Origin: Cytophagales bacterium
GTDB lineage: Bacteria > Bacteroidota > Bacteroidia > Cytophagales > Microscillaceae
Direction: 5' to 3'
NCBI GenBank assembly: GCA_013298075.1
Contig: JAAFJG010000010.1
Location: 1 to 64,000, forward strand
Length of the DNA stretch: 64,000 bases
Below, piece by piece: positions 1-64,000 of this stretch. Both the position numbers and the translations under genes were made by a program. Position 1 is the stretch's first letter. Each line of letters begins with the position of its first letter. Under the pieces are notes generated by a model that ran no database searches, had not been told where the DNA came from, and saw only the letters and a list, made by a program, of their open reading frames with translations.

Positions 1-79
1 ATTTCGAACAGAGAAGTTAAGCCCACTGGAGCCAATGGTACTGCAGTCAAATGTGGGAGAGTAGGTAGATGCCAGACCT
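1..79 (+). rRNA. rrf: 5S ribosomal RNA, 3' part
   Basis: The window opens inside a 5S rRNA. The universally conserved loop text CGAACAGAGAAGTTAAGCCC is present at about 5-24, followed by the usual GGTACTGC segment and the closing GTGGGAGAGTAGGTAGATGCC. The 5' part lies outside the window, so this is the end of an rRNA operon on the plus strand. The exact 3' end (77-80) is estimated by family length. Confidence 0.95.
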
Positions 80-88
80 AATATTTAT

Positions 89-124
89 AAGCCTTAGTTA
101 CAAAAGTAACTAAGGCTTTTTTTT
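89..124 (+). terminator. rRNA operon terminator
   Basis: A perfect 13-bp stem (AAGCCTTAGTTAC / GTAACTAAGGCTT) with an AAAA loop is followed by a run of T. It lies 10 bp after the 5S gene, as expected for an intrinsic terminator of the rRNA operon. Confidence 0.92.
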
Positions 125-177
125 TACTTTTTTTAAAGAAAAAATAACCAAAATAATAAAAATAAATAAAAAAATCG

Positions 178-185
178 TATATTTG
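178..185 (+). promoter_or_regulatory. Promoter -7 box of the helical-repeat gene
   Basis: TATATTTG matches the Bacteroidota -7 consensus TAnnTTTG. It places the transcription start near 192, about 17 nt before the ATG at 209. No clear -33 TTG is seen in the A-rich stretch upstream. Confidence 0.6.
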
Positions 186-208
186 TGAAAAATTAAACAA
201 CTTTTAAT

Positions 209-3073
209 ATGCAATTCACAAATATTACTACACAATTTCCTCCTAAAAATGATAAGGATATGTTTGAAATGGTACAATTTGTCAAACAAAAACCTTTTGC
301 TAAAGATTATTGGAATATTCTAAAAATGATATATAAAAAATCAGAAGAATATTTATTGAGTACTCAAATTAATGTAGCAACAAAAGAAGAAAGAATTAGT
401 GTGGCTAATTTGATGGGTAATTTTTTAGTTAGATTAGATATATTAAATCATACCAATGATGTAAAAAGTGAATTTCCAACGGCTCTTACCGTTGATTATA
501 TGAAAAGACGTGCCAGACGTTTTATGAAAGAGTTGGGAAAAGTCGATAAAGAATCATATATGAAGATTGCTAAACAAATTATTCTTAATGCCAACACTCC
601 TTCCAATAGAATCGAGACTCAATCTCAATTAGTAATTTCAGATATTTTATTTGGAAACTCTCATAGGTTAAAATATGTAGATTCAAGAACAGGATATAAA
701 TGGAAAAATAATTTTCATTTACATCAAGAAGAAGAAAGATTTCCTGAATATTGGAACGAATCTCCCGAATTTATACAATCTCTTTTCCAAAAAGATAACT
801 TATCCGATGAAGTGTATGAATTTGCTGTGAAATTATCAAATCGAAATGATTGGGGAATTCCAATGATAAATGAAAAAATATTATTGCGTTTTTTTAATTC
901 ATCTTCTGTTTGGCTACGAAAATTAGCAGTGCAAAAATCTTATGCTGATTTTTCTTATCAAGTTATTTCTCCTCAATTATATGCAGGACTTTGGTTGTTT
1001 GCAGATAAATCAACACAAAAAAGAATCTATGAAATTAACCAAAAAAGAGTAAATAATTCTCCTGATTGGTATAAAAAATTAGCAACATCTTTGTCATTAT
1101 TTACTTTTGAAATGCTCAAAAATGGGAATGCCAATAAGCGTGTAATGCGTAGTGTTGATTATTTACAACAAATTTTTCCTGATATTTTAAATAAAAATGA
1201 TTGGAAACCGATGGCAAAAGCCCTTTTAACCTCTCCTTTTGAGGTTTTGAGAAATATAGGTTTTAATGCAATGAAAAATGCTAATTTTAATGAAGCATTT
1301 TATTGGTTAGATGCGTGGCTGGGAAAAGAAAGAGATGTTATCAAAGATAATAAAGAATACGAAAGATTTGTAGATGTTTTTTATTCAAAATGTCCCAAAA
1401 ATGTATCTGCTCAAGATTTAAAACATTTTCTTTTCGCTGAAAATTCACATTATTTTTTAGTTGAATTTGCTTGGAATATGAGTTTAAAAAATAATAATCA
1501 ACGGAATTATTACCAACTTTGGAATAAAATAACGGCTTACACAAATCCTAAACTCGACCAGATTTTTATTTATTCTTGCCAAACTCCATCAGGAAGACTT
1601 GCTTTTGATAGATATTATCAACAATATGGATATAATATTTCCTATTTTTCAGGTAAAACATTAGAAATTTTATTTCAATATGGTACTGAAAAAATGCAAA
1701 GCATATTTATTCATAAATTTATTCAAGATTTTGTAGGTAATTTAGGTTATTATTTAACACAATTATCAAATTTTCCTGAGTTTATTCGCACCATATTATT
1801 GCCAAAAATCTGGATTGAATTTTCGAAAAGTAATAACCAAAGAGATTTTTTTTCTTACGATTGGTATGCTCAACAAGCGATGCAAGTAGCAGAAAATAAT
1901 GAATTTGCGTTAAATTTTTTGATTGAAATATTTGAAAAAATTAAACTGACAAATGATTCTTGGAAATCAATCGTTAATTATATGTACAATTATCCTAATT
2001 TTGTAAAAAAATTATTACATTTTCTTGAAAATTTACCTGATAATGATTCACGTATTTTAAAATATATTCAAAATATTTCTTTCTCACAAATTCAAAATAA
2101 TGCTCATATTATTCCTATAAAACACATCGAAATTGTACTCAAAAAAATGACTTGGGAAGAAATATTGATGTTGGTTTCGGATACAAAAGATGAAATTTTT
2201 ACTATTTTAGAACCATTTATTTTACCAATTTTAGAAAAAAAACAAACCGAAATAGGTTTTTGGAAATTAATATTAGAAAAAGTAATTCAAGGACAAAACA
2301 GACAATTAGGGCTTAGATTATTAGAAAAACCTGTATTTTTTGAATTATTTTTACAACAAAAAGATTTATCTTTGATTGATATTCAAGAACAAGAATACGA
2401 AGAATTGTTGTTGCAATGGACGAAAAAAAATCCGCAATATTTTGAAATGGAATCACAAGAACTATTCAAATTATGTATGCACAAAATTCCATCAGTAAGA
2501 GAATTTGCGTTGGCTCACGCCGAAAAATTAGGAATGACTTTGGTTTTTGCCTTGCGTTTTTTTGAAAGTAATACACCTGATATGGTTAATTTTGCTAAAA
2601 AATATTTTAATCAAATCGCCATAAAAACAATGGAGGAAACCGAAGCAATTTTAGCAATGTGTGATAGCCCAAATAAAAACGTGCGACAATTTGGTTTAGA
2701 ATATGTGAAAAATAGAAAACAACATTTAGCGGAAAAAACTTTGTTGATACTCGAATGTTTGACTGAAAATTCGGATACAATTATTCAAACTTTTGTATCA
2801 GAAGAAATAAATCAATTATCGAATGAAAATTTATCAAAATCTACTAAAAAATTTATTGCAAAATTTGATGATGAAACTTTGAAACTGAAAAATAAAGGTA
2901 GAAAAGCAAAAGAATTTATTAAAAATAGAGTGCAAAATACACTCGAAATCGATACAAAAACTTTGATAAATTTAGTAAGAGTAGGCACAAACGCAGACAA
3001 AGAATGGGCAATAGAACAAATGACCAAAAAAGTATTGGCAGGGGAAGAGATTGAAGGTTTTGTACTTATGTAA
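209..3073 (+). CDS. Large helical-repeat protein of unknown function (954 aa)
   Basis: I do not recognise this protein. It has no signal peptide and no convincing membrane segment, so it should be cytoplasmic. It is almost wholly alpha-helical. The C-terminal third contains degenerate HEAT/armadillo-like units, for example around residues 765-860 where VREFALAHAEKLGM, NFAKKYFNQIA and VRQFGLEYVKNRK recur with similar spacing. Such solenoids usually act as protein or nucleic-acid scaffolds; that is inference only. It stands alone: the rRNA terminator lies upstream with its own -7 box, and a separate gene follows after about 100 bp. No catalytic motif was found. The start is fixed by the promoter 17 nt before the ATG. 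Confidence 0.85.
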   Translation: MQFTNITTQFPPKNDKDMFEMVQFVKQKPFAKDYWNILKMIYKKSEEYLLSTQINVATKEERISVANLMGNFLVRLDILNHTNDVKSEFPTALTVDYMKRRARRFMKELGKVDKESYMKIAKQIILNANTPSNRIETQSQLVISDILFGNSHRLKYVDSRTGYKWKNNFHLHQEEERFPEYWNESPEFIQSLFQKDNLSDEVYEFAVKLSNRNDWGIPMINEKILLRFFNSSSVWLRKLAVQKSYADFSYQVISPQLYAGLWLFADKSTQKRIYEINQKRVNNSPDWYKKLATSLSLFTFEMLKNGNANKRVMRSVDYLQQIFPDILNKNDWKPMAKALLTSPFEVLRNIGFNAMKNANFNEAFYWLDAWLGKERDVIKDNKEYERFVDVFYSKCPKNVSAQDLKHFLFAENSHYFLVEFAWNMSLKNNNQRNYYQLWNKITAYTNPKLDQIFIYSCQTPSGRLAFDRYYQQYGYNISYFSGKTLEILFQYGTEKMQSIFIHKFIQDFVGNLGYYLTQLSNFPEFIRTILLPKIWIEFSKSNNQRDFFSYDWYAQQAMQVAENNEFALNFLIEIFEKIKLTNDSWKSIVNYMYNYPNFVKKLLHFLENLPDNDSRILKYIQNISFSQIQNNAHIIPIKHIEIVLKKMTWEEILMLVSDTKDEIFTILEPFILPILEKKQTEIGFWKLILEKVIQGQNRQLGLRLLEKPVFFELFLQQKDLSLIDIQEQEYEELLLQWTKKNPQYFEMESQELFKLCMHKIPSVREFALAHAEKLGMTLVFALRFFESNTPDMVNFAKKYFNQIAIKTMEETEAILAMCDSPNKNVRQFGLEYVKNRKQHLAEKTLLILECLTENSDTIIQTFVSEEINQLSNENLSKSTKKFIAKFDDETLKLKNKGRKAKEFIKNRVQNTLEIDTKTLINLVRVGTNADKEWAIEQMTKKVLAGEEIEGFVLM

Positions 3074-3177
3074 GTTTTTTATCATCAATTATTTGTAATT
3101 TTCAAAAATAATTTTTAATTTTGGAAAATTTTATAAATGTAAACTCAAAAAATATTGCACCTAAAATTATTAAAATA

Positions 3178-3582
3178 ATGGAAACTATTTTATATGAAAC
3201 TAATTATCTTAAAATTATTCATAATTCTGAACATAATTTTTTGTTTATTAGCTGGATTGGTTTTACATCGAGCCAAGAATTTAGAGATGGAATAGACCAT
3301 ATTTTTACTTTGATGATTGAAAATCAAGTTAGAAAAACAATTACCGATATTACAGAACATAAAGTAATTTCTACAGAAGACCAAGAATATGCGGCTAGAC
3401 TTTCTGTTGATTTTAGTCGTAAATATTGGGACGCAAAAAGAGCTTTAATCCCTCCAAAAGATGTTTTTGCAAGATTTAGTATCAAGCAAGTAAATGCACA
3501 AGTGGCAAAACAACAGGCACAAGAAAGACGCTTTTTTGAAAATTATGAAGATGCTTTTGAATGGATAATTGAAGAAAACTAA
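3178..3582 (+). CDS. SpoIIAA/STAS-like small protein (134 aa)
   Basis: A soluble alpha/beta protein of the type annotated in Bacteroidota as SpoIIAA-like or STAS-like. Its beginning, ETNYLKIIHNSEHNFLFISW, is followed by a helix and a predicted strand KTITDITEHKVIS, the pattern of a strand-helix-strand STAS fold. The protein at 39528-39944 looks like a distant paralogue. I start it at the ATG at 3178; a TTG at 3121 would add 19 low-complexity residues. The SGNH hydrolase gene begins 8 bp after its stop, so the two probably form an operon. STAS-like domains often work in signalling or ligand binding; no specific role can be read here. Confidence 0.75.
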   Translation: METILYETNYLKIIHNSEHNFLFISWIGFTSSQEFRDGIDHIFTLMIENQVRKTITDITEHKVISTEDQEYAARLSVDFSRKYWDAKRALIPPKDVFARFSIKQVNAQVAKQQAQERRFFENYEDAFEWIIEEN

Positions 3583-3590
3583 TAAAAAAA

Positions 3591-4355
3591 ATGAATAAAT
3601 ATTTCTTTTTCGCTGCAATTATATTTTTTGGTGTAATTTATTTTTATCATCAAAATATAAATAATACTCAAAAAAATAGAGATATTTATTCATCTCAAAT
3701 CAATAAAGATACTTTTCAACTCAAAAATTTATCGAATCAAATTGTTAAAAATTTTATTCACTCAAAAATAAAAAACAATAAGAAAATAAAAATTATTTGT
3801 TTTGGCAATAGTATTACCAATGGTTTTAAAGTGGGTAGCACAGGAATTGTCAAAAATAATTATCCTCTCGAATTAGAAAAATTATTACAAAAAAAATATA
3901 AAAATGATAGTATTCAGGTTATCAAAGAAGGAAAAAATGGGCGTAGAATAGACCAAGCCTTACAATATTTACCTAAAATTATCGGGCAGAAACCTGACGT
4001 AGTGATTATAGAATATGGCATCAATGACGCATATAGTAATTATTCGGTGCAGTTTTTTAACCAAAAAATGCTCGAAATATTCAATCAATTACAAGAAAAA
4101 AAAATATTATTGTTAGTTGCCTCTCCCACTCCTATTCTTACTCCTCAAAACAAAAAAGTTTGGGAACTTACACAAGGTATGCACCAATTTTGTAAAGAAA
4201 ATAAATTGCCTTTTGTAAATTTATACGAAGGAATAGAAAAAATTGCAAAAGTTAATGCACTGAAAATGAATGTTTTACTGCCTGATAAAATTCATTTTGC
4301 AGACGAATATTATGTATATTTGGCTCAAATTATTTTTGATTATATCTATTTTTAA
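3591..4355 (+). CDS. SGNH/GDSL-family hydrolase, membrane-anchored
   Basis: A GDSL/SGNH esterase or lipase of 254 aa. A single N-terminal hydrophobic segment (residues 4-20) suggests an uncleaved anchor or signal, so the catalytic domain acts in the periplasm or on the cell surface. Block I is FGNSIT (nucleophile Ser), block III is EYGINDAY (oxyanion Asn), and block V is DKIHFADEYY, supplying the catalytic Asp and His. The family hydrolyses ester bonds in lipids, carbohydrates or peptidoglycan acetyl groups; the substrate here is unknown. It lies 8 bp downstream of the SpoIIAA-like gene, probably co-transcribed. Confidence 0.85.
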   Translation: MNKYFFFAAIIFFGVIYFYHQNINNTQKNRDIYSSQINKDTFQLKNLSNQIVKNFIHSKIKNNKKIKIICFGNSITNGFKVGSTGIVKNNYPLELEKLLQKKYKNDSIQVIKEGKNGRRIDQALQYLPKIIGQKPDVVIIEYGINDAYSNYSVQFFNQKMLEIFNQLQEKKILLLVASPTPILTPQNKKVWELTQGMHQFCKENKLPFVNLYEGIEKIAKVNALKMNVLLPDKIHFADEYYVYLAQIIFDYIYF

Positions 4356-4569
4356 ATAATTTCTTACATAGTAAATATTTTTATCAATTACGATAAACAA
4401 CAATAAAATATCAAAAAAAATAAAACTTTATGCCTTTTATTACGTAAACGTATAAAAAAGACAAATTTTTATATGATTAAAATGTATTAAAAATGCTATT
4501 TTTCGTAAAAACTTGCCTTTTATTTTCGTACTCATTTTTCAATTATTTTATTAAATCACATATTCAAAT

Positions 4570-4577
4570 TATCTTTG
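4570..4577 (+). promoter_or_regulatory. Promoter -7 box before the CTD-only protein
   Basis: TATCTTTG fits TAnnTTTG. Its last bases overlap a TTG codon at 4575 that would otherwise be the first possible start, so translation must begin downstream, at the ATG at 4608. Confidence 0.6.
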
Positions 4578-4607
4578 CACTATCAATATAAAAAAATCCT
4601 TTTGAAT

Positions 4608-4982
4608 ATGTATTATTTATTTTTATCTTTTGTTTTTTTGGTTGGTTTTTCTGCGGTTGGAAAAGCAAATAATGCTCGTTTTTTATTTGGTAATGATACA
4701 AGTGTTACTACATATAAAGGGATAAATGATGTAGTGATTAAAAAAATAGAAACGCCAACTATTGTAAAAAGAGGGCAAAATTTGGTAATTGAAGTTGAAA
4801 ATATTGCCAAAGAAAAAATAATTATTCGTTTGCATAGTTCGTTGGGTAGATTGATAAGAGAATATGGCGAAGTAGATAAGAAAATTATTGTGCCAACACA
4901 AAAATTTTTACCCGGTTTGTATTTTATAATTATCAAAAAACAAAACGAAAGAGAAGTAAGAAAGGTATTAGTAACTGATTAG
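4608..4982 (+). CDS. Small secreted protein consisting mainly of a T9SS-type C-terminal domain
   Basis: A 124-aa protein. Residues 1-20 (MYYLFLSFVFLVGFSAVGKA) form a signal peptide. After only about 25 further residues the rest reads like a type A sorting domain of type IX secretion: TIVKRGQNLVIEVEN, then RLHSSLGRLIREYG, then LPGLYFIIIKKQ and the end EVRKVLVTD. These align with the segments KGEIFIQS, RLIDAQGKTVL, QKGMYIIEI and YRQKLMVD of the T9SS protein at 21546-25088. There is almost no cargo between signal and sorting domain. It may be a surface signal, a decoy or a sensor of the secretion system (compare PorA of Porphyromonas, which acts through PorXY). That role is inference. It has its own promoter. 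Confidence 0.75.
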   Translation: MYYLFLSFVFLVGFSAVGKANNARFLFGNDTSVTTYKGINDVVIKKIETPTIVKRGQNLVIEVENIAKEKIIIRLHSSLGRLIREYGEVDKKIIVPTQKFLPGLYFIIIKKQNEREVRKVLVTD

Positions 4983-5160
4983 AATTTTGGCTCATTTATT
5001 TGTAAAGTTTTTAATCGAAAGAGGCTGTTTCTGGTTAGGAATAGTCTTATTTTTTTATTTTTATATCAAAAAAGTAAAAAATTATTTGTATTTTTGGTTT
5101 ATTTGTTTAATTTGCACCATAATTGCAAAAAATAATATAAATTAAACTTATTATCTTGTT

Positions 5161-7314
5161 ATGAAAATATATATTTTACTATTTTATTTACTTTTCTTTC
5201 ATTTTCATATTTTTTCACAAAATATTATTATGGTTGATAAAAATAAAACAATAAAAATATTACCCCAAGAAGTAATGTTTTTGGAAGATAAAACTGCCAA
5301 ATTAGAAATAAAAGATATTCTTGAACAGACTCCAAAATTTCAATATATAACCAAAAATAGAATTAATTTTAGTTATACACAATCAGCCATTTGGTTAAAA
5401 TTAGACATCAAAAATCCATATTTTCCCAATAAAAATGATTATATGTTGGATATTGGTATTCCTACTTTAGATTATGTAGATTTATATTATTTTGATACAA
5501 ACGAAAAAAAATGGTTGGTTAAAAAAACAGGAGATTGTAGAAAATTATCAGAAAGAGAAACAAAAACACGACAATTATTACTTTATACTCTATTTTCAAG
5601 CACAGAAACGCATACATATTATATAAAAATTAAAACAAATGCTTCCTTGCAAGCCAATCTACAAATTAGCCCTGAAGAAACTACACTTTTACAAATAATG
5701 TACATTGAAATGGCATACGGCTTTTTTTATGGAATGTTAGGCGTGATGTTTTTTTATAATTTTTTCTTATTTATTACCCTCAAAGATTGGGCATATTTTT
5801 GTTATTCATTGACGGTTGTAGGCACTGCTTTGTTTATTAGTAGTTTAGTTGGACATATTAGTATATTTTTAGTCCCTGAAAATACTTATTTGAGTGATAA
5901 ATTCTTACCTATTTTTTCAGGTTTTTTGACAATGATAGCAGCTATTTTTTTATATGTATTTGTGAATGTAAGAAAATATACAAAAATAGGAAGTTATTTA
6001 TTATATTTTTTGATGTTTTCAGGTGGTATTTTATTTCTATTACCGTTTTTTTATAATGAGGGAGCAGGCAGATTAATTGTTTTTGGTACATTATTAGGTT
6101 TTATAAGTACTTTGATAGATACTTCTGTGGCTATTATTTGTATCTATAAAGGAAGTAGAACGGCACGATTTTATTTATTTGCATTTTCATTTTATATTAC
6201 GGGTATTTTTATCTTGGCTTTACGAAATTTTAGTATTTTACCAATCAATTTTTTCACGCAATACGCAGCAGAATGGGGTGCAGCTTTAGAAATAGTTTTT
6301 CTTGCTTTTGCTCTCAGTGATAAATATAATCGATTTAGAAAAGATAAAGAAACAGCCATTCAACAAAATTTATATATCCAAAAAGAGGCAAACGAAAATT
6401 TGGAGAAAAAAGTAAAACAAAGAACCATCGAACTATCAGAAGTAAATGAAGAACTGGGACAGATGAATGAAGAATTAAATATTACTTTGGAGCAATCTGA
6501 AATGCAAAAAAATGAATTATTTAAGAAAAATGAAGATATTACGGCAAGTATCAATTATGCAAGTCGTATTCAAAATGCGATAATGCCATTGGAAGATGAA
6601 TTTGAAAAAGCCTTTGGAAATCAAAATTATTTTATACTAAACAAACCAAGAGATATTGTTTCTGGTGATTTTTATTGGTTAGATAATAATCAAAATCATA
6701 CTATTTTGGTGGTTGCAGATTGTACAGGTCATGGCGTGCCAGGTGCATTGATGAGTATGATTGGTGTTAATTTTTTAGAGGAAATTGTCCATATAAAAGA
6801 TATTATTTCACCTGATTTGATATTAAATGAATTGCATAAATCGATTCGAATTGCTTTGAAACAAAAAGAAAGTAATAATCGAGATGGAATGGATATTTCT
6901 GTGATTATGATTGATAAAAATAATAAAAAAGTTTATTTTTCAGGGGCTAAAAATCCCGCTTTTGTGGTGATAAATAATGAAATGATACAATTAAAAGCAG
7001 ATAAAATGCCTATTGGAGGCGAACAGAGAGAAGAGGAACGGATTTTTACAGCCACAAATGTTCTTGAAAATCACCAAAATATTGATAATTTCAATATTTA
7101 TTTATTTTCTGATGGTTTTCAAGACCAGTTTGGTGGAGATAATGATAGAAAATTTATGATAAAAAAGATGCGTGAAATGATTTTTGAAAATGCAAATACA
7201 ACATTTATTAACCAAAAACAACAATTAGATACTGCTTTTGAAGATTGGAAAGGAAAAAAATCACAAATTGATGATGTTTTAGTGGTTGGAGTAAAAATTT
7301 CGTTTGCAAAATAA
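5161..7314 (+). CDS. 7TM (7TMR-DISM) receptor with C-terminal SpoIIE/PP2C phosphatase
   Basis: A 717-aa membrane signalling protein. Residues 1-19 are a signal peptide. About 30-165 form an extracellular 7TMR-DISMED2-type beta domain (SAIWLKLDIKNP is typical). Residues 175-390 contain seven hydrophobic helices (7TMR-DISM_7TM). About 395-470 are a charged coiled coil, and 480-715 are a SpoIIE-type PP2C serine phosphatase with PRDIVSGDFYWL, ADCTGHGVPGALMSM, FSGAKNPAFVV and SDGFQDQFGG, which carry the metal-binding acidic residues. The family links an outside ligand to dephosphorylation of a partner, often an anti-sigma-factor antagonist. No partner lies next to it; the nearest STAS-like protein is at 3178. 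It is a single-gene unit. Confidence 0.92.
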   Translation: MKIYILLFYLLFFHFHIFSQNIIMVDKNKTIKILPQEVMFLEDKTAKLEIKDILEQTPKFQYITKNRINFSYTQSAIWLKLDIKNPYFPNKNDYMLDIGIPTLDYVDLYYFDTNEKKWLVKKTGDCRKLSERETKTRQLLLYTLFSSTETHTYYIKIKTNASLQANLQISPEETTLLQIMYIEMAYGFFYGMLGVMFFYNFFLFITLKDWAYFCYSLTVVGTALFISSLVGHISIFLVPENTYLSDKFLPIFSGFLTMIAAIFLYVFVNVRKYTKIGSYLLYFLMFSGGILFLLPFFYNEGAGRLIVFGTLLGFISTLIDTSVAIICIYKGSRTARFYLFAFSFYITGIFILALRNFSILPINFFTQYAAEWGAALEIVFLAFALSDKYNRFRKDKETAIQQNLYIQKEANENLEKKVKQRTIELSEVNEELGQMNEELNITLEQSEMQKNELFKKNEDITASINYASRIQNAIMPLEDEFEKAFGNQNYFILNKPRDIVSGDFYWLDNNQNHTILVVADCTGHGVPGALMSMIGVNFLEEIVHIKDIISPDLILNELHKSIRIALKQKESNNRDGMDISVIMIDKNNKKVYFSGAKNPAFVVINNEMIQLKADKMPIGGEQREEERIFTATNVLENHQNIDNFNIYLFSDGFQDQFGGDNDRKFMIKKMREMIFENANTTFINQKQQLDTAFEDWKGKKSQIDDVLVVGVKISFAK

Positions 7315-7326
7315 TTATTTTTCGTA

Positions 7327-7334
7327 TATATTTG
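7327..7334 (+). promoter_or_regulatory. Promoter -7 box of the DinB-GlsA-GlsB operon
   Basis: TATATTTG lies 29 bp before the ATG at 7363, in the 48-bp gap after the SpoIIE gene. The following three genes are spaced 3 and 4 bp apart, so this box probably drives all of them. Confidence 0.65.
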
Positions 7335-7362
7335 CAAAAAAATTACTATAAAACAAAAAAAT

Positions 7363-7878
7363 ATGCTAACTTCTCACAATATGGGAGAAATTCCCGAATA
7401 CTCAAAAGGATATGTAAATTTATTGTCTAAAAATGATAATCTTTTTACAATATTAGAAAACGAATCAAAAAATGCCTTTGAATTTTATGCAAAAATGCCA
7501 CAGGATAAACTTTTGTATAGATATTCTGACAAAAAATGGACGATTAAAGAAATTTTATTGCATATTATTGATACAGAAAGAATATTAGCTTATCGTGCTT
7601 TGCGTTTTGCGAGAACGGATAACAATGAATTGGCAGGTTTTGACCAAGATAAATATGTAATTCATAGCAAAGCAAATGATAGAAATTGGCAAGAATTGCA
7701 AGAAGAATTTAAAGTCGTGAGGCAATCTACCATTTTTTTATTCAAAAGTTTTGATAAAGAAATGTTATTAGAATCTGGTTTGGCGAATAATTATCGCTTT
7801 TCTGTTGATGCGATTGGTTTTATTATTGCAGGACATGAGTTGCATCATAGAAATATTATCCAAGAAAGATACCTTTAA
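7363..7878 (+). CDS. DinB-superfamily protein
   Basis: A 171-aa four-helix-bundle protein of the DinB/YfiT type, with a predicted metal site built from histidines: ILLHIIDTERIL in the second helix and GHELHHRNII near the C terminus. The segment YRYSDKKWTIKEILLHI is characteristic. Many members are metal-dependent enzymes of thiol metabolism (bacillithiol or mycothiol transferases); the substrate here is unknown. It is the first gene of a tight operon with the two acyltransferases. A second in-frame ATG lies at 7381; both starts follow the promoter. Confidence 0.85.
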   Translation: MLTSHNMGEIPEYSKGYVNLLSKNDNLFTILENESKNAFEFYAKMPQDKLLYRYSDKKWTIKEILLHIIDTERILAYRALRFARTDNNELAGFDQDKYVIHSKANDRNWQELQEEFKVVRQSTIFLFKSFDKEMLLESGLANNYRFSVDAIGFIIAGHELHHRNIIQERYL

Positions 7879-7881
7879 AAT

Positions 7882-8691
7882 ATGGAAAAATTTATAGATA
7901 TTGACGCTATTTTTAAAGCCAAAAATCCAAAATTATATAAATGGATACCCAGATTTGTCATTAATTATCTAAAAAAAATTGCCCATCAAGAAGAATGTAA
8001 TACTTTTATGATTGAAAATAAAGACAAACAAGGCATTGATTTTTGTAAAAAAGTAATTACTGATTTTAATATACAAGTAGAAGTAATAGGTTTGGAGAAT
8101 ATTCCCGCAGAAGGCGGTTGTATTTTTGCGTCTAATCACCCGCTTGGAGGCATGGACGCAATGGCAGTAGTGGCAAAAATTAGTGATATTCGTCCTGATA
8201 TTCAGTTCATTGTCAATGATTTATTATTATATTTGACTAATTTAAAAGGAATTTTTGTGGGAGTAAATAAAGTAGGCAAAAATGCGATGGAATCTTTGCG
8301 CATAGTGGAAGAATTATTTGCTTCCGAAAAAGCAGTTTTTTTATTTCCCGCAGGCTTAGTAAGTCGAAAACAAAAAGGCATTATTAAAGATTTAGAATGG
8401 AAAAAAACATTCGTTACCAGAGCAAAAAAATACAAAAGAAACGTTGTTCCTGTTTATATTGATGGAAAATTATCTAACTTTTTTTATAATTTAGCTAATT
8501 TTAGAAAAAAAATAGGAATGAAAGCAAATATTGAAATGATGTATTTGGCTGATGAAATGTTTAGACAAAAAAATCAAACTATCAAAATTATTTTTGGTAA
8601 ACCAATTCCGCATACTTATTTTGATAAATCAAAATCTGATATTGAATGGGCAGAAAATGTAAAAGAACAAACGTATAAACTAAAAAATTAA
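7882..8691 (+). CDS. PlsC-like O-acyltransferase, probable GlsA/OlsA-type aminolipid enzyme
   Basis: A 269-aa lysophospholipid acyltransferase-fold enzyme. The catalytic HX4D motif is NHPLGGMDA, and the second block LFPAGLVSRK is the acceptor-binding PEG-like motif. It begins 3 bp after the DinB gene and is followed 4 bp later by a GNAT-like acyltransferase of the OlsB/GlsB type. In Bacteroides thetaiotaomicron the equivalent pair glsA/glsB makes glycine lipids, GlsA adding the second, ester-linked fatty acid. I infer the same step here; the amino acid (glycine, ornithine or serinolipid types) cannot be told from sequence. No signal peptide; it should act at the inner face of the cytoplasmic membrane. 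Confidence 0.85.
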   Translation: MEKFIDIDAIFKAKNPKLYKWIPRFVINYLKKIAHQEECNTFMIENKDKQGIDFCKKVITDFNIQVEVIGLENIPAEGGCIFASNHPLGGMDAMAVVAKISDIRPDIQFIVNDLLLYLTNLKGIFVGVNKVGKNAMESLRIVEELFASEKAVFLFPAGLVSRKQKGIIKDLEWKKTFVTRAKKYKRNVVPVYIDGKLSNFFYNLANFRKKIGMKANIEMMYLADEMFRQKNQTIKIIFGKPIPHTYFDKSKSDIEWAENVKEQTYKLKN

Positions 8692-8695
8692 GACA

Positions 8696-9625
8696 TTGAA
8701 AACATTATTACAACCTATTCCTGTCGAAATATTAGAACAGGAACTTAACAAAAGTAGATTTATTCGCAATACAAATAAAGGTAATAACAATATTTATATC
8801 ATCAATCATCATAATTCTCCGAATGTAATGCTTGAAATTGGGCGTTTGCGTGAACTTACTTTTCGTGCTGCGGGCGGTGGCACAGGCGAAGAAGTGGATA
8901 TTGATAAATATGATACTTCTGAAAATTGTTATCAACAACTTATCGTTTGGAGTCGGGAAGATAAACAAATTATTGGAGGATATAGGTATATTGATTGTGG
9001 AAAAGTATTGACTCCAGATACAAAAGAAATTAGTATTTCTACATATAATTATTTTAAATTTTCTGATAAATTTATCGAGCAATATATGCCTTATACGATA
9101 GAATTGGGGCGTTCTTGGGTACAACCTGCTTTCCAACCTGCCATCAATCCTCGAAAAGGAGTTTTTGCTTTGGATAATATTTGGGACGGATTAGGCACAA
9201 TCACTGTCGATAATCCACATATTAAATATTTTTTTGGAAAAGTAACGATGTATAGGCATTATAACGCCACTGCACGTGATATGGTTTTATATTTTTTATT
9301 CAAATATTTTCCTGATACCGAAAATTTATTAGACCCTTTGCACCCATTGCCCATTCAGACCGATGAAAAGGTATTAGAAAAACATTTTGCAGGCTTAGAT
9401 TTTAAAGATGCTTTTAAAGTTTTGAATCAAAGTGTGAGAAATTTAGGTGAAAATATTCCCCCATTGATAAATATTTATATGAATTTATCTTCTACGATGA
9501 AAACATTCGGGACGGCTTTTAATCCGCATTTTGGAAATGTAGAAGAAACAGGAATTATGATAACCATTGATGATATTTATCCTGAAAAAAAAGAAAGACA
9601 TATTTCAACCTATCCAAAAAAATAA
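8696..9625 (+). CDS. GNAT-like N-acyltransferase, probable GlsB/OlsB (aminolipid synthesis)
   Basis: A 309-aa protein of the hemolysin-like GNAT family (COG3176 type) that includes OlsB and GlsB. The typical text is LRELTFRAAGGGTGEEVDID, then IGGYRYIDCG, then TIELGRSWVQPAFQP and IWDGLG. These enzymes transfer a 3-hydroxyacyl group from ACP to the amino group of an amino acid, making the lyso-aminolipid that the PlsC-like enzyme just upstream would complete. The start is a TTG at 8696, four bases after the previous stop; the first ATG (8829) would remove the conserved N-terminal 44 residues, so translational coupling from the upstream gene is likely. Confidence 0.85.
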   Translation: MKTLLQPIPVEILEQELNKSRFIRNTNKGNNNIYIINHHNSPNVMLEIGRLRELTFRAAGGGTGEEVDIDKYDTSENCYQQLIVWSREDKQIIGGYRYIDCGKVLTPDTKEISISTYNYFKFSDKFIEQYMPYTIELGRSWVQPAFQPAINPRKGVFALDNIWDGLGTITVDNPHIKYFFGKVTMYRHYNATARDMVLYFLFKYFPDTENLLDPLHPLPIQTDEKVLEKHFAGLDFKDAFKVLNQSVRNLGENIPPLINIYMNLSSTMKTFGTAFNPHFGNVEETGIMITIDDIYPEKKERHISTYPKK

Positions 9626-9633
9626 ATTTTATG

Positions 9634-9778
9634 TTTATTTTGAAAATATAGAAAAATATTAATTTGAAAAATACAGAGATTTCGGCTAAAGCCAACAATT
9701 GAATTGTATATTATTCTCCAGATAAATCTTGAGGCAATTCAAAAAAAAAAATTTCCACAAAACTTCCTAAGAACCAAA
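9634..9778 (-). repeat. Family A element, copy 1 (truncated)
   Basis: Reverse-oriented copy of interspersed family A. Visible are the GGCTAAAGCC hairpin, the CTCCAG/CTTGAG hairpin and the terminal repeat ending TTCCTAAGAACCA. The other terminal repeat is missing, cut off where the GlsB-like gene ends. Confidence 0.8.
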
Positions 9779-9822
9779 AGTTCTTATAAATATTCAAAAA
9801 AATGTTTATAAGAACTTTTTAT
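9778..9822. terminator. Bidirectional terminator between convergent genes
   Basis: A 13-bp stem AAGTTCTTATAAA / TTTATAAGAACTT with a 14-nt loop is followed by TTTTT on the plus strand. It can end the GlsB-like operon and, on the other strand, the TroA-like gene. The left arm overlaps the end of family A copy 1. Confidence 0.75.
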
Positions 9823-9854
9823 TTATAAGAAAAAATTCTGTTAAAAAAATGTTA

Positions 9855-10781
9855 TCAAAGTAAATTTTCTACAATTATTTTTACATTTTCCTCCACCATT
9901 CCAGTATAAGTTCCTGCTTTTGTATTTTTTGATCCAAGTGCATCAGAATATAAAGTCCCCCCAATTTTAATCGTATGTTCTTTTTGTTGGCAACCTTCTA
10001 CTACGGCTTCCAATGATTTTTGAGGAATAGAAGATTCGACAAAAATTGCTTTTATTTTATTTTTAATAATAAAATTTATCAAATCAGTAATATCTTTCAA
10101 TCCAAAATCAGACATAGTAGAAATGCCTTGCAAACCTTTAACTTCTATTTGATATGCTTTTCCAAAATAACCAAACGCATCATGAGCTGTAATTAAAACT
10201 CTTTGTTTTTTTGGGATTTTTTGAATACTTTGTTTTATTTCTTGGTGTAATTTTTCAAGTATTTGGGTATATTTGGCTGTATTTTGTTCAAAAATTTCTT
10301 TTTTATGGGGAAATTTTTTTGTCAATATTTCAGGAATAACTTTGATACTTTCTGCCCATAAATTTACATCAAACCAAATATGCGGGTCATATTGATCGCC
10401 CCCAATCATTCGTAATTTTCTTTTATCTAATTTATCAGCCAAAGAAACAACGGTTTTTTGTTTGCCAAAATTGACTAATACTTCCGCCATTTTGCCTTCT
10501 AAATGTAATCCATTATAAAAAATAATCGCCGATTTTCTTAAACTTTGTAAATCTTGTGGCGTTGCTTTATATAAGTGCGGGTCTACGCCTGCGCCCATGA
10601 GTGTGATGATGGTAAAATCTTTTTCGTTGCCAATAATATTTTTGACTGCATCAGCAATTATTCCTGTAGTACAAACGATATAATTTGTATTTTTTTCGTC
10701 TTCTGTGGGTTGATTTTCGCAACTTATCAACAAAAATAAACCGAAAAATAATAAATAATACTTTCTAAATTCTAAATTCAT
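9855..10781 (-). CDS. TroA/ZnuA-type metal ABC transporter substrate-binding lipoprotein
   Basis: A 308-aa cluster 9 solute-binding protein. Residues 1-21 are a lipoprotein signal with lipobox LLIS-C21. The metal ligands fall at His69 (VDPHLY), His134 (DPHIWFDV), His200 (LITAHDAF) and Asp280 (YSDALG), the three-His plus Asp set known from TroA, and it lacks the long His-rich loop of many ZnuA proteins. It should capture Zn2+ (or Mn2+) in the periplasm and hand it to an ABC permease. The permease and ATPase genes are not in the window, so it is separated from its partners or shares them. Transcription ends in the terminator at 9778. Confidence 0.9.
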   Translation of the reverse strand: MNLEFRKYYLLFFGLFLLISCENQPTEDEKNTNYIVCTTGIIADAVKNIIGNEKDFTIITLMGAGVDPHLYKATPQDLQSLRKSAIIFYNGLHLEGKMAEVLVNFGKQKTVVSLADKLDKRKLRMIGGDQYDPHIWFDVNLWAESIKVIPEILTKKFPHKKEIFEQNTAKYTQILEKLHQEIKQSIQKIPKKQRVLITAHDAFGYFGKAYQIEVKGLQGISTMSDFGLKDITDLINFIIKNKIKAIFVESSIPQKSLEAVVEGCQQKEHTIKIGGTLYSDALGSKNTKAGTYTGMVEENVKIIVENLL

Positions 10782-10940
10782 TTGAACAAATTAAACGAAA
10801 AAAGTGATTGTTTTTTTTAAATGATAAAAATTTTTGGCACGTATATAATGCACATAATACAGATTAAAACGGATTTTTTTCTCGAATTTTTAGTGTTTTT
10901 TATCAACTTTTAATTTCCATTTTAAAAAATCTATTAAACA

Positions 10941-10979
10941 AAAAAAAATGCTATATCAAATAAAAAATTTAATATAGCA
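10941..10979 (-). terminator. Terminator of rpsU
   Basis: An 8-bp stem TGCTATAT / ATATAGCA is followed, on the minus strand, by a run of nine T. It lies 15 bp after the rpsU stop codon. Confidence 0.75.
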
Positions 10980-10994
10980 AAAAAATATGGTATT

Positions 10995-11189
10995 TTATTC
11001 AGCCTCTTCATGACGAATACCTTGCACGTAAGCAGCTTTCAAAACTTCGTGTCTGCGTTTTACAGATTTTTTTTGAAAGAATGTACGAGAACGTAGTTCT
11101 TTTAAAACACCTGTACGCTCAAATTTTTTTTTAAAGCGTTTTAATGCTTTATCCAATGATTCATTTTCTTTTATTTGAATAATAATCAT
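10995..11189 (-). CDS. rpsU: 30S ribosomal protein S21
   Basis: A 64-aa basic protein with the bS21 signature: ENESLDKALKRFKKKFERTG at the N terminus and KKSVKRRHEVLKAAY near the C terminus. Length is normal for the family. It binds the 30S platform and supports initiation. In Bacteroidota bS21 is linked to sequestering the anti-Shine-Dalgarno sequence, which fits the lack of SD sites in this window. It is a single-gene unit with its own terminator. Confidence 0.97.
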   Translation of the reverse strand: MIIIQIKENESLDKALKRFKKKFERTGVLKELRSRTFFQKKSVKRRHEVLKAAYVQGIRHEEAE

Positions 11190-11357
11190 AATATATAGGG
11201 AATGTAAATAAGTTAATTACAAATTTTATTTTAGCTCGCAAAGTTCGATATTTTTTTTTAATTTTACAAAGAAAATACAAAATATATCTAAAAAAATATT
11301 AAAATAAAAATAAAACACTCATAAATGTATCGTTTTTTTTATTTTTTATACAAAAAA

Positions 11358-12536
11358 TCAATGTGCATGTCCTTCTTCTTCGCCCACATTCATTTGAGAA
11401 TTAAGATAATATGCCCCTTTTTTAACGATTTTTGGACTGAGAGGCACTTTTTCTATCCATTCAAAAGCTACTTGTTTTTCATTTTCACTTGTTATTCTGA
11501 TGGGAACTTTTTTGTAATGATTTTTTTTACTTTGAATAAATACAAAATTATTTTTTCCATCTCTAATAATTGCTTCCTCTGTAATCGTTTCTTGTTTTGT
11601 TTCCGAAAGCAATATTTTTGTTTCAATATACATACCTTCTAAAAATTGTTTTTCACTATTTTCCTCAGAAAAATGAACGTGAACATTGACCGTTTTATGT
11701 TGTAAATCGATGGCTTGCCCTATCAAAAAAACCTCGCCTACGTATGTATTTTCAGGTTGATTAGGAGAATAAAAAATAACTTTTTGTCCTTTTTTTATCT
11801 TCAAAATATCCTTTTCAAAAATTTGTAATTCGATGTGTTTATGTGCATTGCTCACAATCTCAAAAAGCGTTTCTTGTGTATTGACAAAACGCCCCGAAAC
11901 CGCAGTTACTTTTTTGATATAACCCGAAATTGGAGAACGAATGTATAAATATCTTTGTAGATTTTTGGCAGAAATTTGCGATGGTTCAATACCCAAAATC
12001 CTTAATTGCATCTCCAAAGACGCTTTTTTGGTTTGTTGAATAGCCAAATCAGCCTCTACTCTTTGAAAAGTTTTTTTAGCGTTGATATTGTCCGCACTCA
12101 ATTCTTTTTGCCTTTCAAATTCTTTTACCAAATACGAAATTTCATTCGCAGTAGTCAAATAATTTTCTTGTAAAATCACATAATTTTGATGCTCCAACGA
12201 AGTCAAAACTTGTCCTTGCGTTACAAATTGCCCAATCATAATTTCCGTTTTTTTCAAAAAACCATCAACAGGTGCGTTCACAAAAGCACGCCCTTCCACA
12301 GGCACATCTACCACGCCTGTAGCCTTGATAGATTCGCCTATATTTGCTTCGTCAAAACCACCGATTTCGAGTCCTATTATTTTGATTTGTGCATCGGTTA
12401 ATTCGATTTCGTTTTCGTCGTGTTTATGTTCGCCTTTATGTTCGCCTTTGTGTTCTTTTTCGGTTTCATTTTTTTTTGTTTGACAATTTGTCAATAAAAA
12501 AAGCATCAAAAAAGTATAAAAAAATATATTCTTCAT
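11358..12536 (-). CDS. RND efflux periplasmic adaptor, CzcB/CusB-like lipoprotein
   Basis: A 392-aa membrane-fusion protein. The N terminus is a lipoprotein signal (MLFLLTNC), followed by a His-rich stretch EKEHKGEHKGEHKHDENE likely to bind metal. Then come a lipoyl-like half (EGRAFVNAPVDGFLKKTEI), an alpha-hairpin (about 125-200) and the second lipoyl half (YIRSPISGYIKKV), a beta-barrel, and a His-containing tail EEEGHAH. It would bridge the outer-membrane channel encoded 5 bp upstream and an inner-membrane CzcA/CusA-type pump that exports Cu, Zn, Co or Ni. The pump gene, normally adjacent, is absent from the next 1.2 kb and the rest of the window. Confidence 0.9.
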   Translation of the reverse strand: MKNIFFYTFLMLFLLTNCQTKKNETEKEHKGEHKGEHKHDENEIELTDAQIKIIGLEIGGFDEANIGESIKATGVVDVPVEGRAFVNAPVDGFLKKTEIMIGQFVTQGQVLTSLEHQNYVILQENYLTTANEISYLVKEFERQKELSADNINAKKTFQRVEADLAIQQTKKASLEMQLRILGIEPSQISAKNLQRYLYIRSPISGYIKKVTAVSGRFVNTQETLFEIVSNAHKHIELQIFEKDILKIKKGQKVIFYSPNQPENTYVGEVFLIGQAIDLQHKTVNVHVHFSEENSEKQFLEGMYIETKILLSETKQETITEEAIIRDGKNNFVFIQSKKNHYKKVPIRITSENEKQVAFEWIEKVPLSPKIVKKGAYYLNSQMNVGEEEGHAH

Positions 12537-12541
12537 CGTTT

Positions 12542-13732
12542 TTATTCTCCTGTTAAAAATTCAATTTGAATAATAATTTGATTGTAATTTGATAGTTCTT
12601 GTAAATAATTCATTAAAATTTGAAAATTTTGCATTCGATTTTGTGTCAATTCTACATAACTAATTTCTCCATTTTGATACGATTTTTGAAAAATATTTTG
12701 AATTTTATCAATTTGAGGAATGGCAATATTTTCATAATAATTTAAAGCAATATTACTTCTTTCGATTTGTGTTTGTAAAATTTCAGCATTTCTTTCAGTG
12801 ATTTGTTGTTGATAAATCCATTGATTTTCAGCCATTTTTTCATTAATTTGAGCAGAAGCAACCATTGATTTTCGTCCTGTATTAAAAATAGGAAGAGCGA
12901 TTCCGGCTTGTGCTACGTGCAAATTTGGATTTTCATTTTCACGCATATTATAATAACCAAGCCTTAAATCTGGCGAAAAAGCAGTTTTTTGTACTTTTAC
13001 ATTCGATTTTTGTAGTTCGATTTGTTGTTTTAAAAATATAAGATGCGGATTTTTTGTTATATCTATTTGAGTGATATTCAAAATTCTTTTTGTTAATTTT
13101 TTATCAGCAATTTCAAAATTTTCTTTCAAATTTATCAATTTTTTAAGTTCTTCTTTTTGAACTTTTATATCATTTTCGAGTTGATTTTGTTGATTTTTGA
13201 GGTCTTGTAATAATAAATTTGCCGATAATTTTTCAATTTCTTTACCCTCACCTGTCCGCACACGTACCTCAGCCGTTTTTAGAAGTGAAGTTTGTAAGCT
13301 ATCTTGTTGTAGTAAAATATTTTGTTTTTCGTATAAAAAAAGTATTTGATAATAAATAGTTTTAACCATTTTTATCATTTCTTTTTCTTGATATGCTAAT
13401 TTTTTTTCTGTTAATATGGTTTGATTTTTATTATACGCTAATTTTTTTTGATACACATTAGGCAACGAAAAATTTTGCACCACATTAAAACTATAATCAA
13501 TCTGAAAATCATTGACGTTTCCGTATTGCATCGAAAAATCAGTTTTAGGTAAATCAAAAGCAGATTTTTGCATTTTTTTTGCCATTTCTACTTCTAAAAT
13601 AGTCGTTTGTAAACCTAAATTTTGTTTTTTTGTGAGTTCGATGGCATTTTCTAAACTAATAATTTGTTGAGAAAACACGAACATAATATTTCCAAAAAAA
13701 CATAAAAATAAAATAAATATTTTTTGATTCAT
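12542..13732 (-). CDS. TolC-family outer-membrane efflux protein (CzcC/CusC type)
   Basis: A 396-aa TolC-like channel with a signal peptide (MNQKIFILFLCFFGNIMFVFSQ), two long heptad-rich helical repeats (about 35-210 and 235-395) and the QNLGLQTTILEVEMAK opening typical of the family. The gene stops 5 bp before the adaptor, so they are co-transcribed. I start it at 13732: an upstream extension to 13855 would translate the E-family repeat and produce nonsense before a perfect signal peptide. It forms the outer-membrane exit of the metal efflux system. Confidence 0.9.
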   Translation of the reverse strand: MNQKIFILFLCFFGNIMFVFSQQIISLENAIELTKKQNLGLQTTILEVEMAKKMQKSAFDLPKTDFSMQYGNVNDFQIDYSFNVVQNFSLPNVYQKKLAYNKNQTILTEKKLAYQEKEMIKMVKTIYYQILFLYEKQNILLQQDSLQTSLLKTAEVRVRTGEGKEIEKLSANLLLQDLKNQQNQLENDIKVQKEELKKLINLKENFEIADKKLTKRILNITQIDITKNPHLIFLKQQIELQKSNVKVQKTAFSPDLRLGYYNMRENENPNLHVAQAGIALPIFNTGRKSMVASAQINEKMAENQWIYQQQITERNAEILQTQIERSNIALNYYENIAIPQIDKIQNIFQKSYQNGEISYVELTQNRMQNFQILMNYLQELSNYNQIIIQIEFLTGE

Positions 13733-13789
13733 TTTAAAAATAACTAAGAAAATAAAATAAGAATAAAAAAAGAGAAAACTATTAGAGAA

Positions 13790-13900
13790 CATCAAAAAAA
13801 ACTTATTTTTAGTCCCCTCACCGCTGGGGAGGGTTAGGGTGGGGCTTTTTAGCAAAAATTATGCCAATCCCCAGCCCTCCCCAAAGGTGAGGGAGTTTTT
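13790..13900. mobile_element. Family E palindromic element, copy 1
   Basis: Inverted arms CCCCTCACCGCTGGGGAGGG and CCCTCCCCAAAGGTGAGGGA (13814-13895) enclose about 30 bp. The outer flank ACTTATTTTTAGT also recurs in copy 2 at 19279-19496. It sits between the unknown small gene and the TolC gene, inside what is otherwise one operon, and could end or pause transcription there. Confidence 0.8.
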
Positions 13901-13922
13901 TTATTTAATTCTTTATAAACAA

Positions 13923-14327
13923 TTACGCATTATAATTAGTAGATTTGGGAGGAGAAAAAAGGGAATTTTCGAGTTGAAAATCGTAATGATTTTCTAAAAA
14001 ACCAAATATTTTAGGCGTATATATAGGCATAAAAACTTGATTATTTAAAAAATAAGAAAATTTAAAATAAGTAAAAACAAAATTAACACAAAGATTGGAA
14101 TGAGTTTGCAAAGGCAACTGTTCGTGTTCCTTATTATCGTCTGTATGGGTTTTACTATCGTTATAATGTAGTTGTAAATAAGTCAAAAAAGATAAATTAG
14201 CGTGTTCTGAAATATAATGTTTGATTAAAATTGGTACTTTGCACAACTCTTCCATGTCTGTTTTGGGAAACAAACTGCCTAAAAGTAGCCAAAATGCTAA
14301 TATTATCGCCATTATTTTTTTTATCAT
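13923..14327 (-). CDS. Small hypothetical protein, first gene of the metal efflux cluster
   Basis: A 134-aa protein without a recognised domain. An N-terminal hydrophobic segment (residues 5-20) may be a signal or anchor. The middle carries PILIKHYISEHANLSFLTYL and a His/Asp/Glu-rich stretch DSKTHTDDNKEHEQLPLQTH that could bind metal. Proteins of this shape (helix, HY...FLTFL, His-rich turn) are commonly found just before CzcC/TolC genes in Bacteroidota, which fits its place here; the role is unknown. The -7 box ends 3 bp upstream of this ATG, so translation is leaderless or begins at the next ATG, 14312. Confidence 0.75.
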   Translation of the reverse strand: MIKKIMAIILAFWLLLGSLFPKTDMEELCKVPILIKHYISEHANLSFLTYLQLHYNDSKTHTDDNKEHEQLPLQTHSNLCVNFVFTYFKFSYFLNNQVFMPIYTPKIFGFLENHYDFQLENSLFSPPKSTNYNA

Positions 14328-14329
14328 TG

Positions 14330-14337
14330 CAAAGATA
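14330..14337 (-). promoter_or_regulatory. Promoter -7 box of the efflux operon
   Basis: On the minus strand TATCTTTG, a match to TAnnTTTG, lies directly before the small hypothetical gene. The predicted start of transcription is at about 14323-14325, inside or at the first ATG. Confidence 0.6.
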
Positions 14338-14388
14338 CGATATTTTTTTACTAATCAAATTATTTTTTTTAATTTATAATTATTCTAT

Positions 14389-15081
14389 TTAAAAAATAAA
14401 TCTAAAACCGATGCTTGGAATATTTTCTATTTTGATATTGGGGTCTTCTTTCAAATATTTTCTAAGTCTTGTAATAAAAACATCAAGACTTCTTCCCATA
14501 AAATAGTCATCTTTTCCCCATATTTTTTTCAAAATTTCTTCTCTACGCATAATCACGTTGGGGTGCAAAGCAAAATATTCTAATACTTCGGCTTCGCGTG
14601 GCGTGAGTTTGTGCGTAATATTTCCTGTGCTAAGTTTTAAATTATCAAAATCTAATTCATAAAGTCCTATCGGATATTTTTTTAAAATTTGTATTTCGTT
14701 AGGTTGCGGACGAGTTCTTTTTAAAAATATTTCAATTTTAAGAGAAACTTCTTCTACGCTAAAAGGTTTGGTGATATAATCATCTGCCCCCAATTTTAGT
14801 CCTTTTATTTTGTCTTCTTGCAAAGATTTGGCAGTTAAAAAAATAATTGGAATTTGTTGGTCTTTATTTCTGATTTGGGTTGCCAACGCAAATCCATCAA
14901 CTTTTGGCAACATTACATCAACAATACAAATATCAAAAGTATCTTTATTGAATTTTTGCCAGCCTACTTCTCCGTTTTCTGCGTGAGTTACGTCATATCC
15001 TCTTAGTTCGAGGCTATCTTTTGTAACCAATGCCAAACTCATATCGTCTTCTACCAATAAAATTTTTCCTTTATTTTCCAT
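14389..15081 (-). CDS. OmpR-family response regulator (orphan)
   Basis: A 230-aa DNA-binding response regulator. The receiver domain (1-120) has the acidic pocket E11-D12-D13, phospho-acceptor Asp55 (IVDVMLPKVDGF), the Thr in FLTAKS and the conserved Lys in YITKPF. Residues 135-230 are a winged-helix Trans_reg_C domain (LTPREAEVLEYFA, SLDVFITRLRKYL). No histidine kinase gene lies beside it. It stands 62 bp upstream of the metal efflux operon on the same strand, so control of that operon is a reasonable inference, like CopR/CusR; many unrelated Bacteroidota regulators look the same. Confidence 0.93.
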   Translation of the reverse strand: MENKGKILLVEDDMSLALVTKDSLELRGYDVTHAENGEVGWQKFNKDTFDICIVDVMLPKVDGFALATQIRNKDQQIPIIFLTAKSLQEDKIKGLKLGADDYITKPFSVEEVSLKIEIFLKRTRPQPNEIQILKKYPIGLYELDFDNLKLSTGNITHKLTPREAEVLEYFALHPNVIMRREEILKKIWGKDDYFMGRSLDVFITRLRKYLKEDPNIKIENIPSIGFRFIF

Positions 15082-15194
15082 TTTTTATGCCAAGATTTAT
15101 ATGATTTAATATGATTTTCGAGGTTGATTTACTCGATTTTGAAAAATTTATGCCTCAAAAAATGATAAAACGAATTATTTTTGAGTATAAAAAG

Positions 15195-15202
15195 CAAAGA
15201 TA
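15195..15202 (-). promoter_or_regulatory. Promoter -7 box of the response regulator
   Basis: Minus-strand TATCTTTG, giving a leader of about 108 nt before the ATG at 15081. Confidence 0.5.
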
Positions 15203-15288
15203 TAAAAAAAATGTGATTCTTACTAAATTATTGCGAAATTATTTTTAACATATTTTCAAAGTTACTTCTATTTTAAATAAAAAATATC

Positions 15289-15535
15289 GTTATTAGGAAA
15301 TTATTGCGGACTATATTTTAACATACTATTATTTTGCATAGAAATGAAGTTTATTTCAGGGATCTTCTAAAAAATATAATACCCATTTAAAAGCGTTTTT
15401 TATCGGAAAAATTCCTTCAAGGTTTTAAAAACCTTGAAGGAATCGTACTCGGTGGGTATATTATTTGCTACTTAGTCCCTCATAGCTATTTATGATAAAA
15501 TAAAATTAGCTCTGCAATAATTTTTCATGAACCTT
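15289..15535 (+). repeat. Family A element, copy 2, interrupted by B1
   Basis: The left terminal repeat TATTAGGAAATTATTGCGG is at 15291-15309. The right end TGCAATAATTTTTCATGAACC (15512-15532) is its partner. The interior hairpin ATGAAGTTTATTTCAT is split by element B1 with a duplicated TCA. Together with a further diverged terminal-repeat scrap near 15217-15240 this explains most of the 508-bp gap without genes. Confidence 0.75.
15359..15479. mobile_element. Family B element B1 (121 bp)
   Basis: Imperfect 27-bp terminal inverted repeats start GGGATCTTCTAAAAAATA and end GCTACTTAGTCCC, with TACCCA/TGGGTA at their inner edges. The direct repeat TCA flanks it (15356-15358 and 15480-15482). The core is a 16-bp stem ATTCCTTCAAGGTTTT and its complement. 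It codes for nothing. Confidence 0.85.
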
Positions 15536-15589
15536 AAGTTTTATCTAAAAAAATCATCAAATATACCTTTTTAGGTGCGTTTAACCTAG

Positions 15590-16657
15590 TTAATTTATTA
15601 CTGCATTTATTTTTCCCCAAAGTTCGTTGTCAAAACCTGATACTGCAAAATTTGGATTGGCTGGGTCAGAGGCATTGCCCATTCTTATGACAATCATTTT
15701 TTTACTTGGTATTACATAAATTCTTTGGTCATTCGCTCCCATAGCCGCATACATATCCAAAGGTGCATTTGGTACTAAATAACCCGCATAAACTATCTGC
15801 TCTCCCGGTATCATAAATTTTTCCTTGCCATTCAGCCACCATAAATAACCATAAGAAGGATTTATATTTTGAGAAGTTGCTATACTTTCATTAAAGAAAT
15901 TTTCATTAATTATTTGCTCATTATTCCATTTTCCTTTGTTCAGAGCCAAAATTCCAAATCTTGCCATGCTTCTTGTATTGCTATTATAAATGGTAAAAAT
16001 AGTACCAAAATTCCAGTATCCACTCATTCCGATTTTGTTTTTTAATTTTTCATTGAAATAAGTTTCGAATGGTTTATTGGTTGCATTGGCTACTATATCC
16101 GTCAATTTTTGAAAAATATTGCTATATGCCCATCTTATACTAGCATCTGCGATATAGGTAAGATTCGGTTTTATGACATATTGTTTTGTATCATCATTAC
16201 CACTTGTCATAGTAATTAAATTTCTAACAGTAATTAAATTTTCTTTATTTATTGGCATACTAGTCCAATTAACTCCTAAGTAATTTGATGCTTTGTTGTT
16301 TATACTTAAAAAACTTTCTTGTTGGGCAATACCTGTTGTGGTTGCTACCAAAGTTTTACCAGCACTATTCCACTCCCATTCAGCAGTTGAATTGTGTCCA
16401 TTAAAATATTCTTCCATTACTATTCTACCATTTATAAGTATCATAAAAGATTTTGTATTTTTTTGAATGAGGTAATCTTTTAATGGTTGAATGGCATTTT
16501 GATTCCAATTTAAACTCGAAATTGATTTAGTTTCCCAATCATTATTACTATTTGAAGGGAAATACATAGTTTCTTCTAATGGAATAGGAGTCACATTATT
16601 TTTAGTACAACTAAAAATTGATAGAAACAACAAAGAGAATAAAGAAAGATATTTCAT
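15590..16657 (-). CDS. Serine hydrolase, class C beta-lactamase/DD-peptidase fold, lipoprotein
   Basis: A 355-aa beta-lactamase-family protein. The lipoprotein signal ends FLSIFSC17. The catalytic SxxK is in NSAGKTLVA and the YxN motif in WAYSNIF; a possible third motif lies near the C terminus (YVIPSKKMIVIRMG). Members include esterases, D-aminopeptidases and penicillin-binding-like enzymes, and the substrate cannot be inferred. As a lipoprotein it should sit in the periplasm or outer membrane. It is a single-gene unit: family A and B repeats lie downstream, family D upstream. Confidence 0.9.
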   Translation of the reverse strand: MKYLSLFSLLFLSIFSCTKNNVTPIPLEETMYFPSNSNNDWETKSISSLNWNQNAIQPLKDYLIQKNTKSFMILINGRIVMEEYFNGHNSTAEWEWNSAGKTLVATTTGIAQQESFLSINNKASNYLGVNWTSMPINKENLITVRNLITMTSGNDDTKQYVIKPNLTYIADASIRWAYSNIFQKLTDIVANATNKPFETYFNEKLKNKIGMSGYWNFGTIFTIYNSNTRSMARFGILALNKGKWNNEQIINENFFNESIATSQNINPSYGYLWWLNGKEKFMIPGEQIVYAGYLVPNAPLDMYAAMGANDQRIYVIPSKKMIVIRMGNASDPANPNFAVSGFDNELWGKINAVIN

Positions 16658-16742
16658 AATTATTTTTAATTAAATTTTTTGCATTAGACTTATTATTTTT
16701 GTCAAAGTTTAATGATAATCAATTATTTTACATACATTTTAT

Positions 16743-16879
16743 AATAGAGTTTTTTAAAGGGTAACCAAAAATTGACAAAAATCATTAAAAATTCAAGAAA
16801 AAAGAAAAAAAATCCGTATTAATCCGCTAAATCCGTGTTATCTGTGTGCTAAAATCTCTTTCATTTAAAAAATACTAAT
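16743..16879 (+). repeat. Family D repeat, copy 1 (137 bp)
   Basis: Nearly identical to 48081-48217 over 137 bp, beginning AATAGAGTTTTTTAAA and ending TTTAAAAAATACTAAT, with AATCCGTGTTATCTGTG-like text in the middle. No clear terminal inverted repeats. It fills about half of the 317-bp gap between the serine hydrolase and porin genes; the remaining part (16905-16945) holds a fragment resembling family F (TCCTTGGTCT...GTGTGCCAC). Confidence 0.85.
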
Positions 16880-16974
16880 GGTTTGATTTTCAATATTTTA
16901 TTTTTTTGGTTTTTCTATTCTCCTTGGTCTCCTGTGTGCCACGCAGATTAAGGATTAAAATCGTACAAATTCTA

Positions 16975-18969
16975 TCAATTAAAAAACATCCAATCAATAC
17001 CAAAAGTAAATGTAAAAGGCAAAGCAGGATAATCAGGCGTAGTTTCAAAACTTCTATAATCTGACCTATTAAAATTTAAAAGATTGATAAATTTTCCAAA
17101 AATTCTAAAATTACCAATTTTTACGTTCATAAATGTTTCTAAATACCAAAAACCTTGTATATTTCGAGTATTCTGGAGGTGATATTGTTTGGCAATAGCC
17201 ATAAATCCATTGCCAAAATAATCACTTTTATAATTGGCTTCGATACCGATTTGCGATTCAATTCTTTTTTTATACAAACAATCTTGACAAAAAATCCTTC
17301 CTGTATAATTGAGCGTAGGTGCGCGAAAAGTATTTGCCCCAATATTTTGAAAAAATGTGCCTTGTTGTGCCAATCTAAATTTTCCAAATTTTAATTCTAC
17401 ATAAGCCCCAATTCGACTCATTTGCAAAATATCATTGGTTTGTTTGGGTAATGATTTTTCATCAAAATAAATAAAATTCCCGATGACTTGATAATTTAAA
17501 AAAGGTTTTACCAACAAAAATTTATTATTCCAAAAAGCTTCTGTTTCGACTTCATTCACAAAAACATTACTAAAATTCGGATTATTCCAAATAAAATGAT
17601 TGCTTACATATTTTTGTTCCAATAAAGAAGGCGAATATAACATACTTTTTCCTCTTGCCGTAAACCATTTGCTTTGAAAATCTGCTTTAATTTGATAATC
17701 TTTTCCCAATAAATGTTCTGCTTCCAAAGTCAATCGAGTGCTATCTTTGAGTTGTAAAAATAATTTTCCACCAATAAAATTTTGAACTCCTTCGCCTAAA
17801 TTAGGACTTATATTTCTGCTGGCTATAATATTTCCGCTGTTATCATATTCATAAGCAAATTTTAATTTTCTATCTTTCAAATAAAAATCATAAATTCTAT
17901 TTTTATAATATACTTGATAATTGAATTTTCTCCAACGTCCTTTCCAACCAATTTTATTATCAAATTGCCAATAAATTGTACTTTCATCAGTAGAAGTATT
18001 AGAAAAATGATACAAAGGCAAACGCCCTATTGTTGAACTAAGAACACCTATATTGGGATAATAATCAACCCGATTAGCCAATGCAGTACTATCTCGAAAA
18101 GCATCGCCATAAGCATCTCTTTGTCTATTCGCATCAGAAATCACAAAACCTACTAATCCTTCTCCAATTTTATATTGTTGATATAAATGAAAATTATTGT
18201 GTGTTTGCCAATTTCTTGCTGTTGAACCTAATTTTGCCGCAGATTCTCTATAGGCAAAACGCCCACTATCAGGCAATTCTCCATTTTTGATGATGCCACC
18301 TTGTTCGTTTACGATTTGATTTAAGTGTGCATAATGAAACAAAAGTTTGTATTTTTTACTCTTACTTTCGTATTGTGTACTGACATAAAGAGCCGTTTGG
18401 TCTGCCAAAATATCTCTTGTATTGTCTGCACCATAGACTTTATTGGCGTTTGTTCTTTTATAATTGAAGGCAAAAGATAATCTTTTATTTACATTTCGAG
18501 CATAAATAAAATTGATAGATTGGTCGCCTGTGGTGCCTTGCACGTAGTTTAGGCGTATAAAAGGAGATTTTGTGTCATAATAATCGATATTTTCAGGCGT
18601 TGGCAAATAAGGACGATACACATCAATTCCAATTCTTGCCCCAATTTCATGTGGCGTTTGAAAATAAATCGGTCTTAAAGAAGTTCCCCAACTTCCTAAA
18701 TCTTGATATTGATACCCAGATTTTTGAACGATTGTAAAATGATGAAAATTATTTAAGGACGTATCTAATTTATATTTTTTTTGAGTATCATCTAAAATAT
18801 CAATTTCTTTGAATAAAAAAGTGGTATTTGTGCCATAAACTTGTTTGGTTGTATCATCTAAAATTTGGCTTTGTGCCAATATTTTTTGAAAAGATGAAGA
18901 TAACAATAAAAATAAAATAATGAATATAAATATTTTTTTATCACTTTTTTTGCTTATTTTTTTCTGCAT
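16975..18969 (-). CDS. Putative porin, outer-membrane beta-barrel (Porin_10 type)
   Basis: A 664-aa outer-membrane protein. Residues 1-32 are a signal peptide ending FQKILAQ. The body is made of alternating aromatic beta strands, and the N-terminal part (QKSGYQYQDLGSWGTSLRPI, then ARIGIDVYRPY) is characteristic of the Bacteroidota family annotated as putative porin. It ends in an aromatic C-terminal strand FTFGIDWMFFN as needed for BAM-mediated insertion. Substrate unknown. It is a single-gene unit with a -7 box at 19052. Confidence 0.88.
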   Translation of the reverse strand: MQKKISKKSDKKIFIFIILFLLLSSSFQKILAQSQILDDTTKQVYGTNTTFLFKEIDILDDTQKKYKLDTSLNNFHHFTIVQKSGYQYQDLGSWGTSLRPIYFQTPHEIGARIGIDVYRPYLPTPENIDYYDTKSPFIRLNYVQGTTGDQSINFIYARNVNKRLSFAFNYKRTNANKVYGADNTRDILADQTALYVSTQYESKSKKYKLLFHYAHLNQIVNEQGGIIKNGELPDSGRFAYRESAAKLGSTARNWQTHNNFHLYQQYKIGEGLVGFVISDANRQRDAYGDAFRDSTALANRVDYYPNIGVLSSTIGRLPLYHFSNTSTDESTIYWQFDNKIGWKGRWRKFNYQVYYKNRIYDFYLKDRKLKFAYEYDNSGNIIASRNISPNLGEGVQNFIGGKLFLQLKDSTRLTLEAEHLLGKDYQIKADFQSKWFTARGKSMLYSPSLLEQKYVSNHFIWNNPNFSNVFVNEVETEAFWNNKFLLVKPFLNYQVIGNFIYFDEKSLPKQTNDILQMSRIGAYVELKFGKFRLAQQGTFFQNIGANTFRAPTLNYTGRIFCQDCLYKKRIESQIGIEANYKSDYFGNGFMAIAKQYHLQNTRNIQGFWYLETFMNVKIGNFRIFGKFINLLNFNRSDYRSFETTPDYPALPFTFTFGIDWMFFN

Positions 18970-19051
18970 TTTTATTTTTTAAAACGATAATATTGGATAA
19001 GAATAGGTTTTTATTTTTTAGGATAAAAATTGTTTTACAACAAATTTATTG

Positions 19052-19059
19052 CAAAGTTA
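19052..19059 (-). promoter_or_regulatory. Promoter -7 box of the putative porin
   Basis: Minus-strand TAACTTTG, 83 bp upstream of the ATG at 18969, fits TAnnTTTG. Confidence 0.5.
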
Positions 19060-19245
19060 TGAAAAACAACCTAATTTTTAGTGTTTTTTATTCAAATATA
19101 TACAAAAAAAATCTCACAAAATTTACTTCTTAGGAAATTATTGTAGATATAATTTTATTTTAGCATGAATAAAAATGGCATTTATGCCATTTATTTTGAA
19201 AATATAAAAAAATATCAATTCGAGAAACAGAACAATTTTAGCTAA

Positions 19246-19544
19246 GGGACTAAGTAGAAAATATTATACCCAAAAAAACTCCCTCACCTTTGGGGAGGGC
19301 TGGGGCAGTGTTGTTAAGTTCTAATATTTGTCAGGTAAATTATTTTACAAATCAAAATATAATTTGCCAAATCTATAACATTTTCAAAAAATTATAGATT
19401 TTTTACAGAATATTATACAAGTTAATTTCTATTTTATTTGTTAAAAAAAAAAGAATTTAACAACACTGACCCTAACCCTCCCCAGCGGTGAGGGAACTAA
19501 AAATAAGTTTTTTTGAGTGGATAGTTTATTTTTTATATGCTCCC
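19246..19544. mobile_element. Family B element B2 (299 bp), nested in a family A copy
   Basis: It begins GGGACTAAGTAGAAAATA and ends TTTTTTATATGCTCCC. The trinucleotide TAA is duplicated at both edges (19243-19245, 19545-19547); removing one copy and the insert restores the family A text AGCTAAAGCC. Its core is family E copy 2. Confidence 0.9.
19279..19496. mobile_element. Family E element, copy 2 (218 bp)
   Basis: Terminal inverted repeats of about 39 bp: CTCCCTCACCTTTGGGGAGG at the left and the complement of TTCCCTCACCGCTGGGGAGG at the right, both continuing to a shared inner end CAGTGTTGTTAA. The 140-bp interior is AT-rich and non-coding. It forms the core of B2. Confidence 0.88.
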
Positions 19545-19658
19545 TAAAGCCAACGATTAAATTGTATATTAGCCTCCAGATAAATCTGTAAGCAATTCAA
19601 AAAAATATTTCAAAATATATATTTTCATTTTCCTACGAATTTTATCCAAAAAAATTCT

Positions 19659-19666
19659 TATATTTG
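19659..19666 (+). promoter_or_regulatory. Promoter -7 box of porX
   Basis: TATATTTG lies 49 bp before the porX ATG, giving a leader of about 42 nt. Confidence 0.65.
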
Positions 19667-19714
19667 CAAATTGATATTTTTTGTTAATTTTATCTTACTT
19701 TTTTATACTAATTT

Positions 19715-21271
19715 ATGCAAAATTACACCATTCTTTGGGCTGATGATGAAATCGATTTGCTCAAACCTCATATTCTTTTTTTGAATAAAAAAGGATACCA
19801 AGTTACGCCTGTCAATAGTGGGGCAGATGCCTTAGAAAAAGTAACAGAAGAAAATTTTGATATTATTTTTTTAGATGAAAATATGCCCGGTATGACAGGC
19901 TTAGAAACATTGGCACAAATCAAAAATATCAGACCCAATACGCCTGTGGTGATGATTACCAAAAGCGAAGAAGAAAGTATTATGGAAGAAGCAATCGGCT
20001 CAAAAATTGCTGATTATTTATTAAAACCTATCAATCCGAATCAAATTGTGTTATCTATCAAAAAAATATTAGAAGGAAAAAGATTGGTCAGTGAAAAAAC
20101 TAATTCAGGTTATCAACAAGATTTTAGGCATTTGATGATGGCTTTTAATGATGACCTCAACCACGAAGAATGGGTCGATATTTATAAAAAATTAGTGTAT
20201 TGGGAATTAGAAATCGAAAATACGCAAAATCAAGAAATGGAACACGTCTTAGAAACGCAAAAAAATGAAGCAAATACAAATTTTGTTCGTTTTATTGAGG
20301 ATAATTATGAAGATTGGTTGAATGACCCAGATTCTGATAAACCTGTACTTTCGCACCAAATTTTAAAGAAAAAAGTTTTTCCATTGATAGAAAATCCAGT
20401 ACCTACATTTTTCTTTTTGATTGATAATTTAAGGCTTGACCAATGGCGTATTTTGGCGACTATTTTGTCTGATTATTATAATATTGAAGTAGATGAAACT
20501 TATTATTCTATCCTACCGACCACAACAGCTTACGCCAGAAATGCCATTTTTTCGGGAATGATGCCTTCTGATATGTTAAAACATCACCCTGATTTGTGGG
20601 TTCAAGAAGATGATGACGAAGGAAAAAATTTGAGCGAAGAAGAATTTTTAGCACGACAATTAAAGAAAAATAAATTAGATATTAAATTTTCATATCATAA
20701 AATTATTACACAACATCAAGGAAAACAAGTCTTGGATTCTTTTGAAAATATGATGAAAAATCAACTCAATGTGTTGGTTTATAATTTTGTGGATATGCTC
20801 TCACACGCACGTACAGACGTAACGATGATAAAAGAAATGATGCCCGACGAATCGGCTTATCGTTCTTTGACAAAATCTTGGTTTTTACATTCTCCTTTGT
20901 TAGATTTATTGAAAAGATTGTCTTCTCGAAAAGTAAAAGTGGTAATTACTACTGATCATGGAACTATTTGTGTCCGCAGACCTTTTAAAATTGTGGGAGA
21001 TAAAACTGTAAATACCAATTTGCGTTATAAACAAGGAAAAAATTTGAGTTATGATGGCGATGATGTATTGATTTGCACAAAACCAGAACGTTTTTTCTTA
21101 CCTCGATTAAATGTTTCTACGTCTTATGTATTTGCGGTGAAAGATTATTTTTTCGCTTATCCTAATAATTTTAATCATTATGTCAATTATTATAAAGATA
21201 CTTTTCAGCACGGAGGAGTTTCTTTGGAAGAAGTAATTGTACCTTTTGCAGTGTTGAGTAGTAAGCCGTAA
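19715..21271 (+). CDS. porX: PorX, T9SS response regulator with PglZ-type phosphatase domain
   Basis: A 518-aa protein with the PorX architecture. Residues 1-120 form a receiver domain with acidic pocket D10-D11-E12 and phospho-acceptor Asp54 (IIFLDENMPGM). A helical linker follows, then from about 215 an alkaline-phosphatase-superfamily PglZ domain with FFLIDNLRLDQWR, TTTAYARNAIFSG, and the metal-site text TTDHGTICVRRP. PorX controls type IX secretion genes with the kinase PorY and ECF sigma SigP in Porphyromonas, and its PglZ domain hydrolyses cyclic oligonucleotides and similar phosphodiesters. PorY is not encoded nearby. It is a single-gene unit, next to a large T9SS cargo gene. Confidence 0.93.
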   Translation: MQNYTILWADDEIDLLKPHILFLNKKGYQVTPVNSGADALEKVTEENFDIIFLDENMPGMTGLETLAQIKNIRPNTPVVMITKSEEESIMEEAIGSKIADYLLKPINPNQIVLSIKKILEGKRLVSEKTNSGYQQDFRHLMMAFNDDLNHEEWVDIYKKLVYWELEIENTQNQEMEHVLETQKNEANTNFVRFIEDNYEDWLNDPDSDKPVLSHQILKKKVFPLIENPVPTFFFLIDNLRLDQWRILATILSDYYNIEVDETYYSILPTTTAYARNAIFSGMMPSDMLKHHPDLWVQEDDDEGKNLSEEEFLARQLKKNKLDIKFSYHKIITQHQGKQVLDSFENMMKNQLNVLVYNFVDMLSHARTDVTMIKEMMPDESAYRSLTKSWFLHSPLLDLLKRLSSRKVKVVITTDHGTICVRRPFKIVGDKTVNTNLRYKQGKNLSYDGDDVLICTKPERFFLPRLNVSTSYVFAVKDYFFAYPNNFNHYVNYYKDTFQHGGVSLEEVIVPFAVLSSKP

Positions 21272-21280
21272 TTGATGAAA

Positions 21281-21434
21281 AATTAGTAACAAAAAATAAG
21301 TTACTCAAGTATTAAGAAATTTGTTTTTTTATTTTTGAAATACACACACATACAAAGCGGAGGCGTTAACGCCTCCGCTTTATATGTGTGTAGTAAATGA
21401 TATTTTATTGGGTATAATTTTTCTATTTAGTTTC
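21281..21434 (-). mobile_element. Family B element B3 (154 bp)
   Basis: Matches B4 along both arms in reverse orientation (shared ACAAAAAATAAGTTACTCA-like left arm, then AAGTATTAAGAAATTTGT; right arm TGGGTATAAT...TATTTAG). The core at 21341-21392 is a different long palindrome, AAGCGGAGGC-GTTAAC-GCCTCCGCTT with TACACACACAT arms. The ends have decayed and the target duplication is not evident. It lies 9 bp after the porX stop and may act as its terminator hairpin. Confidence 0.8.
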
Positions 21435-21453
21435 TCAAATTTATCCAAAAAAA

Positions 21454-21505
21454 TTTAGCCTTTTATCACCAAAAATAATTTTATTTTGGGTGATAAAAGG
21501 CTAAA
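21454..21505 (-). terminator. Terminator of the large T9SS cargo gene
   Basis: A 17-bp stem TTTAGCCTTTTATCACC / GGTGATAAAAGGCTAAA with a loop of about 17 nt, followed by a run of T on the minus strand, 41 bp past the stop codon. Confidence 0.85.
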
Positions 21506-21545
21506 AAATTTATTTTTCTGTATCTATATCAGCAAAAAATATGAT

Positions 21546-24500
21546 TTAATCAACCATTAATTTTTGGCGATACACTTGTTTATTGCCTTGAATTTCGATG
21601 ATATACATACCTTTTTGTTGATTTTGTAATTGATTGCTCAATACTTTTTCAGTATTTTCTAAGGTATCATTGCCGTTTAAAACAGTTTTTCCTTGTGCAT
21701 CAATCAATCTCCAATTCACTACATTTTGTCTATTTTCATTGCTTTGAATAAAAATTTCACCTTTTGTTGGATTTGGATATATCAACATTTTGTCTGTATT
21801 ATTTTTGATAAAAATAACTTGACTTACACTTTCTGCTCCATTCAAATCTACTTGACGCAAACGATAATAAGCATTAGTTAAGAAAGTATCATCAGTAAAA
21901 TTATAGTTTTTAATCGTACTCGAATTGATATTTCCTGATATAATTCCTACTCTTGAAAAATTAACAGCATCAAGACTTTTTTCGATTTCAAATTGTTTGT
22001 TATTGATTTCGGTAGCCGTTTGCCAAGTTAATTTTGCTTGTGTTTTATTGATCATTTGTCCATTGAAATTTAATAGAGAAACGGGAAGAGCATTGTTATT
22101 TGACGAAGTCCCTGTAATAGAAGAAAACGAGTTATATCCTAAAACAGTGATTGTATTTTGACCTGCGTTTAATATACTTACTAATGGATTAGGTGCAACA
22201 CCTGCGGGATAAGTTACCCAACCCGAACCTGTACTCCATTTTCCTTGTAATAAAGTAGTTTCGTCCATTCCTACTAAATCAGCATCAGCATAAGAATAAA
22301 CAACCGTTGTATTTGTACCTGCTGCATTACCAGAAGTTACATCTACTTGGAAAATTCTTTTTACGCCAATACCTGAACCTCTGTAATGTCTTCTTCTTAC
22401 GGTTACGGTATATGAACCTGATGTAGTTTGTAAAAATAGCCCAGCAAGAGGAGTAGGCACGCTGTTAGAAACAGTTCTTCCTGTTAAAATAATACTACCA
22501 CCTTGACCAGATTCATTAGTAGCAGACTCGTCTGTAATATAACCTGCAGACGTAAGAATATTTTCTCCAACATTCCCTGTTGAACCACAATTTATGTTCT
22601 TTCCATTCAAATTTAAAGAAGCCGTATTTGATGCCGCTAACATATCTACGCCAACACTCACATTAATATCTCGTTCAAGTTTTACTTTGCCCGCCGTTTT
22701 ATTGATTACCAATATAGAAAATGTAGTAAGAGTTGTACCACTGATAATTTGCTCAGTAGCCCCAGCATTTAAACTTAATTTATTAGTTGTTAATGCAGTA
22801 AAAGTTCCATTATTAGTGAAATTTCCGTTTAGGCTTATGTTACCAACACCATTTGTGGTGAATGTGCCTCCAGTATTGATTGTCATATTTCCTTGACATA
22901 CTAAATCTCCCCCTGTCGAGCCTGACCCAATAAAAGTCCCATTCACTACCAAACTACCTACGGTAAGTGTTACAGTTACTGGATTTATATTCATAGAAAA
23001 AGTACTACCACTCCCTATAGTCAATACATTGGTAACATTACGAATAATACCTGTGCCACTATTTGCTCCCAAATCTAAAGTAGTATTATTAGTTAATTCT
23101 ACGTTATATGGAGTTTTAGTATTAGTCCACTCAATACTTCTACCATAAGTAGTTCCTGAATTATAACGTAAAGTAGAGCCTGTTAGATAATTAGGTGCAT
23201 TTGTATTAGCAAAACCACCTGCATTAATCTGAAATACTCCACTCATATCTGTAAAGTCGTTTCCAAAATTAATACCATTACTTGTCGTTAATGTAACACC
23301 TGAGCCAAAAGAAAGCCTGTTTGAACCCGCAGAACGTGTGATAGATAAAGTAGCACTCACATTCATAGTCGAAGCTGTACTTGCTAAAATAGATTTTGCG
23401 GCTGTACCATCATAAGAAATACTTCCTCCTGAAAATGTAAGTGTTTTTCCATTTAAGTCAAAATCACCTGCTGTTAAAGTTAGTGTATTGCTGATAGTTG
23501 TATTTGTACCTAAAATAAGTTTACTTGTACCTTTATCAACAATCATAAAAGGAAAATTACTTGAGGCACTTCCACCTATTGTCTGGTCGGAAGTACCTAG
23601 AAAAAAAACAGCACGACCAACACTACTAACAATGGCATCAAAAGTACCATTATTCGTAAAATTACCTTCTATTCTCAAATCACCACCACTTGCACTTGAT
23701 AAGGTTAGGGTTGCTGATGGAGAGATAGTTAATATTCCTTTCATTTGTCTAGATTGAGTAGAATTACCAAAGCTTAGGCTGCGTAAATTCATTATTGTTA
23801 CATTATTAGGTACACCTGCTCCTAAAGTAGCATTAGGTGTCCATTCATTAAAAGCAGTATATCCATTTACATTATAAGCTAAAGTAGAAGATGCCCCATA
23901 AGTAGGAGGATTAGATATATTACCACCATTGATCTGTAAGTTCCCTGTAACAATATCACCACTTAAATTTACACTTCCTGTATTAATATCTACATTTTTG
24001 AAAGTTATTGCATTTCCCACAGTAGTACCATTTGAAAATACTACTGTTCCATCATTTGCAACAAAAGAAGTATTGGCTGCTCCATTATTAGTGAAATTAC
24101 CAGCTACTGTTAGTTGCCATGGTTGTCCTGCTTCACTTATAAGTACTCGTCCTGACGCAATAGTAATATCAGTTACGGTAGCATTTTGGTTGAGTGTTAC
24201 ATTATGATTTATAGAAACAGGATATCCAGCTATAGGAATAGCATTCGCTGTCCAAGTAGCAGGGGTGTTCCAATTTCCGTCTAGACTAGTTGTCCAAGAA
24301 GGATTTACTGTATAGGAGTAATTTGATACCCCATTAGTATTAGCATTGATTGTAAAAAAATCAGCGTTATTACCATTATCAAGTACTCCACTATTTCCTG
24401 ATGTAAATACATAATAGTAAATAGTAGTGGAAGGATTATTTGAAGTAGAAGGTATAGATGCTGTATATGTAGTTCCAGAACCTGTCATTGTACTAACAGT

Positions 24501-25088
24501 AGAAGTACTAAAATTACTAACAGTGCTATATCTTAAATACACGCCTTGTCCTGTTGGTAAAGACATGTCAAGATTGGCAGTTACCGTAACATCTTGTCCA
24601 GGGAATACATTGTTAGGATTTCTTGTTACACTACTCACAGAAGCAATAGAAGTACTTTGAATTTCAAATATAGCAATTCGAGTCACTCCAGCGTCTACTT
24701 TAAAAACATATCTTCTATTCGTAGCAGTTACCATATTAAAAGCATTTGAGGTTCCATCAGATATGTTTGCTGAATAATCACTATTAGGTGGTATAATGGT
24801 TCCATTTGTATTGGGTTGTCTATCTTGTGAATTAGCATTATTTCTAAATCTGAAAGATGAACTTCCCACCGCGCTAGAAGTTACCAACTTATAAGAGCCA
24901 AAAGCAAGTCCCTCAAATGGATAACCAATTGAGTAATTTTTAGCACCACCAGTGCCTGATTGATTGTCTAATTCTGCTGTAAATAATTTGGGTTGCGCCA
25001 CAGCCACCCCAAACCACAAAAAAGAAAACACACAAAAGAGCCATGTAAATTTATAGGCTCGTTTTTTTAAGTTGATAAAATTGTTCAT
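21546..25088 (-). CDS. Large secreted T9SS cargo protein, adhesin-like (1180 aa)
   Basis: A surface or secreted protein. Residues 12-32 are a signal peptide (LFCVFSFLWFGVAVAQ). Residues 35-270 contain an Ig-like region with SSVTRNPNNVFPGQDVTVTA. From about 270 to 900 there are Ser/Thr/Asn/Gly-rich beta-solenoid-like repeats, where GNFTNNGTF recurs at least four times together with LTLTAGDFDLNG-like strands. About 995-1090 is a fibronectin-like domain (ALPVSLLNFNGQ...LTWQTATEINNKQFEIEKS). The end, PNPTKGEIFIQSN...KGMYIIEI...YRQKLMVD, is the type A T9SS sorting domain. Function is probably adhesion or matrix. It is a single-gene unit with promoter and terminator. Confidence 0.92.
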   Translation of the reverse strand: MNNFINLKKRAYKFTWLFCVFSFLWFGVAVAQPKLFTAELDNQSGTGGAKNYSIGYPFEGLAFGSYKLVTSSAVGSSSFRFRNNANSQDRQPNTNGTIIPPNSDYSANISDGTSNAFNMVTATNRRYVFKVDAGVTRIAIFEIQSTSIASVSSVTRNPNNVFPGQDVTVTANLDMSLPTGQGVYLRYSTVSNFSTSTVSTMTGSGTTYTASIPSTSNNPSTTIYYYVFTSGNSGVLDNGNNADFFTINANTNGVSNYSYTVNPSWTTSLDGNWNTPATWTANAIPIAGYPVSINHNVTLNQNATVTDITIASGRVLISEAGQPWQLTVAGNFTNNGAANTSFVANDGTVVFSNGTTVGNAITFKNVDINTGSVNLSGDIVTGNLQINGGNISNPPTYGASSTLAYNVNGYTAFNEWTPNATLGAGVPNNVTIMNLRSLSFGNSTQSRQMKGILTISPSATLTLSSASGGDLRIEGNFTNNGTFDAIVSSVGRAVFFLGTSDQTIGGSASSNFPFMIVDKGTSKLILGTNTTISNTLTLTAGDFDLNGKTLTFSGGSISYDGTAAKSILASTASTMNVSATLSITRSAGSNRLSFGSGVTLTTSNGINFGNDFTDMSGVFQINAGGFANTNAPNYLTGSTLRYNSGTTYGRSIEWTNTKTPYNVELTNNTTLDLGANSGTGIIRNVTNVLTIGSGSTFSMNINPVTVTLTVGSLVVNGTFIGSGSTGGDLVCQGNMTINTGGTFTTNGVGNISLNGNFTNNGTFTALTTNKLSLNAGATEQIISGTTLTTFSILVINKTAGKVKLERDINVSVGVDMLAASNTASLNLNGKNINCGSTGNVGENILTSAGYITDESATNESGQGGSIILTGRTVSNSVPTPLAGLFLQTTSGSYTVTVRRRHYRGSGIGVKRIFQVDVTSGNAAGTNTTVVYSYADADLVGMDETTLLQGKWSTGSGWVTYPAGVAPNPLVSILNAGQNTITVLGYNSFSSITGTSSNNNALPVSLLNFNGQMINKTQAKLTWQTATEINNKQFEIEKSLDAVNFSRVGIISGNINSSTIKNYNFTDDTFLTNAYYRLRQVDLNGAESVSQVIFIKNNTDKMLIYPNPTKGEIFIQSNENRQNVVNWRLIDAQGKTVLNGNDTLENTEKVLSNQLQNQQKGMYIIEIQGNKQVYRQKLMVD

Positions 25089-25203
25089 AATATTAAAATT
25101 TGTTTTTTTTAAAAAAGGATAAAAAGTTATTGTTGTTATAATACATGTAGTTGAATGACATTAAAAATAATTACTTTGTTTTACTTTAATGCTAAATATG
25201 ATA

Positions 25204-25211
25204 CAAAAGTA
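25204..25211 (-). promoter_or_regulatory. Promoter -7 box of the large T9SS cargo gene
   Basis: Minus-strand TACTTTTG, about 116 bp upstream of the ATG at 25088, so the leader would be about 110 nt. It lies back to back with the plus-strand box at 25274. Confidence 0.5.
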
Positions 25212-25273
25212 ATTAAAAAATCATAAAAAAACAAAAAAAAATTATATTTTTTTGTAAATTTGTTTTTTTAGAC

Positions 25274-25281
25274 TATATTTG
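25274..25281 (+). promoter_or_regulatory. Promoter -7 box of the metalloprotease gene
   Basis: TATATTTG overlaps a GTG codon at 25279 that could be read as a start, and puts transcription at about 25288. The ATG at 25321, which begins a clean signal peptide, is therefore the likely start. Confidence 0.65.
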
Positions 25282-25320
25282 TGTACTTTTTTAATGAACT
25301 ATAAAAAAAATTTGCTGCTT

Positions 25321-28300
25321 ATGAAAAATATTTTTTACTTTTTATCTTTTTTATTGTGTTTTGGTACACTTACCGCACAAAATAGATATTGGAATGATAT
25401 TCGAAACGAATCGAATATCAAATACACTGGAAAACGTGAAATCGTTCCACAAAAATATCAAACTATTCAAATTGATTTTGAAGCGTTCAAACAATATTTG
25501 AATACAGTTCCCAAAGGACAGGCTTCAGAATCTGTTACTTCTACTTTTATTTTTGATTTACCGATGCCCGATGGCAAATCTCAAAAATTTCGTTTGGTAG
25601 AATCGCCACTTTTGGCACCTGATTTTGCGTTGGCTCGTCCTGATATTAAAACTTTTACAGGCTACGGAGTTGATGATAGAACGGCTACTTTGGTGATGGA
25701 CTATACGCCTGATGGTTTTCATGCGATGGTTTTGAGTGTCAATGGTACATTTTTTATTGACCCTTATGCGTATGGAGAAACCCAATATTATGTGGTATAT
25801 GATAAAAAAGATTATTTTAACGCAGAAAAAATCTCAAAAAGAGGAGTTTGTGGTACAAAAGACGACCACGAAGACCATAAAAAAGATAAAAAAGAAAGCC
25901 CAAAACCCAAAGAAAAAGGTGGAAATGGGGCAATTGCTTTGCGTCCATCAGGTAGTCGATTACGTACTTATCGTTTGGCAGTGGCTGCTACAGGAGAATA
26001 TACACAAGCAAGAGGCGGAACAGTTGCTTCTGCTCAAAATGCGATTATCACAAGTATCAATCGTGTAAGAGGCGTATATGAAAAAGAAGTTGCTTGTAGT
26101 TTTACATTGATCAATAATACTTCTATCATTTATACCAATGGTGGTTCTGACCCATATACTAATAGTAGTGGACCAACTATGTTAGGACAAAATCAAACTA
26201 ATTTAGATAATATCATAGGTAATGGTAATTACGATATAGGACATGTTTTTAGTACAGGTGGTGGAGGTGTTGCTTCTTTAGGTTCTGTATGTGTGGATAG
26301 TAGAAAAGCCCGAGGTGTAACAGGACTTCCTACTCCAATAGGTGATCCTTTTGATATTGATTATGTAGCACACGAAATAGGACATCAGTTTGGTGGGAAT
26401 CATACTTTTAATACTATTACAGGTGATTCTGGTACTTGTTCTACTGGTACTATTGAGCCTGATTCAGCTTATGAACCAGGTAGTGGTAGTACTATTATGG
26501 CGTATGCAGGCATTTGTCTTGTTGCCAATGATTTGCAAGCTAATACAGAGAATGACCCTGCTTATTTTCATACAAAAAGTTATGACGAAATTTTAAATGT
26601 AATCAATGCTCGTACTTGTGTGGTTCCTACAGCAGTAGTAAATAGTATTCCAACGATTGATGCCACAAGAATTTCAGGTTTAGTTATTCCGCCTACGGGC
26701 TTTAAAATACCTGCGGCTACCCCTTTCTTTTTAGGTGCAACTGCAGCAGATGCAGATCCAAATGATGTTCTAACATATTGTTGGGAACAATTTGATTTAG
26801 GAGCAGCAAGTGAACCACCACAAGCAGGAACAATTACAAGTAATTTATCAGGTCCTATTATGCGTAGTTTCGCACCTACTACTAATCCTGTCAGAACTAT
26901 TCCAAAACTAGCTAGCTTGGTAAATAATACAAATGTAATTGGTGAAGCATTGCCTTCTGGTGCAAGAAATTTAACTTTTAAATTAACGGTAAGAGATAAT
27001 AAACCAATTGGAGGAGTAGCTGGTGGCGTTGAAAATGCTGCTTTTTTAATAGGAGTTGTCAATACAGGTGCACCCTTTATAGTTACTGCTCCAAATACAA
27101 ATGGTGTGCAATGGCAAGGTTGTAGCACACAAACTGTGAATTGGAATGTAGCGGGAACAACTGCCAATAATATTAATTGTGCCAATGTAAAAATAATGCT
27201 TTCTACTGATGGAGGATTTACTTATCCAACAACCATATTAGCAACTACGCCCAATGATGGTTCTCAAGATATTATCGTTCCTAATATTCAAACTTTACAA
27301 GCAAGAATTAGAGTAGAATCTGTAGGTAATTTCTTTTTTGATATTTCAAATTTTAATTTTACTATCAATCAAGTAGTAGTAACGCCATTTACGATGTCGT
27401 TGCCTAATGGCAATAGTATAAGTAGTTGTCGTAACTCAGATGTTACTATAGCGGTCAATACTGCTGGTGTAACTGGTTGTAATGGACCTGTCAATTTTAG
27501 TGTAACTGGTTTGCCTGCGGGCGTAACGGCGGCTTTTAATCCTGCTGCAAGTACAATTAGTGGAAGTTCTACTCTCACTTTTACGATTGCTAACGCAGCC
27601 TTAGGAACTTATAATTTACAAATTGTAGGGACAGGAAGTAATGTAGTGAGTTTGCCATTTACATTAGATATTGTAAATAATGGAGTTTTATTTGGTATGA
27701 CAATAAATAGAAATAATAATTTGGGAACAGGTTGTGTTGATAATAAATTTCCTCTCACTATTACTGCTACCAATGTAAGTTCTTGTAATGGACCTGTCAA
27801 TTTTATGATTACTGGTATTCCTGCAGGTGTTACTGGAATTCCAACCCCTGGTTCTCTGAGTGTGAGTGGAACTTCTGTGATGCCGTTTGAGATTACAAGT
27901 GCAGCAGTACCAGGAGTTTATAATTTACAAGTAGTTGGTACAGGATTAAATAATACAGTAACTTTACCATTTACTTTGACTGTGGGAGGCGTTAGTTGTA
28001 ATACTCCGCCAACTGCAACCAATACTGGTTTATATTCTTATCCACAAAATATTGATTTTTATGTACTCGGAAAAAATTGTATTATTCCTGCTGATGCTCA
28101 AGATGATTCAAACTACAATTTTAGATATAAAGTAAAATCGTTGGCTTCAAAAGGAACTTTAAAAATAAATAATACTACTTTGAATGTAGGAGATGTTTTC
28201 TCAAAACCTGATTTACTTCTTAGTTCTGTGAGATATTATCCTACCAATAAAAATACAGAATTAGATGATGTATTTACTTTTACTGTGGTAGATAGTCAAG

Positions 28301-28644
28301 GAGCAGAATCACCTATCTATAATTTTATTGTTAGTTTGACAAATGCCAACACTCCCACAGATGCCAATACAAGTATTGTTGTATATCCTAATCCATTGGC
28401 TAGCGGTTCGTTACCACAAACTTTATATCTTAGAATAGGCAATGTAAAAGGTAGTAGTCAATTAAAAGTGAGTATTTATGACGAAAAAGGTAGCACAATT
28501 AGAGAAAATTTGACTGCATTCAAAGAGACGCAAGAAAATGATCTTTTTCAATTAGATGTAAAATTTTTAGCAGGTGGTTTATATATTCTTAAAATAGAAA
28601 CAGGTAATGTTTCTTTTGTAAGGAAATTTAGAAAATTAGACTAA
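25321..28644 (+). CDS. Secreted reprolysin-like zinc metalloprotease with T9SS sorting domain
   Basis: A 1107-aa exported protease. Residues 1-19 are a signal peptide (FLLCFGTLTAQ). About 20-190 form a propeptide, followed by a Lys/Glu/Pro-rich linker. The reprolysin-like catalytic domain (about 215-440) carries H351-E-x-x-H355-x-x-G-x-x-H361 (HEIGHQFGGNH), the metzincin zinc site, with a downstream Met-turn candidate TIMAYAG. Later come immunoglobulin-like beta domains (two similar units GPVNFSVTGLPAG and GPVNFMITGIPAG) and a C-terminal type A sorting domain (VYPNPLASGS...LYILKIETG...FVRKFRKLD). It should be cell-surface bound or secreted through T9SS, degrading proteins for nutrition. Confidence 0.93.
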   Translation: MKNIFYFLSFLLCFGTLTAQNRYWNDIRNESNIKYTGKREIVPQKYQTIQIDFEAFKQYLNTVPKGQASESVTSTFIFDLPMPDGKSQKFRLVESPLLAPDFALARPDIKTFTGYGVDDRTATLVMDYTPDGFHAMVLSVNGTFFIDPYAYGETQYYVVYDKKDYFNAEKISKRGVCGTKDDHEDHKKDKKESPKPKEKGGNGAIALRPSGSRLRTYRLAVAATGEYTQARGGTVASAQNAIITSINRVRGVYEKEVACSFTLINNTSIIYTNGGSDPYTNSSGPTMLGQNQTNLDNIIGNGNYDIGHVFSTGGGGVASLGSVCVDSRKARGVTGLPTPIGDPFDIDYVAHEIGHQFGGNHTFNTITGDSGTCSTGTIEPDSAYEPGSGSTIMAYAGICLVANDLQANTENDPAYFHTKSYDEILNVINARTCVVPTAVVNSIPTIDATRISGLVIPPTGFKIPAATPFFLGATAADADPNDVLTYCWEQFDLGAASEPPQAGTITSNLSGPIMRSFAPTTNPVRTIPKLASLVNNTNVIGEALPSGARNLTFKLTVRDNKPIGGVAGGVENAAFLIGVVNTGAPFIVTAPNTNGVQWQGCSTQTVNWNVAGTTANNINCANVKIMLSTDGGFTYPTTILATTPNDGSQDIIVPNIQTLQARIRVESVGNFFFDISNFNFTINQVVVTPFTMSLPNGNSISSCRNSDVTIAVNTAGVTGCNGPVNFSVTGLPAGVTAAFNPAASTISGSSTLTFTIANAALGTYNLQIVGTGSNVVSLPFTLDIVNNGVLFGMTINRNNNLGTGCVDNKFPLTITATNVSSCNGPVNFMITGIPAGVTGIPTPGSLSVSGTSVMPFEITSAAVPGVYNLQVVGTGLNNTVTLPFTLTVGGVSCNTPPTATNTGLYSYPQNIDFYVLGKNCIIPADAQDDSNYNFRYKVKSLASKGTLKINNTTLNVGDVFSKPDLLLSSVRYYPTNKNTELDDVFTFTVVDSQGAESPIYNFIVSLTNANTPTDANTSIVVYPNPLASGSLPQTLYLRIGNVKGSSQLKVSIYDEKGSTIRENLTAFKETQENDLFQLDVKFLAGGLYILKIETGNVSFVRKFRKLD

Positions 28645-28677
28645 AATTTTTAGTTATAACTAATATAACAATCATAA

Positions 28678-28718
28678 AAAAAACGCCTCACTTAATCAAA
28701 ATTAAGGAGGCGTTTTTT
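28678..28718. terminator. Bidirectional terminator between the metalloprotease and histone-like genes
   Basis: An 18-bp stem (AAAAAACGCCTC-CTTAAT with one bulged A) with a CAAA loop, flanked by A and T runs on both sides, works for both convergent genes. Confidence 0.88.
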
Positions 28719-28748
28719 ATCACTAATTTAACTAAGAAAAAATAAAAA

Positions 28749-28967
28749 TTATTTTTTCGCTTTTGCGTCAGCTGCTTTTTTTTCTTCGTCAGCTTTATTT
28801 TTAGCTTCTTGTACTTCTTTACGAATTACTTGTGCTAAATCTTTCAAATCTTGCATACCTTTACGTACTCTTGTGCCTGCCGCTTGATTATGTTTGTCAT
28901 AAAATTTGTCGAAGTCACCTTCAAGACCAAGCACATGCTCACGTAGTTTTTCGAATGGATTTTCCAT
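28749..28967 (-). CDS. Histone H1-like DNA-associated protein (Hc1 type)
   Basis: A 72-aa protein of the small histone H1-like family widespread in Bacteroidota. The first 55 residues follow the conserved pattern (FEKLREHVLGLEGDFDKFYD, then AAGTRVRKGMQDLKDLAQVI), and the tail is a lysine/alanine-rich helix (EEKKAADAKAKK). It probably binds DNA without sequence specificity and contributes to nucleoid compaction. It lies convergent to the metalloprotease gene and shares its terminator. Confidence 0.88.
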   Translation of the reverse strand: MENPFEKLREHVLGLEGDFDKFYDKHNQAAGTRVRKGMQDLKDLAQVIRKEVQEAKNKADEEKKAADAKAKK

Positions 28968-29091
28968 AAAATAAGAAAAAATTTAATGTTTAAAATGTAA
29001 ATTAAAATATAAATAAAATAAAAAAATTATTTTCAAAACTGGTTTTTTATATGATTATCAATTTATCAAAAATCAAAAAATATAAAAAAAA

Positions 29092-30345
29092 TTATCTTCC
29101 TGCAATTTCAGGCAAAGTATCAAAATTATACTTTCCTTCTTTCAATTTTGTAGCAATCGCTTCGAAAGCTATCAAAGTTTCTTCCACATCTTCTAAAGTA
29201 TGTACTGCTGTCGGAATTAATCTCAACATAATTACTCCTTTGGGTACTACAGGATACGCCACTATCGAGCAGAAGATATTATAGTTTTCTCTCAAATCTA
29301 ATACCAAATGTGTTGCCTCGCCCACCGTGCCATTCAAAAATACTGGAGTTACAGGTGAAGTTGTGTTTCCAATGTTAAAATTTCTTTGTCTTAGTCCACT
29401 TTGCAACGCTTCCACTATTTTCCAAAGATTATCTTTTAGTTCAGGTTGAGTGCGTAATAATTCGAGTCTTTTGATAGCCCCTTCTACCAAAGGCATCGGC
29501 AAAGATTTGGCAAAAATTTGTGAACGCAATACATAACGCAAATACATAGCAATTTTTTTCGTAGTGGCTACAAAAGCCCCAATACTCGCCATTGATTTGG
29601 CAAAAGTTGAAAAATACAAATCTATCTCGTCTTGAATACCCAAATGTTCACCTGTTCCTGCCCCTGTTTTGCCCATTGTTCCAAAACCGTGTGCATCATC
29701 AACTAACAATCTAAAATTATATTTTTGTTTTAGTTCAACAATTTTATCTAAAATTCCGACCATTCCGGACATTCCAAAAACTCCTTCGGTAATTACTAAA
29801 ATTCCGCCACCTGTTTCTTGTGCTAATCTTGTTGCTCTTTGTAATTGTTTTTCACAACTTTCAATATTATTATGTTGAAATACAAATCTTTTGCCAATAT
29901 GCAATCTCAAACCATCAATAATACAAGCGTGAGATTGTTCATCATATACAATTACATCTTTTCTATCTACCATCGCATCAATCACTGATACAATTCCTTG
30001 ATAACCAAAATTCAATAAAATACAATCTTCTTTGGTTACAAAATCGGCTAATTGTACTTCTAATAATTCGTGCTGGTCTGAATTTCCTGACATCATACGC
30101 GCGCCCATAGGATAAGCCATTCCCCATTTTGTCGCCGATTCTCCATCAATTTTTCTTATTTCAGGGTGATTGGCTAATCCTAAATAATTATTCAAACTCC
30201 AATTTAACATTTGCTTTCCTCTAAAACCCATACGAGGATTTATTTCTCCTGTGAGTTTTGGAAAAGTATAATATCCGTGTGCATCATCAGAATATTGTCC
30301 TAAATTGCCCGGATTTTTTAATACCTTTTCAAATAAATCAACCAT
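29092..30345 (-). CDS. PLP-dependent alpha-oxoamine synthase (serine palmitoyltransferase or cysteate acyltransferase type)
   Basis: A 417-aa fold-type I PLP enzyme. The substrate/PLP pocket text NYLGLANHPEI, SHACIIDGLRL, LLVDDAHGFGTMG and the lysine motif STFAKSMASIGAF are present. The length and the N-terminal extension (GYYTFPKLTGEINPRM) match the Bacteroidota enzymes that condense an acyl thioester with serine (3-ketosphinganine) or with cysteate (capnine/sulfonolipid), rather than short KBL or BioF enzymes. Sulfonolipids are typical of gliding Cytophagales, so the cysteate reaction is possible. It has its own promoter. Confidence 0.85.
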   Translation of the reverse strand: MVDLFEKVLKNPGNLGQYSDDAHGYYTFPKLTGEINPRMGFRGKQMLNWSLNNYLGLANHPEIRKIDGESATKWGMAYPMGARMMSGNSDQHELLEVQLADFVTKEDCILLNFGYQGIVSVIDAMVDRKDVIVYDEQSHACIIDGLRLHIGKRFVFQHNNIESCEKQLQRATRLAQETGGGILVITEGVFGMSGMVGILDKIVELKQKYNFRLLVDDAHGFGTMGKTGAGTGEHLGIQDEIDLYFSTFAKSMASIGAFVATTKKIAMYLRYVLRSQIFAKSLPMPLVEGAIKRLELLRTQPELKDNLWKIVEALQSGLRQRNFNIGNTTSPVTPVFLNGTVGEATHLVLDLRENYNIFCSIVAYPVVPKGVIMLRLIPTAVHTLEDVEETLIAFEAIATKLKEGKYNFDTLPEIAGR

Positions 30346-30396
30346 TACTTATAATAATATATACAATAAAAAATGTATTATAACTCAAAAAACGTT

Positions 30397-30404
30397 CAAA
30401 GATA
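30397..30404 (-). promoter_or_regulatory. Promoter -7 box of the alpha-oxoamine synthase gene
   Basis: Minus-strand TATCTTTG, 52 bp before the ATG, placed directly after a terminator-like hairpin (30408-30443) that insulates it from rpiB. Confidence 0.6.
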
Positions 30405-30407
30405 GAT

Positions 30408-30443
30408 AAAAAACGACTTTTCCAAATGAAAAGCCGTTTTTTT
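30408..30443 (-). terminator. Terminator hairpin downstream of rpiB
   Basis: A stem AAAAAACGACTTTTC / GAAAAGCCGTTTTTTT with one mismatch and a 5-nt loop, flanked by A/T runs. On the minus strand it lies downstream of rpiB, after family A copy 4. Confidence 0.65.
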
Positions 30444-30660
30444 ATCTTATAAATTATATTTTTTTTATAAAACTATTGTACTTTTTTTATAAAAAATTGT
30501 ACTTTTCTTATATTTTAAATATTTTTTTGATTTTTATTTTTTATTGATTATGATTATTTTTTCATTATCTTATCTCATAACCAATCACAACAATCAATTA
30601 GAATACATTAGAACTATAAATAAATGATTTCAATGTGTATTTTTAGGTGAATAAATGAAA

Positions 30661-30770
30661 AAAAGACTTTGGCTAAAGCCAACAATTGAATTTTATATCA
30701 TCCTCCAGATAAATCTGGAGGCAATTCAAAAAAAAATTTTCAATTTCCAGACAAATTTTTTAAGAACCAA
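30661..30770 (-). repeat. Family A element, copy 4 (truncated)
   Basis: Reverse orientation: TTTGGCTAAAGCCAA hairpin, perfect CCTCCAGATAAATCTGGAGG hairpin, GCAATTCAAAA and the terminal repeat ending TTAAGAACCAAAA, 7 bp beyond the rpiB stop codon. The remaining 200 bp of this 430-bp gap (30444-30660) are AT-rich and show nothing I can name. Confidence 0.85.
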
Positions 30771-30776
30771 AAAAAA

Positions 30777-31211
30777 TTATTGACAAGCAATTTTATTGAC
30801 ACGATTTGCATGTCTGCCTCCTTCAAATTGTGTTGTTAAAAAAATATCTGTAATTTTTTGTGCCAATTCAATATCAATATGACGAGCAGGAATGCAAACA
30901 ATATTTGCGTCATTATGTGTGCGTGCCAAAGAAGCAATATCTTCTTTCCAACATAAAGCGGCTCTTATATTTTGATGTTTGTTGGCAGCCATTGCTACGC
31001 CATTGCCACTTCCACAAATCAAAATTCCTAAATCTGCTTTTTTATTTTCTACCGCCTCAGCCACAGGATGAGAATAATCAGGATAATCGACAGACTCTTC
31101 AGAATCTGCTCCAAAATTTTGAATCGTGTAACCTTTTTTTTCAAGGTTTTCTATAATCATTTGTTTGTAAGCAACACCTGCGTGGTCTGCTCCGATAGCT
31201 ATTGTTAGCAT
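30777..31211 (-). CDS. rpiB: Ribose-5-phosphate isomerase B
   Basis: A 144-aa RpiB/LacAB-family enzyme, interconverting ribose 5-phosphate and ribulose 5-phosphate in the cytoplasm. Present are GADHAGVAYKQ, SVDYPDYSHPVA, the active-site ICGSGNGVAMAANK with the conserved Cys, and ARTHNDANIVCIPAR, which supplies phosphate-binding His and Arg. Normal length. It lies 86 bp downstream of murC on the same strand and may be co-transcribed. Confidence 0.95.
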   Translation of the reverse strand: MLTIAIGADHAGVAYKQMIIENLEKKGYTIQNFGADSEESVDYPDYSHPVAEAVENKKADLGILICGSGNGVAMAANKHQNIRAALCWKEDIASLARTHNDANIVCIPARHIDIELAQKITDIFLTTQFEGGRHANRVNKIACQ

Positions 31212-31297
31212 TGTATTAAAAAAATTTCCTTCTATATAAAGGAATTGTTTTGTGTGAATAAAGAATATATTTTTCTAAAAAAAATAAATAAATAAAC

Positions 31298-32674
31298 CTA
31301 ATAAATAGATTTAATAGCCAATTTATCAATATCGCCTGCTCCCGCAAAAATTAAAACTTCTCTTGGATTTTTTTTAATGTCCATCAAAACTTCTTCTTTT
31401 GATAATACTTTTTTGGTTGATACGTTAATTTTTTGCAATAAATGTTTAGAAGTAATTCCTTCGATAGGTTTTTCTCTTGCGGCATATATTTCCAATAAAA
31501 TTACTTCATCAGCCAAAGATAAACTTTCGGCAAAATTTTGCATAAAATCTTTGGTACGACTAAATAAATGCGGTTGAAACACAATCGTAATTTTTTTATT
31601 GGGATATAAAGCCTTTGTAGAAGTCAAAAGAGCAATTAATTCGGTTGGATGATGCGCATAATCATCAATAATCACTTGTTTTTCATCTCTTTTCAAAAAA
31701 TCAAAACGTCTTTTTGCGCCCTCAAAACTTTCAATTCCTCGTTTTACCAAATCGGGTGCAATGCCCAAAGCCAAACAAACCGCCATCGCAGCCACTGCAT
31801 TTTCGATATTATGATAGCCAATAACGCCTAATTTTACGTTTTCAATCGAAACATTTTTATTGATAAAATCAAAATAAAAATAGCCATTCGAAATATTGAT
31901 AAAATCAGCATAAAAATCTAATTTTTCGTTTTCTTCTAAAGTATATTGCCCTGCATATTCGAATGTTTTGGCGTTTGATTTCAAATCTGTTCCTTTTTTG
32001 ATAAATACAAAACCTTCTTTTTTATTCAATAAAGCAAATTCTTGAAAAGTTTGCGTAACATTTTCAGCACTTCCATAAATATCTAAATGGTCTGCATCTG
32101 TGGAAGTAATCACAGTCATATTAGGCGATAAATGTAAAAAAGATTTATCATATTCATCTGCTTCCACGACCATAATTGTCTTTTCTGGTTTTTCTTTACT
32201 TAACAATAAATTAGATTGATAATTTTTTAAAATACCGCCTAAAAACGCCGTACAAGGCATATTTGCTTGTGTTAAAATATGAGCAATCATCGAAGACGTA
32301 GTTGTTTTTCCGTGTGTACCTGCGACTGCGACCGTAAAATGATTTTTGGTTAATAAACCCAATACTTCTGCTCTTTTTTTGATATTAAATGATTGATTTT
32401 CAAAGAATTGTAATTGATTATTATCAGCAATAGCAGGTGTATAAATCACCAATGTTTCTTCTATATTTGTTTGCACAAAATCAGGAATATTTTTGATGTC
32501 ATCTTCAAAATGAATTTCGATGCCTTCGTTGGTGAGTTGTTGTGTCAGGGCAGATGGATTGCGGTCATAACCACCTACCCAATATTTATGCAACTTAAAC
32601 CAACGTGCCAACGCACTCATACCAATTCCACCAATTCCAATTAAATAAATATTTTTAAATTCACTCAATATCAT
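31298..32674 (-). CDS. murC: UDP-N-acetylmuramate--L-alanine ligase
   Basis: A 458-aa Mur ligase that adds L-Ala to UDP-MurNAc with ATP in peptidoglycan precursor synthesis. It begins with a Rossmann motif IGIGGIGMSALARW, has the ATP loop GTHGKTTTSSMIA, the central VVEADEYDKSFL, and the C-terminal IDDYAHHPTE and VFQPHLFSRT that mark MurC rather than MurD-F. The related recycling ligase Mpl is possible but the motifs and length favour MurC. No other mur gene is adjacent. Confidence 0.9.
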   Translation of the reverse strand: MILSEFKNIYLIGIGGIGMSALARWFKLHKYWVGGYDRNPSALTQQLTNEGIEIHFEDDIKNIPDFVQTNIEETLVIYTPAIADNNQLQFFENQSFNIKKRAEVLGLLTKNHFTVAVAGTHGKTTTSSMIAHILTQANMPCTAFLGGILKNYQSNLLLSKEKPEKTIMVVEADEYDKSFLHLSPNMTVITSTDADHLDIYGSAENVTQTFQEFALLNKKEGFVFIKKGTDLKSNAKTFEYAGQYTLEENEKLDFYADFINISNGYFYFDFINKNVSIENVKLGVIGYHNIENAVAAMAVCLALGIAPDLVKRGIESFEGAKRRFDFLKRDEKQVIIDDYAHHPTELIALLTSTKALYPNKKITIVFQPHLFSRTKDFMQNFAESLSLADEVILLEIYAAREKPIEGITSKHLLQKINVSTKKVLSKEEVLMDIKKNPREVLIFAGAGDIDKLAIKSIY

Positions 32675-32726
32675 AAAGAAAATATTTTAAAATCTAAGTT
32701 ATTATTAGTAATATTGTAAAGAAACA

Positions 32727-32734
32727 CAAAGATA
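32727..32734 (-). promoter_or_regulatory. Promoter -7 box of murC
   Basis: Minus-strand TATCTTTG, 53 bp upstream of the murC ATG. Confidence 0.6.
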
Positions 32735-32769
32735 ATAATATATTGTGATTAAAAAAATTATTTATTGAT

Positions 32770-32945
32770 TAGGATCGAATTTTAAATAATGTAAACACTA
32801 AAAAAAGTAAATATAAAATTAAAATTATTCTATTTTTTAGTTATTTAGTTTGTTTGTCACTAAGCCATTTTTTGCAGTGATAACATTTTTTATATCTCAA
32901 AAATAAATAAAATAAAAAGTTTACATTATTATTTTCTCTATCCTT
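32770..32945. mobile_element. Family C element, copy 1 (about 176 bp)
   Basis: Imperfect terminal inverted repeats: TAGGATCGAATTTTAAATAA running to TGTAAAC at the left, and GTTTACATTATTATTTTCTC running to TATCCTTA at the right. The right 110 bp recur at 46857-46967. The interior is non-coding. The rest of this gap (32946-33221) is AT-rich and I see nothing else in it. Confidence 0.75.
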
Positions 32946-33221
32946 ACTGCTTTCTATCCTATTATTTTGTGGTTAATTTTGATATAAAAAAAGAAAAATA
33001 TAATTTTAATGGTCTAAAACTAAAAACATATATTTTTTTAAATAGAATAAAATAAATATAAGTGCTTGATTATCATTCATTTAAAAAAATAGTAGTATAA
33101 AATACGCAAAATGTTATTTATTTGAAAAAAAAATTCCTTTTTTGAACTTTATTTCATTAAAATTGTTTTGTAAAAAGAAACTAAAATATTTTTCTAAAAA
33201 TATTCAAAAAAAATTAAAATA

Positions 33222-33548
33222 ATGGGAAAAGCATTAGAATTAAATGACGATAACTTTGCAGAAGTATTGTCAAATAATGAAGTAGTAATGGTAGATTTTT
33301 GGGCTGAATGGTGTGGACCTTGTAAAATGGTCGGACCAACTGTGGAAGAAATCGCAGGAGAATTTCAGGGCAGAGCAATTGTAGCTAAAATGGACGTAGA
33401 TAGTAACACAGTTGTACCTTCTGAACAAGGTATTCGTAGTATTCCTGCTATATTTTTCTTCAAGAATGGACAATTAGTAGATAAACAAATTGGCGTTCCT
33501 AACAATGCTAAAGCGGTTTTATCACAAAAACTAAGCGCACTTTTATAA
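33222..33548 (+). CDS. trxA: Thioredoxin
   Basis: A 108-aa thioredoxin with the redox centre WCGPCK in FWAEWCGPCKMVGP, the cis-Pro loop RSIPAIFFF, and the usual length. It has no signal peptide, so it is the cytoplasmic general disulfide reductase or a close paralogue. An intrinsic terminator follows 14 bp after the stop, so it is a single-gene unit. Confidence 0.96.
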   Translation: MGKALELNDDNFAEVLSNNEVVMVDFWAEWCGPCKMVGPTVEEIAGEFQGRAIVAKMDVDSNTVVPSEQGIRSIPAIFFFKNGQLVDKQIGVPNNAKAVLSQKLSALL

Positions 33549-33562
33549 CAAAAAATAATGAA

Positions 33563-33599
33563 AATTGTGAATATTTTAAACCTATTCACAATTTTTTTT
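33563..33599 (+). terminator. Terminator of trxA
   Basis: A 10-bp stem AATTGTGAAT / ATTCACAATT with an 11-nt loop and eight T. An ATG at 33558 lies inside its base, so the next gene should not start there. Confidence 0.85.
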
Positions 33600-33617
33600 C
33601 CTATATTTTATTTATCA

Positions 33618-34694
33618 ATGAAAAAATATTTTCGTTTTATTGTCTTTGGAATTATCGTTTTTTTAGTCATTGGATTTGTACTTTTACAATCTAATTTTTT
33701 GGCAGAAAATAAAAATAAATCAAAAGAAAAAAATACTCCTCCTAACAAAAATAAAGAAACTTTTGTCAGAGCAATTATTATCAAATCAAATAATTTGAAT
33801 AATCGTTTGCGCGTTACGGGTACGATTGCTGCCAATGAAGAAGTGAATATTACTTCTGAAATTAGTGGTATGATTACACAAATTAATTTTCAAGAAGGAA
33901 CTAATGTAGCAAAAGGAGCATTGTTGGTTAAAATCAATGACGCAGATTTGAAAGCACAATTCGAAAAACTAACATACAGAGAAGAATTATTTGTAAAAAG
34001 AGAATTTAGACAAAAAAAATTATTGGAAAAAGGTGGCGTAAGTCAAGATGAATATGATACAGGATTAGCAGAATTAAACGCTTTGAAAGCAGAAAAAAGA
34101 GAATTAGAAGCAAAAATTGCCAAAACACAAGTCTTGGCACCTTTCAGTGGAACTATCGGATTAAGACAAATCAGTCAAGGTGCGTACATCAACGCAGGCA
34201 CTTCGATTACTAAATTGGTGAATATAGATAAATTAAAAGTAGAGTTTTCTGTTCCCGAAAAATACATTACCAAACTAAAAAATGGGCAAAAATGTATCAT
34301 CATTTTTGGAGATAATGAAACTAAATATGACGCAAGTATTTATGCGATTGAGCCAAAATTAAACCTCAACACGCGTACAATGACCGCAAAAGCATGGATA
34401 AATTCGGCTACAAATGATTTAAAACCAGGTGCTTTTGTAAAAGTAGAAATTATTTGGGATAATTTTGAAAAGGCAATAGAAATTCCAACTTATGCTTTAA
34501 TTCCTGATATTGATGCTCCCAAAGTATATCAATATAAAAATGGAAAAGCCATCAGTAAAATAGTAAAAACAGGCATCAGAAGTTCAGAATCGGTACAAAT
34601 AGAAGAAGGCGTTCTTGAAAATGATACCATTATTATATCAGGAATTATGAATTTAAGACCTAATATTGCAGTAAAATTATTGGAAGTAAAATAA
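33618..34694 (+). CDS. RND-type efflux periplasmic adaptor (MFP), orphan
   Basis: A 358-aa membrane-fusion protein anchored by one N-terminal helix (FIVFGIIVFLVIGFVLL). A first lipoyl half (TGTIAANEEVNITSEISGMI), coiled-coil hairpin (about 115-180), second lipoyl half (VLAPFSGTIGLRQISQGAYI) and beta-barrel domain follow in order. Such adaptors deliver drugs or other compounds from an RND pump to TolC. Neither pump nor TolC gene follows; the next gene is convergent 13 bp away. I start it at 33618 because the upstream ATG lies in the trxA terminator. Confidence 0.9.
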   Translation: MKKYFRFIVFGIIVFLVIGFVLLQSNFLAENKNKSKEKNTPPNKNKETFVRAIIIKSNNLNNRLRVTGTIAANEEVNITSEISGMITQINFQEGTNVAKGALLVKINDADLKAQFEKLTYREELFVKREFRQKKLLEKGGVSQDEYDTGLAELNALKAEKRELEAKIAKTQVLAPFSGTIGLRQISQGAYINAGTSITKLVNIDKLKVEFSVPEKYITKLKNGQKCIIIFGDNETKYDASIYAIEPKLNLNTRTMTAKAWINSATNDLKPGAFVKVEIIWDNFEKAIEIPTYALIPDIDAPKVYQYKNGKAISKIVKTGIRSSESVQIEEGVLENDTIIISGIMNLRPNIAVKLLEVK

Positions 34695-34707
34695 TTAAAA
34701 TCAATTT

Positions 34708-35289
34708 TTATTTTTGTTTTTTTGAAGTAAAAATAATAAGAAAAAATAATACAAAAGAAGAAAAAATAGCCGTATAAAGAAAATATTCAGAAAGTAATCT
34801 ATCAGGTTTATAAATAATTAACTCACAAACAGGATTAGATTCAGGATTATATACATCAAAACCTTTGCTTTTGGCAAAATATACTTCTGCTCTAAATTTT
34901 CCACCGCCATCTTCTAAACGAAAATTTTTAGCAATTTCTTTTTTTCTTTCTGACCAAGCCCCATCACTATCAGTACCAAAATCATAATATATATCGCCTT
35001 CTATTTGCCCTACCAATGTATCTTCGTCATCAAAAATATCTACATTCGCATAGCCTTCATATTTGGTTGTCATAGATAAATCGATGTGTAGTGCAATCTC
35101 ACAAGCCGCTAATTTTTCGGAGATTTTAATGCTATCGATTGTAATGGCTAAGGTATCATTTTTAAAATCATTAAAAGAAAATTTATGTTTATACAAAACG
35201 GTAGCGTCCATATAAACAACAAAACCTATGATTGAATAAATAAGCATACAAACAAATAAAAAAATTGTAAGTCTTAAAACGCCTTTCAT
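34708..35289 (-). CDS. Membrane protein of unknown function with two flanking TM helices (193 aa)
   Basis: I do not recognise it. A hydrophobic helix at 6-28 and another at 167-187 enclose a beta-rich domain of about 135 residues (ITIDSIKISEKLAACEIALH, then IEGDIYYDFGTDSDGAWSER), which is probably extracytoplasmic. It begins 12 bp after the stop of the 464-aa membrane gene, so the two products probably work together. Confidence 0.7.
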   Translation of the reverse strand: MKGVLRLTIFLFVCMLIYSIIGFVVYMDATVLYKHKFSFNDFKNDTLAITIDSIKISEKLAACEIALHIDLSMTTKYEGYANVDIFDDEDTLVGQIEGDIYYDFGTDSDGAWSERKKEIAKNFRLEDGGGKFRAEVYFAKSKGFDVYNPESNPVCELIIYKPDRLLSEYFLYTAIFSSFVLFFLIIFTSKKQK

Positions 35290-35301
35290 TTGTATTTATG
35301 T

Positions 35302-36696
35302 TTAGTTTGAGTCAAAAATTATTTTTCCTAAATTGTTTGCGTCTTCTTTTTTATCTCTTAATATTTGTGATTCTTTTCTATCGGTTTGGAATTGCACAAA
35401 TTTATAAGCGATTTTTCCATTGTTATCAAAAACGATTTCTCCTTGCAAATCTAAAATCAATTCTTGCATCATATATTGAATTTTTGAGGCATCTAATTTG
35501 GGTTCAGATTGTAAATTTTGATTGACAATTCCTTGTAATTTATCTAATGAAACTTCGTTTTCACTGGTTTGAAAAATGGCTTTCATCAATCTTTTTCTGA
35601 CGTTTTCTATTCTTCTTTTTCCTCTTTTGGGGATAATATCTATCCATCTAAAAATAGGTACAATAAAAAATAACGCAGAAAATACAAAAGGAATTAAACC
35701 TAATCCAATAAATAAAAGAGAATCTTCAGCCGCTAAAAAAACCAAAGAAAAACATAAATTGAATAAATTCATAAAAAATATACCAACATTTGTCCACAAT
35801 TTATTGCCTGTCAATTTATATTCTGCTTCGTATTCGTCCCAATACCAAATAATTTTAGTTTCATCTTTGACTCCACTTTTAGTTCGAATGAGTTCGTGAA
35901 AATCACCATATAAAACAGCATTTTCACTAATTTCTGCTTCGCCATTAAATTTGGCAACTATTTCAGAAAAGAAATTATCGGCTTCTTTGCCGCGCCAACC
36001 TGCCAAACCCATAATTTCAGGGCGAGTAATAATGCCTTTGTTTTTTCTCAAAAAAGCAATCACTTCTTTTTGATTATCTTCTCTTGTAATTTTGATTCGA
36101 TTGGGGCCTAAAACAAAATCATAAACTGATGCTGTAAAACTTTTTCCCTCTTTATTGGGTATGTGAGAGCCTTTTGAGTCATACTCACGATAGTTATAAC
36201 CTTGATTATCCACGACATAATGTATGTTAGTTGTACTTGTATTCCAATCAAAAATCCCTTTAAAAATCCCTCCAATCACATCTCCAATGCTATCTCCACC
36301 ACCATCTCCATCTCCTGATGACATCGCCGCCAAAATAATAGCAATTAAAATAACGATAAATAAAGTAAAATAAACGACTAACATTATCGCAATTCCTACT
36401 TTTAACATATAAGCAAATATTGTCCACGCCGTATTTTTGACTCCAAACCACCATTCTGCCCAAGTTTGTTCTCCTCTTTGTGTCAAATTCGGTCCGAAAT
36501 TATAAATTAAATCTCCTTTTTCTGTGATTTGTAAACTGCAATTATATTTTTCTATCAATCGAGTCATTACTTCTTTGGTTTCGTGCAAAGGTTTTCCTGT
36601 GATAGACGAGGCATCTCCAAGCGTAAAAACGAGTTGATTTTGTTGTAATTTTTGCTCTAAACTTTGTAGAGAAGGTAAAAGTGAAGTAGATTGCAT
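35302..36696 (-). CDS. Membrane protein with winged-helix-like repeats (464 aa), unknown
   Basis: Not recognised. Hydrophobic helices lie at about 93-125 (with a Gly/Asp-rich stretch SSGDGDGGGDS after them) and two more near 305-350. Three soluble segments look like related winged-helix units ending in a strand of the form (G)xIxYxF: 22-70 (FTLGDASSITGKPLHETKEV...LIYNF), about 220-270 (VIAFLRKNKGIITRPEIMGL) and about 385-445 (ENEVSLDKLQGIVNQ...KIAYKF). Tandem winged helices on a membrane protein suggest signal transduction or complex assembly. It is the first gene of an operon with the 193-aa protein and has a -7 box at 36736. Confidence 0.75.
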   Translation of the reverse strand: MQSTSLLPSLQSLEQKLQQNQLVFTLGDASSITGKPLHETKEVMTRLIEKYNCSLQITEKGDLIYNFGPNLTQRGEQTWAEWWFGVKNTAWTIFAYMLKVGIAIMLVVYFTLFIVILIAIILAAMSSGDGDGGGDSIGDVIGGIFKGIFDWNTSTTNIHYVVDNQGYNYREYDSKGSHIPNKEGKSFTASVYDFVLGPNRIKITREDNQKEVIAFLRKNKGIITRPEIMGLAGWRGKEADNFFSEIVAKFNGEAEISENAVLYGDFHELIRTKSGVKDETKIIWYWDEYEAEYKLTGNKLWTNVGIFFMNLFNLCFSLVFLAAEDSLLFIGLGLIPFVFSALFFIVPIFRWIDIIPKRGKRRIENVRKRLMKAIFQTSENEVSLDKLQGIVNQNLQSEPKLDASKIQYMMQELILDLQGEIVFDNNGKIAYKFVQFQTDRKESQILRDKKEDANNLGKIIFDSN

Positions 36697-36735
36697 ATTA
36701 TTTATATCAAAAAAATGTATGTAGTTTTTTGCTTA

Positions 36736-36743
36736 CAAATGTA
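36736..36743 (-). promoter_or_regulatory. Promoter -7 box of the unknown membrane operon
   Basis: Minus-strand TACATTTG, 40 bp before the ATG at 36696. Confidence 0.6.
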
Positions 36744-36881
36744 AAATATTTTTTTGAGAATAAAAAATTATTTACGTTTTTTATCAAAATAATTAACATC
36801 AAATTGATTGCCAAGTTAAATTTATATCCAATAAAAAAAATAAAATGTATTTTGATTTGAAAAATGTGAAAAAATTGTTGA

Positions 36882-36999
36882 TGAGCCTCTAAAAAATAAA
36901 TTACCCACTTTATATATTGTATATCGCCTCCAGATAAATCGGAAGGCGATTCAAAAAATATATTTCAAAAAAAAATCGCACAAATTTCCTGAAAGCCAT
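36882..36999 (-). repeat. Composite remnant: family B end fused to half a family A copy (A5)
   Basis: 36882-36908 reads as a family B terminal arm (CTCTAAAAAATAAATTACCC). It passes directly into the family A text TATCGCCTCCAGATAAATC and the terminal repeat GCACAAATTTCCTGAAAGCC. This looks like a B insertion in an A copy followed by deletion of the rest. The remaining part of the 598-bp gap (37000-37294) carries only a 64-codon open frame that I judge spurious. Confidence 0.75.
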
Positions 37000-37294
37000 T
37001 TATTTTACTCAAATTTATGAATTTTCTTTGTTATTTCAAAAAAATAACCTAAATTTGTAGTATTTTAAAAATAAATTTTATTTATCAATCCGAAATTCGT
37101 ACACTTGCCTACCATTTTTTTTAATGATAGTTATAGTGATAAAATCCGTGTTAGTTCGTATTATTTGTGTTCCATTTTTAGAATACAAATAGGACAGGTT
37201 GAACAGATAAACACAATTTTTTACAATCAAGATTTTGAGTAGCGGTTGAGTATAAATTTCGGTAAGAGTCAATAAAAAGTCAAAATAAAAAATA

Positions 37295-38539
37295 ATGTTA
37301 CTTCAATATTTTGCTCAAAATGAGTATATAAATGTTATAATTGAACATTTGCCAGCCTCCAAAAGTGAAAGCAATAGGGCTTTAATTATTCAACATTTGG
37401 GTAAATATCAACAACAAAATTTGATTTATATTCAAAATTTATCCGAAGCAAATGATACAAAAGTTTTGCTTAATTTGTTAGAAAATCAAGAAAATAAACA
37501 AGAATTCGATGCTCAAGATGCGGGAACGGTTTTTAGATTTATGACTGCTTATTTGGCTATCACACAAAAAAATGTAATCCTCACAGGCACTTCACGTATG
37601 CAAGAAAGACCGATTTTTCCGTTAGTTGATGCTTTAAAAATGCTTGGTTTTGAGATTGATTATTTACAAAAAAAAGGTTTTCCGCCTTTGAAATTCATAA
37701 AAAATCAAACTAAAAAAAATAATTTTGTACGTATCAAAGCCAATATAAGTAGTCAATTTATTTCTGCTTTGTTGATGATAGCACCACTTTTGGCTGATGG
37801 TTTGAGTATTGATTTGGAAGGAGAGATTAGTTCAAAACCTTATATTTTGATGACTCTATCGCAGATGAATTTTTTTGGAATTGAACATAAATGGCAAGAA
37901 AATATGATTAAAATCGAACCACAAACGTATAAAAATAATACTTATATTGTAGAGGGTGATTGGTCGGCAGCAAGTTATTGGTTTATTTTGGTGAGTTTGA
38001 AAAAAAAAATTCGTTTATTTTTGCCCAATTTATTTTCAAATTCAAAACAAGGGGATAGTAAAATTATTGATTTAATGGCTTTATTGGGCGTAAAAACGGA
38101 ATTTGAAAACAATGGAATTTTTATTTCTCATCAAAAAAAATGTATTATTGCTGCTCATATAGAAATTGATTTTATAGATTTTCCTGATTTGGCTCAAACT
38201 TTGGCAGTTTTATGTGTATTAAAAGAAATAAAAGCAACTTTTATAGGCTTAGAAAGTCTCAAAATCAAAGAAACAAATCGAATCGAAGCATTGCAAAATG
38301 AACTACCAAAAATTGGTGGAGAAATGATAGAAATAAAAGAAGGCGTTTTTGAAATTTCTATGATTGAAAATTTTATCTACCAACCTACAAAAATAAATAC
38401 TTATCACGACCATCGCATGTGTATGTCATTTGCGATGTCAATTTTTAAATTTGGAAAAATAGAGATAGAAAATTCTGAATGCGTCAATAAATCTTATCCA
38501 AAATTTTGGAAAGATTTACAGATATTTACTTTGGCGTAA
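37295..38539 (+). CDS. aroA: 3-phosphoshikimate 1-carboxyvinyltransferase (EPSP synthase)
   Basis: A 414-aa EPSP synthase, adding enolpyruvate from PEP to shikimate 3-phosphate in aromatic amino acid synthesis. Motifs: PASKSESNRALII (substrate Lys and Ser), DAGTVFRFMTAYLA, TGTSRMQERPIFPL (PEP-binding Arg), SSQFISALLMIAPLL, KETNRIEALQNELPKIG and TYHDHRMCMSFAM. The first glycine-rich loop reads QDAGTVFRF rather than the usual NAGTxxRF, as is common in Bacteroidota. Single-gene unit. Confidence 0.95.
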   Translation: MLLQYFAQNEYINVIIEHLPASKSESNRALIIQHLGKYQQQNLIYIQNLSEANDTKVLLNLLENQENKQEFDAQDAGTVFRFMTAYLAITQKNVILTGTSRMQERPIFPLVDALKMLGFEIDYLQKKGFPPLKFIKNQTKKNNFVRIKANISSQFISALLMIAPLLADGLSIDLEGEISSKPYILMTLSQMNFFGIEHKWQENMIKIEPQTYKNNTYIVEGDWSAASYWFILVSLKKKIRLFLPNLFSNSKQGDSKIIDLMALLGVKTEFENNGIFISHQKKCIIAAHIEIDFIDFPDLAQTLAVLCVLKEIKATFIGLESLKIKETNRIEALQNELPKIGGEMIEIKEGVFEISMIENFIYQPTKINTYHDHRMCMSFAMSIFKFGKIEIENSECVNKSYPKFWKDLQIFTLA

Positions 38540-38626
38540 TTGATTATCAGAAAAATTTTATCGCTATTTATTCGAAATAATTTTTGGAAATAAGTAACAA
38601 AAATTGAAATATAACCCAATAAAATT

Positions 38627-39073
38627 TTAATTTTTAGAATCAATAATAATCGTAACAGGTCCATCATTACAAAGATTTACTTGCATATCTGCTCCAAATT
38701 CTCCCGTTTGAATTGGTTTTTGTAGATATTTTTCGAATAAAGTAATGATTTTTTCGTAGATAGGAATGGCAATTTCAGGGCGAGCCGCTTGAATAAAAGA
38801 TGGACGATTGCCTTTTTTGGTCGAAGCAAATAAAGTAAATTGACTAATCAACAAAAGGTCTCCCGAAATATCCATCAAAGATAAATTCATTTTGCCTTCA
38901 TTATCACTAAAAATACGCATATTGATAGTCTTTTGCGCCAAATAATCTGCCTCTTTTTCGGTATCATCTGCCTCTATTGCCACCAAAACCAATAAACCTT
39001 TTTGAATACTTCCTTTTATTTGCTGGTCAATATGCACTGTGGCTTCGGTTACTCTTTGAATGACTAAACGCAT
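38627..39073 (-). CDS. dtd: D-aminoacyl-tRNA deacylase
   Basis: A 148-aa DTD that removes D-amino acids (and glycine mischarged on tRNA-Ala) from tRNA. The two cross-subunit motifs are visible: LISQFTLFASTKKGNRPSF (SQFT) and LCNDGPVTIIID (the Gly-cisPro motif). Normal length. It starts directly beside a tandem repeat and family A copy 6, which therefore form its upstream region. Convergent with aroA. Confidence 0.95.
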   Translation of the reverse strand: MRLVIQRVTEATVHIDQQIKGSIQKGLLVLVAIEADDTEKEADYLAQKTINMRIFSDNEGKMNLSLMDISGDLLLISQFTLFASTKKGNRPSFIQAARPEIAIPIYEKIITLFEKYLQKPIQTGEFGADMQVNLCNDGPVTIIIDSKN

Positions 39074-39075
39074 GG

Positions 39076-39145
39076 TTTTTTATAAATACTTTTTTATAAA
39101 TACTTTTTTATAAATACTTTTTGATAGATATTTTTTGATAAATAT
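39076..39145 (+). repeat. 14-bp tandem repeat upstream of dtd
   Basis: Three exact units of TTTTTTATAAATAC (39076-39117), followed by two diverged units with GATAGATA and GATAAATA, end at the edge of family A copy 6. The array lies only 2 bp from the dtd ATG, where its promoter and leader should be. Confidence 0.85.
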
Positions 39146-39148
39146 TTT

Positions 39149-39346
39149 TGGTTCTTAGGAAATTTGTGCGAAAAATGTTTTTTTGAATTGCCTCCAGATT
39201 TATCTGGAGGATAATAAAAAATTCAATCATTGGCTTTAGCCAAAATCTCTACATTTTTCAAATTGATATTTTTTTAATAAATGGCATAAATGCCATTTCT
39301 ATTCATACAGAATAAAATTATATCCACAATATTTTCCCACAAACCA
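39149..39346 (+). repeat. Family A element, copy 6 (full length, about 198 bp)
   Basis: Both ends are present: TTGGTTCTTAGGAAATTTGTG at the left and CAATATTTTCCCACAAACCA at the right. Inside are CCTCCAGATTTATCTGGAGG, TTGGCTTTAGCCAA and AAATGGCATAAATGCCATTT, three consecutive hairpins. Confidence 0.88.
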
Positions 39347-39360
39347 CATACTTTTATTTG

Positions 39361-39513
39361 GATAGAAATGAAATTTATCCAATTTATTTGAAATACAAAA
39401 AACGTATAAAATTTCGGCTAAAGCCAACTATCAAATTGTATATTAACCTCCAGATAAATCTGGAGGCAATTCAAGAAATACATTGTCAGCACCTGCACAA
39501 ATTTCCCAAAAAC
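39361..39513 (-). repeat. Family A element, copy 7 (reverse, truncated)
   Basis: Directly follows copy 6 in opposite orientation: TTCGGCTAAAGCCAA, CCTCCAGATAAATCTGGAGG, GCACAAATTTCCCAAAAAC. Copies 6 and 7 together make a head-to-head pair that fills the dtd upstream gap. Confidence 0.82.
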
Positions 39514-39527
39514 TTATATTTTTTGGA

Positions 39528-39944
39528 TTAAACAATGCCCATGCCTGCTTTAGCTTCGTCACTATTTTTATAAAATTTGATACCTAAATCAAAACCGAGT
39601 GCTTGAATAGTAGTTACTAACAATGAAATAGTTGCTCCTTCAATCCAACTATCTGTGTTGATAATACCGATTTTCAATGCTCCTTTTTCTGAATTTTTAT
39701 ATAATTCGGGAAGATAAGTCGAAACGAGCCAAGTTCTTGCCATAAAAGGTGTCGAGCTTACTTTTTTCAAATCCATAATAATCTTTGCAAATTTATTGGC
39801 TTTTACATCTTCTAAAATGGCATTAAATCCACCTTTAAAATCTTCTTCTGTTACCGCACCTTCTGCGTACATGTGATAATATTTTTTTTCTCTATCTGCT
39901 GAAGTAACAGATTTCGTTGCTTCGTTTTGAAAAATTGCTTCCAT
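39528..39944 (-). CDS. SpoIIAA/STAS-like protein (138 aa)
   Basis: A soluble alpha/beta protein whose segments YYHMYAEGAVTEEDFKGGFN, AKIIMDLKKVSSTPFMARTW and ALKIGIINTDSW give the strand-helix order of the SpoIIAA-like/STAS fold. It resembles the protein at 3178-3582 in length and layout. No Ser/Thr phosphorylation site typical of true SpoIIAA can be pointed to. It is a single-gene unit; the partner is unknown. Confidence 0.75.
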   Translation of the reverse strand: MEAIFQNEATKSVTSADREKKYYHMYAEGAVTEEDFKGGFNAILEDVKANKFAKIIMDLKKVSSTPFMARTWLVSTYLPELYKNSEKGALKIGIINTDSWIEGATISLLVTTIQALGFDLGIKFYKNSDEAKAGMGIV

Positions 39945-39992
39945 ATTTATATTTTATTTTTTAAACCTTTTTTATATTTTTTTAGGCACTTA

Positions 39993-40000
39993 CAAATGTA
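39993..40000 (-). promoter_or_regulatory. Promoter -7 box of the SpoIIAA-like gene
   Basis: Minus-strand TACATTTG, 49 bp before the ATG at 39944. Confidence 0.6.
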
Positions 40001-40070
40001 AGTATTTTTATTTTACTCTCAAAAAAAAATGGTACTATTTTTAAATTTTCTATCAATTATCCAAGATATT

Positions 40071-41096
40071 TTACCAAATATTACCTAACATAGAGGGAAA
40101 AGTTACAAAATTACTTCCTTTTCTTTTATATTTTCTTTTCATTTGTTTGCGCTGACCTGTCCGTAATAATATCGAAATTTCGTGCGCCCCGCCTGTATTT
40201 CTCGCAAATTTTCCTACGCCCATATCAAAACTATACAAAAAAGTAAAAGTATTATACGTAAAACCTGTTTGCAAAACAATCGCTCCATAATAATTATTCA
40301 TAATTGGCACTGCTCTATAAAAAACGCCAAAAAGCATCGGATAACGATATAAATTTGCGCCCAAATCTAATTGTTGATAAATTCCTTGACGACTATAATA
40401 AAGCATTGGGGTAAAAGCCGCCGTTGGCTCTTCTCTTTTATCTTTTTTTGCTTCATATTTTTTAAAAGAAACTCCCGCCTGAACGCTAATACGCATAGGT
40501 AATTTTTCTGGTTTATCTGTAATAAAATTAAAAGTAGGTTGGTTGAGATGATGTCCACTTACACCTACCCAAAAATTTTCTGTATAATAGGTCAAACCTG
40601 CATTTATATCCATATAATTGAGACTCAAATTAGGTAAACCCAATTCGGTAGAAGCACTACTAGTCGCACCCAAAGGCGTAAGTTGGTCGCCAAATAATAG
40701 TTTAAAATTATCTAAACTTCTTTGTGAAATACCGATTTGCATACCACCTCGAAGCGCTGATTCTTTGTTCAAAAAGAGATTATACGCATAAGAAGCCATC
40801 ACAGAAGTTGCCTTAAAACCCGCAGAACCCGCTTTATCTGTTAAAATTGAAATTCCAATACCACTTTTTATTTTACTAATATAATGTTCATAACCAACTT
40901 GCGTAGTAACAAATTCGCCCGGTAATCTTGGAAATTGTGTTCTATAATTAAACGTCACTCTTCCCTCCAAAGTCGTGCCTGTGAGTGCTGGATTGAGGTA
41001 CATAGGCGAGGCATAAGATTGTGAAAAATGTGGGTCTTGTGCGGACAAATAACTCACAAAATAACACAAAAATATGGTTAAAATTATCGTTTTCAA
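40071..41096 (-). CDS. PorP/SprF-family T9SS outer-membrane protein
   Basis: A 341-aa beta-barrel protein. The signal peptide ends SYLSAQ, and the mature start DPHFSQSYASPMYLNPALTG is the hallmark of the PorP/SprF family. Predicted amphipathic strands fill the rest. PorP/SprF proteins help deliver or anchor specific T9SS substrates, such as type B CTD proteins and SprB in Flavobacterium. They usually sit beside a large cargo gene; here none is adjacent, the upstream neighbour being the methyltransferase module on the other strand. Confidence 0.92.
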   Translation of the reverse strand: MKTIILTIFLCYFVSYLSAQDPHFSQSYASPMYLNPALTGTTLEGRVTFNYRTQFPRLPGEFVTTQVGYEHYISKIKSGIGISILTDKAGSAGFKATSVMASYAYNLFLNKESALRGGMQIGISQRSLDNFKLLFGDQLTPLGATSSASTELGLPNLSLNYMDINAGLTYYTENFWVGVSGHHLNQPTFNFITDKPEKLPMRISVQAGVSFKKYEAKKDKREEPTAAFTPMLYYSRQGIYQQLDLGANLYRYPMLFGVFYRAVPIMNNYYGAIVLQTGFTYNTFTFLYSFDMGVGKFARNTGGAHEISILLRTGQRKQMKRKYKRKGSNFVTFPSMLGNIW

Positions 41097-41258
41097 GAGA
41101 ATATTTTTTTATTAGAACACTTTATTTAGTCAATACAACGAAAATAATGCCGTAAATATTACATAATTGATGACATAAATATCAATAAATTTTCAAACTT
41201 TTTTAAGCATCAAAAAATAAAATTTCTCTCTTGTTTTCAAAACTAATACTTTTTTATT

Positions 41259-41266
41259 TATATTTG
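41259..41266 (+). promoter_or_regulatory. Promoter -7 box of the methyltransferase/ATPase module
   Basis: TATATTTG, 38 bp before the ATG at 41304. With only 15 bp between the two genes of the module, it probably drives both. Confidence 0.65.
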
Positions 41267-41303
41267 CAAAAAAAATTAAATCAAAAAAACCAAAACTATA
41301 TTT

Positions 41304-44300
41304 ATGAAAGAAAACGAACTCCTCGAAATCATACAAAAAAAATTAACCGCTTTTAATACAAATCCAAATCAAGCAACGATTGATTTATTCAAAGCCTTGC
41401 ATTATCCTACAGATATTGAATTAAATATAAAATTCGAAAATTACGAACAATTTAAAAAATTTGTCGTTGAAAAAACAGGAAATACGCCCAAAAACGAAAA
41501 ATTATTAACGCAACATTGGAAAAAAGCCTCTATTCCTTTTCGAATTTCTGATACAGAATTACAACAAAAAAATTCAATGTTTAAAGCAGCCGAAAAACCA
41601 TTTTTAGATGCGTATCTTTGGTTTGTAATCGAATTAGACGAAAAAATTCATTATAAAAGAACAGAGTTAGCTGATTTTACAAGAGAAATTAACCAAATTT
41701 TTCAAAATGGAGTAATGCCTATTTTTAAAATTGGACAAAAAATAACGCTCGGCATTATTGACAGAAGAAAAAATAAAAAAGATGATTCGAAAAATATATT
41801 GCTCAAAGTTACTTTTGTCAAAGATATTGACATACAAAACCCAAAAAGGTCGCACCTCGAAATTTTGGCAGATTTAGCATTTGATAAATTAAAAGATAAA
41901 AAAGAAATCAAAAATTTTATCGATATACATTATGCGTGGCAAGAAATTTTGTCTATTTCTGAACTCAATAAAAAGTTTTATAAAGAAATTTCTAATTGGT
42001 ATTTTTGGGCAGTTGATAAATGTAAATTTCCTATTGCAGAAGACAAAACGCAAAAACAAACCAATCAAATTGCAATTATTCGATTATTGACAAGGTTTAT
42101 TTTTGTGTGGTTTATCAAAGAAAAAAACTTGATAGCAGAAAAATTATTCGAAGAAAATTATTTGAATAATACGCTCAAAGACTTCAAAAACGGCAATCAT
42201 TATTACAAAGCAATCTTGCAAAATCTATTTTTTGCAACTTTGAATAGAGAAAAAACTGAACGAGGATTTGCAGAAAATAAATCTTTTGTAGAAAATAGAA
42301 CTAACAATGATGTCAATACTTTTTATAGATATGAACATTTATTTATAGACGAAAATCCGACAAACATTATGAAAATATTCGAACAAACACCTTTTTTGAA
42401 TGGTGGTTTGTTTGATAGTTTGGATAAAAAAGACAAAGATAAAAAACAATATTTTGATGGTTTTACACGTATTGAAAAATATCAACCTGATGTTCCTGAT
42501 TTTTTATTTTTTGGAGAAGAAGAAAATAGTTTTTCTGAAAATTTAAAAACTATTTATGAAATCAAAGATAAAAAAACAACTTTACAAGTCAAAGGAATTG
42601 TAAAAATACTCAAAAAATATAAATTTACGATTGAAGAAAATACACCTTTGGAAGAAGATATTGCGCTCGATCCTGAATTGTTAGGACAAATTTTCGAAAG
42701 TTTATTGGCATATTATAATCCCGAAACAGCCAGCACTGCTCGCAAAGACACAGGCTCATTTTATACGCCACGCGAAATTGTGAATTATATGGTAGACGAA
42801 TCGATATTGGCATATCTCAAAAAAGATTTTCCTACGATTGAAAATTTTGATGAATTGAAAAATATTGATAAAACACAAACCGAAAAAATCATTAGAAGTT
42901 TGGCAAATATCAAAATTTTGGATCCTGCGTGTGGTTCAGGTGCGTTTCCGATGGGAATTTTACATAAAATTGTTACTATTTTACAAACATTAGACAAAGA
43001 TAATAATATTTGGCGAAAAATTCAGAAAGAAAAACTACAAAAAGAACTCGAACAGATTTATGACATCAAAGCACAAGACGAAAGACAAATCAAATTCAAA
43101 GAATTAGATGATATTTTTGAGCATAATCTTTCTGATTATGGGCGTAAATTATTTATTATTCAAAATTGTATTTATGGCATCGATATTCAAAATATTGCGA
43201 TACAAATCTCTAAATTGCGTTTTTTTCTTTCTTTGGTCATCGAGCAAAAAAATGAAAACATCAAACCTTTGCCAAATTTAGAAACTAAATTTGTAACGGC
43301 AAATACTTTGGTTGGCTTAGAAAAACCTAAACAACAAGGACAACTTAAAAATTTACGCATCGAGGAATTAGAAATTGATTTGGCAGAAAATAGACAAAAA
43401 TATTTCGCTGTTAAAAATAAAACGCAAAAAAATAAACTTGTTCAAAAAGACAAAGAAATCAGAACAGAAATTGCCACGCTTTTAGAAAAAGGTGGCTGGG
43501 GAAAAACAACTGCTCAAAAAATTGCTGATTTTGATTTATTCGACCAAAATGCTTCGGCTGATTGGTTCGATATGGAGTTGATGTTTGGAATGAAAGATGG
43601 TTTTGATATTGTATTGGGAAATCCGCCTTATGGATTTAGAACTACTTTAACAAAAGAAGAAAAGGAATATTTTAGAAAAGTTAAAAAAATTGAGTTTTCG
43701 AGTGGTGATAGTGCTGAACTTTTTACTAAAATAAGTTTTGATAATTTTGTAAATGATGATGGTATTTTAAGTTTTATTATACCTAAAAAATCTTTGTATG
43801 GTGATGCTTGGGAAGATGTAAGGGTTAATTATTGGAAAAAATACGACTTAATTTTTTTAGCAGATACAGGTAAATCTTTTGAAAAGGTACTTTTAGAAGC
43901 CTCTATTTTTGGATTAAAAAAATCTCAAAACAATGAAAAAATACAATTATCATTCTTAAAAAAAGACAAAAGTTTTGAAGTTTTTAATAAAGTAGATAAA
44001 TCTTTTATTTTTAGTGAAAATAATACTTGTCAAATTTACAAAACTATTTATCCAAAAGATATTTTTGAAAAAATACAAGCCCATAAAAATCCAAAGGTTT
44101 TAGTAAAAGGAAAATTAGGTTTGGCTATTGGTACTGATTTTTTTTCTGACGAACCACAAGAATATAAATTATTAAAAGGTATTGATATTGGACCTTATGC
44201 AGTGCGTAGCCACAGGTATTTAAAAAATGCTGACAAATTAAATTGGAAAAATGTACAGGAAATTATGCGACCAAAAGTGATTTGCCAAAGAATTATTGCA

Positions 44301-44888
44301 CATATCGAAAATCCATCGCCTCATCTTAAAATTATTGCAGCTTATGATGAAGAAGGTTTAATTATTTCTAATACTTTGATGCACTTTGAATTAGATGAAA
44401 GTTTACAACCTAAATTTTGGTTGGCTTATCTCAATTCTACTTTTGTCAGTTGGTATGCTTATAATTTTGTGTATGCAAGAGCCATACGGACTATGGATTT
44501 TATCAATGCTTATATTCAACAAATTCCTATACCTTTGGTAACTGAAAAAGAGCAATCAATATTTGTTTGTTTGGTAGATTATATTTTGTTTTTGAAAAAA
44601 CAAAATACAAATACTGAAAATACGAATTATATAGGTTTTTTATATAGCGTGTTAAATGGTTTGGTGTTCGAACTATTTTATGGTGAAAGTATGAAAAAAC
44701 AAAATAAAGATATTTTTAAATTTTTTGATAATATTCCATCTATCAATGATATTGAGAATGAAACACAACAATTATTAATTATTCAACAAACGCTAAAACC
44801 TATGCAAGAAGTTGAAAAGTCAGTTTATCAAAATTTATACTATTTAGATAGTGTACCTGAAATTAGCATAATTTATAACAAAATATAA
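41304..44888 (+). CDS. Eco57I-type DNA adenine methyltransferase, large (1194 aa), probable type IIG restriction-modification protein
   Basis: A large class I N6-adenine methyltransferase. Motif I (AdoMet binding) is DPACGSGAF at 540-548 and the catalytic motif IV is NPPY at 773-776, followed by GFRTTLTKEEKEYF. The spacing of over 220 residues between them, with FIIQNCIYGIDIQNIAIQISKLRF in between, is typical of Eco57I-type proteins. The first 330 residues (with IGQKITLGIIDRRKNKKDDS and HLEILADLAFDKL) and the last 300 (target recognition: WLAYLNSTFVSWYAYNF) are helical/mixed. I cannot confirm a nuclease motif in the N terminus. It methylates adenine in a specific site; whether it also cleaves is open. 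The ATPase gene follows after 15 bp. Confidence 0.88.
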   Translation: MKENELLEIIQKKLTAFNTNPNQATIDLFKALHYPTDIELNIKFENYEQFKKFVVEKTGNTPKNEKLLTQHWKKASIPFRISDTELQQKNSMFKAAEKPFLDAYLWFVIELDEKIHYKRTELADFTREINQIFQNGVMPIFKIGQKITLGIIDRRKNKKDDSKNILLKVTFVKDIDIQNPKRSHLEILADLAFDKLKDKKEIKNFIDIHYAWQEILSISELNKKFYKEISNWYFWAVDKCKFPIAEDKTQKQTNQIAIIRLLTRFIFVWFIKEKNLIAEKLFEENYLNNTLKDFKNGNHYYKAILQNLFFATLNREKTERGFAENKSFVENRTNNDVNTFYRYEHLFIDENPTNIMKIFEQTPFLNGGLFDSLDKKDKDKKQYFDGFTRIEKYQPDVPDFLFFGEEENSFSENLKTIYEIKDKKTTLQVKGIVKILKKYKFTIEENTPLEEDIALDPELLGQIFESLLAYYNPETASTARKDTGSFYTPREIVNYMVDESILAYLKKDFPTIENFDELKNIDKTQTEKIIRSLANIKILDPACGSGAFPMGILHKIVTILQTLDKDNNIWRKIQKEKLQKELEQIYDIKAQDERQIKFKELDDIFEHNLSDYGRKLFIIQNCIYGIDIQNIAIQISKLRFFLSLVIEQKNENIKPLPNLETKFVTANTLVGLEKPKQQGQLKNLRIEELEIDLAENRQKYFAVKNKTQKNKLVQKDKEIRTEIATLLEKGGWGKTTAQKIADFDLFDQNASADWFDMELMFGMKDGFDIVLGNPPYGFRTTLTKEEKEYFRKVKKIEFSSGDSAELFTKISFDNFVNDDGILSFIIPKKSLYGDAWEDVRVNYWKKYDLIFLADTGKSFEKVLLEASIFGLKKSQNNEKIQLSFLKKDKSFEVFNKVDKSFIFSENNTCQIYKTIYPKDIFEKIQAHKNPKVLVKGKLGLAIGTDFFSDEPQEYKLLKGIDIGPYAVRSHRYLKNADKLNWKNVQEIMRPKVICQRIIAHIENPSPHLKIIAAYDEEGLIISNTLMHFELDESLQPKFWLAYLNSTFVSWYAYNFVYARAIRTMDFINAYIQQIPIPLVTEKEQSIFVCLVDYILFLKKQNTNTENTNYIGFLYSVLNGLVFELFYGESMKKQNKDIFKFFDNIPSINDIENETQQLLIIQQTLKPMQEVEKSVYQNLYYLDSVPEISIIYNKI

Positions 44889-44903
44889 ATCATTTATACT
44901 TTT

Positions 44904-46685
44904 ATGAAAAAAATTAAAAAGATTGAAATTGAAAATTATCGTGGTTTTTATACAACAGAAACGATAATAGTAGAAGGCAAAAATTTGCTTATTTATGGTG
45001 AAAATGGAAGTGGAAAAAGCTCGTTATATCGTGCTTTAGAAGACTTTTTTAATAGTAAAAGTCGTAACATATTTACAAAAAATATACATCAAACAACTAA
45101 TAACGGGAAAATTGATTTAACTTTCTTTGAAGGAAATCCGCCTATTGAAACCAAACTTTCTTTTTCGAATACTGTTTTTATAGATGAGTCATTTGTTACT
45201 GATGTAGCTAAACAAAATCCTTTTTTTACGTATAAAAGAGTTTTACGTACTTTTTTATTTGATGAGCAAGATAGTTTAGGTAAAATTTTATTTAAACTTT
45301 TAGTAGAGGAAATCTTACATAATTATGAATTACAAAATAATAAAGACCCAAATCAACCAAAAAAAGAAAAATTAGGAGATATTTGGATAAAATTTAAAAG
45401 TGATACAGATAAATCTAATATTAACCCAAAAGTAAGGTTTTATGATTGGCAAGATTCTTTTAATGAAGGAATAAAAATTAACTTGGAAAAGTTATCCGAA
45501 AAAACAAATGTTTTTTTGGAAAAATACTTTAAGCAAAACGTTAAAATCAGTTTATCTTTGAAAGAAAATTTTAATATCATTGATAAAGCAAGCGCAAAAA
45601 AACAAATAATTAACAATGAAATATTAATTTCTGTAGAACTATTTGGAAAAGTTATTCCAGAACATCACGATTTTTTGAATGAAGCACGTTTGTCTGCGTT
45701 GGCAATTTGTATGTATTTGGCATCTTTAAAAGTAATTCCAGCACCCACAGACTTAAAAATTCTTTTTTTAGACGATATTTTTATCGGTTTGGATATGTCC
45801 AATCGTTTGCCTTTGTTAGATATTTTGAAAAGTGAATTTTCAGAATATCAAATTTTTATGACTACTTATGATAGGGCTTGGTTTGAGTTGGCGAAAGATC
45901 ATTTAGATAATAATAAATGGAAAACAATAGAAATGTATGTAGGCAAAAATGAAATTCCTGAGTTTGATGTGCCTGTGATTATCCAATCTAAAGACTATGT
46001 AGCAAGAGCAAAAGAGCATTTTAATGCTTTTGATTATCCTGCTTGTGCTAATTATTTGCGTAAGGCGTGTGAAAAATTGATAAAAGATTTTTTACCTAAA
46101 AACTTAAAATACACACAAGATACAAAACAAGTTACTATCACTGAGATTACAGATTTAGAAACTTTGTTCAATAATCTTATAAAATATTTAACCTCTCAAA
46201 ATTTAGATAAAACACCTTTCGACGATTTTAAAACTTATAAAAAGGTAGTTTTTAATGCGTTATCTCATGACGATTTGAAAAGTCCTATTTATAAAAAAGA
46301 ATTAACAGATAGTTTTGGATTGGTAGAAAATCTACAAAAACTTAAACTATTGGGTGAAATCGAAGAAAATACAATACTTTATTTATCTCTTAAAAATCCT
46401 AATACAAATGTTATACATGAATATGAAATACAACTCATAGAAAAATTACGATTTTTGGAACAAGATACAAAAAAAATATGGTCAAAATCTTTTTGTAATG
46501 TTATGGATATAAATAATAAGAAAATTTACTGGGAGAAAAAATCATTACAAGAAATATTTAAGAATATTAGTCATAGTTTTGATTTACTTGATACTTTTGA
46601 TGTGAATATTTGGTTTAAAGAAATTAAAAGTAAAAAAATTGGTGGTAAAAATCTCCAACAACTTATAAACGAACTACAACCATAA
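44904..46685 (+). CDS. RecF/SMC-like AAA ATPase with helical C-terminal domain, partner of the methyltransferase
   Basis: A 593-aa ATPase of the AAA_15/RecF/OLD-like type. Walker A is GENGSGKS (32-39); a signature-like segment LNEARLSALAICMYLA lies near 265-280; Walker B is LFLDD (287-291) followed by IFIGLD; a coiled section lies between. From about 360 to 480 there is a helical domain (HFNAFDYPACANYLRKACEK...FNALSHDD) that resembles DUF4145/HEPN-type helices; a clear RxxxxH RNase motif is not visible. It should sense or process DNA together with the methyltransferase. Such ATPases are common effectors of phage-defence operons, so restriction or abortive infection is my inference. Confidence 0.82.
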   Translation: MKKIKKIEIENYRGFYTTETIIVEGKNLLIYGENGSGKSSLYRALEDFFNSKSRNIFTKNIHQTTNNGKIDLTFFEGNPPIETKLSFSNTVFIDESFVTDVAKQNPFFTYKRVLRTFLFDEQDSLGKILFKLLVEEILHNYELQNNKDPNQPKKEKLGDIWIKFKSDTDKSNINPKVRFYDWQDSFNEGIKINLEKLSEKTNVFLEKYFKQNVKISLSLKENFNIIDKASAKKQIINNEILISVELFGKVIPEHHDFLNEARLSALAICMYLASLKVIPAPTDLKILFLDDIFIGLDMSNRLPLLDILKSEFSEYQIFMTTYDRAWFELAKDHLDNNKWKTIEMYVGKNEIPEFDVPVIIQSKDYVARAKEHFNAFDYPACANYLRKACEKLIKDFLPKNLKYTQDTKQVTITEITDLETLFNNLIKYLTSQNLDKTPFDDFKTYKKVVFNALSHDDLKSPIYKKELTDSFGLVENLQKLKLLGEIEENTILYLSLKNPNTNVIHEYEIQLIEKLRFLEQDTKKIWSKSFCNVMDINNKKIYWEKKSLQEIFKNISHSFDLLDTFDVNIWFKEIKSKKIGGKNLQQLINELQP

Positions 46686-46702
46686 AATATAGTTTTTTTT
46701 AC

Positions 46703-46808
46703 TCCTCGCTCTGTGACACACAGACCGAAACAAACACATACCGAAATAAAAGTTACTAAGCTATTTCGCGGTCTGTGTGCCACAGTGTGTACCACAGACC
46801 AATGAGAA
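46703..46808. repeat. Family F palindrome, copy 1
   Basis: Inverted repeat built from TGTGACACACAGACCGAAA and CGGTCTGTGTGCCACA around ACATACCGAAATAAAAGTTACTAAG. Its right arm has an extra GTGTGTACCACAGACC duplication. The second copy is at 63493-63566. It follows 17 bp after the ATPase stop and could act as its terminator. Confidence 0.8.
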
Positions 46809-46856
46809 ACTATTTTGTTACAAAATAATTTTCCACACTTTTAATTATAGTAACAA

Positions 46857-46967
46857 ATTTTTTAGTTATTTAGTTTGGTTATCACTAAGCCATTTTTTGC
46901 AGTTATAACATTTTTAGAGCTCAAAAATAAATAAAATAAAAAGTTTACATCATTACTTTTTCGATCC
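46857..46967 (+). repeat. Family C element, copy 2 (right part)
   Basis: About 110 bp match 32833-32945 with few changes: TTTTTTAGTTATTTAGTTTG, TCACTAAGCCATTTTTTGCA, AAAAAGTTTACAT, then a terminal arm reading TTTTTCGATCCTAA. The left terminal repeat is missing. Confidence 0.8.
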
Positions 46968-47064
46968 TAAGTATATTGGAGCAAAATATTTTATAGAAGA
47001 TGATAGCGTTGGTGAAAAAGCATTTGTTAATATGTGTAAAGACCTAAATATTGAACTTATTTGA
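46963..47064 (+). pseudogene. Remnant of a coding sequence (last 33 codons)
   Basis: Directly after the family C end an open frame reads DPKYIGAKYFIEDDSVGEKA then FVNMCKDLNIELI and a TGA stop. Its composition is protein-like and much less AT-rich than its surroundings. No start codon or upstream gene body remains, so it is probably the 3' end of a gene destroyed by the family C element or a deletion. I cannot name the parent protein. Confidence 0.45.
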
Positions 47065-47795
47065 TAACTATGACATAAGTTTGATACTGACATTTCTTTT
47101 ATCTTTAGAATAATGTTATAAAATTCTTTCAAGGCTTTTAAAAGCTTGAAAAAATAATAAAATATTTATTTATTTATTTACAAAATTAAAAAGTCGTTAT
47201 CAAACTTACTTAAGATTTGACCAAAAAATAACCTATTCAAAAATATGAGTAGGTTATTTGGTGTAAAAAAACTATTTTTGTATTAAATAAATGAAAAATT
47301 ATCCTAAGTTTTGGGAACAAAAACAACTATTTTTTATCATTGTTTTTGTTATAATTAGCAATCTTTAATAACATATTTCTTAATGCTCCTGTTTGTTATT
47401 TTAATAATTGTAAATATTCTAATTATGAACTAATGTTTGAGTTTGATTGAATTTCCGTATTTTTAAATATTATTGTTATATATAAATTATGATTAAGATT
47501 TTGGATATATGTTATATTTTGCTGATAATTATAACATTTTCATTTTAGCTTATTTTGTTTTTTGTTTAATAAATTAGATTCATTCCTTGTTATAAGAATG
47601 TATTTGAGTTATATTTTAATTTTCCATAATTGATAACAATTTTTAAAGTTAAAAAATTTAGATTTAATTATTTGTCTTTCTCAATGCAAAGGTATGAAAT
47701 AATTTTGAATTAAAATTTAATAATTGATAAAATATAAATAAATTTCGATGAAATAAACAAAAAAAACGATAAACTAATTTTCAACAATATTTATC
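47065..47795. other. Gene-free AT-rich segment with a possible small inverted-repeat element
   Basis: Perfect 11-bp inverted ends TAAGTTTGATA (47076-47086) and TATCAAACTTA (47199-47209) bound 134 bp that contain a CTTTCAAGGCTTTTAAAAGCTTG palindrome-like core. A separate hairpin AATAACCTA / TAGGTTATT lies at about 47226-47260. The rest is very AT-rich with no open frame I would defend. It belongs to the 1.6-kb gap between the ATPase and hslU genes. Confidence 0.5.
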
Positions 47796-48020
47796 CAACC
47801 ATTTTAACTGATAATATAAAATTCAATCCTTAACTTCAGGGACTAAATAAATAATATTATACCGATAAAATGTTATTTGTTTATACTTCTCAAACACAGT
47901 CGTTAACGGCTGTGTTTGAGAAGTCTGGTATATTTCCAAAAATAAGAGACAAATTTCTTAATACTTGGGTAATTTATTTTTTAGATGCTACCTCATCCGA
48001 AATTTTTATATTATTCAAAT
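47796..48020 (+). repeat. Family A element, copy 8 (decayed), interrupted by B4
   Basis: ATAATATAAAATTCAATCCT before, and CCGAAATTTTTATATTATTC after B4, correspond to the family A text on both sides of the GGCTTTAGCC hairpin. The outer ends have decayed. Confidence 0.65.
47839..47992 (+). mobile_element. Family B element B4 (154 bp)
   Basis: Begins GGGACTAAATAAATAATATT and ends TTTTTTAGATGCTACC. TCA is duplicated at both edges (47836-47838 and 47993-47995). The core is a palindrome CTTCTCAAACACAG-TCGTTAACGG-CTGTGTTTGAGAAG. The arms match B3 in reverse, including AAATTTCTTAATACTTGGGT. Confidence 0.88.
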
Positions 48021-48080
48021 TAAATTTAGGAAAGCATCAAAATATCTAAAACTCAAAATAATTAGTTTTAATTTTTTTTT

Positions 48081-48217
48081 AATAGAGTTTTTTAAATGGT
48101 AGCCAAAAATTGACAAAAATCATTAAAAATTCGAGAAAAAAGAAAAAAAATCCGTACTAGTCCGTTAAATCTGTGTTATCTGTGTGCTAAAATCTCTTTC
48201 ATTTAAAAAATACTAAT
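48081..48217 (+). repeat. Family D repeat, copy 2
   Basis: A near-identical copy of 16743-16879 (137 bp) with about ten substitutions, for example TCCGTACTAGTCCGTTAAAT in place of TCCGTATTAATCCGCTAAAT. It lies 54 bp from the hslU stop codon. Confidence 0.85.
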
Positions 48218-48270
48218 CTAAAAACCTCATTCATATTTCAATACAAACAAGGTTTTAAATAAGTATTTTT

Positions 48271-49623
48271 CTATAAAATATATTGACTTAAATCTCTATT
48301 TTCGACCAAATTAGATAGTCTTTGAGAAACCATTTCAGCATTGATAGAAATTTTTGCATTTGCTCCAATCACATCAGGAATATCAAATAAAAATTCGTTT
48401 AATAAATGGCTCATAACCGTATGCAAACGTCTTGCGCCAATATTTTCTACTTCCGAATTGATATGAAAAGCAATTTCAGCAATTTTATCTAAGGCATCAT
48501 CTTGAAAAGTTAATTCCACATTTTCTGCCTGAAAAAGTGCTTGATATTGTTTTGTTAAGGCATTTTTAGGTTCTTTCAAAATACGATAAAAATCATCTTT
48601 TGTCAAAGATTGTAACTCTACACGAATTGGAAAACGACCTTGCAATTCTGGAATTAAATCAGAAGGTTTAGCAAAATGAAAAGCACCCGCAGCAATGAAT
48701 AAAATATGGTCTGTATGCACAATTCCGTATTTTGTATTGACCGCACTTCCTTCCACAATCGGTAATAAATCACGTTGTACGCCCTCACGACTTACATCTG
48801 CTCCTCCGCCTGCATTGGCACGATTCGCAATTTTATCAATTTCATCAATAAAAATAATGCCTGCATTTTCAGTTTTTCTCACTGCTTCTTCTTTTACTTC
48901 GTCCATATCTATCAATTTCGCTACTTCATCTTCTAACAAAATTTTGCGAGCTTCTTCGATAGTTACCTTTCTTTTTTTCTGTTGTTTTGGCGATGACATA
49001 CCGCTAATCATTTCTTGAATATTCATCATCGTTGAGTCATCGATACCAATTGGTCCGACCATTCCAACCGATGAAACATTATGAGAATGGACAGATATTT
49101 CAATTTTTTTAGTATCTAATTCTCCTTTTTGTAATTTTTCTTTGAAACGATTTCTACTACTTTCATTGATTTGTGCGTCTTGGTGTTCGCTTGGAAGTGG
49201 TGGCAACAAAATATCTAAAATAGTTTCTTCTACTGCTTCCAATGCTTTTGCTTTTACTTTTTCTTTTTGGTCTGCTTTTACCATATTGACGGCTTGCTCC
49301 ACCAAATCTCTGACCATACTTTCTACGTCACGCCCTACATATCCAACTTCTGTAAATTTAGAGGCTTCTACTTTTGTGAAAGGAGCATCAGCAATTTTGG
49401 CTAATCTACGAGCAATTTCAGTTTTACCTACACCTGTCGAGCCAATCATCAAAATATTATTTGGAATAATTTCTTGTCGCATATCTTCGGGACTATTCAT
49501 TCTTCGCCAACGATTACGCAAAGCAATAGCCACAAATCTTTTTGCGTCATTTTGTCCAATAATATATTTATCCAATTCCGCCACTATTTGACGAGGAGTA
49601 AGTGATTCGAGTTGTAAAGTCAT
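48271..49623 (-). CDS. hslU: ATP-dependent protease ATPase subunit HslU
   Basis: A 450-aa AAA+ unfoldase. It starts TPRQIVAELDKYIIGQNDAK, has Walker A GSTGVGKTEIARRLA, an I-domain (about 105-245), Walker B GIIFIDEIDKIA, sensor and pore motifs, and the C-terminal RRLHTVMSHLLNEFLFD. The final Leu of ENRDLSQYIL is the HslV-activating tail. HslUV degrades unfolded proteins in the cytosol. The hslV gene is not adjacent, unlike in most genomes where hslVU are together. Confidence 0.96.
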   Translation of the reverse strand: MTLQLESLTPRQIVAELDKYIIGQNDAKRFVAIALRNRWRRMNSPEDMRQEIIPNNILMIGSTGVGKTEIARRLAKIADAPFTKVEASKFTEVGYVGRDVESMVRDLVEQAVNMVKADQKEKVKAKALEAVEETILDILLPPLPSEHQDAQINESSRNRFKEKLQKGELDTKKIEISVHSHNVSSVGMVGPIGIDDSTMMNIQEMISGMSSPKQQKKRKVTIEEARKILLEDEVAKLIDMDEVKEEAVRKTENAGIIFIDEIDKIANRANAGGGADVSREGVQRDLLPIVEGSAVNTKYGIVHTDHILFIAAGAFHFAKPSDLIPELQGRFPIRVELQSLTKDDFYRILKEPKNALTKQYQALFQAENVELTFQDDALDKIAEIAFHINSEVENIGARRLHTVMSHLLNEFLFDIPDVIGANAKISINAEMVSQRLSNLVENRDLSQYIL

Positions 49624-49650
49624 TATTTTTTATGTATAACAAATTTTGCA

Positions 49651-49658
49651 CAAAGGTA
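49651..49658 (-). promoter_or_regulatory. Promoter -7 box of hslU
   Basis: Minus-strand TACCTTTG, 28 bp before the ATG at 49623. Confidence 0.6.
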
Positions 49659-49704
49659 GTACAAAAAAATGATTTTTTTAAATTTCTTAATGTCTATTTA
49701 TTTT

Positions 49705-50571
49705 TTATTTTGAAACAAGCAAACGAGACTGATAAAAATTCCAACTTTTTATTCTATTTTTACGATTTTTTTTGCCTATGAATAAAGTAGGAATACTTAT
49801 ATTACCACTTTTAATTGGTTTTTTGACTGCAAAATGCAAATGTGGACCCGTACTCCAGCCTGTATTTCCACTCAAACCAATTTTTTGTCCCATTTTGATT
49901 GTATCTCCAATATGCACCAAAACGCCATCTTTTTTGAGGTGATAATAAATAGCATACGTATCATCTGAATGTAAAATATTGATAAAATTGGCAAATTTTG
50001 CAAACTCTCCACTTTTTCCTCTTTTGTCAGAATTATTTTTTGCTTCTATCACAATTCCCCCGCGTGCAGCGTGGATAGGCGTACCAACAGGCATTTTAAA
50101 ATCTAAAGCAAATTGACCTTTATGTGAAAAACGACCATTGTAACCTTGCATCACAAATCTTTTCGTGCCTACTTCATAAGGCAACATATACACGAAATTT
50201 GTATCAGGATTTATTGCGGTTGGATTGCCCATATAGTTATAAAAAGTATATGCAAAACCTTTTTTTTTATGTGTAGAATCTAACGTTTCGATGCTCGCAA
50301 ACAAATAATTATCTTGATTGGCAGGCACAATTCCATACAACATATTATCCACATTTTGATTCAAATATTTGATATTATAAGTTGTTTTGGCAATAATTTG
50401 AATTTGATAAGGCACAGCATAAGTATTTTTGACATAAAAATGATGCAAACCATCTTTACTGATTGCCGAAATATCACATATCATTTTAGTCGAATCTAAT
50501 TGATGCGTTTGGGCTTGTAAAGGTATAAAAATCAACAAAAAAAGCACAAAAACAATGCAAAATATTTTCAT
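49705..50571 (-). CDS. M23-family metallopeptidase (LytM-type), exported
   Basis: A 288-aa exported protein. The signal peptide ends LIFIPLQAQ. An N-terminal beta domain (25-145) is followed by a LytM/M23 domain: HKGQFALDFKMPVGTPIHAA (zinc ligands His and Asp), YAIYYHLKKDGVLV, and GPHLHFAVKKP (the HxH motif). M23 enzymes cut peptide crosslinks in peptidoglycan or act as activators. It could process the cell wall during growth. The stop lies 48 bp from the next minus-strand feature; its neighbours are hslU downstream and ricT upstream. Confidence 0.9.
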   Translation of the reverse strand: MKIFCIVFVLFLLIFIPLQAQTHQLDSTKMICDISAISKDGLHHFYVKNTYAVPYQIQIIAKTTYNIKYLNQNVDNMLYGIVPANQDNYLFASIETLDSTHKKKGFAYTFYNYMGNPTAINPDTNFVYMLPYEVGTKRFVMQGYNGRFSHKGQFALDFKMPVGTPIHAARGGIVIEAKNNSDKRGKSGEFAKFANFINILHSDDTYAIYYHLKKDGVLVHIGDTIKMGQKIGLSGNTGWSTGPHLHFAVKKPIKSGNISIPTLFIGKKNRKNRIKSWNFYQSRLLVSK

Positions 50572-50659
50572 ATTATCAAATTAAAAATTGAAGTTAAAAA
50601 ACAGAAAATTGATATTATCTCCAATAAAATACTACCAATTTTCTACTTTTTTTTATCAG

Positions 50660-52249
50660 TTAATCTTCCTTTTCAGGCGTTTTTTTATCAGGCTCAATAT
50701 TTATTTTAGGCATATTATTCAGGTTAATTGTTGGATTTGTTCTATCTAAAATTGACCTTTTATTTTTATGCTTATTTTTATTTGGGTTTGGATTTACATT
50801 TTCATTTGTTTTATTTTGTGTTGTTTGGTTTGTATTTTCAGTATCATTATTTTTAATTTGGTTTTGATTTGGTTTATTTTGATTTTGGTTTTGATTTTTA
50901 TTTACATTCGTATTGTCATTATTTTTAATTTGGTTTGGATTTGGTTTTATTTGGTTTGGATTTTGGGTTTTATTTACATTTTCATTGTTTTTTATTTGAT
51001 TTGGATTGGGTTTAATTTGGTTTGGATTTTGGGTTTTATTTACATTTTCATTGCTTTTAATTTGGTTTGGATTTGGTTTAATTTGGTTTGGATTGGGCGT
51101 TTTATCCGCATTATTACGTTTTTTATTTCTGTTATTTTTGCTAAATCTATCTTGTTTTTCGACTTTTTCGAGGATAGAAGAACCCATTTCTCTTCTTGAA
51201 AGCACAGGTTTTGCTTGTTCTTCATTGGTTTGAAGATTGAAAGGCACTAATCCTTTGGCATTCATTTCCATAATTTCCTTTACTCTTGCGACCGAAAGCG
51301 GGTGCCAAGCAGCTTCTGCATTATAAGCAAACCACATCATTTTTTTGAAAATATCAGTTTTAGTCAAATTAGCCAAACCTTTTTGCGTTTTCAAAGGCGT
51401 TTCGATAGTAGGAATACCTTTTAAAGCCTCCGTATAAGTATCTAATTCATAATTCAAACAACATTTCAAACGACCACATTGCCCTGAAAGTTTGCTTGGA
51501 TTTAAAGATAAATTTTGATAACGAGCCGCAGAAGTAGGCACACTTTTGAAATCCGTAAGCCAAGTCGAACAACATAATTCACGCCCACACGAGCCTATTC
51601 CGCCCACGCGAGCAGCCTCCTGACGAAGACTAATTTGTTTCATTTCGATTCTGACTTTAAATTCTGCTGCCAATGCTTTTATCAAATCTCTAAAATCAAC
51701 TCTATCTTCTGCCGAATAATAAAAAGTTGCCTTTGTATTATCCGCTTGATAATCCACATCAGAAAGTTTCATTTTGAGTTTTGATTCATTGACAATTTGG
51801 CGACCTCGAAACAAAGTAGATAAATTACGAGAAGCCGCTTGTTCGTATTTTTCTATATCTTTGAGATGAGCAATACGCCAAATCGCTTTTATTTCTTCAT
51901 TATCTTTTACTTTTCGTTTTGTCATCTGCAAACGCACTAATTCGCCTTGCAAAGAGACAAAGCCAAGGTCATACCCTCCGCCTGCTATTTCGACAACAAT
52001 AGCATCGCCTGTTACCAATTCCAAGTCATTCGTATTGCGATAATATTCTTTTCTACCATTTCGGAATCGAACCTCTACTATATCAAAAGTTTGGTGCAAA
52101 GGCATATCCATTTCTTGCAACCAATCAAAAGTATTCATTTTATTACAGCCACACGCACCTCCACTTTTACAACCTTTTACGCCTTTGTTCGCAGTTGTAG
52201 AAGAATCATCTGAAGTGCTACAGCCTTTTGTACCACATGCACAAGCCAT
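50660..52249 (-). CDS. PSP1/RicT-family protein with Cys-rich N terminus and Asn-rich repeat tail
   Basis: A 529-aa protein. The PSP1 domain (about 50-300) has VTGDAIVVEIAGGGYDLGFV, VGGIGSCGRELCCSTWL and LSGQCGRLKCCLNYE, whose four cysteines bind an iron-sulfur cluster in RicT (YaaT) of Bacillus. The first 35 residues add six further cysteines (MACACGTKGCSTS...KGCKSGGACGCNK). From about 385 the tail is low-complexity: three 22-residue units with NPNQIKPNPNQIK and NENVNKTQ, then more degenerate Asn/Gln-rich text. RicT works with RicA and RicF in RNA processing; neither is seen here. The homologue in many Bacteroidota precedes gldH, which is absent. Promoter at 52298. Confidence 0.88.
   Translation of the reverse strand: MACACGTKGCSTSDDSSTTANKGVKGCKSGGACGCNKMNTFDWLQEMDMPLHQTFDIVEVRFRNGRKEYYRNTNDLELVTGDAIVVEIAGGGYDLGFVSLQGELVRLQMTKRKVKDNEEIKAIWRIAHLKDIEKYEQAASRNLSTLFRGRQIVNESKLKMKLSDVDYQADNTKATFYYSAEDRVDFRDLIKALAAEFKVRIEMKQISLRQEAARVGGIGSCGRELCCSTWLTDFKSVPTSAARYQNLSLNPSKLSGQCGRLKCCLNYELDTYTEALKGIPTIETPLKTQKGLANLTKTDIFKKMMWFAYNAEAAWHPLSVARVKEIMEMNAKGLVPFNLQTNEEQAKPVLSRREMGSSILEKVEKQDRFSKNNRNKKRNNADKTPNPNQIKPNPNQIKSNENVNKTQNPNQIKPNPNQIKNNENVNKTQNPNQIKPNPNQIKNNDNTNVNKNQNQNQNKPNQNQIKNNDTENTNQTTQNKTNENVNPNPNKNKHKNKRSILDRTNPTINLNNMPKINIEPDKKTPEKED
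50860..51100. repeat. In-frame 66-bp tandem repeat in the ricT-like gene
   Basis: The region encodes three 22-aa units (NPNQIKPNPNQIK + NNENVNKTQ) with nearly identical DNA (GGATTTGGTTTAATTTGGTT on the plus strand recurs). Because 66 bp is divisible by three, unit number can change without a frameshift. Confidence 0.85.
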
Positions 52250-52297
52250 TATATTTATTTTTTAGGTTAATATTTCAAAATATATAATTTAGAACTT

Positions 52298-52305
52298 CAA
52301 AAGTA
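52298..52305 (-). promoter_or_regulatory. Promoter -7 box of the PSP1/RicT gene
   Basis: Minus-strand TACTTTTG, 49 bp upstream of the ATG at 52249. Confidence 0.5.
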
Positions 52306-52496
52306 AATATTTTTTAAGATAAAACAAAATTTTTTTATAAGTTTTTATATTGTATAGAGATAACAACCAAAAACTAAAAATAATCTGACCAAGATAAGCG
52401 AATTTAAAAACATAAAATATAAATTTAAAATCAGTTATTTATTCAATTAAAACGTTTTTTTTTAAATTTTTGCGGAAAATAAAAATATTTTCTTTG

Positions 52497-52519
52497 AAAT
52501 ATTCTTTTTAGATGCTCCC
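52497..52519. repeat. Family B terminal remnant
   Basis: ATTCTTTTTAGATGCTCCC matches the right end of B2 and B4 and is followed by TAA. No opposite end can be found, so it is a solo end or the edge of a deleted element. The 52306-52496 part of this 926-bp gap is AT-rich without other content that I can identify. Confidence 0.5.
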
Positions 52520-52600
52520 TAATTATCATACATAAAAAAACTGATTTAAGAATTAAGCAAAACGTTACCTAAATTTATAACGTTATTTATCTGAAAAAAG

Positions 52601-52817
52601 TTTGGTTCTTAGGAAATTTGTGCGAAAGATGAATTTTTTTTGAAATGTGTTTTTTGAATTGCCTCCAGATTTATTTGGAGTATAATATAAAATTCAATTC
52701 TTTGCCTGAGCCGAAAATATTTCCGTTTTTCAAATTGATATTTTTCTATATTTTCAAGATAAATGGCTATTTATAATAGAATAAAATTAGACCCGCAATA
52801 ATTTCCCATGAACCAAA
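52601..52817 (+). repeat. Family A element, copy 9 (full length, best terminal repeats)
   Basis: The left end TTTGGTTCTTAGGAAATTTG and the right end CAATAATTTCCCATGAACCA are inverted copies over about 26 bp. Inside are GCCTCCAGATTTATTTGGAG, GCCTGAGCC (a degenerate GGCTTTAGCC hairpin) and AAATGGCTATTTATAAT. A further scrap with CAATAATTTTCTAAGAAACA lies at 52870-52892. Confidence 0.88.
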
Positions 52818-53040
52818 GGTTTTTTTTTGATGGAATTTTTTATACAAATAAATACTCAAAATAATTCCACAATAATTTTCTAAGAAACAAACTTTTTATG
52901 TATTATTTTCGTTATCAATTTGATGAAAATTAAGTATATGGAAATTCTTATTACAAAAACTCCCACAAATATTATATCTAATCCAATTAAAATAATGATT
53001 GATGTTGTTTTGGGGACTAAAAAAATATGAGCGTTTTTTT

Positions 53041-53160
53041 GAATCGAGAAATAAAAATTGATAAAAAATACTAAAAATTCAATAAAAAAGAAAAATTCAT
53101 TTTAATCTGAAAATTCGCATTATATATGTGCTAAAATCCTCGTCATTTTAAAAAAATTAT
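53041..53160 (+). repeat. Family D repeat, copy 3 (diverged)
   Basis: Recognisable against copies 1 and 2 by AAAATTGATAAAAAATACTA, TTTTAATCTGAAAATTCGCA and TGTGCTAAAATCCTCGTCAT, but with many changes. It ends 15 bp before the WD40 gene. Confidence 0.6.
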
Positions 53161-53175
53161 TACGCCTAAAAAATA

Positions 53176-54123
53176 ATGCAAAAAAATAATCAAATTATTA
53201 TCAATAAAAAAAATTCATTGGCAGGACACAAAGACTGTATTTATAAAATAACTGTTTCTTCGGATAAAAAAACGTTTTTTTCTGCTGATGGAACAGGAAT
53301 TGTAGCGAGATGGAATTTAGAAAACCCCGAAATTGGTGATTTAATTATCAAAGTTCCTAATTCTATTTATGCGATGGATTTATGGGAAAATATAGAAAAA
53401 TCAACAGAAAATTCGATAGAAAAATTAGTGATTGCCCAAAATTTTGAAGGTTTACATCTTATCAATCTCAAAGAAAAAAAAGAAGAAAAATCTATCAAAC
53501 TTACCAATGATTATATTTTTGATATTAAAATTATCCAAAAAAATATTTGGGTAGCTTGTGGGGATGGAACTATTATTATTGTAGATATAGAAAATTGGGC
53601 AATCAAAAAATATATCAAAACAACCGAAAAAAGTGCCAGAAAAATTACTTTTCATATTGATTTGCAAAAAGTTGCCGTTGGTTTTAGTGATTGTTCAATT
53701 CAAATTTTTGATATGAATACTTTTTTACCTTTGCATCATATAAAAGCACATCAAAATTCTGTTTTTGCTTTGCAATTTTCACCTTGTGGAAAATATTTGA
53801 TTTCAGGAAGTAGAGATGCACATCTAAAAATTTGGAATGTGTCCGATAATTTTACTATATATCGAGATATCGTTGCCCATTTATACGCTTTGAATGATAT
53901 TAGTTATAGTCAAAATGGAGAATATTTTGCCACTTGCAGTATGGATAAATCGATTAAAATTTGGGATAGTGAAACTTTTCAGTTGTTAAAAGTAATCGAT
54001 AAATCAAGGCACGCAGGACACGCCACGTCTGTCAATACCATCTCTTGGACTGATTTTAATGATTATTTACTTTCTGCAGGAGATGATAAATTTATTTCCG
54101 TTTGGGAGCTTGAAATTGAATAA
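53176..54123 (+). CDS. WD40-repeat protein
   Basis: A 315-aa cytoplasmic beta-propeller. Clear WD units include LAGHKDCIYKITVSSDKKTF...ARWNL, IKAHQNSVFALQFSPCGKYL...LKIWNV, IVAHLYALNDISYSQNGEYF...IKIWDS, and GHATSVNTISWTDFNDYL...ISVWEL; the remaining blades are more diverged, giving about seven. It is a scaffold for protein-protein contacts; the partner is unknown. The family is common in Cytophagales and usually found as a single gene, as here. Confidence 0.9.
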   Translation: MQKNNQIIINKKNSLAGHKDCIYKITVSSDKKTFFSADGTGIVARWNLENPEIGDLIIKVPNSIYAMDLWENIEKSTENSIEKLVIAQNFEGLHLINLKEKKEEKSIKLTNDYIFDIKIIQKNIWVACGDGTIIIVDIENWAIKKYIKTTEKSARKITFHIDLQKVAVGFSDCSIQIFDMNTFLPLHHIKAHQNSVFALQFSPCGKYLISGSRDAHLKIWNVSDNFTIYRDIVAHLYALNDISYSQNGEYFATCSMDKSIKIWDSETFQLLKVIDKSRHAGHATSVNTISWTDFNDYLLSAGDDKFISVWELEIE

Positions 54124-54242
54124 TTTCCCATGAACCATATTTTTAATCTAAAAAAGATAAAAAAAATAGATATATATAATTTTTTTTTAATAAAAACATA
54201 AAAAAAAATCTTATTTTTTTATGAAATATCAAAAATAAACTC

Positions 54243-54250
54243 TAAATTTG
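54243..54250 (+). promoter_or_regulatory. Promoter -7 box of rplS
   Basis: TAAATTTG, 53 bp before the rplS ATG at 54303. A TTG at 54261 would lie at the transcript's very 5' end and is unlikely as a start. Confidence 0.6.
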
Positions 54251-54302
54251 CACTCCAATTTTGAAAATAAAGTTTGATTGCTTATCCATATATAAAGGTA
54301 TT

Positions 54303-54671
54303 ATGAATCCATTAATAAAAAAACTTGTTGAATCTGAAAATTCTTCAATTCGTGCTAAATATCCAGATTTCAAATCAGGAGATACTATCAATGTTCACGT
54401 AACTATTCGTGAGGGAACGAAAGACCGCGTCCAACAATTCAAAGGCATCGTGATTCAACGTAGGAATCGCAACACAAACGGCGAAACTTTTACAGTTCGC
54501 AAAGTATCTAACGGCGTAGGGGTAGAAAGAGTATTCCCAATTTTATCACCCAATATCGCTCTTATCGAAATGATAAAACAAGGTTTTGTTCGCAGAGCAA
54601 GAATTTATTATATGCGTGGTAAAATGGGCAAAGCAGCCCGCATAAAAGATAAAAAAGTAGTTGTATCTTAG
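54303..54671 (+). CDS. rplS: 50S ribosomal protein L19
   Basis: A 122-aa bL19 with the family text FKSGDTINVHVTIREGTKDR, VQQFKGIVIQRR, TFTVRKVSNGVGVERVFPIL and RARIYYMRGKMGKAARIKDK. It sits at the 30S-50S interface. The start at 54303 (MNPLIKKLVESE) matches homologues; the TTG 42 bp upstream would add 14 unrelated residues. In many bacteria rplS is in an operon with rpsP, rimM and trmD; here it stands alone with its own promoter and terminator. Confidence 0.97.
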   Translation: MNPLIKKLVESENSSIRAKYPDFKSGDTINVHVTIREGTKDRVQQFKGIVIQRRNRNTNGETFTVRKVSNGVGVERVFPILSPNIALIEMIKQGFVRRARIYYMRGKMGKAARIKDKKVVVS

Positions 54672-54680
54672 AAAAACCAA

Positions 54681-54720
54681 AAATAAGTCATCAATTTTTT
54701 AGATTGATGACTTATTTTTT
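54681..54720 (+). terminator. Terminator of rplS
   Basis: A perfect 15-bp stem AAATAAGTCATCAAT / ATTGATGACTTATTT with a 7-nt loop and T run, 10 bp after the stop codon. Confidence 0.9.
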
Positions 54721-54899
54721 TGAAATGTATTTTTTGAATTGCCTATAGATTTATCTGGAGGTTAATATAAAACATAATTCTTGGCTTTAGCCGAAATTTT
54801 TATGTTTCTCAAATGGATATTTTTCTATATTTTAAAAATAAAAAAATATTCATATATATAGACCAAAATTAGCTCACCAATAATTTCATAAGAACCAAA
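54721..54899 (+). repeat. Family A element, copy 10, between rplS and the reverse transcriptase
   Basis: GAATTGCCTATAGATTTATC-TGGAGG, TTGGCTTTAGCCGAAA and the right terminal repeat CACCAATAATTTCATAAGAA are present. The left terminal repeat is replaced by the rplS terminator. It fills most of the 310-bp gap before the reverse transcriptase gene. Confidence 0.82.
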
Positions 54900-54940
54900 A
54901 AATTAGCATCAAAAAATTTGTAATCATAATAAATAATCAT

Positions 54941-54948
54941 TATCTTTG
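54941..54948 (+). promoter_or_regulatory. Promoter -7 box of the reverse transcriptase
   Basis: TATCTTTG ends 33 bp before the ATG at 54982, putting transcription at about 54955. The mRNA leader would be under 30 nt, leaving no room for a retron RNA on the same transcript upstream of the coding region. Confidence 0.65.
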
Positions 54949-54981
54949 CAGAATACTTCAACTTTTTATTATTTTGATTTT

Positions 54982-56364
54982 ATGACAAACTACGACAAAA
55001 TGCAAGAAATTCGCCAAGAAGTTGCTACGCTTGGGAAAGAATATTACATTATGCGAGAAATGTTGCGCACAGGTTTTCTGAAAATGTCAGAAGCAGACTT
55101 AGCAACTATCAAAGCAAACTTAGGTGAATTGACAAAAATAAATCAAGAATTGAATGAATTGAGCAAAGAACTCAAAGATATTCCTGATATTACGCCAATT
55201 ATTGCCGAAATTCGTAAAAATCGTATCGAAAAAGTAAGAACACAAAGACTTATTAAAAGAGTCGAAAAAGAAAAATTACTCACCCAAAGAAAAGAAAGAT
55301 TAGCAGAAAAGAAAAAAAATACGCCACAATATTTGGGCGATATTGCCAAAGGATTAAAATTTCAAGCAGAAAATGAACAAAAATTAAAAGATAAAAATTT
55401 ACCAAATCTCCCTGATTTACAAACATTATCTCACCTTTGTACGCTCACACGCGAGCAGTTACAATGGCTTTCTTATCATCGAAAAACAGCCAAAATAGAC
55501 CATTATACACGATTTAAAATTCCAAAACGTTCAGGCGGTTTGAGAACGATTGCTTCGCCAAAATCAAAATTAAGAGTGGTGCAAAAATGGATTTTAGAAA
55601 ATATTTTAGAAAAATTATCTATTCACGAGGCGGCAATGGCTTTTAATGCAGGTGCGTCTGTGGTCAAAAATGCCACGCCACATCTAAACGCTGAGGTGGT
55701 GATTAAAGTTGATGTCAAAGATTTTTTTCCATCTATTAAATTTAATCGAGTGACAGGTTTTTTCAAAAGTTTAGGATATAGTCAAGGAATGTCGTCTGTG
55801 TTGGGTTTGCTTTGTACTGATGCGATGCGTTTGAATGCAGAATTTGAAGGTGAAAAGTTTTTTGTAGCGATAGGAGAAAGATATTTGCCACAAGGTGCTT
55901 GCACTTCTCCGATTTTAACGAATTTAATTTGCAAAAAATTAGATGCAAGATTGAGTAAATTAGCCGAAAAATATGGTTTTGCTTACACACGTTACGCCGA
56001 TGATATGACTTTTTCGCACAAAGAAAAAGAGGCAAATATAAAAGCCATTTTAGGTTGGACTAAAAAAATATTAGCCGAAGAAAGTTTTGAACTCAAAAAA
56101 GAAAAAACTTCTGTGATGAAAAAATACCAAAGACAAACCGTTACAGGCGTATTAGTCAATCACGAAGAAACAAAAATTTCTCGAAAAGATATTAAAAAAT
56201 TTAGAGCATTTTTACATCAATATACGTTAATCGGGGCTGAAAAAATGTCTGAAAAATTAGGAAAAGATGCCACTGCTTACGGAAAAGGCTATTTTTCTTA
56301 TTTGAAAATGGTGAATATTACACAAGCCCAAAAATTTAAAGAAAGTTATAATTGGTTGGGGTAA
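54982..56364 (+). CDS. Retron-type reverse transcriptase with N-terminal coiled coil (460 aa)
   Basis: Residues 1-125 are a charged coiled coil and linker, and about 135-450 are the RT domain. RT motifs in order: FKIPKRSGGLRTIASPKSKL, AAMAFNAGASVVKNATPHL, VIKVDVKDFFPSI, LPQGACTSPILTNLICKKL, YADD at 338-341 (catalytic Asp pair), and VTGVLVN. The retron hallmarks NAxxH (N230-A-T-P-H234) and VTG (387-389) are both present. The long N-terminal extension and overall sequence pattern recall the myxobacterial Mx162/Sa163 type. I start at the ATG after the promoter; the TTG at 54946 lies in the -7 box. No msr-msd is apparent upstream or downstream, and no classical retron effector gene follows except a toxin-antitoxin pair. 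Confidence 0.9.
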   Translation: MTNYDKMQEIRQEVATLGKEYYIMREMLRTGFLKMSEADLATIKANLGELTKINQELNELSKELKDIPDITPIIAEIRKNRIEKVRTQRLIKRVEKEKLLTQRKERLAEKKKNTPQYLGDIAKGLKFQAENEQKLKDKNLPNLPDLQTLSHLCTLTREQLQWLSYHRKTAKIDHYTRFKIPKRSGGLRTIASPKSKLRVVQKWILENILEKLSIHEAAMAFNAGASVVKNATPHLNAEVVIKVDVKDFFPSIKFNRVTGFFKSLGYSQGMSSVLGLLCTDAMRLNAEFEGEKFFVAIGERYLPQGACTSPILTNLICKKLDARLSKLAEKYGFAYTRYADDMTFSHKEKEANIKAILGWTKKILAEESFELKKEKTSVMKKYQRQTVTGVLVNHEETKISRKDIKKFRAFLHQYTLIGAEKMSEKLGKDATAYGKGYFSYLKMVNITQAQKFKESYNWLG

Positions 56365-56502
56365 GAAAATATAAAAAAATACTTATTTTTATTGCGAATA
56401 GTAATATAGAAATTAGTTTAGCAATAATATATGTAATATCTAAACCATTTGAATATTTGTCAATTTATTTCTAAATTCCTAAAAAAAGTATATTTTATTA
56501 TT

Positions 56503-56510
56503 TATTTTTG
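56503..56510 (+). promoter_or_regulatory. Promoter -7 box of the PIN toxin-antitoxin pair
   Basis: TATTTTTG, 37 bp before the antitoxin ATG at 56547. The pair therefore has its own promoter and need not depend on reverse transcriptase transcription. Confidence 0.5.
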
Positions 56511-56546
56511 CGTTATAGAAAAGTAGTATTTTTAAAAAATAAGATT

Positions 56547-56744
56547 ATGGAAAGCATCATATTAAAACCTAAAACGAAAAAAAAAGAAAAAGAGGTTTTG
56601 ACAAAAATAAAAGAAATAGGTGGCGTTGATATTGAAAAAATTAGCAATGTCGAAAAGCCTGCCAAAAATACTAAAAATCTCAATATAAGAGATTTAAAAG
56701 GTATGTGGAAAGACTATGATTATGACATAAATATCAGAAAATAA
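56547..56744 (+). CDS. Small antitoxin-like protein upstream of a PIN toxin
   Basis: A 65-aa lysine-rich protein (MESIILKPKTKKKEKEVLTK...) whose C-terminal part LKGMWKDYDYDINIRK resembles the toxin-binding tail of VapB-type antitoxins in which a short aromatic/acidic helix inserts into the PIN groove. No ribbon-helix-helix or AbrB domain is certain. It ends 10 bp before the PIN gene. The ATG at 56547 follows the promoter; an earlier frame start at 56508 overlaps the -7 box. Confidence 0.75.
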   Translation: MESIILKPKTKKKEKEVLTKIKEIGGVDIEKISNVEKPAKNTKNLNIRDLKGMWKDYDYDINIRK

Positions 56745-56754
56745 ATCAAAAGTA

Positions 56755-57141
56755 ATGAACAAAAAAATAGTTTTGTGTGATACAAATATTTTTGTTAAAA
56801 TTTTTCGTGGTGATGAGATTGTACTCGAACAACTTGAAAATATAGGCGTTGATTATGTAGCAATAAGTCCAATTATAAAATGCGAATTGTATAATGGATC
56901 CAGAAATAAACAAGATTTAAAAAAAGTAAAAACATATTTATCTGCCTATACAAATTATCATATAAGTACAGAAATATCTAAAAAATTTCAAGAACTCATC
57001 ACTACTTATGGATATTCTAAAAATTTAAAAGTACCTGATGCACTTATAGCTGCCACTTCTATTGTTGAAGGTCTATATTTATGGACTTTTAATATCTCTG
57101 ATTTTGATTTTATCGAAGAAATTAGGTTTTATAAACCTTAG
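56755..57141 (+). CDS. PIN-domain ribonuclease toxin (VapC type)
   Basis: A 128-aa PIN domain. The acidic catalytic residues are Asp9 (LCDTNIFVK), Glu44 (KCELYNGS), Asp95 (VPDALIAATSI) and Asp116/Asp118 in the last motif (TFNISDFDFI). VapC toxins cut tRNA or rRNA and are neutralised by the antitoxin encoded just upstream. Length is normal. It completes a type II toxin-antitoxin operon beside the reverse transcriptase. Confidence 0.92.
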   Translation: MNKKIVLCDTNIFVKIFRGDEIVLEQLENIGVDYVAISPIIKCELYNGSRNKQDLKKVKTYLSAYTNYHISTEISKKFQELITTYGYSKNLKVPDALIAATSIVEGLYLWTFNISDFDFIEEIRFYKP

Positions 57142-57192
57142 ATATTATCTCAACTACTATTATTTGAGTTTCTAATCTTTTTGTCAATTTTT

Positions 57193-59154
57193 ATGTATTT
57201 TTATTTAAAACAATTTCATTTCAATACAAGGCAAAAAACATTCGTAATATATTGTTTTTTTGCCTTTATCTCTTCTTATTTATTTGCTCAAAAATCAGAA
57301 ATAGATACCATTATTCATCTCGAAGAAGTAAAAATATTTGCACAAAGTATTCCAAAATTTGCGGTAGGTGCAAGTATAAAAAAAATAGATAGTAATACAA
57401 TATTTAATAATCAATCTGAAAATTTAGGAGAATTATTGATGCGACAAACAGGCATTTATTTCAAACAATACGGAGGAGGAATGTTGAGTACGCCAAGTTT
57501 TAGAGGAACAGGTGCTTCGCATACAGCAATTTTATGGAATGGCATCAATATCAATTCTTTAAGTTTGGGACAGAGTGATTTTAGTAGCTTTTTAGTCGGA
57601 AATTTTCAAAACATTGAAATTCAATCAGGCGGAAATTCTGCGTTATACGGAAGTGATGCGTTGGGTGGAAGTATTCATCTGGGTTCAGAAGTAGATTTTT
57701 CGAGTAAAAAAATCATTCAGATTTCACAACAATTCGGAAGTTTTGGGCAAAGAATGACTAATTTACAAACGATATTTGGAACAAAAAAAATAGAAAGTAA
57801 AACTAATTTTTATCAACAAAAAAGCCTCAATAATTTTTCATTTTCAAACCGAACTACTAAAGGTTTTCCTATCGAAACACAAAATAATGCAGGTTATCAA
57901 ACGACTGGTTTTCAACAAGAATTAAACATCAGATTGACACCACAAAAATATATAAGTTTTAAAAGTTGGTATCAACAAAGGCATCTCGAAATTCAACCTA
58001 CGATGAACGCCAACGAAGATAAAAATAGTTATACACATCAATTTGAAAGTAATTTGAGATTAGTGATGGATTTTGTGAACGTCAATCAAAATCGAAATAT
58101 TTTATTAAAATTAGCTTATATTGATGATAAATTTACCTATCAGAGTTCGAGTCAAACCAATACAAAAAGAGGTATTTTTCAAGGAAAATATGAAACAAAT
58201 ATCACCTCAAAATTATCGTTGCAAACTGGAATAAATGCAATTTTTATCCATACAGAAGTAGATAGTTATGCACAAAATTATCAAGAATTTAGAAACGATA
58301 TATTTGCTCTTTTACATTATCAATATCATAAAAATTTTAAACTAAGTTTGAATATAAGACAAGCGTTTATCAATCAAATATCTGCTCCTTTTTCGCCTTC
58401 TTTGGGTTTTGAATATCAATCAAATACAAAACAAAAAATATTTATTTCGGGTCTTATTTCACGAAATTTTAGGTTTCCGACTCTAAATGATAGATATTGG
58501 AATCCGGGTGGTAATATCAATTTGCGTCCTGAAAATAGTTGGAGTAGCGAAGTTTCTATTTCTACTTTATATCAATCTAACACTAAAAAATGGGCTATCA
58601 AACCAAAAATTACGGCGTATAAAATGTGGGTCAATGATTGGATTTTATGGCAAAATATAGGCAATCTTTGGACACCTCAAAATCTTAGAAAAGTACAAAG
58701 TAGTGGTTTGGAAAATGAAATCGATATTGTTTATCAACATAAAAAAATAAATTTTTCTTTGAAATTAGGCTATCATTTTACAAAATCTATCAATATCGAA
58801 AATGAAAACACAATTAATCCACAATTTAATTTAAAACAATTACCTTATACGCCTTTTCACCGATTTTTTTCGCAATTTAATATACAAACTAAAAACTCAA
58901 GCATAGGCTTAAATGCACATTACACAGGGGTTCGTTTTGAAAATTTGGATAATAGAAATGATATTTTGGGAGCAGTTCCAGCGTTTTTTTTGGTGAATTT
59001 TAATTGTCATCACAATTTTCAATATAGAAAAAATAATTTTGGTATCAGTTTCAAAATAAATAATCTGTTGAATGAAAGTTATCAAAATTATTTATTTAGG
59101 GCAATGCAAGGGCGAAATTATCAAATAAGTTTAAATTATAAATTTAGAAACTAA
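57193..59154 (+). CDS. TonB-dependent outer-membrane receptor (BtuB-like)
   Basis: A 653-aa receptor. The signal peptide ends SSYLFAQ; the plug domain (about 45-165) has LGELLMRQTGIYFKQYGGGM, FRGTGASHTAILWNGININS and IEIQSGGNSALYGSDALGGS; the rest is a 22-strand barrel, with FRFPTLNDRYWNPGGN typical of cobalamin/siderophore receptors and a C-terminal aromatic strand ending LNYKFRN. It lacks a SusC-type N-terminal domain. The ligand is unknown; vitamin B12 is a guess from BtuB-like text. I start at the ATG at 57193 rather than the TTG at 57181. Its last 71 bp (59075-59145) recur exactly at 62233. Confidence 0.92.
   Translation: MYFYLKQFHFNTRQKTFVIYCFFAFISSYLFAQKSEIDTIIHLEEVKIFAQSIPKFAVGASIKKIDSNTIFNNQSENLGELLMRQTGIYFKQYGGGMLSTPSFRGTGASHTAILWNGININSLSLGQSDFSSFLVGNFQNIEIQSGGNSALYGSDALGGSIHLGSEVDFSSKKIIQISQQFGSFGQRMTNLQTIFGTKKIESKTNFYQQKSLNNFSFSNRTTKGFPIETQNNAGYQTTGFQQELNIRLTPQKYISFKSWYQQRHLEIQPTMNANEDKNSYTHQFESNLRLVMDFVNVNQNRNILLKLAYIDDKFTYQSSSQTNTKRGIFQGKYETNITSKLSLQTGINAIFIHTEVDSYAQNYQEFRNDIFALLHYQYHKNFKLSLNIRQAFINQISAPFSPSLGFEYQSNTKQKIFISGLISRNFRFPTLNDRYWNPGGNINLRPENSWSSEVSISTLYQSNTKKWAIKPKITAYKMWVNDWILWQNIGNLWTPQNLRKVQSSGLENEIDIVYQHKKINFSLKLGYHFTKSINIENENTINPQFNLKQLPYTPFHRFFSQFNIQTKNSSIGLNAHYTGVRFENLDNRNDILGAVPAFFLVNFNCHHNFQYRKNNFGISFKINNLLNESYQNYLFRAMQGRNYQISLNYKFRN
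59075..59145 (+). repeat. 71-bp direct repeat, copy 1 (3' end of the TonB receptor gene)
   Basis: The sequence from AAAGTTATCAAAATTATTTA to TTTAAATTATAAATTT is identical to 62233-62303. It encodes the receptor's last strand. The island genes lie between the two copies. Confidence 0.97.
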
Positions 59155-60542
59155 AATTTAATATTTATTTTTAAAAGTTTATTTTCAGTAGGCTGAATTA
59201 GTAAAATAGTATTTCCATAACTGTCTATTACTCCTGCATAACCCTTATTTGACGCTTTCACGATATATTTTCTATTTTCAATACTTCTTAATTTACAAAT
59301 ATTCCAATATTGCCATCTACCTATTTCTGAACCATTAAAAAAACCTTCACTTGCAAGCATAAAAATTATTTTGTCATTTTTTTTAATGTGTTTTCTCACA
59401 AAAAAACTATTAACCATTTCATAACAGATACCAATAAAAATGCTATTATCTTTGTCGATATCAAAAGAATGTTTATTTGAACTTGACTTAGAAAGATAAA
59501 TAGATGGAATATTCATGAAATATAACCATTCAGGTATATATTCTTCGATTGGTACAAAAAAATCTTTTTCTTTTATATTAATGTTGTCATTATGGCTTAT
59601 CTCAATAGCTACATTATGCTTATTATACCACATTCCAAAAATATTTTTTAAATTAGATTTTTCTTGTGATGATATTTTATTTAGACTTGCACCTACAATA
59701 ACTTTTGTTTTTGGATAATTAAATAAAATATTTTTAAGATTTATATATTGAACACTTTGGGTTAGTTCAGTTTCCCATACATTTTCTGAAAATATAGTTT
59801 CTGGAAGTAAAATATAGTCTGTGGTTTTAGTAATTTTTGATTTTATTAAGTCAATAATAGATGTCATTCTTTGTTTATCTTTTATTATTTGTGTATCAAA
59901 AGTTGATTGTAGAAATAATACTTCTAAACTTTTGTTTTTGGTTTGTTGTTGATGATTCTTTATTAATATTAAAGATAATGAGATAGGAAATAAAATCAGA
60001 CAACATAGTATTATAAAAAATGTTAATTTATCTTTATAGTATATGATGTAATAAATAATTAAGTTGCATAATAAAATCCAAAAAGAACCACCTAATAATG
60101 TAGTGTATTCATACCATTGAATGTATTGTGTATTTAAACTAAATATATTACCTAAAACTAACCAAGGAAATGATAAAAACCAATTATGATGGAGATATTC
60201 AACAATTACCCAAAAAACTATAAAAATGGGTGCTATTAAATAGTTTACTATATACTTTTTTACTATAATTGTTAGAAAAAAAGGAATAAACATCACAAAA
60301 GAGTTTCCTAGAATAGAAATTATGCCTTTTACTATATCTATATTATAAAGCCAAAATATTACTATATTATTTAGTATTATAATTAAAATAATATATTGTA
60401 AAATTTTATATTTATAATTAGATAATATTAAATAAAAAATCGGAATAAATGCAATAAAAGAGAACAATGGCTGATAATACCAACAAATTGTTTGAGATAA
60501 ACTAAAATATAGTATTTGTAGAAAGACTTGTTTTTTTGACAT
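59151..60542 (-). CDS. Apolipoprotein N-acyltransferase-like protein (Lnt family)
   Basis: A 463-aa protein. Six or more hydrophobic helices fill residues 5-210, then a nitrilase (CN_hydrolase) domain follows. The catalytic triad candidates are Glu in LLPETIFSEN, Lys in KEKDFFVPIEEYIPE (aligned with the KxHLVPFGE motif of Lnt) and Cys in IGICYEMVN. Lnt adds the third acyl chain to lipoproteins in the inner membrane. The nearest gene encodes a lipoprotein. It is more AT-rich than its neighbours. Its stop codon overlaps the TonB receptor's stop, at the island boundary. Start chosen at 60542, after a terminator hairpin. Confidence 0.85.
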   Translation of the reverse strand: MSKKQVFLQILYFSLSQTICWYYQPLFSFIAFIPIFYLILSNYKYKILQYIILIIILNNIVIFWLYNIDIVKGIISILGNSFVMFIPFFLTIIVKKYIVNYLIAPIFIVFWVIVEYLHHNWFLSFPWLVLGNIFSLNTQYIQWYEYTTLLGGSFWILLCNLIIYYIIYYKDKLTFFIILCCLILFPISLSLILIKNHQQQTKNKSLEVLFLQSTFDTQIIKDKQRMTSIIDLIKSKITKTTDYILLPETIFSENVWETELTQSVQYINLKNILFNYPKTKVIVGASLNKISSQEKSNLKNIFGMWYNKHNVAIEISHNDNINIKEKDFFVPIEEYIPEWLYFMNIPSIYLSKSSSNKHSFDIDKDNSIFIGICYEMVNSFFVRKHIKKNDKIIFMLASEGFFNGSEIGRWQYWNICKLRSIENRKYIVKASNKGYAGVIDSYGNTILLIQPTENKLLKINIKF

Positions 60543-60584
60543 AAAAATAAAAAATAAAGCATATTTAAAGTAATATGCTTTATT
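60541..60584 (-). terminator. Terminator-like hairpin between the lipoprotein and Lnt-like genes
   Basis: A 13-bp stem AATAAAGCATATT / AATATGCTTTATT with a 6-nt loop and, on the minus strand, a TTTTTTATTTTT run that ends at the Lnt-like ATG. It could terminate the lipoprotein transcript, or attenuate it in front of the Lnt-like gene. Confidence 0.75.
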
Positions 60585-60596
60585 TACATTCAAAAA

Positions 60597-61385
60597 CTAT
60601 TTAATGATACAACCTACATCAACGAGTGTACAGCCATATAATGAAAAGGTACTTGAAGAATTAGACGGTTGAAAAATATTAAATCCTGCTCTACCTACAC
60701 TCATAATCAAACGACCATCTTTAGGAAAACCTGTCAAATCAGAAGATTTCATAATATAATTTCCAGAGTCAGAAGTACCTAATACTTTTGTAATTCTTAT
60801 AGGAGAAGTTTTTTGAGTAGTTGGACTTAAATCAGGATCATAATCGAGTATAAAAACAACTGCATTTGTATTTTTTTCATCTTTATTCCAACGAATAATA
60901 GTACCTTCTTGCAATCCAAGTTTAAATGTATTGGGGTCATAATCGACATCAATATATAATAAATTTGGAATATATAATGATTTTGATGCTTCATCACCTG
61001 ATGGCAAAGTAAACTTAAAATTTACATCTTTACCATATAGATTTTTATTTTGTTGAGCATCATTATTAACAAAGTTACCATCTGTATTTTTAGTCATCAT
61101 TACATCATTCAAAGCAACATTTGAATAATTAGCGGCTTTAAAAAACGATTTTGAAAGTTGCTCACGACTTTCCAAGTTTTGCGTTGGTAAAGTTGAATAA
61201 CCAGAAACAGAAACGACACCATCAGTATTTTGTTGAGTAAAATTATAATACTTTAGTAACAAAGCATCTCTATTTGCTATGGACGACGGTGAATCAGTAG
61301 ATTTTTTAGGATCTAAAGTTGCCTTATTACAAGAAAAGGCAATCAATAGTACTACGACTATTGAGAAAATATTAAGTGTTTTCAT
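60597..61385 (-). CDS. Lipoprotein of unknown function (262 aa)
   Basis: A lipoprotein signal with lipobox VVLLIAFSC (residues 11-19), then a Ser/Asp-rich linker and a beta-rich domain with no family I recognise; fragments such as YKMYIPNLLYIDVDYDPNTF-like text and FILDYDPDLSP contain many acidic residues. I choose the ATG at 61385; an extension to 61430 would precede the signal. The upstream gene ends 19 bp before it, so they form an operon. It is an island gene, bracketed by the 71-bp repeats. Confidence 0.75.
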   Translation of the reverse strand: MKTLNIFSIVVVLLIAFSCNKATLDPKKSTDSPSSIANRDALLLKYYNFTQQNTDGVVSVSGYSTLPTQNLESREQLSKSFFKAANYSNVALNDVMMTKNTDGNFVNNDAQQNKNLYGKDVNFKFTLPSGDEASKSLYIPNLLYIDVDYDPNTFKLGLQEGTIIRWNKDEKNTNAVVFILDYDPDLSPTTQKTSPIRITKVLGTSDSGNYIMKSSDLTGFPKDGRLIMSVGRAGFNIFQPSNSSSTFSLYGCTLVDVGCIIK

Positions 61386-61404
61386 ATAAATAATAAAATA
61401 TAAT

Positions 61405-61962
61405 TTAATTACAAGGTTCAGCACCAACATAATTCAATCTCGCAGTAAAAAGAGATTGAGACCCACCAAAATCTTCTTTGTAAGCCAATTGAGCACGACC
61501 AGGACTCAAGGAATTACAATTATTACAAGGTTCGTAATAATTTACAACAACACTAAAAGATTGTCCATCAGGGACTTGAATTGGGAAATTTTGTGTTGGT
61601 GTACGCCAGACATATTCTCTTATAAAATTCGGACAACTTCCTCTAACAGTTATCTTACAATAGTAAAGATTTGGTTGATAAATACTTGTTGCACCAAAAT
61701 CAAGCATAGGACTCCCTAATGATATAGGTAAAATTATACACGAGGGATCTGTAGTTCTGCGACCTGGCATTTGACTAAGAGTTGGAAATATTAAAGATAT
61801 AGTAGCATTTCTCACCTCCTCACATGCTTTATTATCACCACCACCTTTATCGCCTTTGCCACCGCCACCAAAGCTACTAAAAAATACAATAAAACTACTT
61901 AATAAAGCCAACATTAGAAAGTGTGAAGCTTTTTTTGGTATAACATTTTTTAAAAAGAACAT
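61405..61962 (-). CDS. Exported protein of unknown function (185 aa)
   Basis: A signal peptide or N-terminal helix (FLMLALLSSFIVFFSSFGGG) is followed by a Gly/Lys-rich patch GGGGKGDKGGGDNKACEE and a domain with seven cysteines (ACEE, DPSC, YYCKIT, RGSCPNF, EPCNNCNS and the terminal EPCN), likely disulfide-bonded outside the cytoplasm. No family recognised. It is the first gene of the three-gene island operon on the minus strand. Confidence 0.7.
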   Translation of the reverse strand: MFFLKNVIPKKASHFLMLALLSSFIVFFSSFGGGGKGDKGGGDNKACEEVRNATISLIFPTLSQMPGRRTTDPSCIILPISLGSPMLDFGATSIYQPNLYYCKITVRGSCPNFIREYVWRTPTQNFPIQVPDGQSFSVVVNYYEPCNNCNSLSPGRAQLAYKEDFGGSQSLFTARLNYVGAEPCN

Positions 61963-62080
61963 AAAATATTTGCATTAAAAGTTAATAATTTTTTTGATAT
62001 TAAAAAGTATTATTATAAAATAATAATATTTTCTAGATGTACTTAAGTAACAGTAGTGCAAATCAAGTAACAAATTTATA

Positions 62081-62152
62081 ATTAAAAAAATAATTAAAAA
62101 AATAATTAAAAAAATAATTAAAAAAATAATTAAAAAAATAATTAAAAAAATA
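62081..62152 (+). repeat. 12-bp tandem repeat, six units
   Basis: Six exact copies of ATTAAAAAAATA in a row. It lies upstream of the island operon, in its promoter-proximal AT-rich region; apart from this and the 71-bp repeat I see nothing else in the 410-bp gap (61963-62373) except the promoter at 62340. Confidence 0.92.
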
Positions 62153-62232
62153 ATTATTCAAAGAATTAATATAATTATTTTTATATTTTAAAAGTAATTG
62201 TATCAAAATATTTTTTTATATTAATCTTTAAA

Positions 62233-62303
62233 AAAGTTATCAAAATTATTTATTTAGGGCAATGCAAGGGCGAAATTATCAAATAAGTTTAAATTATAAA
62301 TTT
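62233..62303 (+). repeat. 71-bp direct repeat, copy 2 (orphan 3' end of the TonB receptor gene)
   Basis: Identical to 59075-59145 and open in the same frame, ending ...YKF-L-stop (TTTTTGTAG) where the intact gene ends ...YKF-R-N-stop. It is a detached receptor 3' end, 37 bp before the promoter of the arginyl-transferase gene. Confidence 0.97.
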
Positions 62304-62339
62304 TTGTAGCAAATATTTTGTAAAAAAATAAAAAAATAT

Positions 62340-62347
62340 TATATTTG
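62340..62347 (+). promoter_or_regulatory. Promoter -7 box of the arginyl-tRNA-protein transferase gene
   Basis: TATATTTG, 27 bp before the ATG at 62374. Confidence 0.65.
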
Positions 62348-62373
62348 CAAAAAAATACAAATCAAGCTTTAAA

Positions 62374-63423
62374 ATGATAACAGAAATTTATATACCTCGT
62401 TCTCTTTCTTTGTCAAGAATGGATAAGTATTTGGCTTCAGGTTGGTTTAGGGCTGGAATGTTGGTGTATAAATCAGAAATTGCTTGTTTGGAAGGTGGAG
62501 TTTGGGGAGTGATAAATATTCGTTTAATCTTAGAAACCTACGAATTTAAAAAGCGTTGGCGAAAATTATTAAAACAAAATGGGCAACAATTAACCTATCA
62601 AGTTTCTGCGATGGACTTGACAGATAGGCATCAAGAATTATATAATTTTCATAAAAAAAGATGTCGAGGTGTAATTACCCCAAAATTACACGATTATTTT
62701 TATGGCTCTTCCTGGACGAGTGACTCTGTTTTTAATACTTATCAAGTTGATGTTTATTTGGGCAATAAATTGGTGGCGAGCAGTTTTTTTGACGTTGGAA
62801 AAGATAGTGTAGTCAGTATTTTAGGCTTATATGATGACGCATACAAAGATTTTAGTTTGGGCAACTATACAATGCTTTTAGAAATTGAATATGCCAAACA
62901 ATTACAAAAAAAATATTATTATCCCGGTTATATATTAAAAAATTGTGATTTATTTGACTATAAATTGGCGTTGGGAGAGATGCAATATTATAGTTGGAAA
63001 GGAAGATGGCGAAAATGGGAGAGATTGGACGAAGAAAAATATAGTGCAGATAATTTTTTAGTCAATACCGATTATTTATCAACAGAATTACTAAAAGCAA
63101 ATATTGATTTTGAAGAAGTGTTGAATGTGATGTTTGGCATTACTTATGAAGATAGAATTTGTATGAATGCGCCCGTTTTTATAGCAGAAAAAAATTATAA
63201 AAACAAAGATGATACTTTTTGGGCGATTGAATATAATGATGAAAACCAACAATATAAATTGGGCATTGCTTATTGTTGGGATAATTTTAAATATTTACAA
63301 TTTACGCCTGATTTTAAATTCAATCCAAAATATTGTTTGAAAACGATTTGTTATGAAAAAATTTTGATAGAAACCGCTTCGATTGAAAAAATTATTTATA
63401 TTTTAAAAGGAACTTATTCGTAG
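62374..63423 (+). CDS. Arginine-tRNA-protein transferase-like protein (ATE/Bpt type)
   Basis: A 349-aa protein of the Bacteroidota family annotated as arginine-tRNA-protein transferase. It opens IPRSLSLSRMDKYLASGWFR, continues with RLILETYEFKKRWRKLLKQN, then the GNAT-like C-terminal core: VASSFFDVGKDSVVSILGLY, DFSLGNYTMLLEIEYAKQL, YYYPGYILKNCDLFDYKL. These enzymes attach an amino acid from aminoacyl-tRNA to a protein N terminus, marking it for degradation. The Cys-rich N-terminal part of eukaryotic ATE1 is missing, as in most bacterial forms, and the last 100 residues are a less conserved domain. Single-gene unit. Confidence 0.8.
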   Translation: MITEIYIPRSLSLSRMDKYLASGWFRAGMLVYKSEIACLEGGVWGVINIRLILETYEFKKRWRKLLKQNGQQLTYQVSAMDLTDRHQELYNFHKKRCRGVITPKLHDYFYGSSWTSDSVFNTYQVDVYLGNKLVASSFFDVGKDSVVSILGLYDDAYKDFSLGNYTMLLEIEYAKQLQKKYYYPGYILKNCDLFDYKLALGEMQYYSWKGRWRKWERLDEEKYSADNFLVNTDYLSTELLKANIDFEEVLNVMFGITYEDRICMNAPVFIAEKNYKNKDDTFWAIEYNDENQQYKLGIAYCWDNFKYLQFTPDFKFNPKYCLKTICYEKILIETASIEKIIYILKGTYS

Positions 63424-63492
63424 GTTGTTTTTCATTTGGAGATTGTAATTTTTCATTTGGAGATTGTCAAGTCTTCGACATTGACAACTCTA

Positions 63493-63566
63493 TTCCTTGG
63501 TCTGTGGCACACAGACCGAAACAAAAGTTACTAAGATGTTTCGGTCTGTGTGCCACAGACCGAGGA
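63493..63566. repeat. Family F palindrome, copy 2
   Basis: Two 30-bp arms, TCCTTGGTCTGTGGCACACA-type and its inverse, match at 29 of 30 positions around the loop AAAGTTACTAAGA. The whole lies between an ATTTGGAGAT repeat (two direct copies at 63435-63466) and an inverted ATCTCCAAAT at 63586-63595. It separates the convergent arginyl-transferase and ExbD genes and may terminate both. Confidence 0.88.
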
Positions 63567-63610
63567 TAAAGACCAAAGAGAAACATCTCCAAATAAAAAA
63601 ATTTCAATAA

Positions 63611-64000
63611 CTATTTTTCAATCGCAGGATTGGTTGCAATCGAAACTTTTGCATCGAGTTTGGTGGCTATCGAAGCCACATATACAAAATATTCGGTAGG
63701 AACGCTTTTATCTACATTCAAAACTACAATCGGCTCTGAGGCGTTTCTAAGGGCATTTTTTATTTTTTCTTCTAATTTTTCTTTGCTTACCAATTCATCA
63801 TTCACAAAATATTTTTTCTCTTTTGTAATCAAAATTTGTACTTTGGGCGTAATGGTAGTCGAGGCTTTGCTCGAAGGCAAATTGACAGGCAAAACCGCAG
63901 GATTGATAAAAGAAGAAGTAAGCATAAAAAATATCAACAACTGAAAAATAATATCAGTCATAGAAGTTAAACTAAATGAAGTTTCGAGTTTATTTCGAGG
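63611..64000 (-). CDS. ExbD/TolR-family biopolymer transport protein (partial)
   Basis: The 5' end is cut by the window: the frame is open to the last base, and 13 codons upstream of the Met at 63961 (PRNKLETSFSLTS) continue an ExbD N terminus. The single TM helix with the catalytic Asp is MTDIIFQLLIFFMLTSSF, where Asp is the proton-path residue. The periplasmic domain follows (VNLPSSKASTTITPK, NVDKSVPTEYFVYVA). ExbD with ExbB and TonB powers outer-membrane receptors such as the one at 57193. ExbB is expected just outside the window. Confidence 0.95.
   Translation of the reverse strand, partial: PRNKLETSFSLTSMTDIIFQLLIFFMLTSSFINPAVLPVNLPSSKASTTITPKVQILITKEKKYFVNDELVSKEKLEEKIKNALRNASEPIVVLNVDKSVPTEYFVYVASIATKLDAKVSIATNPAIEK

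Follow-up and report, generated by a model that had tools for sequence, protein, structure and literature searches.

Paired drift and exchange of palindromic cores in a MITE superfamily of a Cytophagales genome

Introduction

Prokaryotic MITEs that duplicate a TNA target are short and gene-free, possess terminal inverted repeats and a target duplication, and occupy intergenic sites at high copy number, all of which they share with the elements described here; together with REPINs, MITEs already cover most of the present system. SPRITE elements of pneumococcus are terminator-like, according to the sections of PMC10969869 drawn on here, and template switching is described in excerpted text as homogenising the arms of inverted repeats and inverting their spacers (PMC8604942), and as maintaining hairpins (PMC8794818). 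It is an old question which of three processes preserves long hairpins: selection on RNA, selection on transposition, or the use of one arm as template for the other.

We analysed a 64-kb window (the whole stretch of DNA under study, 64,000 nucleotides) and searched the 4.71-Mb draft genome of 153 contigs to which it belongs. In this single genome, more than 30 independent sites carry a copy of one palindrome, with arms that act as a rough clock, and the genome also holds several unrelated palindromes in the same ends and the same palindrome in unrelated ends, so that the competing explanations become separable. Hairpin cores of this kind are a useful natural test of DNA palindrome maintenance, with symmetry often kept where letters drift.

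Results

Hairpin elements in the window

Two 154-bp elements with common arms (74% identity over 143 bp), as described in an initial annotation of the window, are present at 21281–21434 (B3, plus strand) and 47839–47992 (B4, minus strand). The near-perfect palindromes around GTTAAC that the same annotation reported were also recovered: the core of B3 (21344–21391) consists of 24 + 24 nt with 96% complementarity, and that of B4 (47885–47924) of 20 + 20 nt with 95% complementarity and 17 of 18 inner pairs still paired. The left end of B3 is eroded over its outer ~10 bp and its target duplication is unreadable; B4 is flanked by a TGA target duplication. RNA folding gave −45.5 kcal/mol for B3 against −21.9 for shuffles (z = −7.3), and z = −5.3 against shuffles for B4. 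B3 starts ~10 bp past the stop codon of a gene (19715–21271) with response regulator and PglZ domains, which we take to be PorX, and it faces a gene (21546–25088) carrying a Por secretion tail. A second long hairpin (21454–21505, 25 + 25 nt, 96%) lies right after B3, ahead of the end of the 21546–25088 gene.

Three further elements in the window contain other cores. A C-type element (15359–15479, plus strand, TCA target duplication) has the ends of the same superfamily around the unrelated core ATTCCTTCAAGGTTTTAAAAACCTTGAAGGAAT, and a D-type element (19246–19544, minus strand, TTA target duplication) has these ends around a GC-rich CCCTCACC hairpin, with the core CTCCCTCACC..GGTGAGGGAG split by a nested CAGTGTTGTTAA..TTAACAACACTG element. 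A decayed D-type element (13780–13905, plus strand) has kept the GC-rich hairpin core, and its ends are eroded. The observation that unrelated palindromes occur inside the same ends thus holds for 15359–15479 and 19246–19544, which are probably the elements B1 and B2 to which the initial annotation, giving no coordinates, ascribed a third and a fourth core.

Other repeats were also detected. A 143-bp direct repeat (16737–16879 and 48075–48217, 94% identity) has its second copy just past B4, and 30-nt inverted arms (63494–63566, 97% complementary; second partial copy at 46700–46734) represent another hairpin element family. A separate repeat family with a CCTCCAGATTTATCTGGAGG core and an adjoining GGTTCTTAGGAAATTTGTGCG stretch has seven copies in the window (9677–9749, 19535–19607, 30664–30736, 39179–39276, 39409–39481, 52650–52747 and 54730–54827); congeners have ends similar to those of this family, but other palindromes. 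Rfam 15 returned no matches at the gathering score across the 64-kb window.

A MITE superfamily with TNA target duplications

B3 and B4 are members of a high-copy, gene-free MITE superfamily in this Cytophagales (Microscillaceae-like) genome. The 27-bp imperfect terminal inverted repeats were found as 231 ends with ≤3 mismatches, against none for the reversed pattern, and the left-end pattern gave 127 matches against none in the control. Identical 3-bp TNA flanks (TAA, n = 16; TTA, n = 15; TCA, n = 2; TGA, n = 1) surround 34 of the 42 distinct elements for which the left and the right end could both be recognised in the genome stretches examined, whereas shuffling of partners (2000 times) gave 15.1 on average and 25 at most. 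Paired terminal ends and TNA target duplications identify the superfamily as MITEs. Most elements are ~120–165 bp long (72–165 bp where no element is nested inside), with no transposase gene within, and the short non-coding elements of the superfamily nearly always carry a central hairpin. The shortest of these lengths belongs to a 72-bp element (L131, 236–307) with little beyond both ends.

Judging from the TNA duplication, we take the transposase of the superfamily to be IS5-like. The draft genome contains four PF01609 matches, and no superfamily ends (≤5 mismatches) were found in the loci examined (L122–L125, L144 and L145), so an IS5-type source transposase did not emerge from these loci.

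The exact end pattern had no matches among named genomes, a set from which near genomes may be missing. Ends with ≤3 mismatches are present in six of 57 genomes, our own included; one sister genus contributes two of these genomes, with 14 and 6 matches, whereas the two congeners have none. The sister-genus MITEs with similar ends are ~160 bp long and fold over their entire length. When two of these (L146 and L150) were compared on the structure of the latter, 37 of 59 scorable pairs were the same, six were compensated, 12 had single-sided changes and four were double unpaired, which is weak compensation. Among its named relatives, the PglZ protein is closest to those from metagenome-derived genomes that bear the labels Cytophagia and Bacteroidetes (95 and 93% identity), and the next include Microscillaceae. 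Downstream of the PglZ gene the congeners have no superfamily element and carry other hairpin-bearing sequences instead, so the hairpin at this intergenic site varies from species to species: one congener (L159, genome G002) has the long perfect palindrome TTGTAGTACACACTTTTAGTGTGTCGACACACTAAAAGTGTGTACTACAA where the window has B3, and the other has an element with ends like GGTTCTACTAAGATTTATACGG.

Paired drift of one ancestral core

The cores of B3 and B4 had been called unrelated, which proved incorrect. A single 40-bp consensus, ACATCTAAAACGTAGGCGTT|AACGCCTACGTTTTAGATGT, fits all 34 GTTAAC cores examined in a gap-free alignment. Relative to it, the core of B3 has three pairs changed with compensation and one change that is single-sided, and in the core of B4 four of the changed pairs are compensated and one is not. 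The 34 cores were chosen by core pattern (≤6 substitutions and ≥11 pairs), therefore palindromic copies are favoured among them, and copies with length changes in or near the core (L083, L084, L091, L103, L111 and L120) were left out. L091 and L111 are B copies deleted at the centre of the palindrome, the latter still forming a shorter palindrome. The initial annotation had set gradual divergence from one ancestral core against its own view that the palindrome, but not the sequence, is kept; such divergence is what the GTTAAC cores display, but many of the changes fall in complementary pairs.

Covariation among the 32 distinct cores, proposed earlier as a check, exceeded all 500 shuffles by every measure. 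In total, 90.3% of cells were paired (79.5% in shuffles), 13 of 18 pairs had changed on both sides, 72 cells contained paired changes (25.9 in shuffles) and the covariation score was 0.376 (0.186 in shuffles). These shuffles ignore the relatedness of copies; slid controls, which keep it, scored far lower. Fifteen compensated pair states were counted from the pair table, seven of them transversions, with pair 13 occurring as T-A, G-C and C-G and pair 14 as A-T and T-A. Among 40 pair states found in a single copy, only seven were Watson-Crick and 33 were not, which suggests that most resting copies decay. Copies such as L087, L097, L108 and L109 have 5–6 single-sided core changes. Mismatches comprised 35 G.T and 21 A.C in element orientation, and 22 and 18, respectively, in gene sense, hence a preference for one RNA strand is not clear.

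The arms of most copies have diverged further than the core. On average 16.0 of 18 pairs are kept, compared with 10.5 expected had the core decayed like the arms, an expectation that takes the divergence of the arms from consensus, with gaps counted as differences, as age. B4 differs from this pattern, with a core 25% and arms 19% diverged from consensus, and three of its compensated changes were found in no other copy. Its left arm is 97% identical (59/61) to that of L092, a copy which has lost its core. Apart from B4, a genome-wide search for a core resembling that of B4 recovered a single ordinary B core, at three mismatches; a donor elsewhere in the genome, as the initial annotation had envisaged, did not emerge from this search. 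The GTTAAC lineage has kept its palindrome while its sequence drifts through paired changes, transversions included.

Exchange of cores between element families

Between superfamily ends lie at least three palindromes that are not related to one another: the GTTAAC core, the C-type core ATTCCTTCAAGGTTTT(T/A)AAAACCTTGAAGGAAT in a 121-bp element, and the D-type, a GC-rich hairpin in ~160-bp elements which often contain a nested element. This nested element is ~140 bp long and occurs in the D core in either orientation (L113, 2518–2853; L126, 325–658; and 19246–19544 of the window). Its two orientations were considered as proof of core inversion and this was dropped, as the 10-bp duplications in L113 and L126 differ and the insertions look independent.

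Conversely, the same core is found within different ends. GTTAAC cores also lie between other flanks (L093, L094, L099 and L106/L112), and the cores of B3 and L094, for all that the two elements have unrelated flanks, share an unpaired C.A position. A genome-wide search with the CCTTCAAGG core gave 30 matches in forward and 31 in reverse orientation, some of them between the ends TTTGATA..TATCAAA (E-type elements). Comparing 14 C-type with eight E-type elements (112 pairs), core identity was 0.92 and flank identity 0.31 and 0.26, with homology dropping near the edge of the palindrome. The central base of the C-type core is A in six of 16 elements and T in ten, against changes at 12 of 480 cells at its other sites (binomial p = 1.6e-6 for the excess), and the two bases occur in several combinations with other variants. 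Inversion of the centre is not the sole reading of this, since a T/A flip equals one transversion.

The GTTAAC core was found in our own genome only (1 of 77), and the C-type core (≤2 mismatches) in eight of 77 genomes, our own included. Twenty C-type sites occur in G009, from another genus of the family, where the sites examined include three elements (L326, L327 and L334) that have GGTACTAAATGATTTTACTTG ends around the core and identical 8-bp flanks, with the right end weaker in one of the three. In G028, from another family of the order, seven C-type sites have no recognisable MITE arms and their outer pairs covary. The pattern is that of a palindromic core which forms a separate module within a two-part element and has moved between families as a whole palindrome. 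The suggestion that cores are exchanged as cassettes is supported between families, where near-identical palindromes lie within unrelated ends, and is not needed to account for B3 and B4.

Genomic context of the copies

None of the 33 placeable copies lies inside a gene. They occupy 21 codirectional, nine convergent and three divergent gaps (background gaps 36, 7 and 15), with a smaller share of copies in divergent gaps (3/33) than of background gaps (15/58). How well a core pairs did not depend significantly on how far it lies from the 3′ end of a gene (Spearman −0.07, p = 0.70; one-sided rank test, p = 0.39), and 13 of 18 well-paired copies lay within 135 bp of a gene 3′ end compared with seven of 16 others (p = 0.16). 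Gene position therefore gives no significant support for terminator selection. In a terminator scan, B3 gave a match on one strand alone, the minus strand; the GC stem is followed by T-tracts of just 3–4, and no T-run follows the stem of the C-type core. With no significant link to distance and no clear strand preference, an RNA-level terminator role is not supported.

Discussion

We propose that these are two-part MITEs in which the hairpin would be renewed by template switching in transposing lineages while resting copies decay, an explanation to which we give a probability of about 0.5. The superfamily ends would be recognised by a transposase, and lineages still transposing would renew their hairpins by occasional template switching, one arm being copied from the other, which may sometimes flip the centre of the core. 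Copies at rest would simply decay, and cores would pass between families as whole palindromes, the step for which the pattern is directly visible. Rewriting of one arm from the other, as the initial annotation had suggested in the form of templated repair, is plausible, not proven. Covariation agrees with it, and compensated transversions favour it because transversions cannot pass through G.U; the diverged yet still paired core of B4 and the recurrent central-base flips of the C-type core also count towards arm-to-arm copying. Routine copying in place is disfavoured because most single-copy pair states are not Watson-Crick, as is purely neutral template switching, because the core is more conserved than the arms in most copies.

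Selection could act on the element itself, if efficient transposition requires an intact hairpin (e.g., because a short fold-back draws the ends together) and resting copies decay, with no copying mechanism needed. The excess of unpaired single-copy states fits this reading, as do the sister-genus MITEs, whose folding over the whole element indicates that the fold-back shape recurs. It would however require unpaired intermediates for the compensated transversions and central flips, it sits uneasily with a B4 core more diverged than its arms, and the 72-bp element that is nearly just ends implies that the core is not strictly required; we regard it as a tentative possibility. Selection on the transcript is in our view unlikely. 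Here the core would be an intrinsic, often two-way terminator or a stabiliser of mRNA 3′ ends, with compensatory changes selected pair by pair, which is consistent with the strong covariation, the intergenic positions with their gap types and the terminator-like match at B3, but not with pairing that is independent of distance to gene 3′ ends, short or missing T-tracts, and the lack of a clear G.U excess in gene sense.

Two other readings centre on the cores. Cores may be portable modules with their own history, whole palindromes being exchanged between unrelated MITEs (with 3-bp TNA duplications here and 8-bp duplications in a sister genus) and arm copying keeping them symmetrical; as an account in its own right we rate this as somewhat unlikely. 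We also doubt a reading in which a Y1 (HuH) transposase has spread the cores as REP-like hairpins and MITEs carry them as passengers. The C core within differently ended MITEs in G009, and without recognisable MITE arms but with covarying outer pairs in G028, would be expected of such hairpins, and the consulted portions of PMC3116915 describe REPINs whose ends are conserved and flank a spacer that forms a hairpin and often shows compensatory changes; against this, the GTTAAC core was found in none of the 76 other genomes. Integron attC sites were also considered, on account of the GTTAAC motif, and set aside. Simple divergence of a single core by point mutation, with nothing to maintain it, would explain the gap-free alignment of all GTTAAC cores examined to one consensus, but is contradicted, within the limits of the controls, by the excess of paired-change cells and is highly improbable.

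Comparison with known systems

No description of these elements was found in the literature searched, including by core letters, a text search which misses figures and supplements. What did not appear in that literature is a whole palindrome common to unrelated ends with different duplications, together with its paired drift. The superfamily differs from other MITEs with TNA duplications in its interchangeable palindromic cores, common to elements with other ends, and in that no autonomous partner was found among the PF01609 matches checked. Y1 transposition is not known to leave a target-site duplication, and the TNA target duplications and MITE-type terminal repeats of our superfamily set it apart from REPINs and REPs. 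In the excerpted text of PMC3116915 and PMC3733652, REPINs and REPs resemble it in that conserved ends enclose an interior able to form a hairpin and showing compensatory changes, and in having palindromic units with alternative complementary residues in the stem.

The RUP, BOX and SPRITE elements of pneumococcus are likewise small, clustered and inserted into one another; they differ in host and sequence, and core exchange between families was not found described in the sections of PMC10969869 consulted. Template-switch mutation, as presented in the available parts of PMC8604942 and PMC8794818, would share with our elements arm homogenisation, compensatory multi-base change and spacer inversion. 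Those papers show or propose it in yeast genes and in RNA genes, whereas here we infer it for a bacterial MITE family.

Follow-up and report, generated by a model that had tools for sequence, protein, structure and literature searches.

Known retrons are usually arranged as a single msr-msd-RT transcript (PMC8867640); the reverse transcriptase (RT) recognises the msr, starts synthesis from a 2'-OH and uses the msd as template (PMC8867640, PMC6868368). Engineered systems show that this can also work in trans, the RT having been expressed in trans to the RNA (PMC6868368). Retron-Sda1 and Retron-Bth1 resemble the case described here in being unusual retrons, with unusual composition or interrupted genes; however, their components lie in one locus, without any described split between ncRNA and RT (PMC12548924). 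We found that the RT of this report belongs with the type XIII retron (PADLOC models RT_XIII, SWIM_XIII, WGR_XIII and HEAT-ARM_XIII), with which its genome shares an RT, a SWIM protein, a HEAT-ARM protein and an msr-msd RNA. A second point of comparison is Ec86 (Eco1), a compact operon with a different effector. On comparative sequence evidence, the RT very probably serves as the enzyme of a type XIII retron that has split into its four parts, with the RT working in trans.

The RT gene lies at 54982..56364 on the + strand of the window, the whole 64,000-nucleotide stretch that was analysed, and is a real 460-aa ORF with NATPH (NAxxH), YADD, QGACTSP and VTG. Its assignment as a type XIII retron RT draws on the PADLOC match, where RT_XIII was the best model (E 3e-147; runner-up 8e-85), on these motifs and on dN/dS. 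All four motifs are kept in 13 of 13 aligned RT sequences, bearing out the retron signatures, NAxxH and VTG plus YADD, of the original prediction. Among retron RTs of solved structure, that of Ec86 was the top match (phmmer, E 3e-43). The two systems share NAxxH, YADD, VTG and an msr-msd with a1/a2; unlike Ec86, the window RT carries an N-terminal extension of ~130 aa and has its RNA encoded elsewhere. The -7 box TATCTTTG was found where it had been predicted, 33 bp before the ATG (54941-54948, + strand), and the box and its surrounding bases are seen again before the RT of the sister species G001. The putative leader between box and ATG is too short for an msr-msd. From translations read by eye, we take the neighbours of the RT to be rplS on one side and a vapC-like gene on the other. 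Between the RT and a TonB receptor gene, positions 56547-57141 hold a small ORF and this PIN-domain vapC-like gene (Pfam PIN, 1e-10). The pair was considered as a retron effector and rejected, since G001 does not have it between its RT and TonB receptor genes.

The absence of a visible retron RNA beside the RT, the central claim of the original prediction, was upheld: full-model covariance scans of 54672-56760 with two RNA models, filters off, gave at most 6.3 bits, against 221 bits for a complete RNA copy elsewhere in the same genome. Rfam returned nothing credible in the window, RT flanks included, and no diverged retron RNA was found in the window itself with the R2 model described below. 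The ncRNA and the RT do not share one operon or transcript, the RNA being on other contigs. Because the single transcript is the usual arrangement of a retron and not its mechanism, filing this system as a retron rests on homology and covariation. A family A repeat does precede the RT (54715-54900) as had been proposed, but its other sites in the window number 6 (8 alignments) instead of the ten first claimed; copies also occur on other contigs. We rejected this repeat as a disguised msr-msd because it is a genome-wide repeat with no match to the RNA models.

Clear homologues of the RT were observed in 40 of 390 genomes of the order, forming an RT-A lineage (50-91% identical; 13 genomes including the window genome, G000) and an RT-B lineage (about 35-44% identical; 27 genomes). 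RT-B genes are mostly grouped with WGR-ARM and SWIM proteins, which is the type XIII set. RT-A genes mostly stand alone among unrelated neighbours, with the exceptions of G003, G014, G018 and G105, in which the SWIM gene lies just upstream of the RT across gaps of 45 to about 240 bp. A conserved intergenic element upstream of the RT had been suggested as something to look for in relatives, and in classical type XIII relatives an obvious ncRNA does precede it, no more than about 0.8 kb upstream. Beside RT-B its layout is ACCTTGC, a small hairpin, CACTA..ATCTTTACTG, a long hairpin and GAGTTGA..TAGTCC..AGAATNTACGAAGG. We collected 28 copies of this classical RNA and aligned 17, which gave a consensus of a1/a2, the msr hairpin, a junction helix and the foot of the msd hairpin, with 17 of 26 pairs changed on both sides. 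A covariance model of the classical RNA (R1) detected it in all 17 RT-B genomes searched (E 1e-31 or better). In one RT-B genome, G191, the SWIM gene of the classical type XIII retron is interrupted by in-frame stops and the RT is apparently split; this retron is probably decaying.

R1 gave only faint matches in RT-A genomes (best E 8e-4), and by eye those in G018, G014, G005, G009 and G130 proved to be complete diverged retron RNAs, occurring in runs of three in G005, G009 and G014. Unlike that of the classical type XIII retron, the RNA of the RT-A lineage is so diverged that the classical model barely detects it. A second model (R2), built from ten diverged copies, detected the RNA in every one of the 13 RT-A genomes, and of the 377 remaining genomes of the order G010 alone gave a hit; eight of the RT-A genomes (G000, G001, G002, G003, G004, G006, G013 and G105) were found without having contributed to it. 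Across 19 aligned diverged copies there are 51 pairs in five helices, 43 of which change on both sides, with 89.6% of cells paired (63% in shuffles) and 280 double-changed cells (95 in shuffles). This pairing signal collapses when structure partners are slid by one base. The diverged RNA has a1/a2, an msr stem-loop, a junction helix and an msd hairpin, and Rfam holds no curated family for it, returning only sub-threshold miRNA matches to the hairpins. TAnnTTTG stands at fixed spacing just before a1 in six copies, and a terminator-like hairpin and T run follow a2 in G000 and G001. The RNA genes are predicted transcription units of their own.

Two copies of this RNA were found in the window genome, on two other contigs. 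The main ncRNA (C62:33591-33830), a complete msr-msd with a1/a2, a long msd hairpin, promoter and terminator, was detected by the R2 and R3 covariance models, scoring 123 bits (E 5e-24) with R2, whose alignment does not include it, and the 221 bits given above with R3, whose alignment does. The second copy (C150:6133-6285; R2 model) retains msr and a1/a2 and has lost its entire msd hairpin, leaving the C62 copy as the sole RNA in G000 with its msd. This dedicated, covarying RNA strongly supports one of the alternatives first proposed, that the retron RNA is elsewhere. It had also been considered that relatives might show a conserved ncRNA that was lost here. The classical relatives do have it by the RT, but in this genome it is separated and not lost.

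Where a genome carries several copies, the msr and the msd tip (CTGA..GC) are common to all, and the msd stems differ while remaining almost perfectly self-complementary. There are four different stems in G013, four in G006 and three in G009, and such multiple copies in some RT-A relatives differ from the described type XIII retron. In G006, G013, G009 and G005, RNA genes stand in runs of three or four that agree in msr and msd tip but have unrelated msd stems. Because several stem-differing copies occur in one genome, one RT probably makes several different msDNAs in multi-copy species such as G013, G006 and G009. A phage origin of the stem was unsupported: the 20-base pattern of the G000/G001 msd stem had no match in viral contigs.

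The dispersed RNAs could instead be relics of a dead retron, with RT and SWIM kept for another function. The msd-less C150 copy, which has TTTA in its -7 box where other copies have TTTG and so looks consistent with a decaying copy, and the degenerate RNA copies in G005 and G014 point in this direction. However, the C62 copy retains a near-perfect msd stem, a1/a2, promoter and terminator, the msd stems of the lineage have kept their self-complementarity even where the sequence has been wholly replaced, and the RT has an intact active site and a dN/dS of 0.08 between G000 and G001. We regard the relic explanation as very unlikely.

Some defence-associated RTs synthesise DNA with no retron RNA involved, and the window RT might likewise have no dedicated RNA and copy a cellular or phage RNA. 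The lack of an msr-msd beside the RT would fit this, as would the short gaps between RT-A genes and their neighbours in relatives (45 bp in G003). Against it stand the retention of NAxxH and VTG and, above all, a covarying retron RNA in 13 of 13 genomes with RT-A and almost nowhere else. With this dedicated RNA at hand, the alternatives in the original prediction that the lineage uses no dedicated RNA or copies another one are not needed, and we rate them highly improbable.

A type XIII retron with separated parts should also have its protein partners, and both were found in the window genome. The SWIM protein is encoded on another contig (C57:32950-34584; PADLOC SWIM_XIII, E 1e-171). Its type, SWIM-A, was found in G010 and in all RT-A genomes but one (12 of 13; the one without it is 79% complete), whereas 14 control genomes lacking both RTs had none. 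The HEAT-ARM partner, of 954 aa, is encoded in the window at 209..3073 on the + strand and is preceded by a -7 box, TATATTTG, at 178..185 (+ strand). We take the gene to lie directly behind the 3' end of a 5S rRNA gene, identified by eye. It was found by homology to a protein of ~930-940 aa that adjoins RNA copies in G005, G006, G014 and G018, lies about 4 kb off in G013, and matches PADLOC WGR_XIII and HEAT-ARM_XIII. The window protein matches the same two models (7e-23 and 7e-11) through its repeat region, the WGR domain itself being missing, in which it differs from the described type XIII protein. PADLOC puts all three proteins in type XIII; for HEAT-ARM we hold this assignment with moderate confidence, given a best E of 7e-23 and no recognisable WGR domain. 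HEAT-ARM-A was detected in 12 of 13 RT-A genomes and in G010, and 18 other genomes yielded one weak cross-match; none was found in G130, which is 81% complete. No classical WGR-ARM protein was above threshold in the RT-A genomes. G010 has a full classical type XIII retron together with SWIM-A, HEAT-ARM-A and the A-type RNA (C15, C19, C32, C49), and RT-A was not found in this 90% complete genome. RT-B may serve both systems there, or RT-A may be missing from the assembly.

Trees of RT, SWIM and HEAT-ARM agree on the genus groups. The similarity matrices of the three proteins correlate at 0.89-0.95, a result that a common species history by itself could produce. In the comparison of G000 with G001, dN/dS is 0.05 for SWIM and 0.23 for HEAT-ARM; all three proteins are under purifying selection, HEAT-ARM changing fastest. 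The parts in G000 lie among what we take, from translations read by eye, to be ordinary chromosomal genes (rplS, the rrn operon, purD-like and lipB-like). They lie outside any defence island, which agrees with vertical inheritance.

In the one-contig genome of G018, the ncRNA, HEAT-ARM, SWIM and RT genes stand in this order on one strand within 6.7 kb. These four parts form one block as in the described type XIII retron, which most RT-B relatives keep in its classical form. HEAT-ARM, SWIM and RT are still together in G105, and G014 has RNA with HEAT-ARM and SWIM with RT. RT, SWIM and RNA are on different contigs in G000, G001, G004, G006, G009, G013 and G130, mostly well inside them. The parts in G000 are at four or more separate loci, in contrast to described type XIII retrons, and every part except HEAT-ARM is deep within a contig, SWIM inside one of 79 kb and the RNA inside one of 78 kb. 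G000 is a 153-contig draft, from which the separation between contigs is read; that of HEAT-ARM and RT is read from one contig. It is scarcely credible that the operon is intact in the organism and scattered only by assembly or binning. In favour of such an artefact, all RT-A genomes but one are drafts, and the G005 RT and SWIM genes, both at contig ends, are probably adjacent. Against it, RT, SWIM and RNA in G000 are each flanked on both sides by other genes, 52 kb of a single contig separates HEAT-ARM from RT, and the parts are likewise separated in the six other genomes just named.

Since G018 keeps all four parts as one block, they were evidently once together and the scattering is derived. 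Among RT-B genomes, G037 (C2) and G052 (C23) have RNA, SWIM and ARM together with the RT about 64 kb away, and no RNA was found beside that distant RT; RT, SWIM and RNA are on three contigs in G090. Scattering in RT-A together with these RT-B cases indicates that separation of retron parts has recurred. Extra lone ncRNA copies were also observed on other contigs of G037 and G052. In G000, the RT, the SWIM gene and the main ncRNA each have a family A copy within 300 bp, against a background of ~9% of positions. This repeat was nevertheless probably not the vehicle of dispersal, since the G001 loci that were examined, at which separation has already taken place, yielded no copy. No report of an unlinked retron RNA was found in the literature searched; the type-defining paper (Mestre et al. 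2020) lies outside it, and priority is not proven.

For a scattered type XIII retron, the HEAT-ARM, RT, SWIM and ncRNA genes of G000 would be separate transcription units among unrelated genes. Since RNA and RT are separate, msDNA synthesis would have to occur in trans: the RT presumably associates with the ncRNA, is primed from its msr and reverse-transcribes the msd hairpin to give msDNA. SWIM and HEAT-ARM would form the effector side, and by analogy the RT-msDNA complex presumably keeps them inactive until phage disturbs it, giving the scattered retron a putative role in anti-phage defence. More tentatively, the retron could be domesticated and passed on vertically, a single RT acting in trans on several separate RNAs with unrelated msd stems and a fixed msr and msd tip to yield a set of msDNAs, perhaps as a sensor panel or for housekeeping and not as a single mobile defence module.

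Searches detect and classify retrons by gene neighbourhood; an unlinked retron escapes them and would be recorded as a lone RT. The present case suggests that other "orphan" retron RTs may be served by RNAs located elsewhere in the genome. In relatives, the repeated RNA copies with exchanged stems offer a way to ask what the msd stem is for, and scattered retrons are natural test cases for trans reverse transcription and RT-RNA specificity. Together, these observations indicate that the pairing of RT and RNA can persist in nature without linkage.
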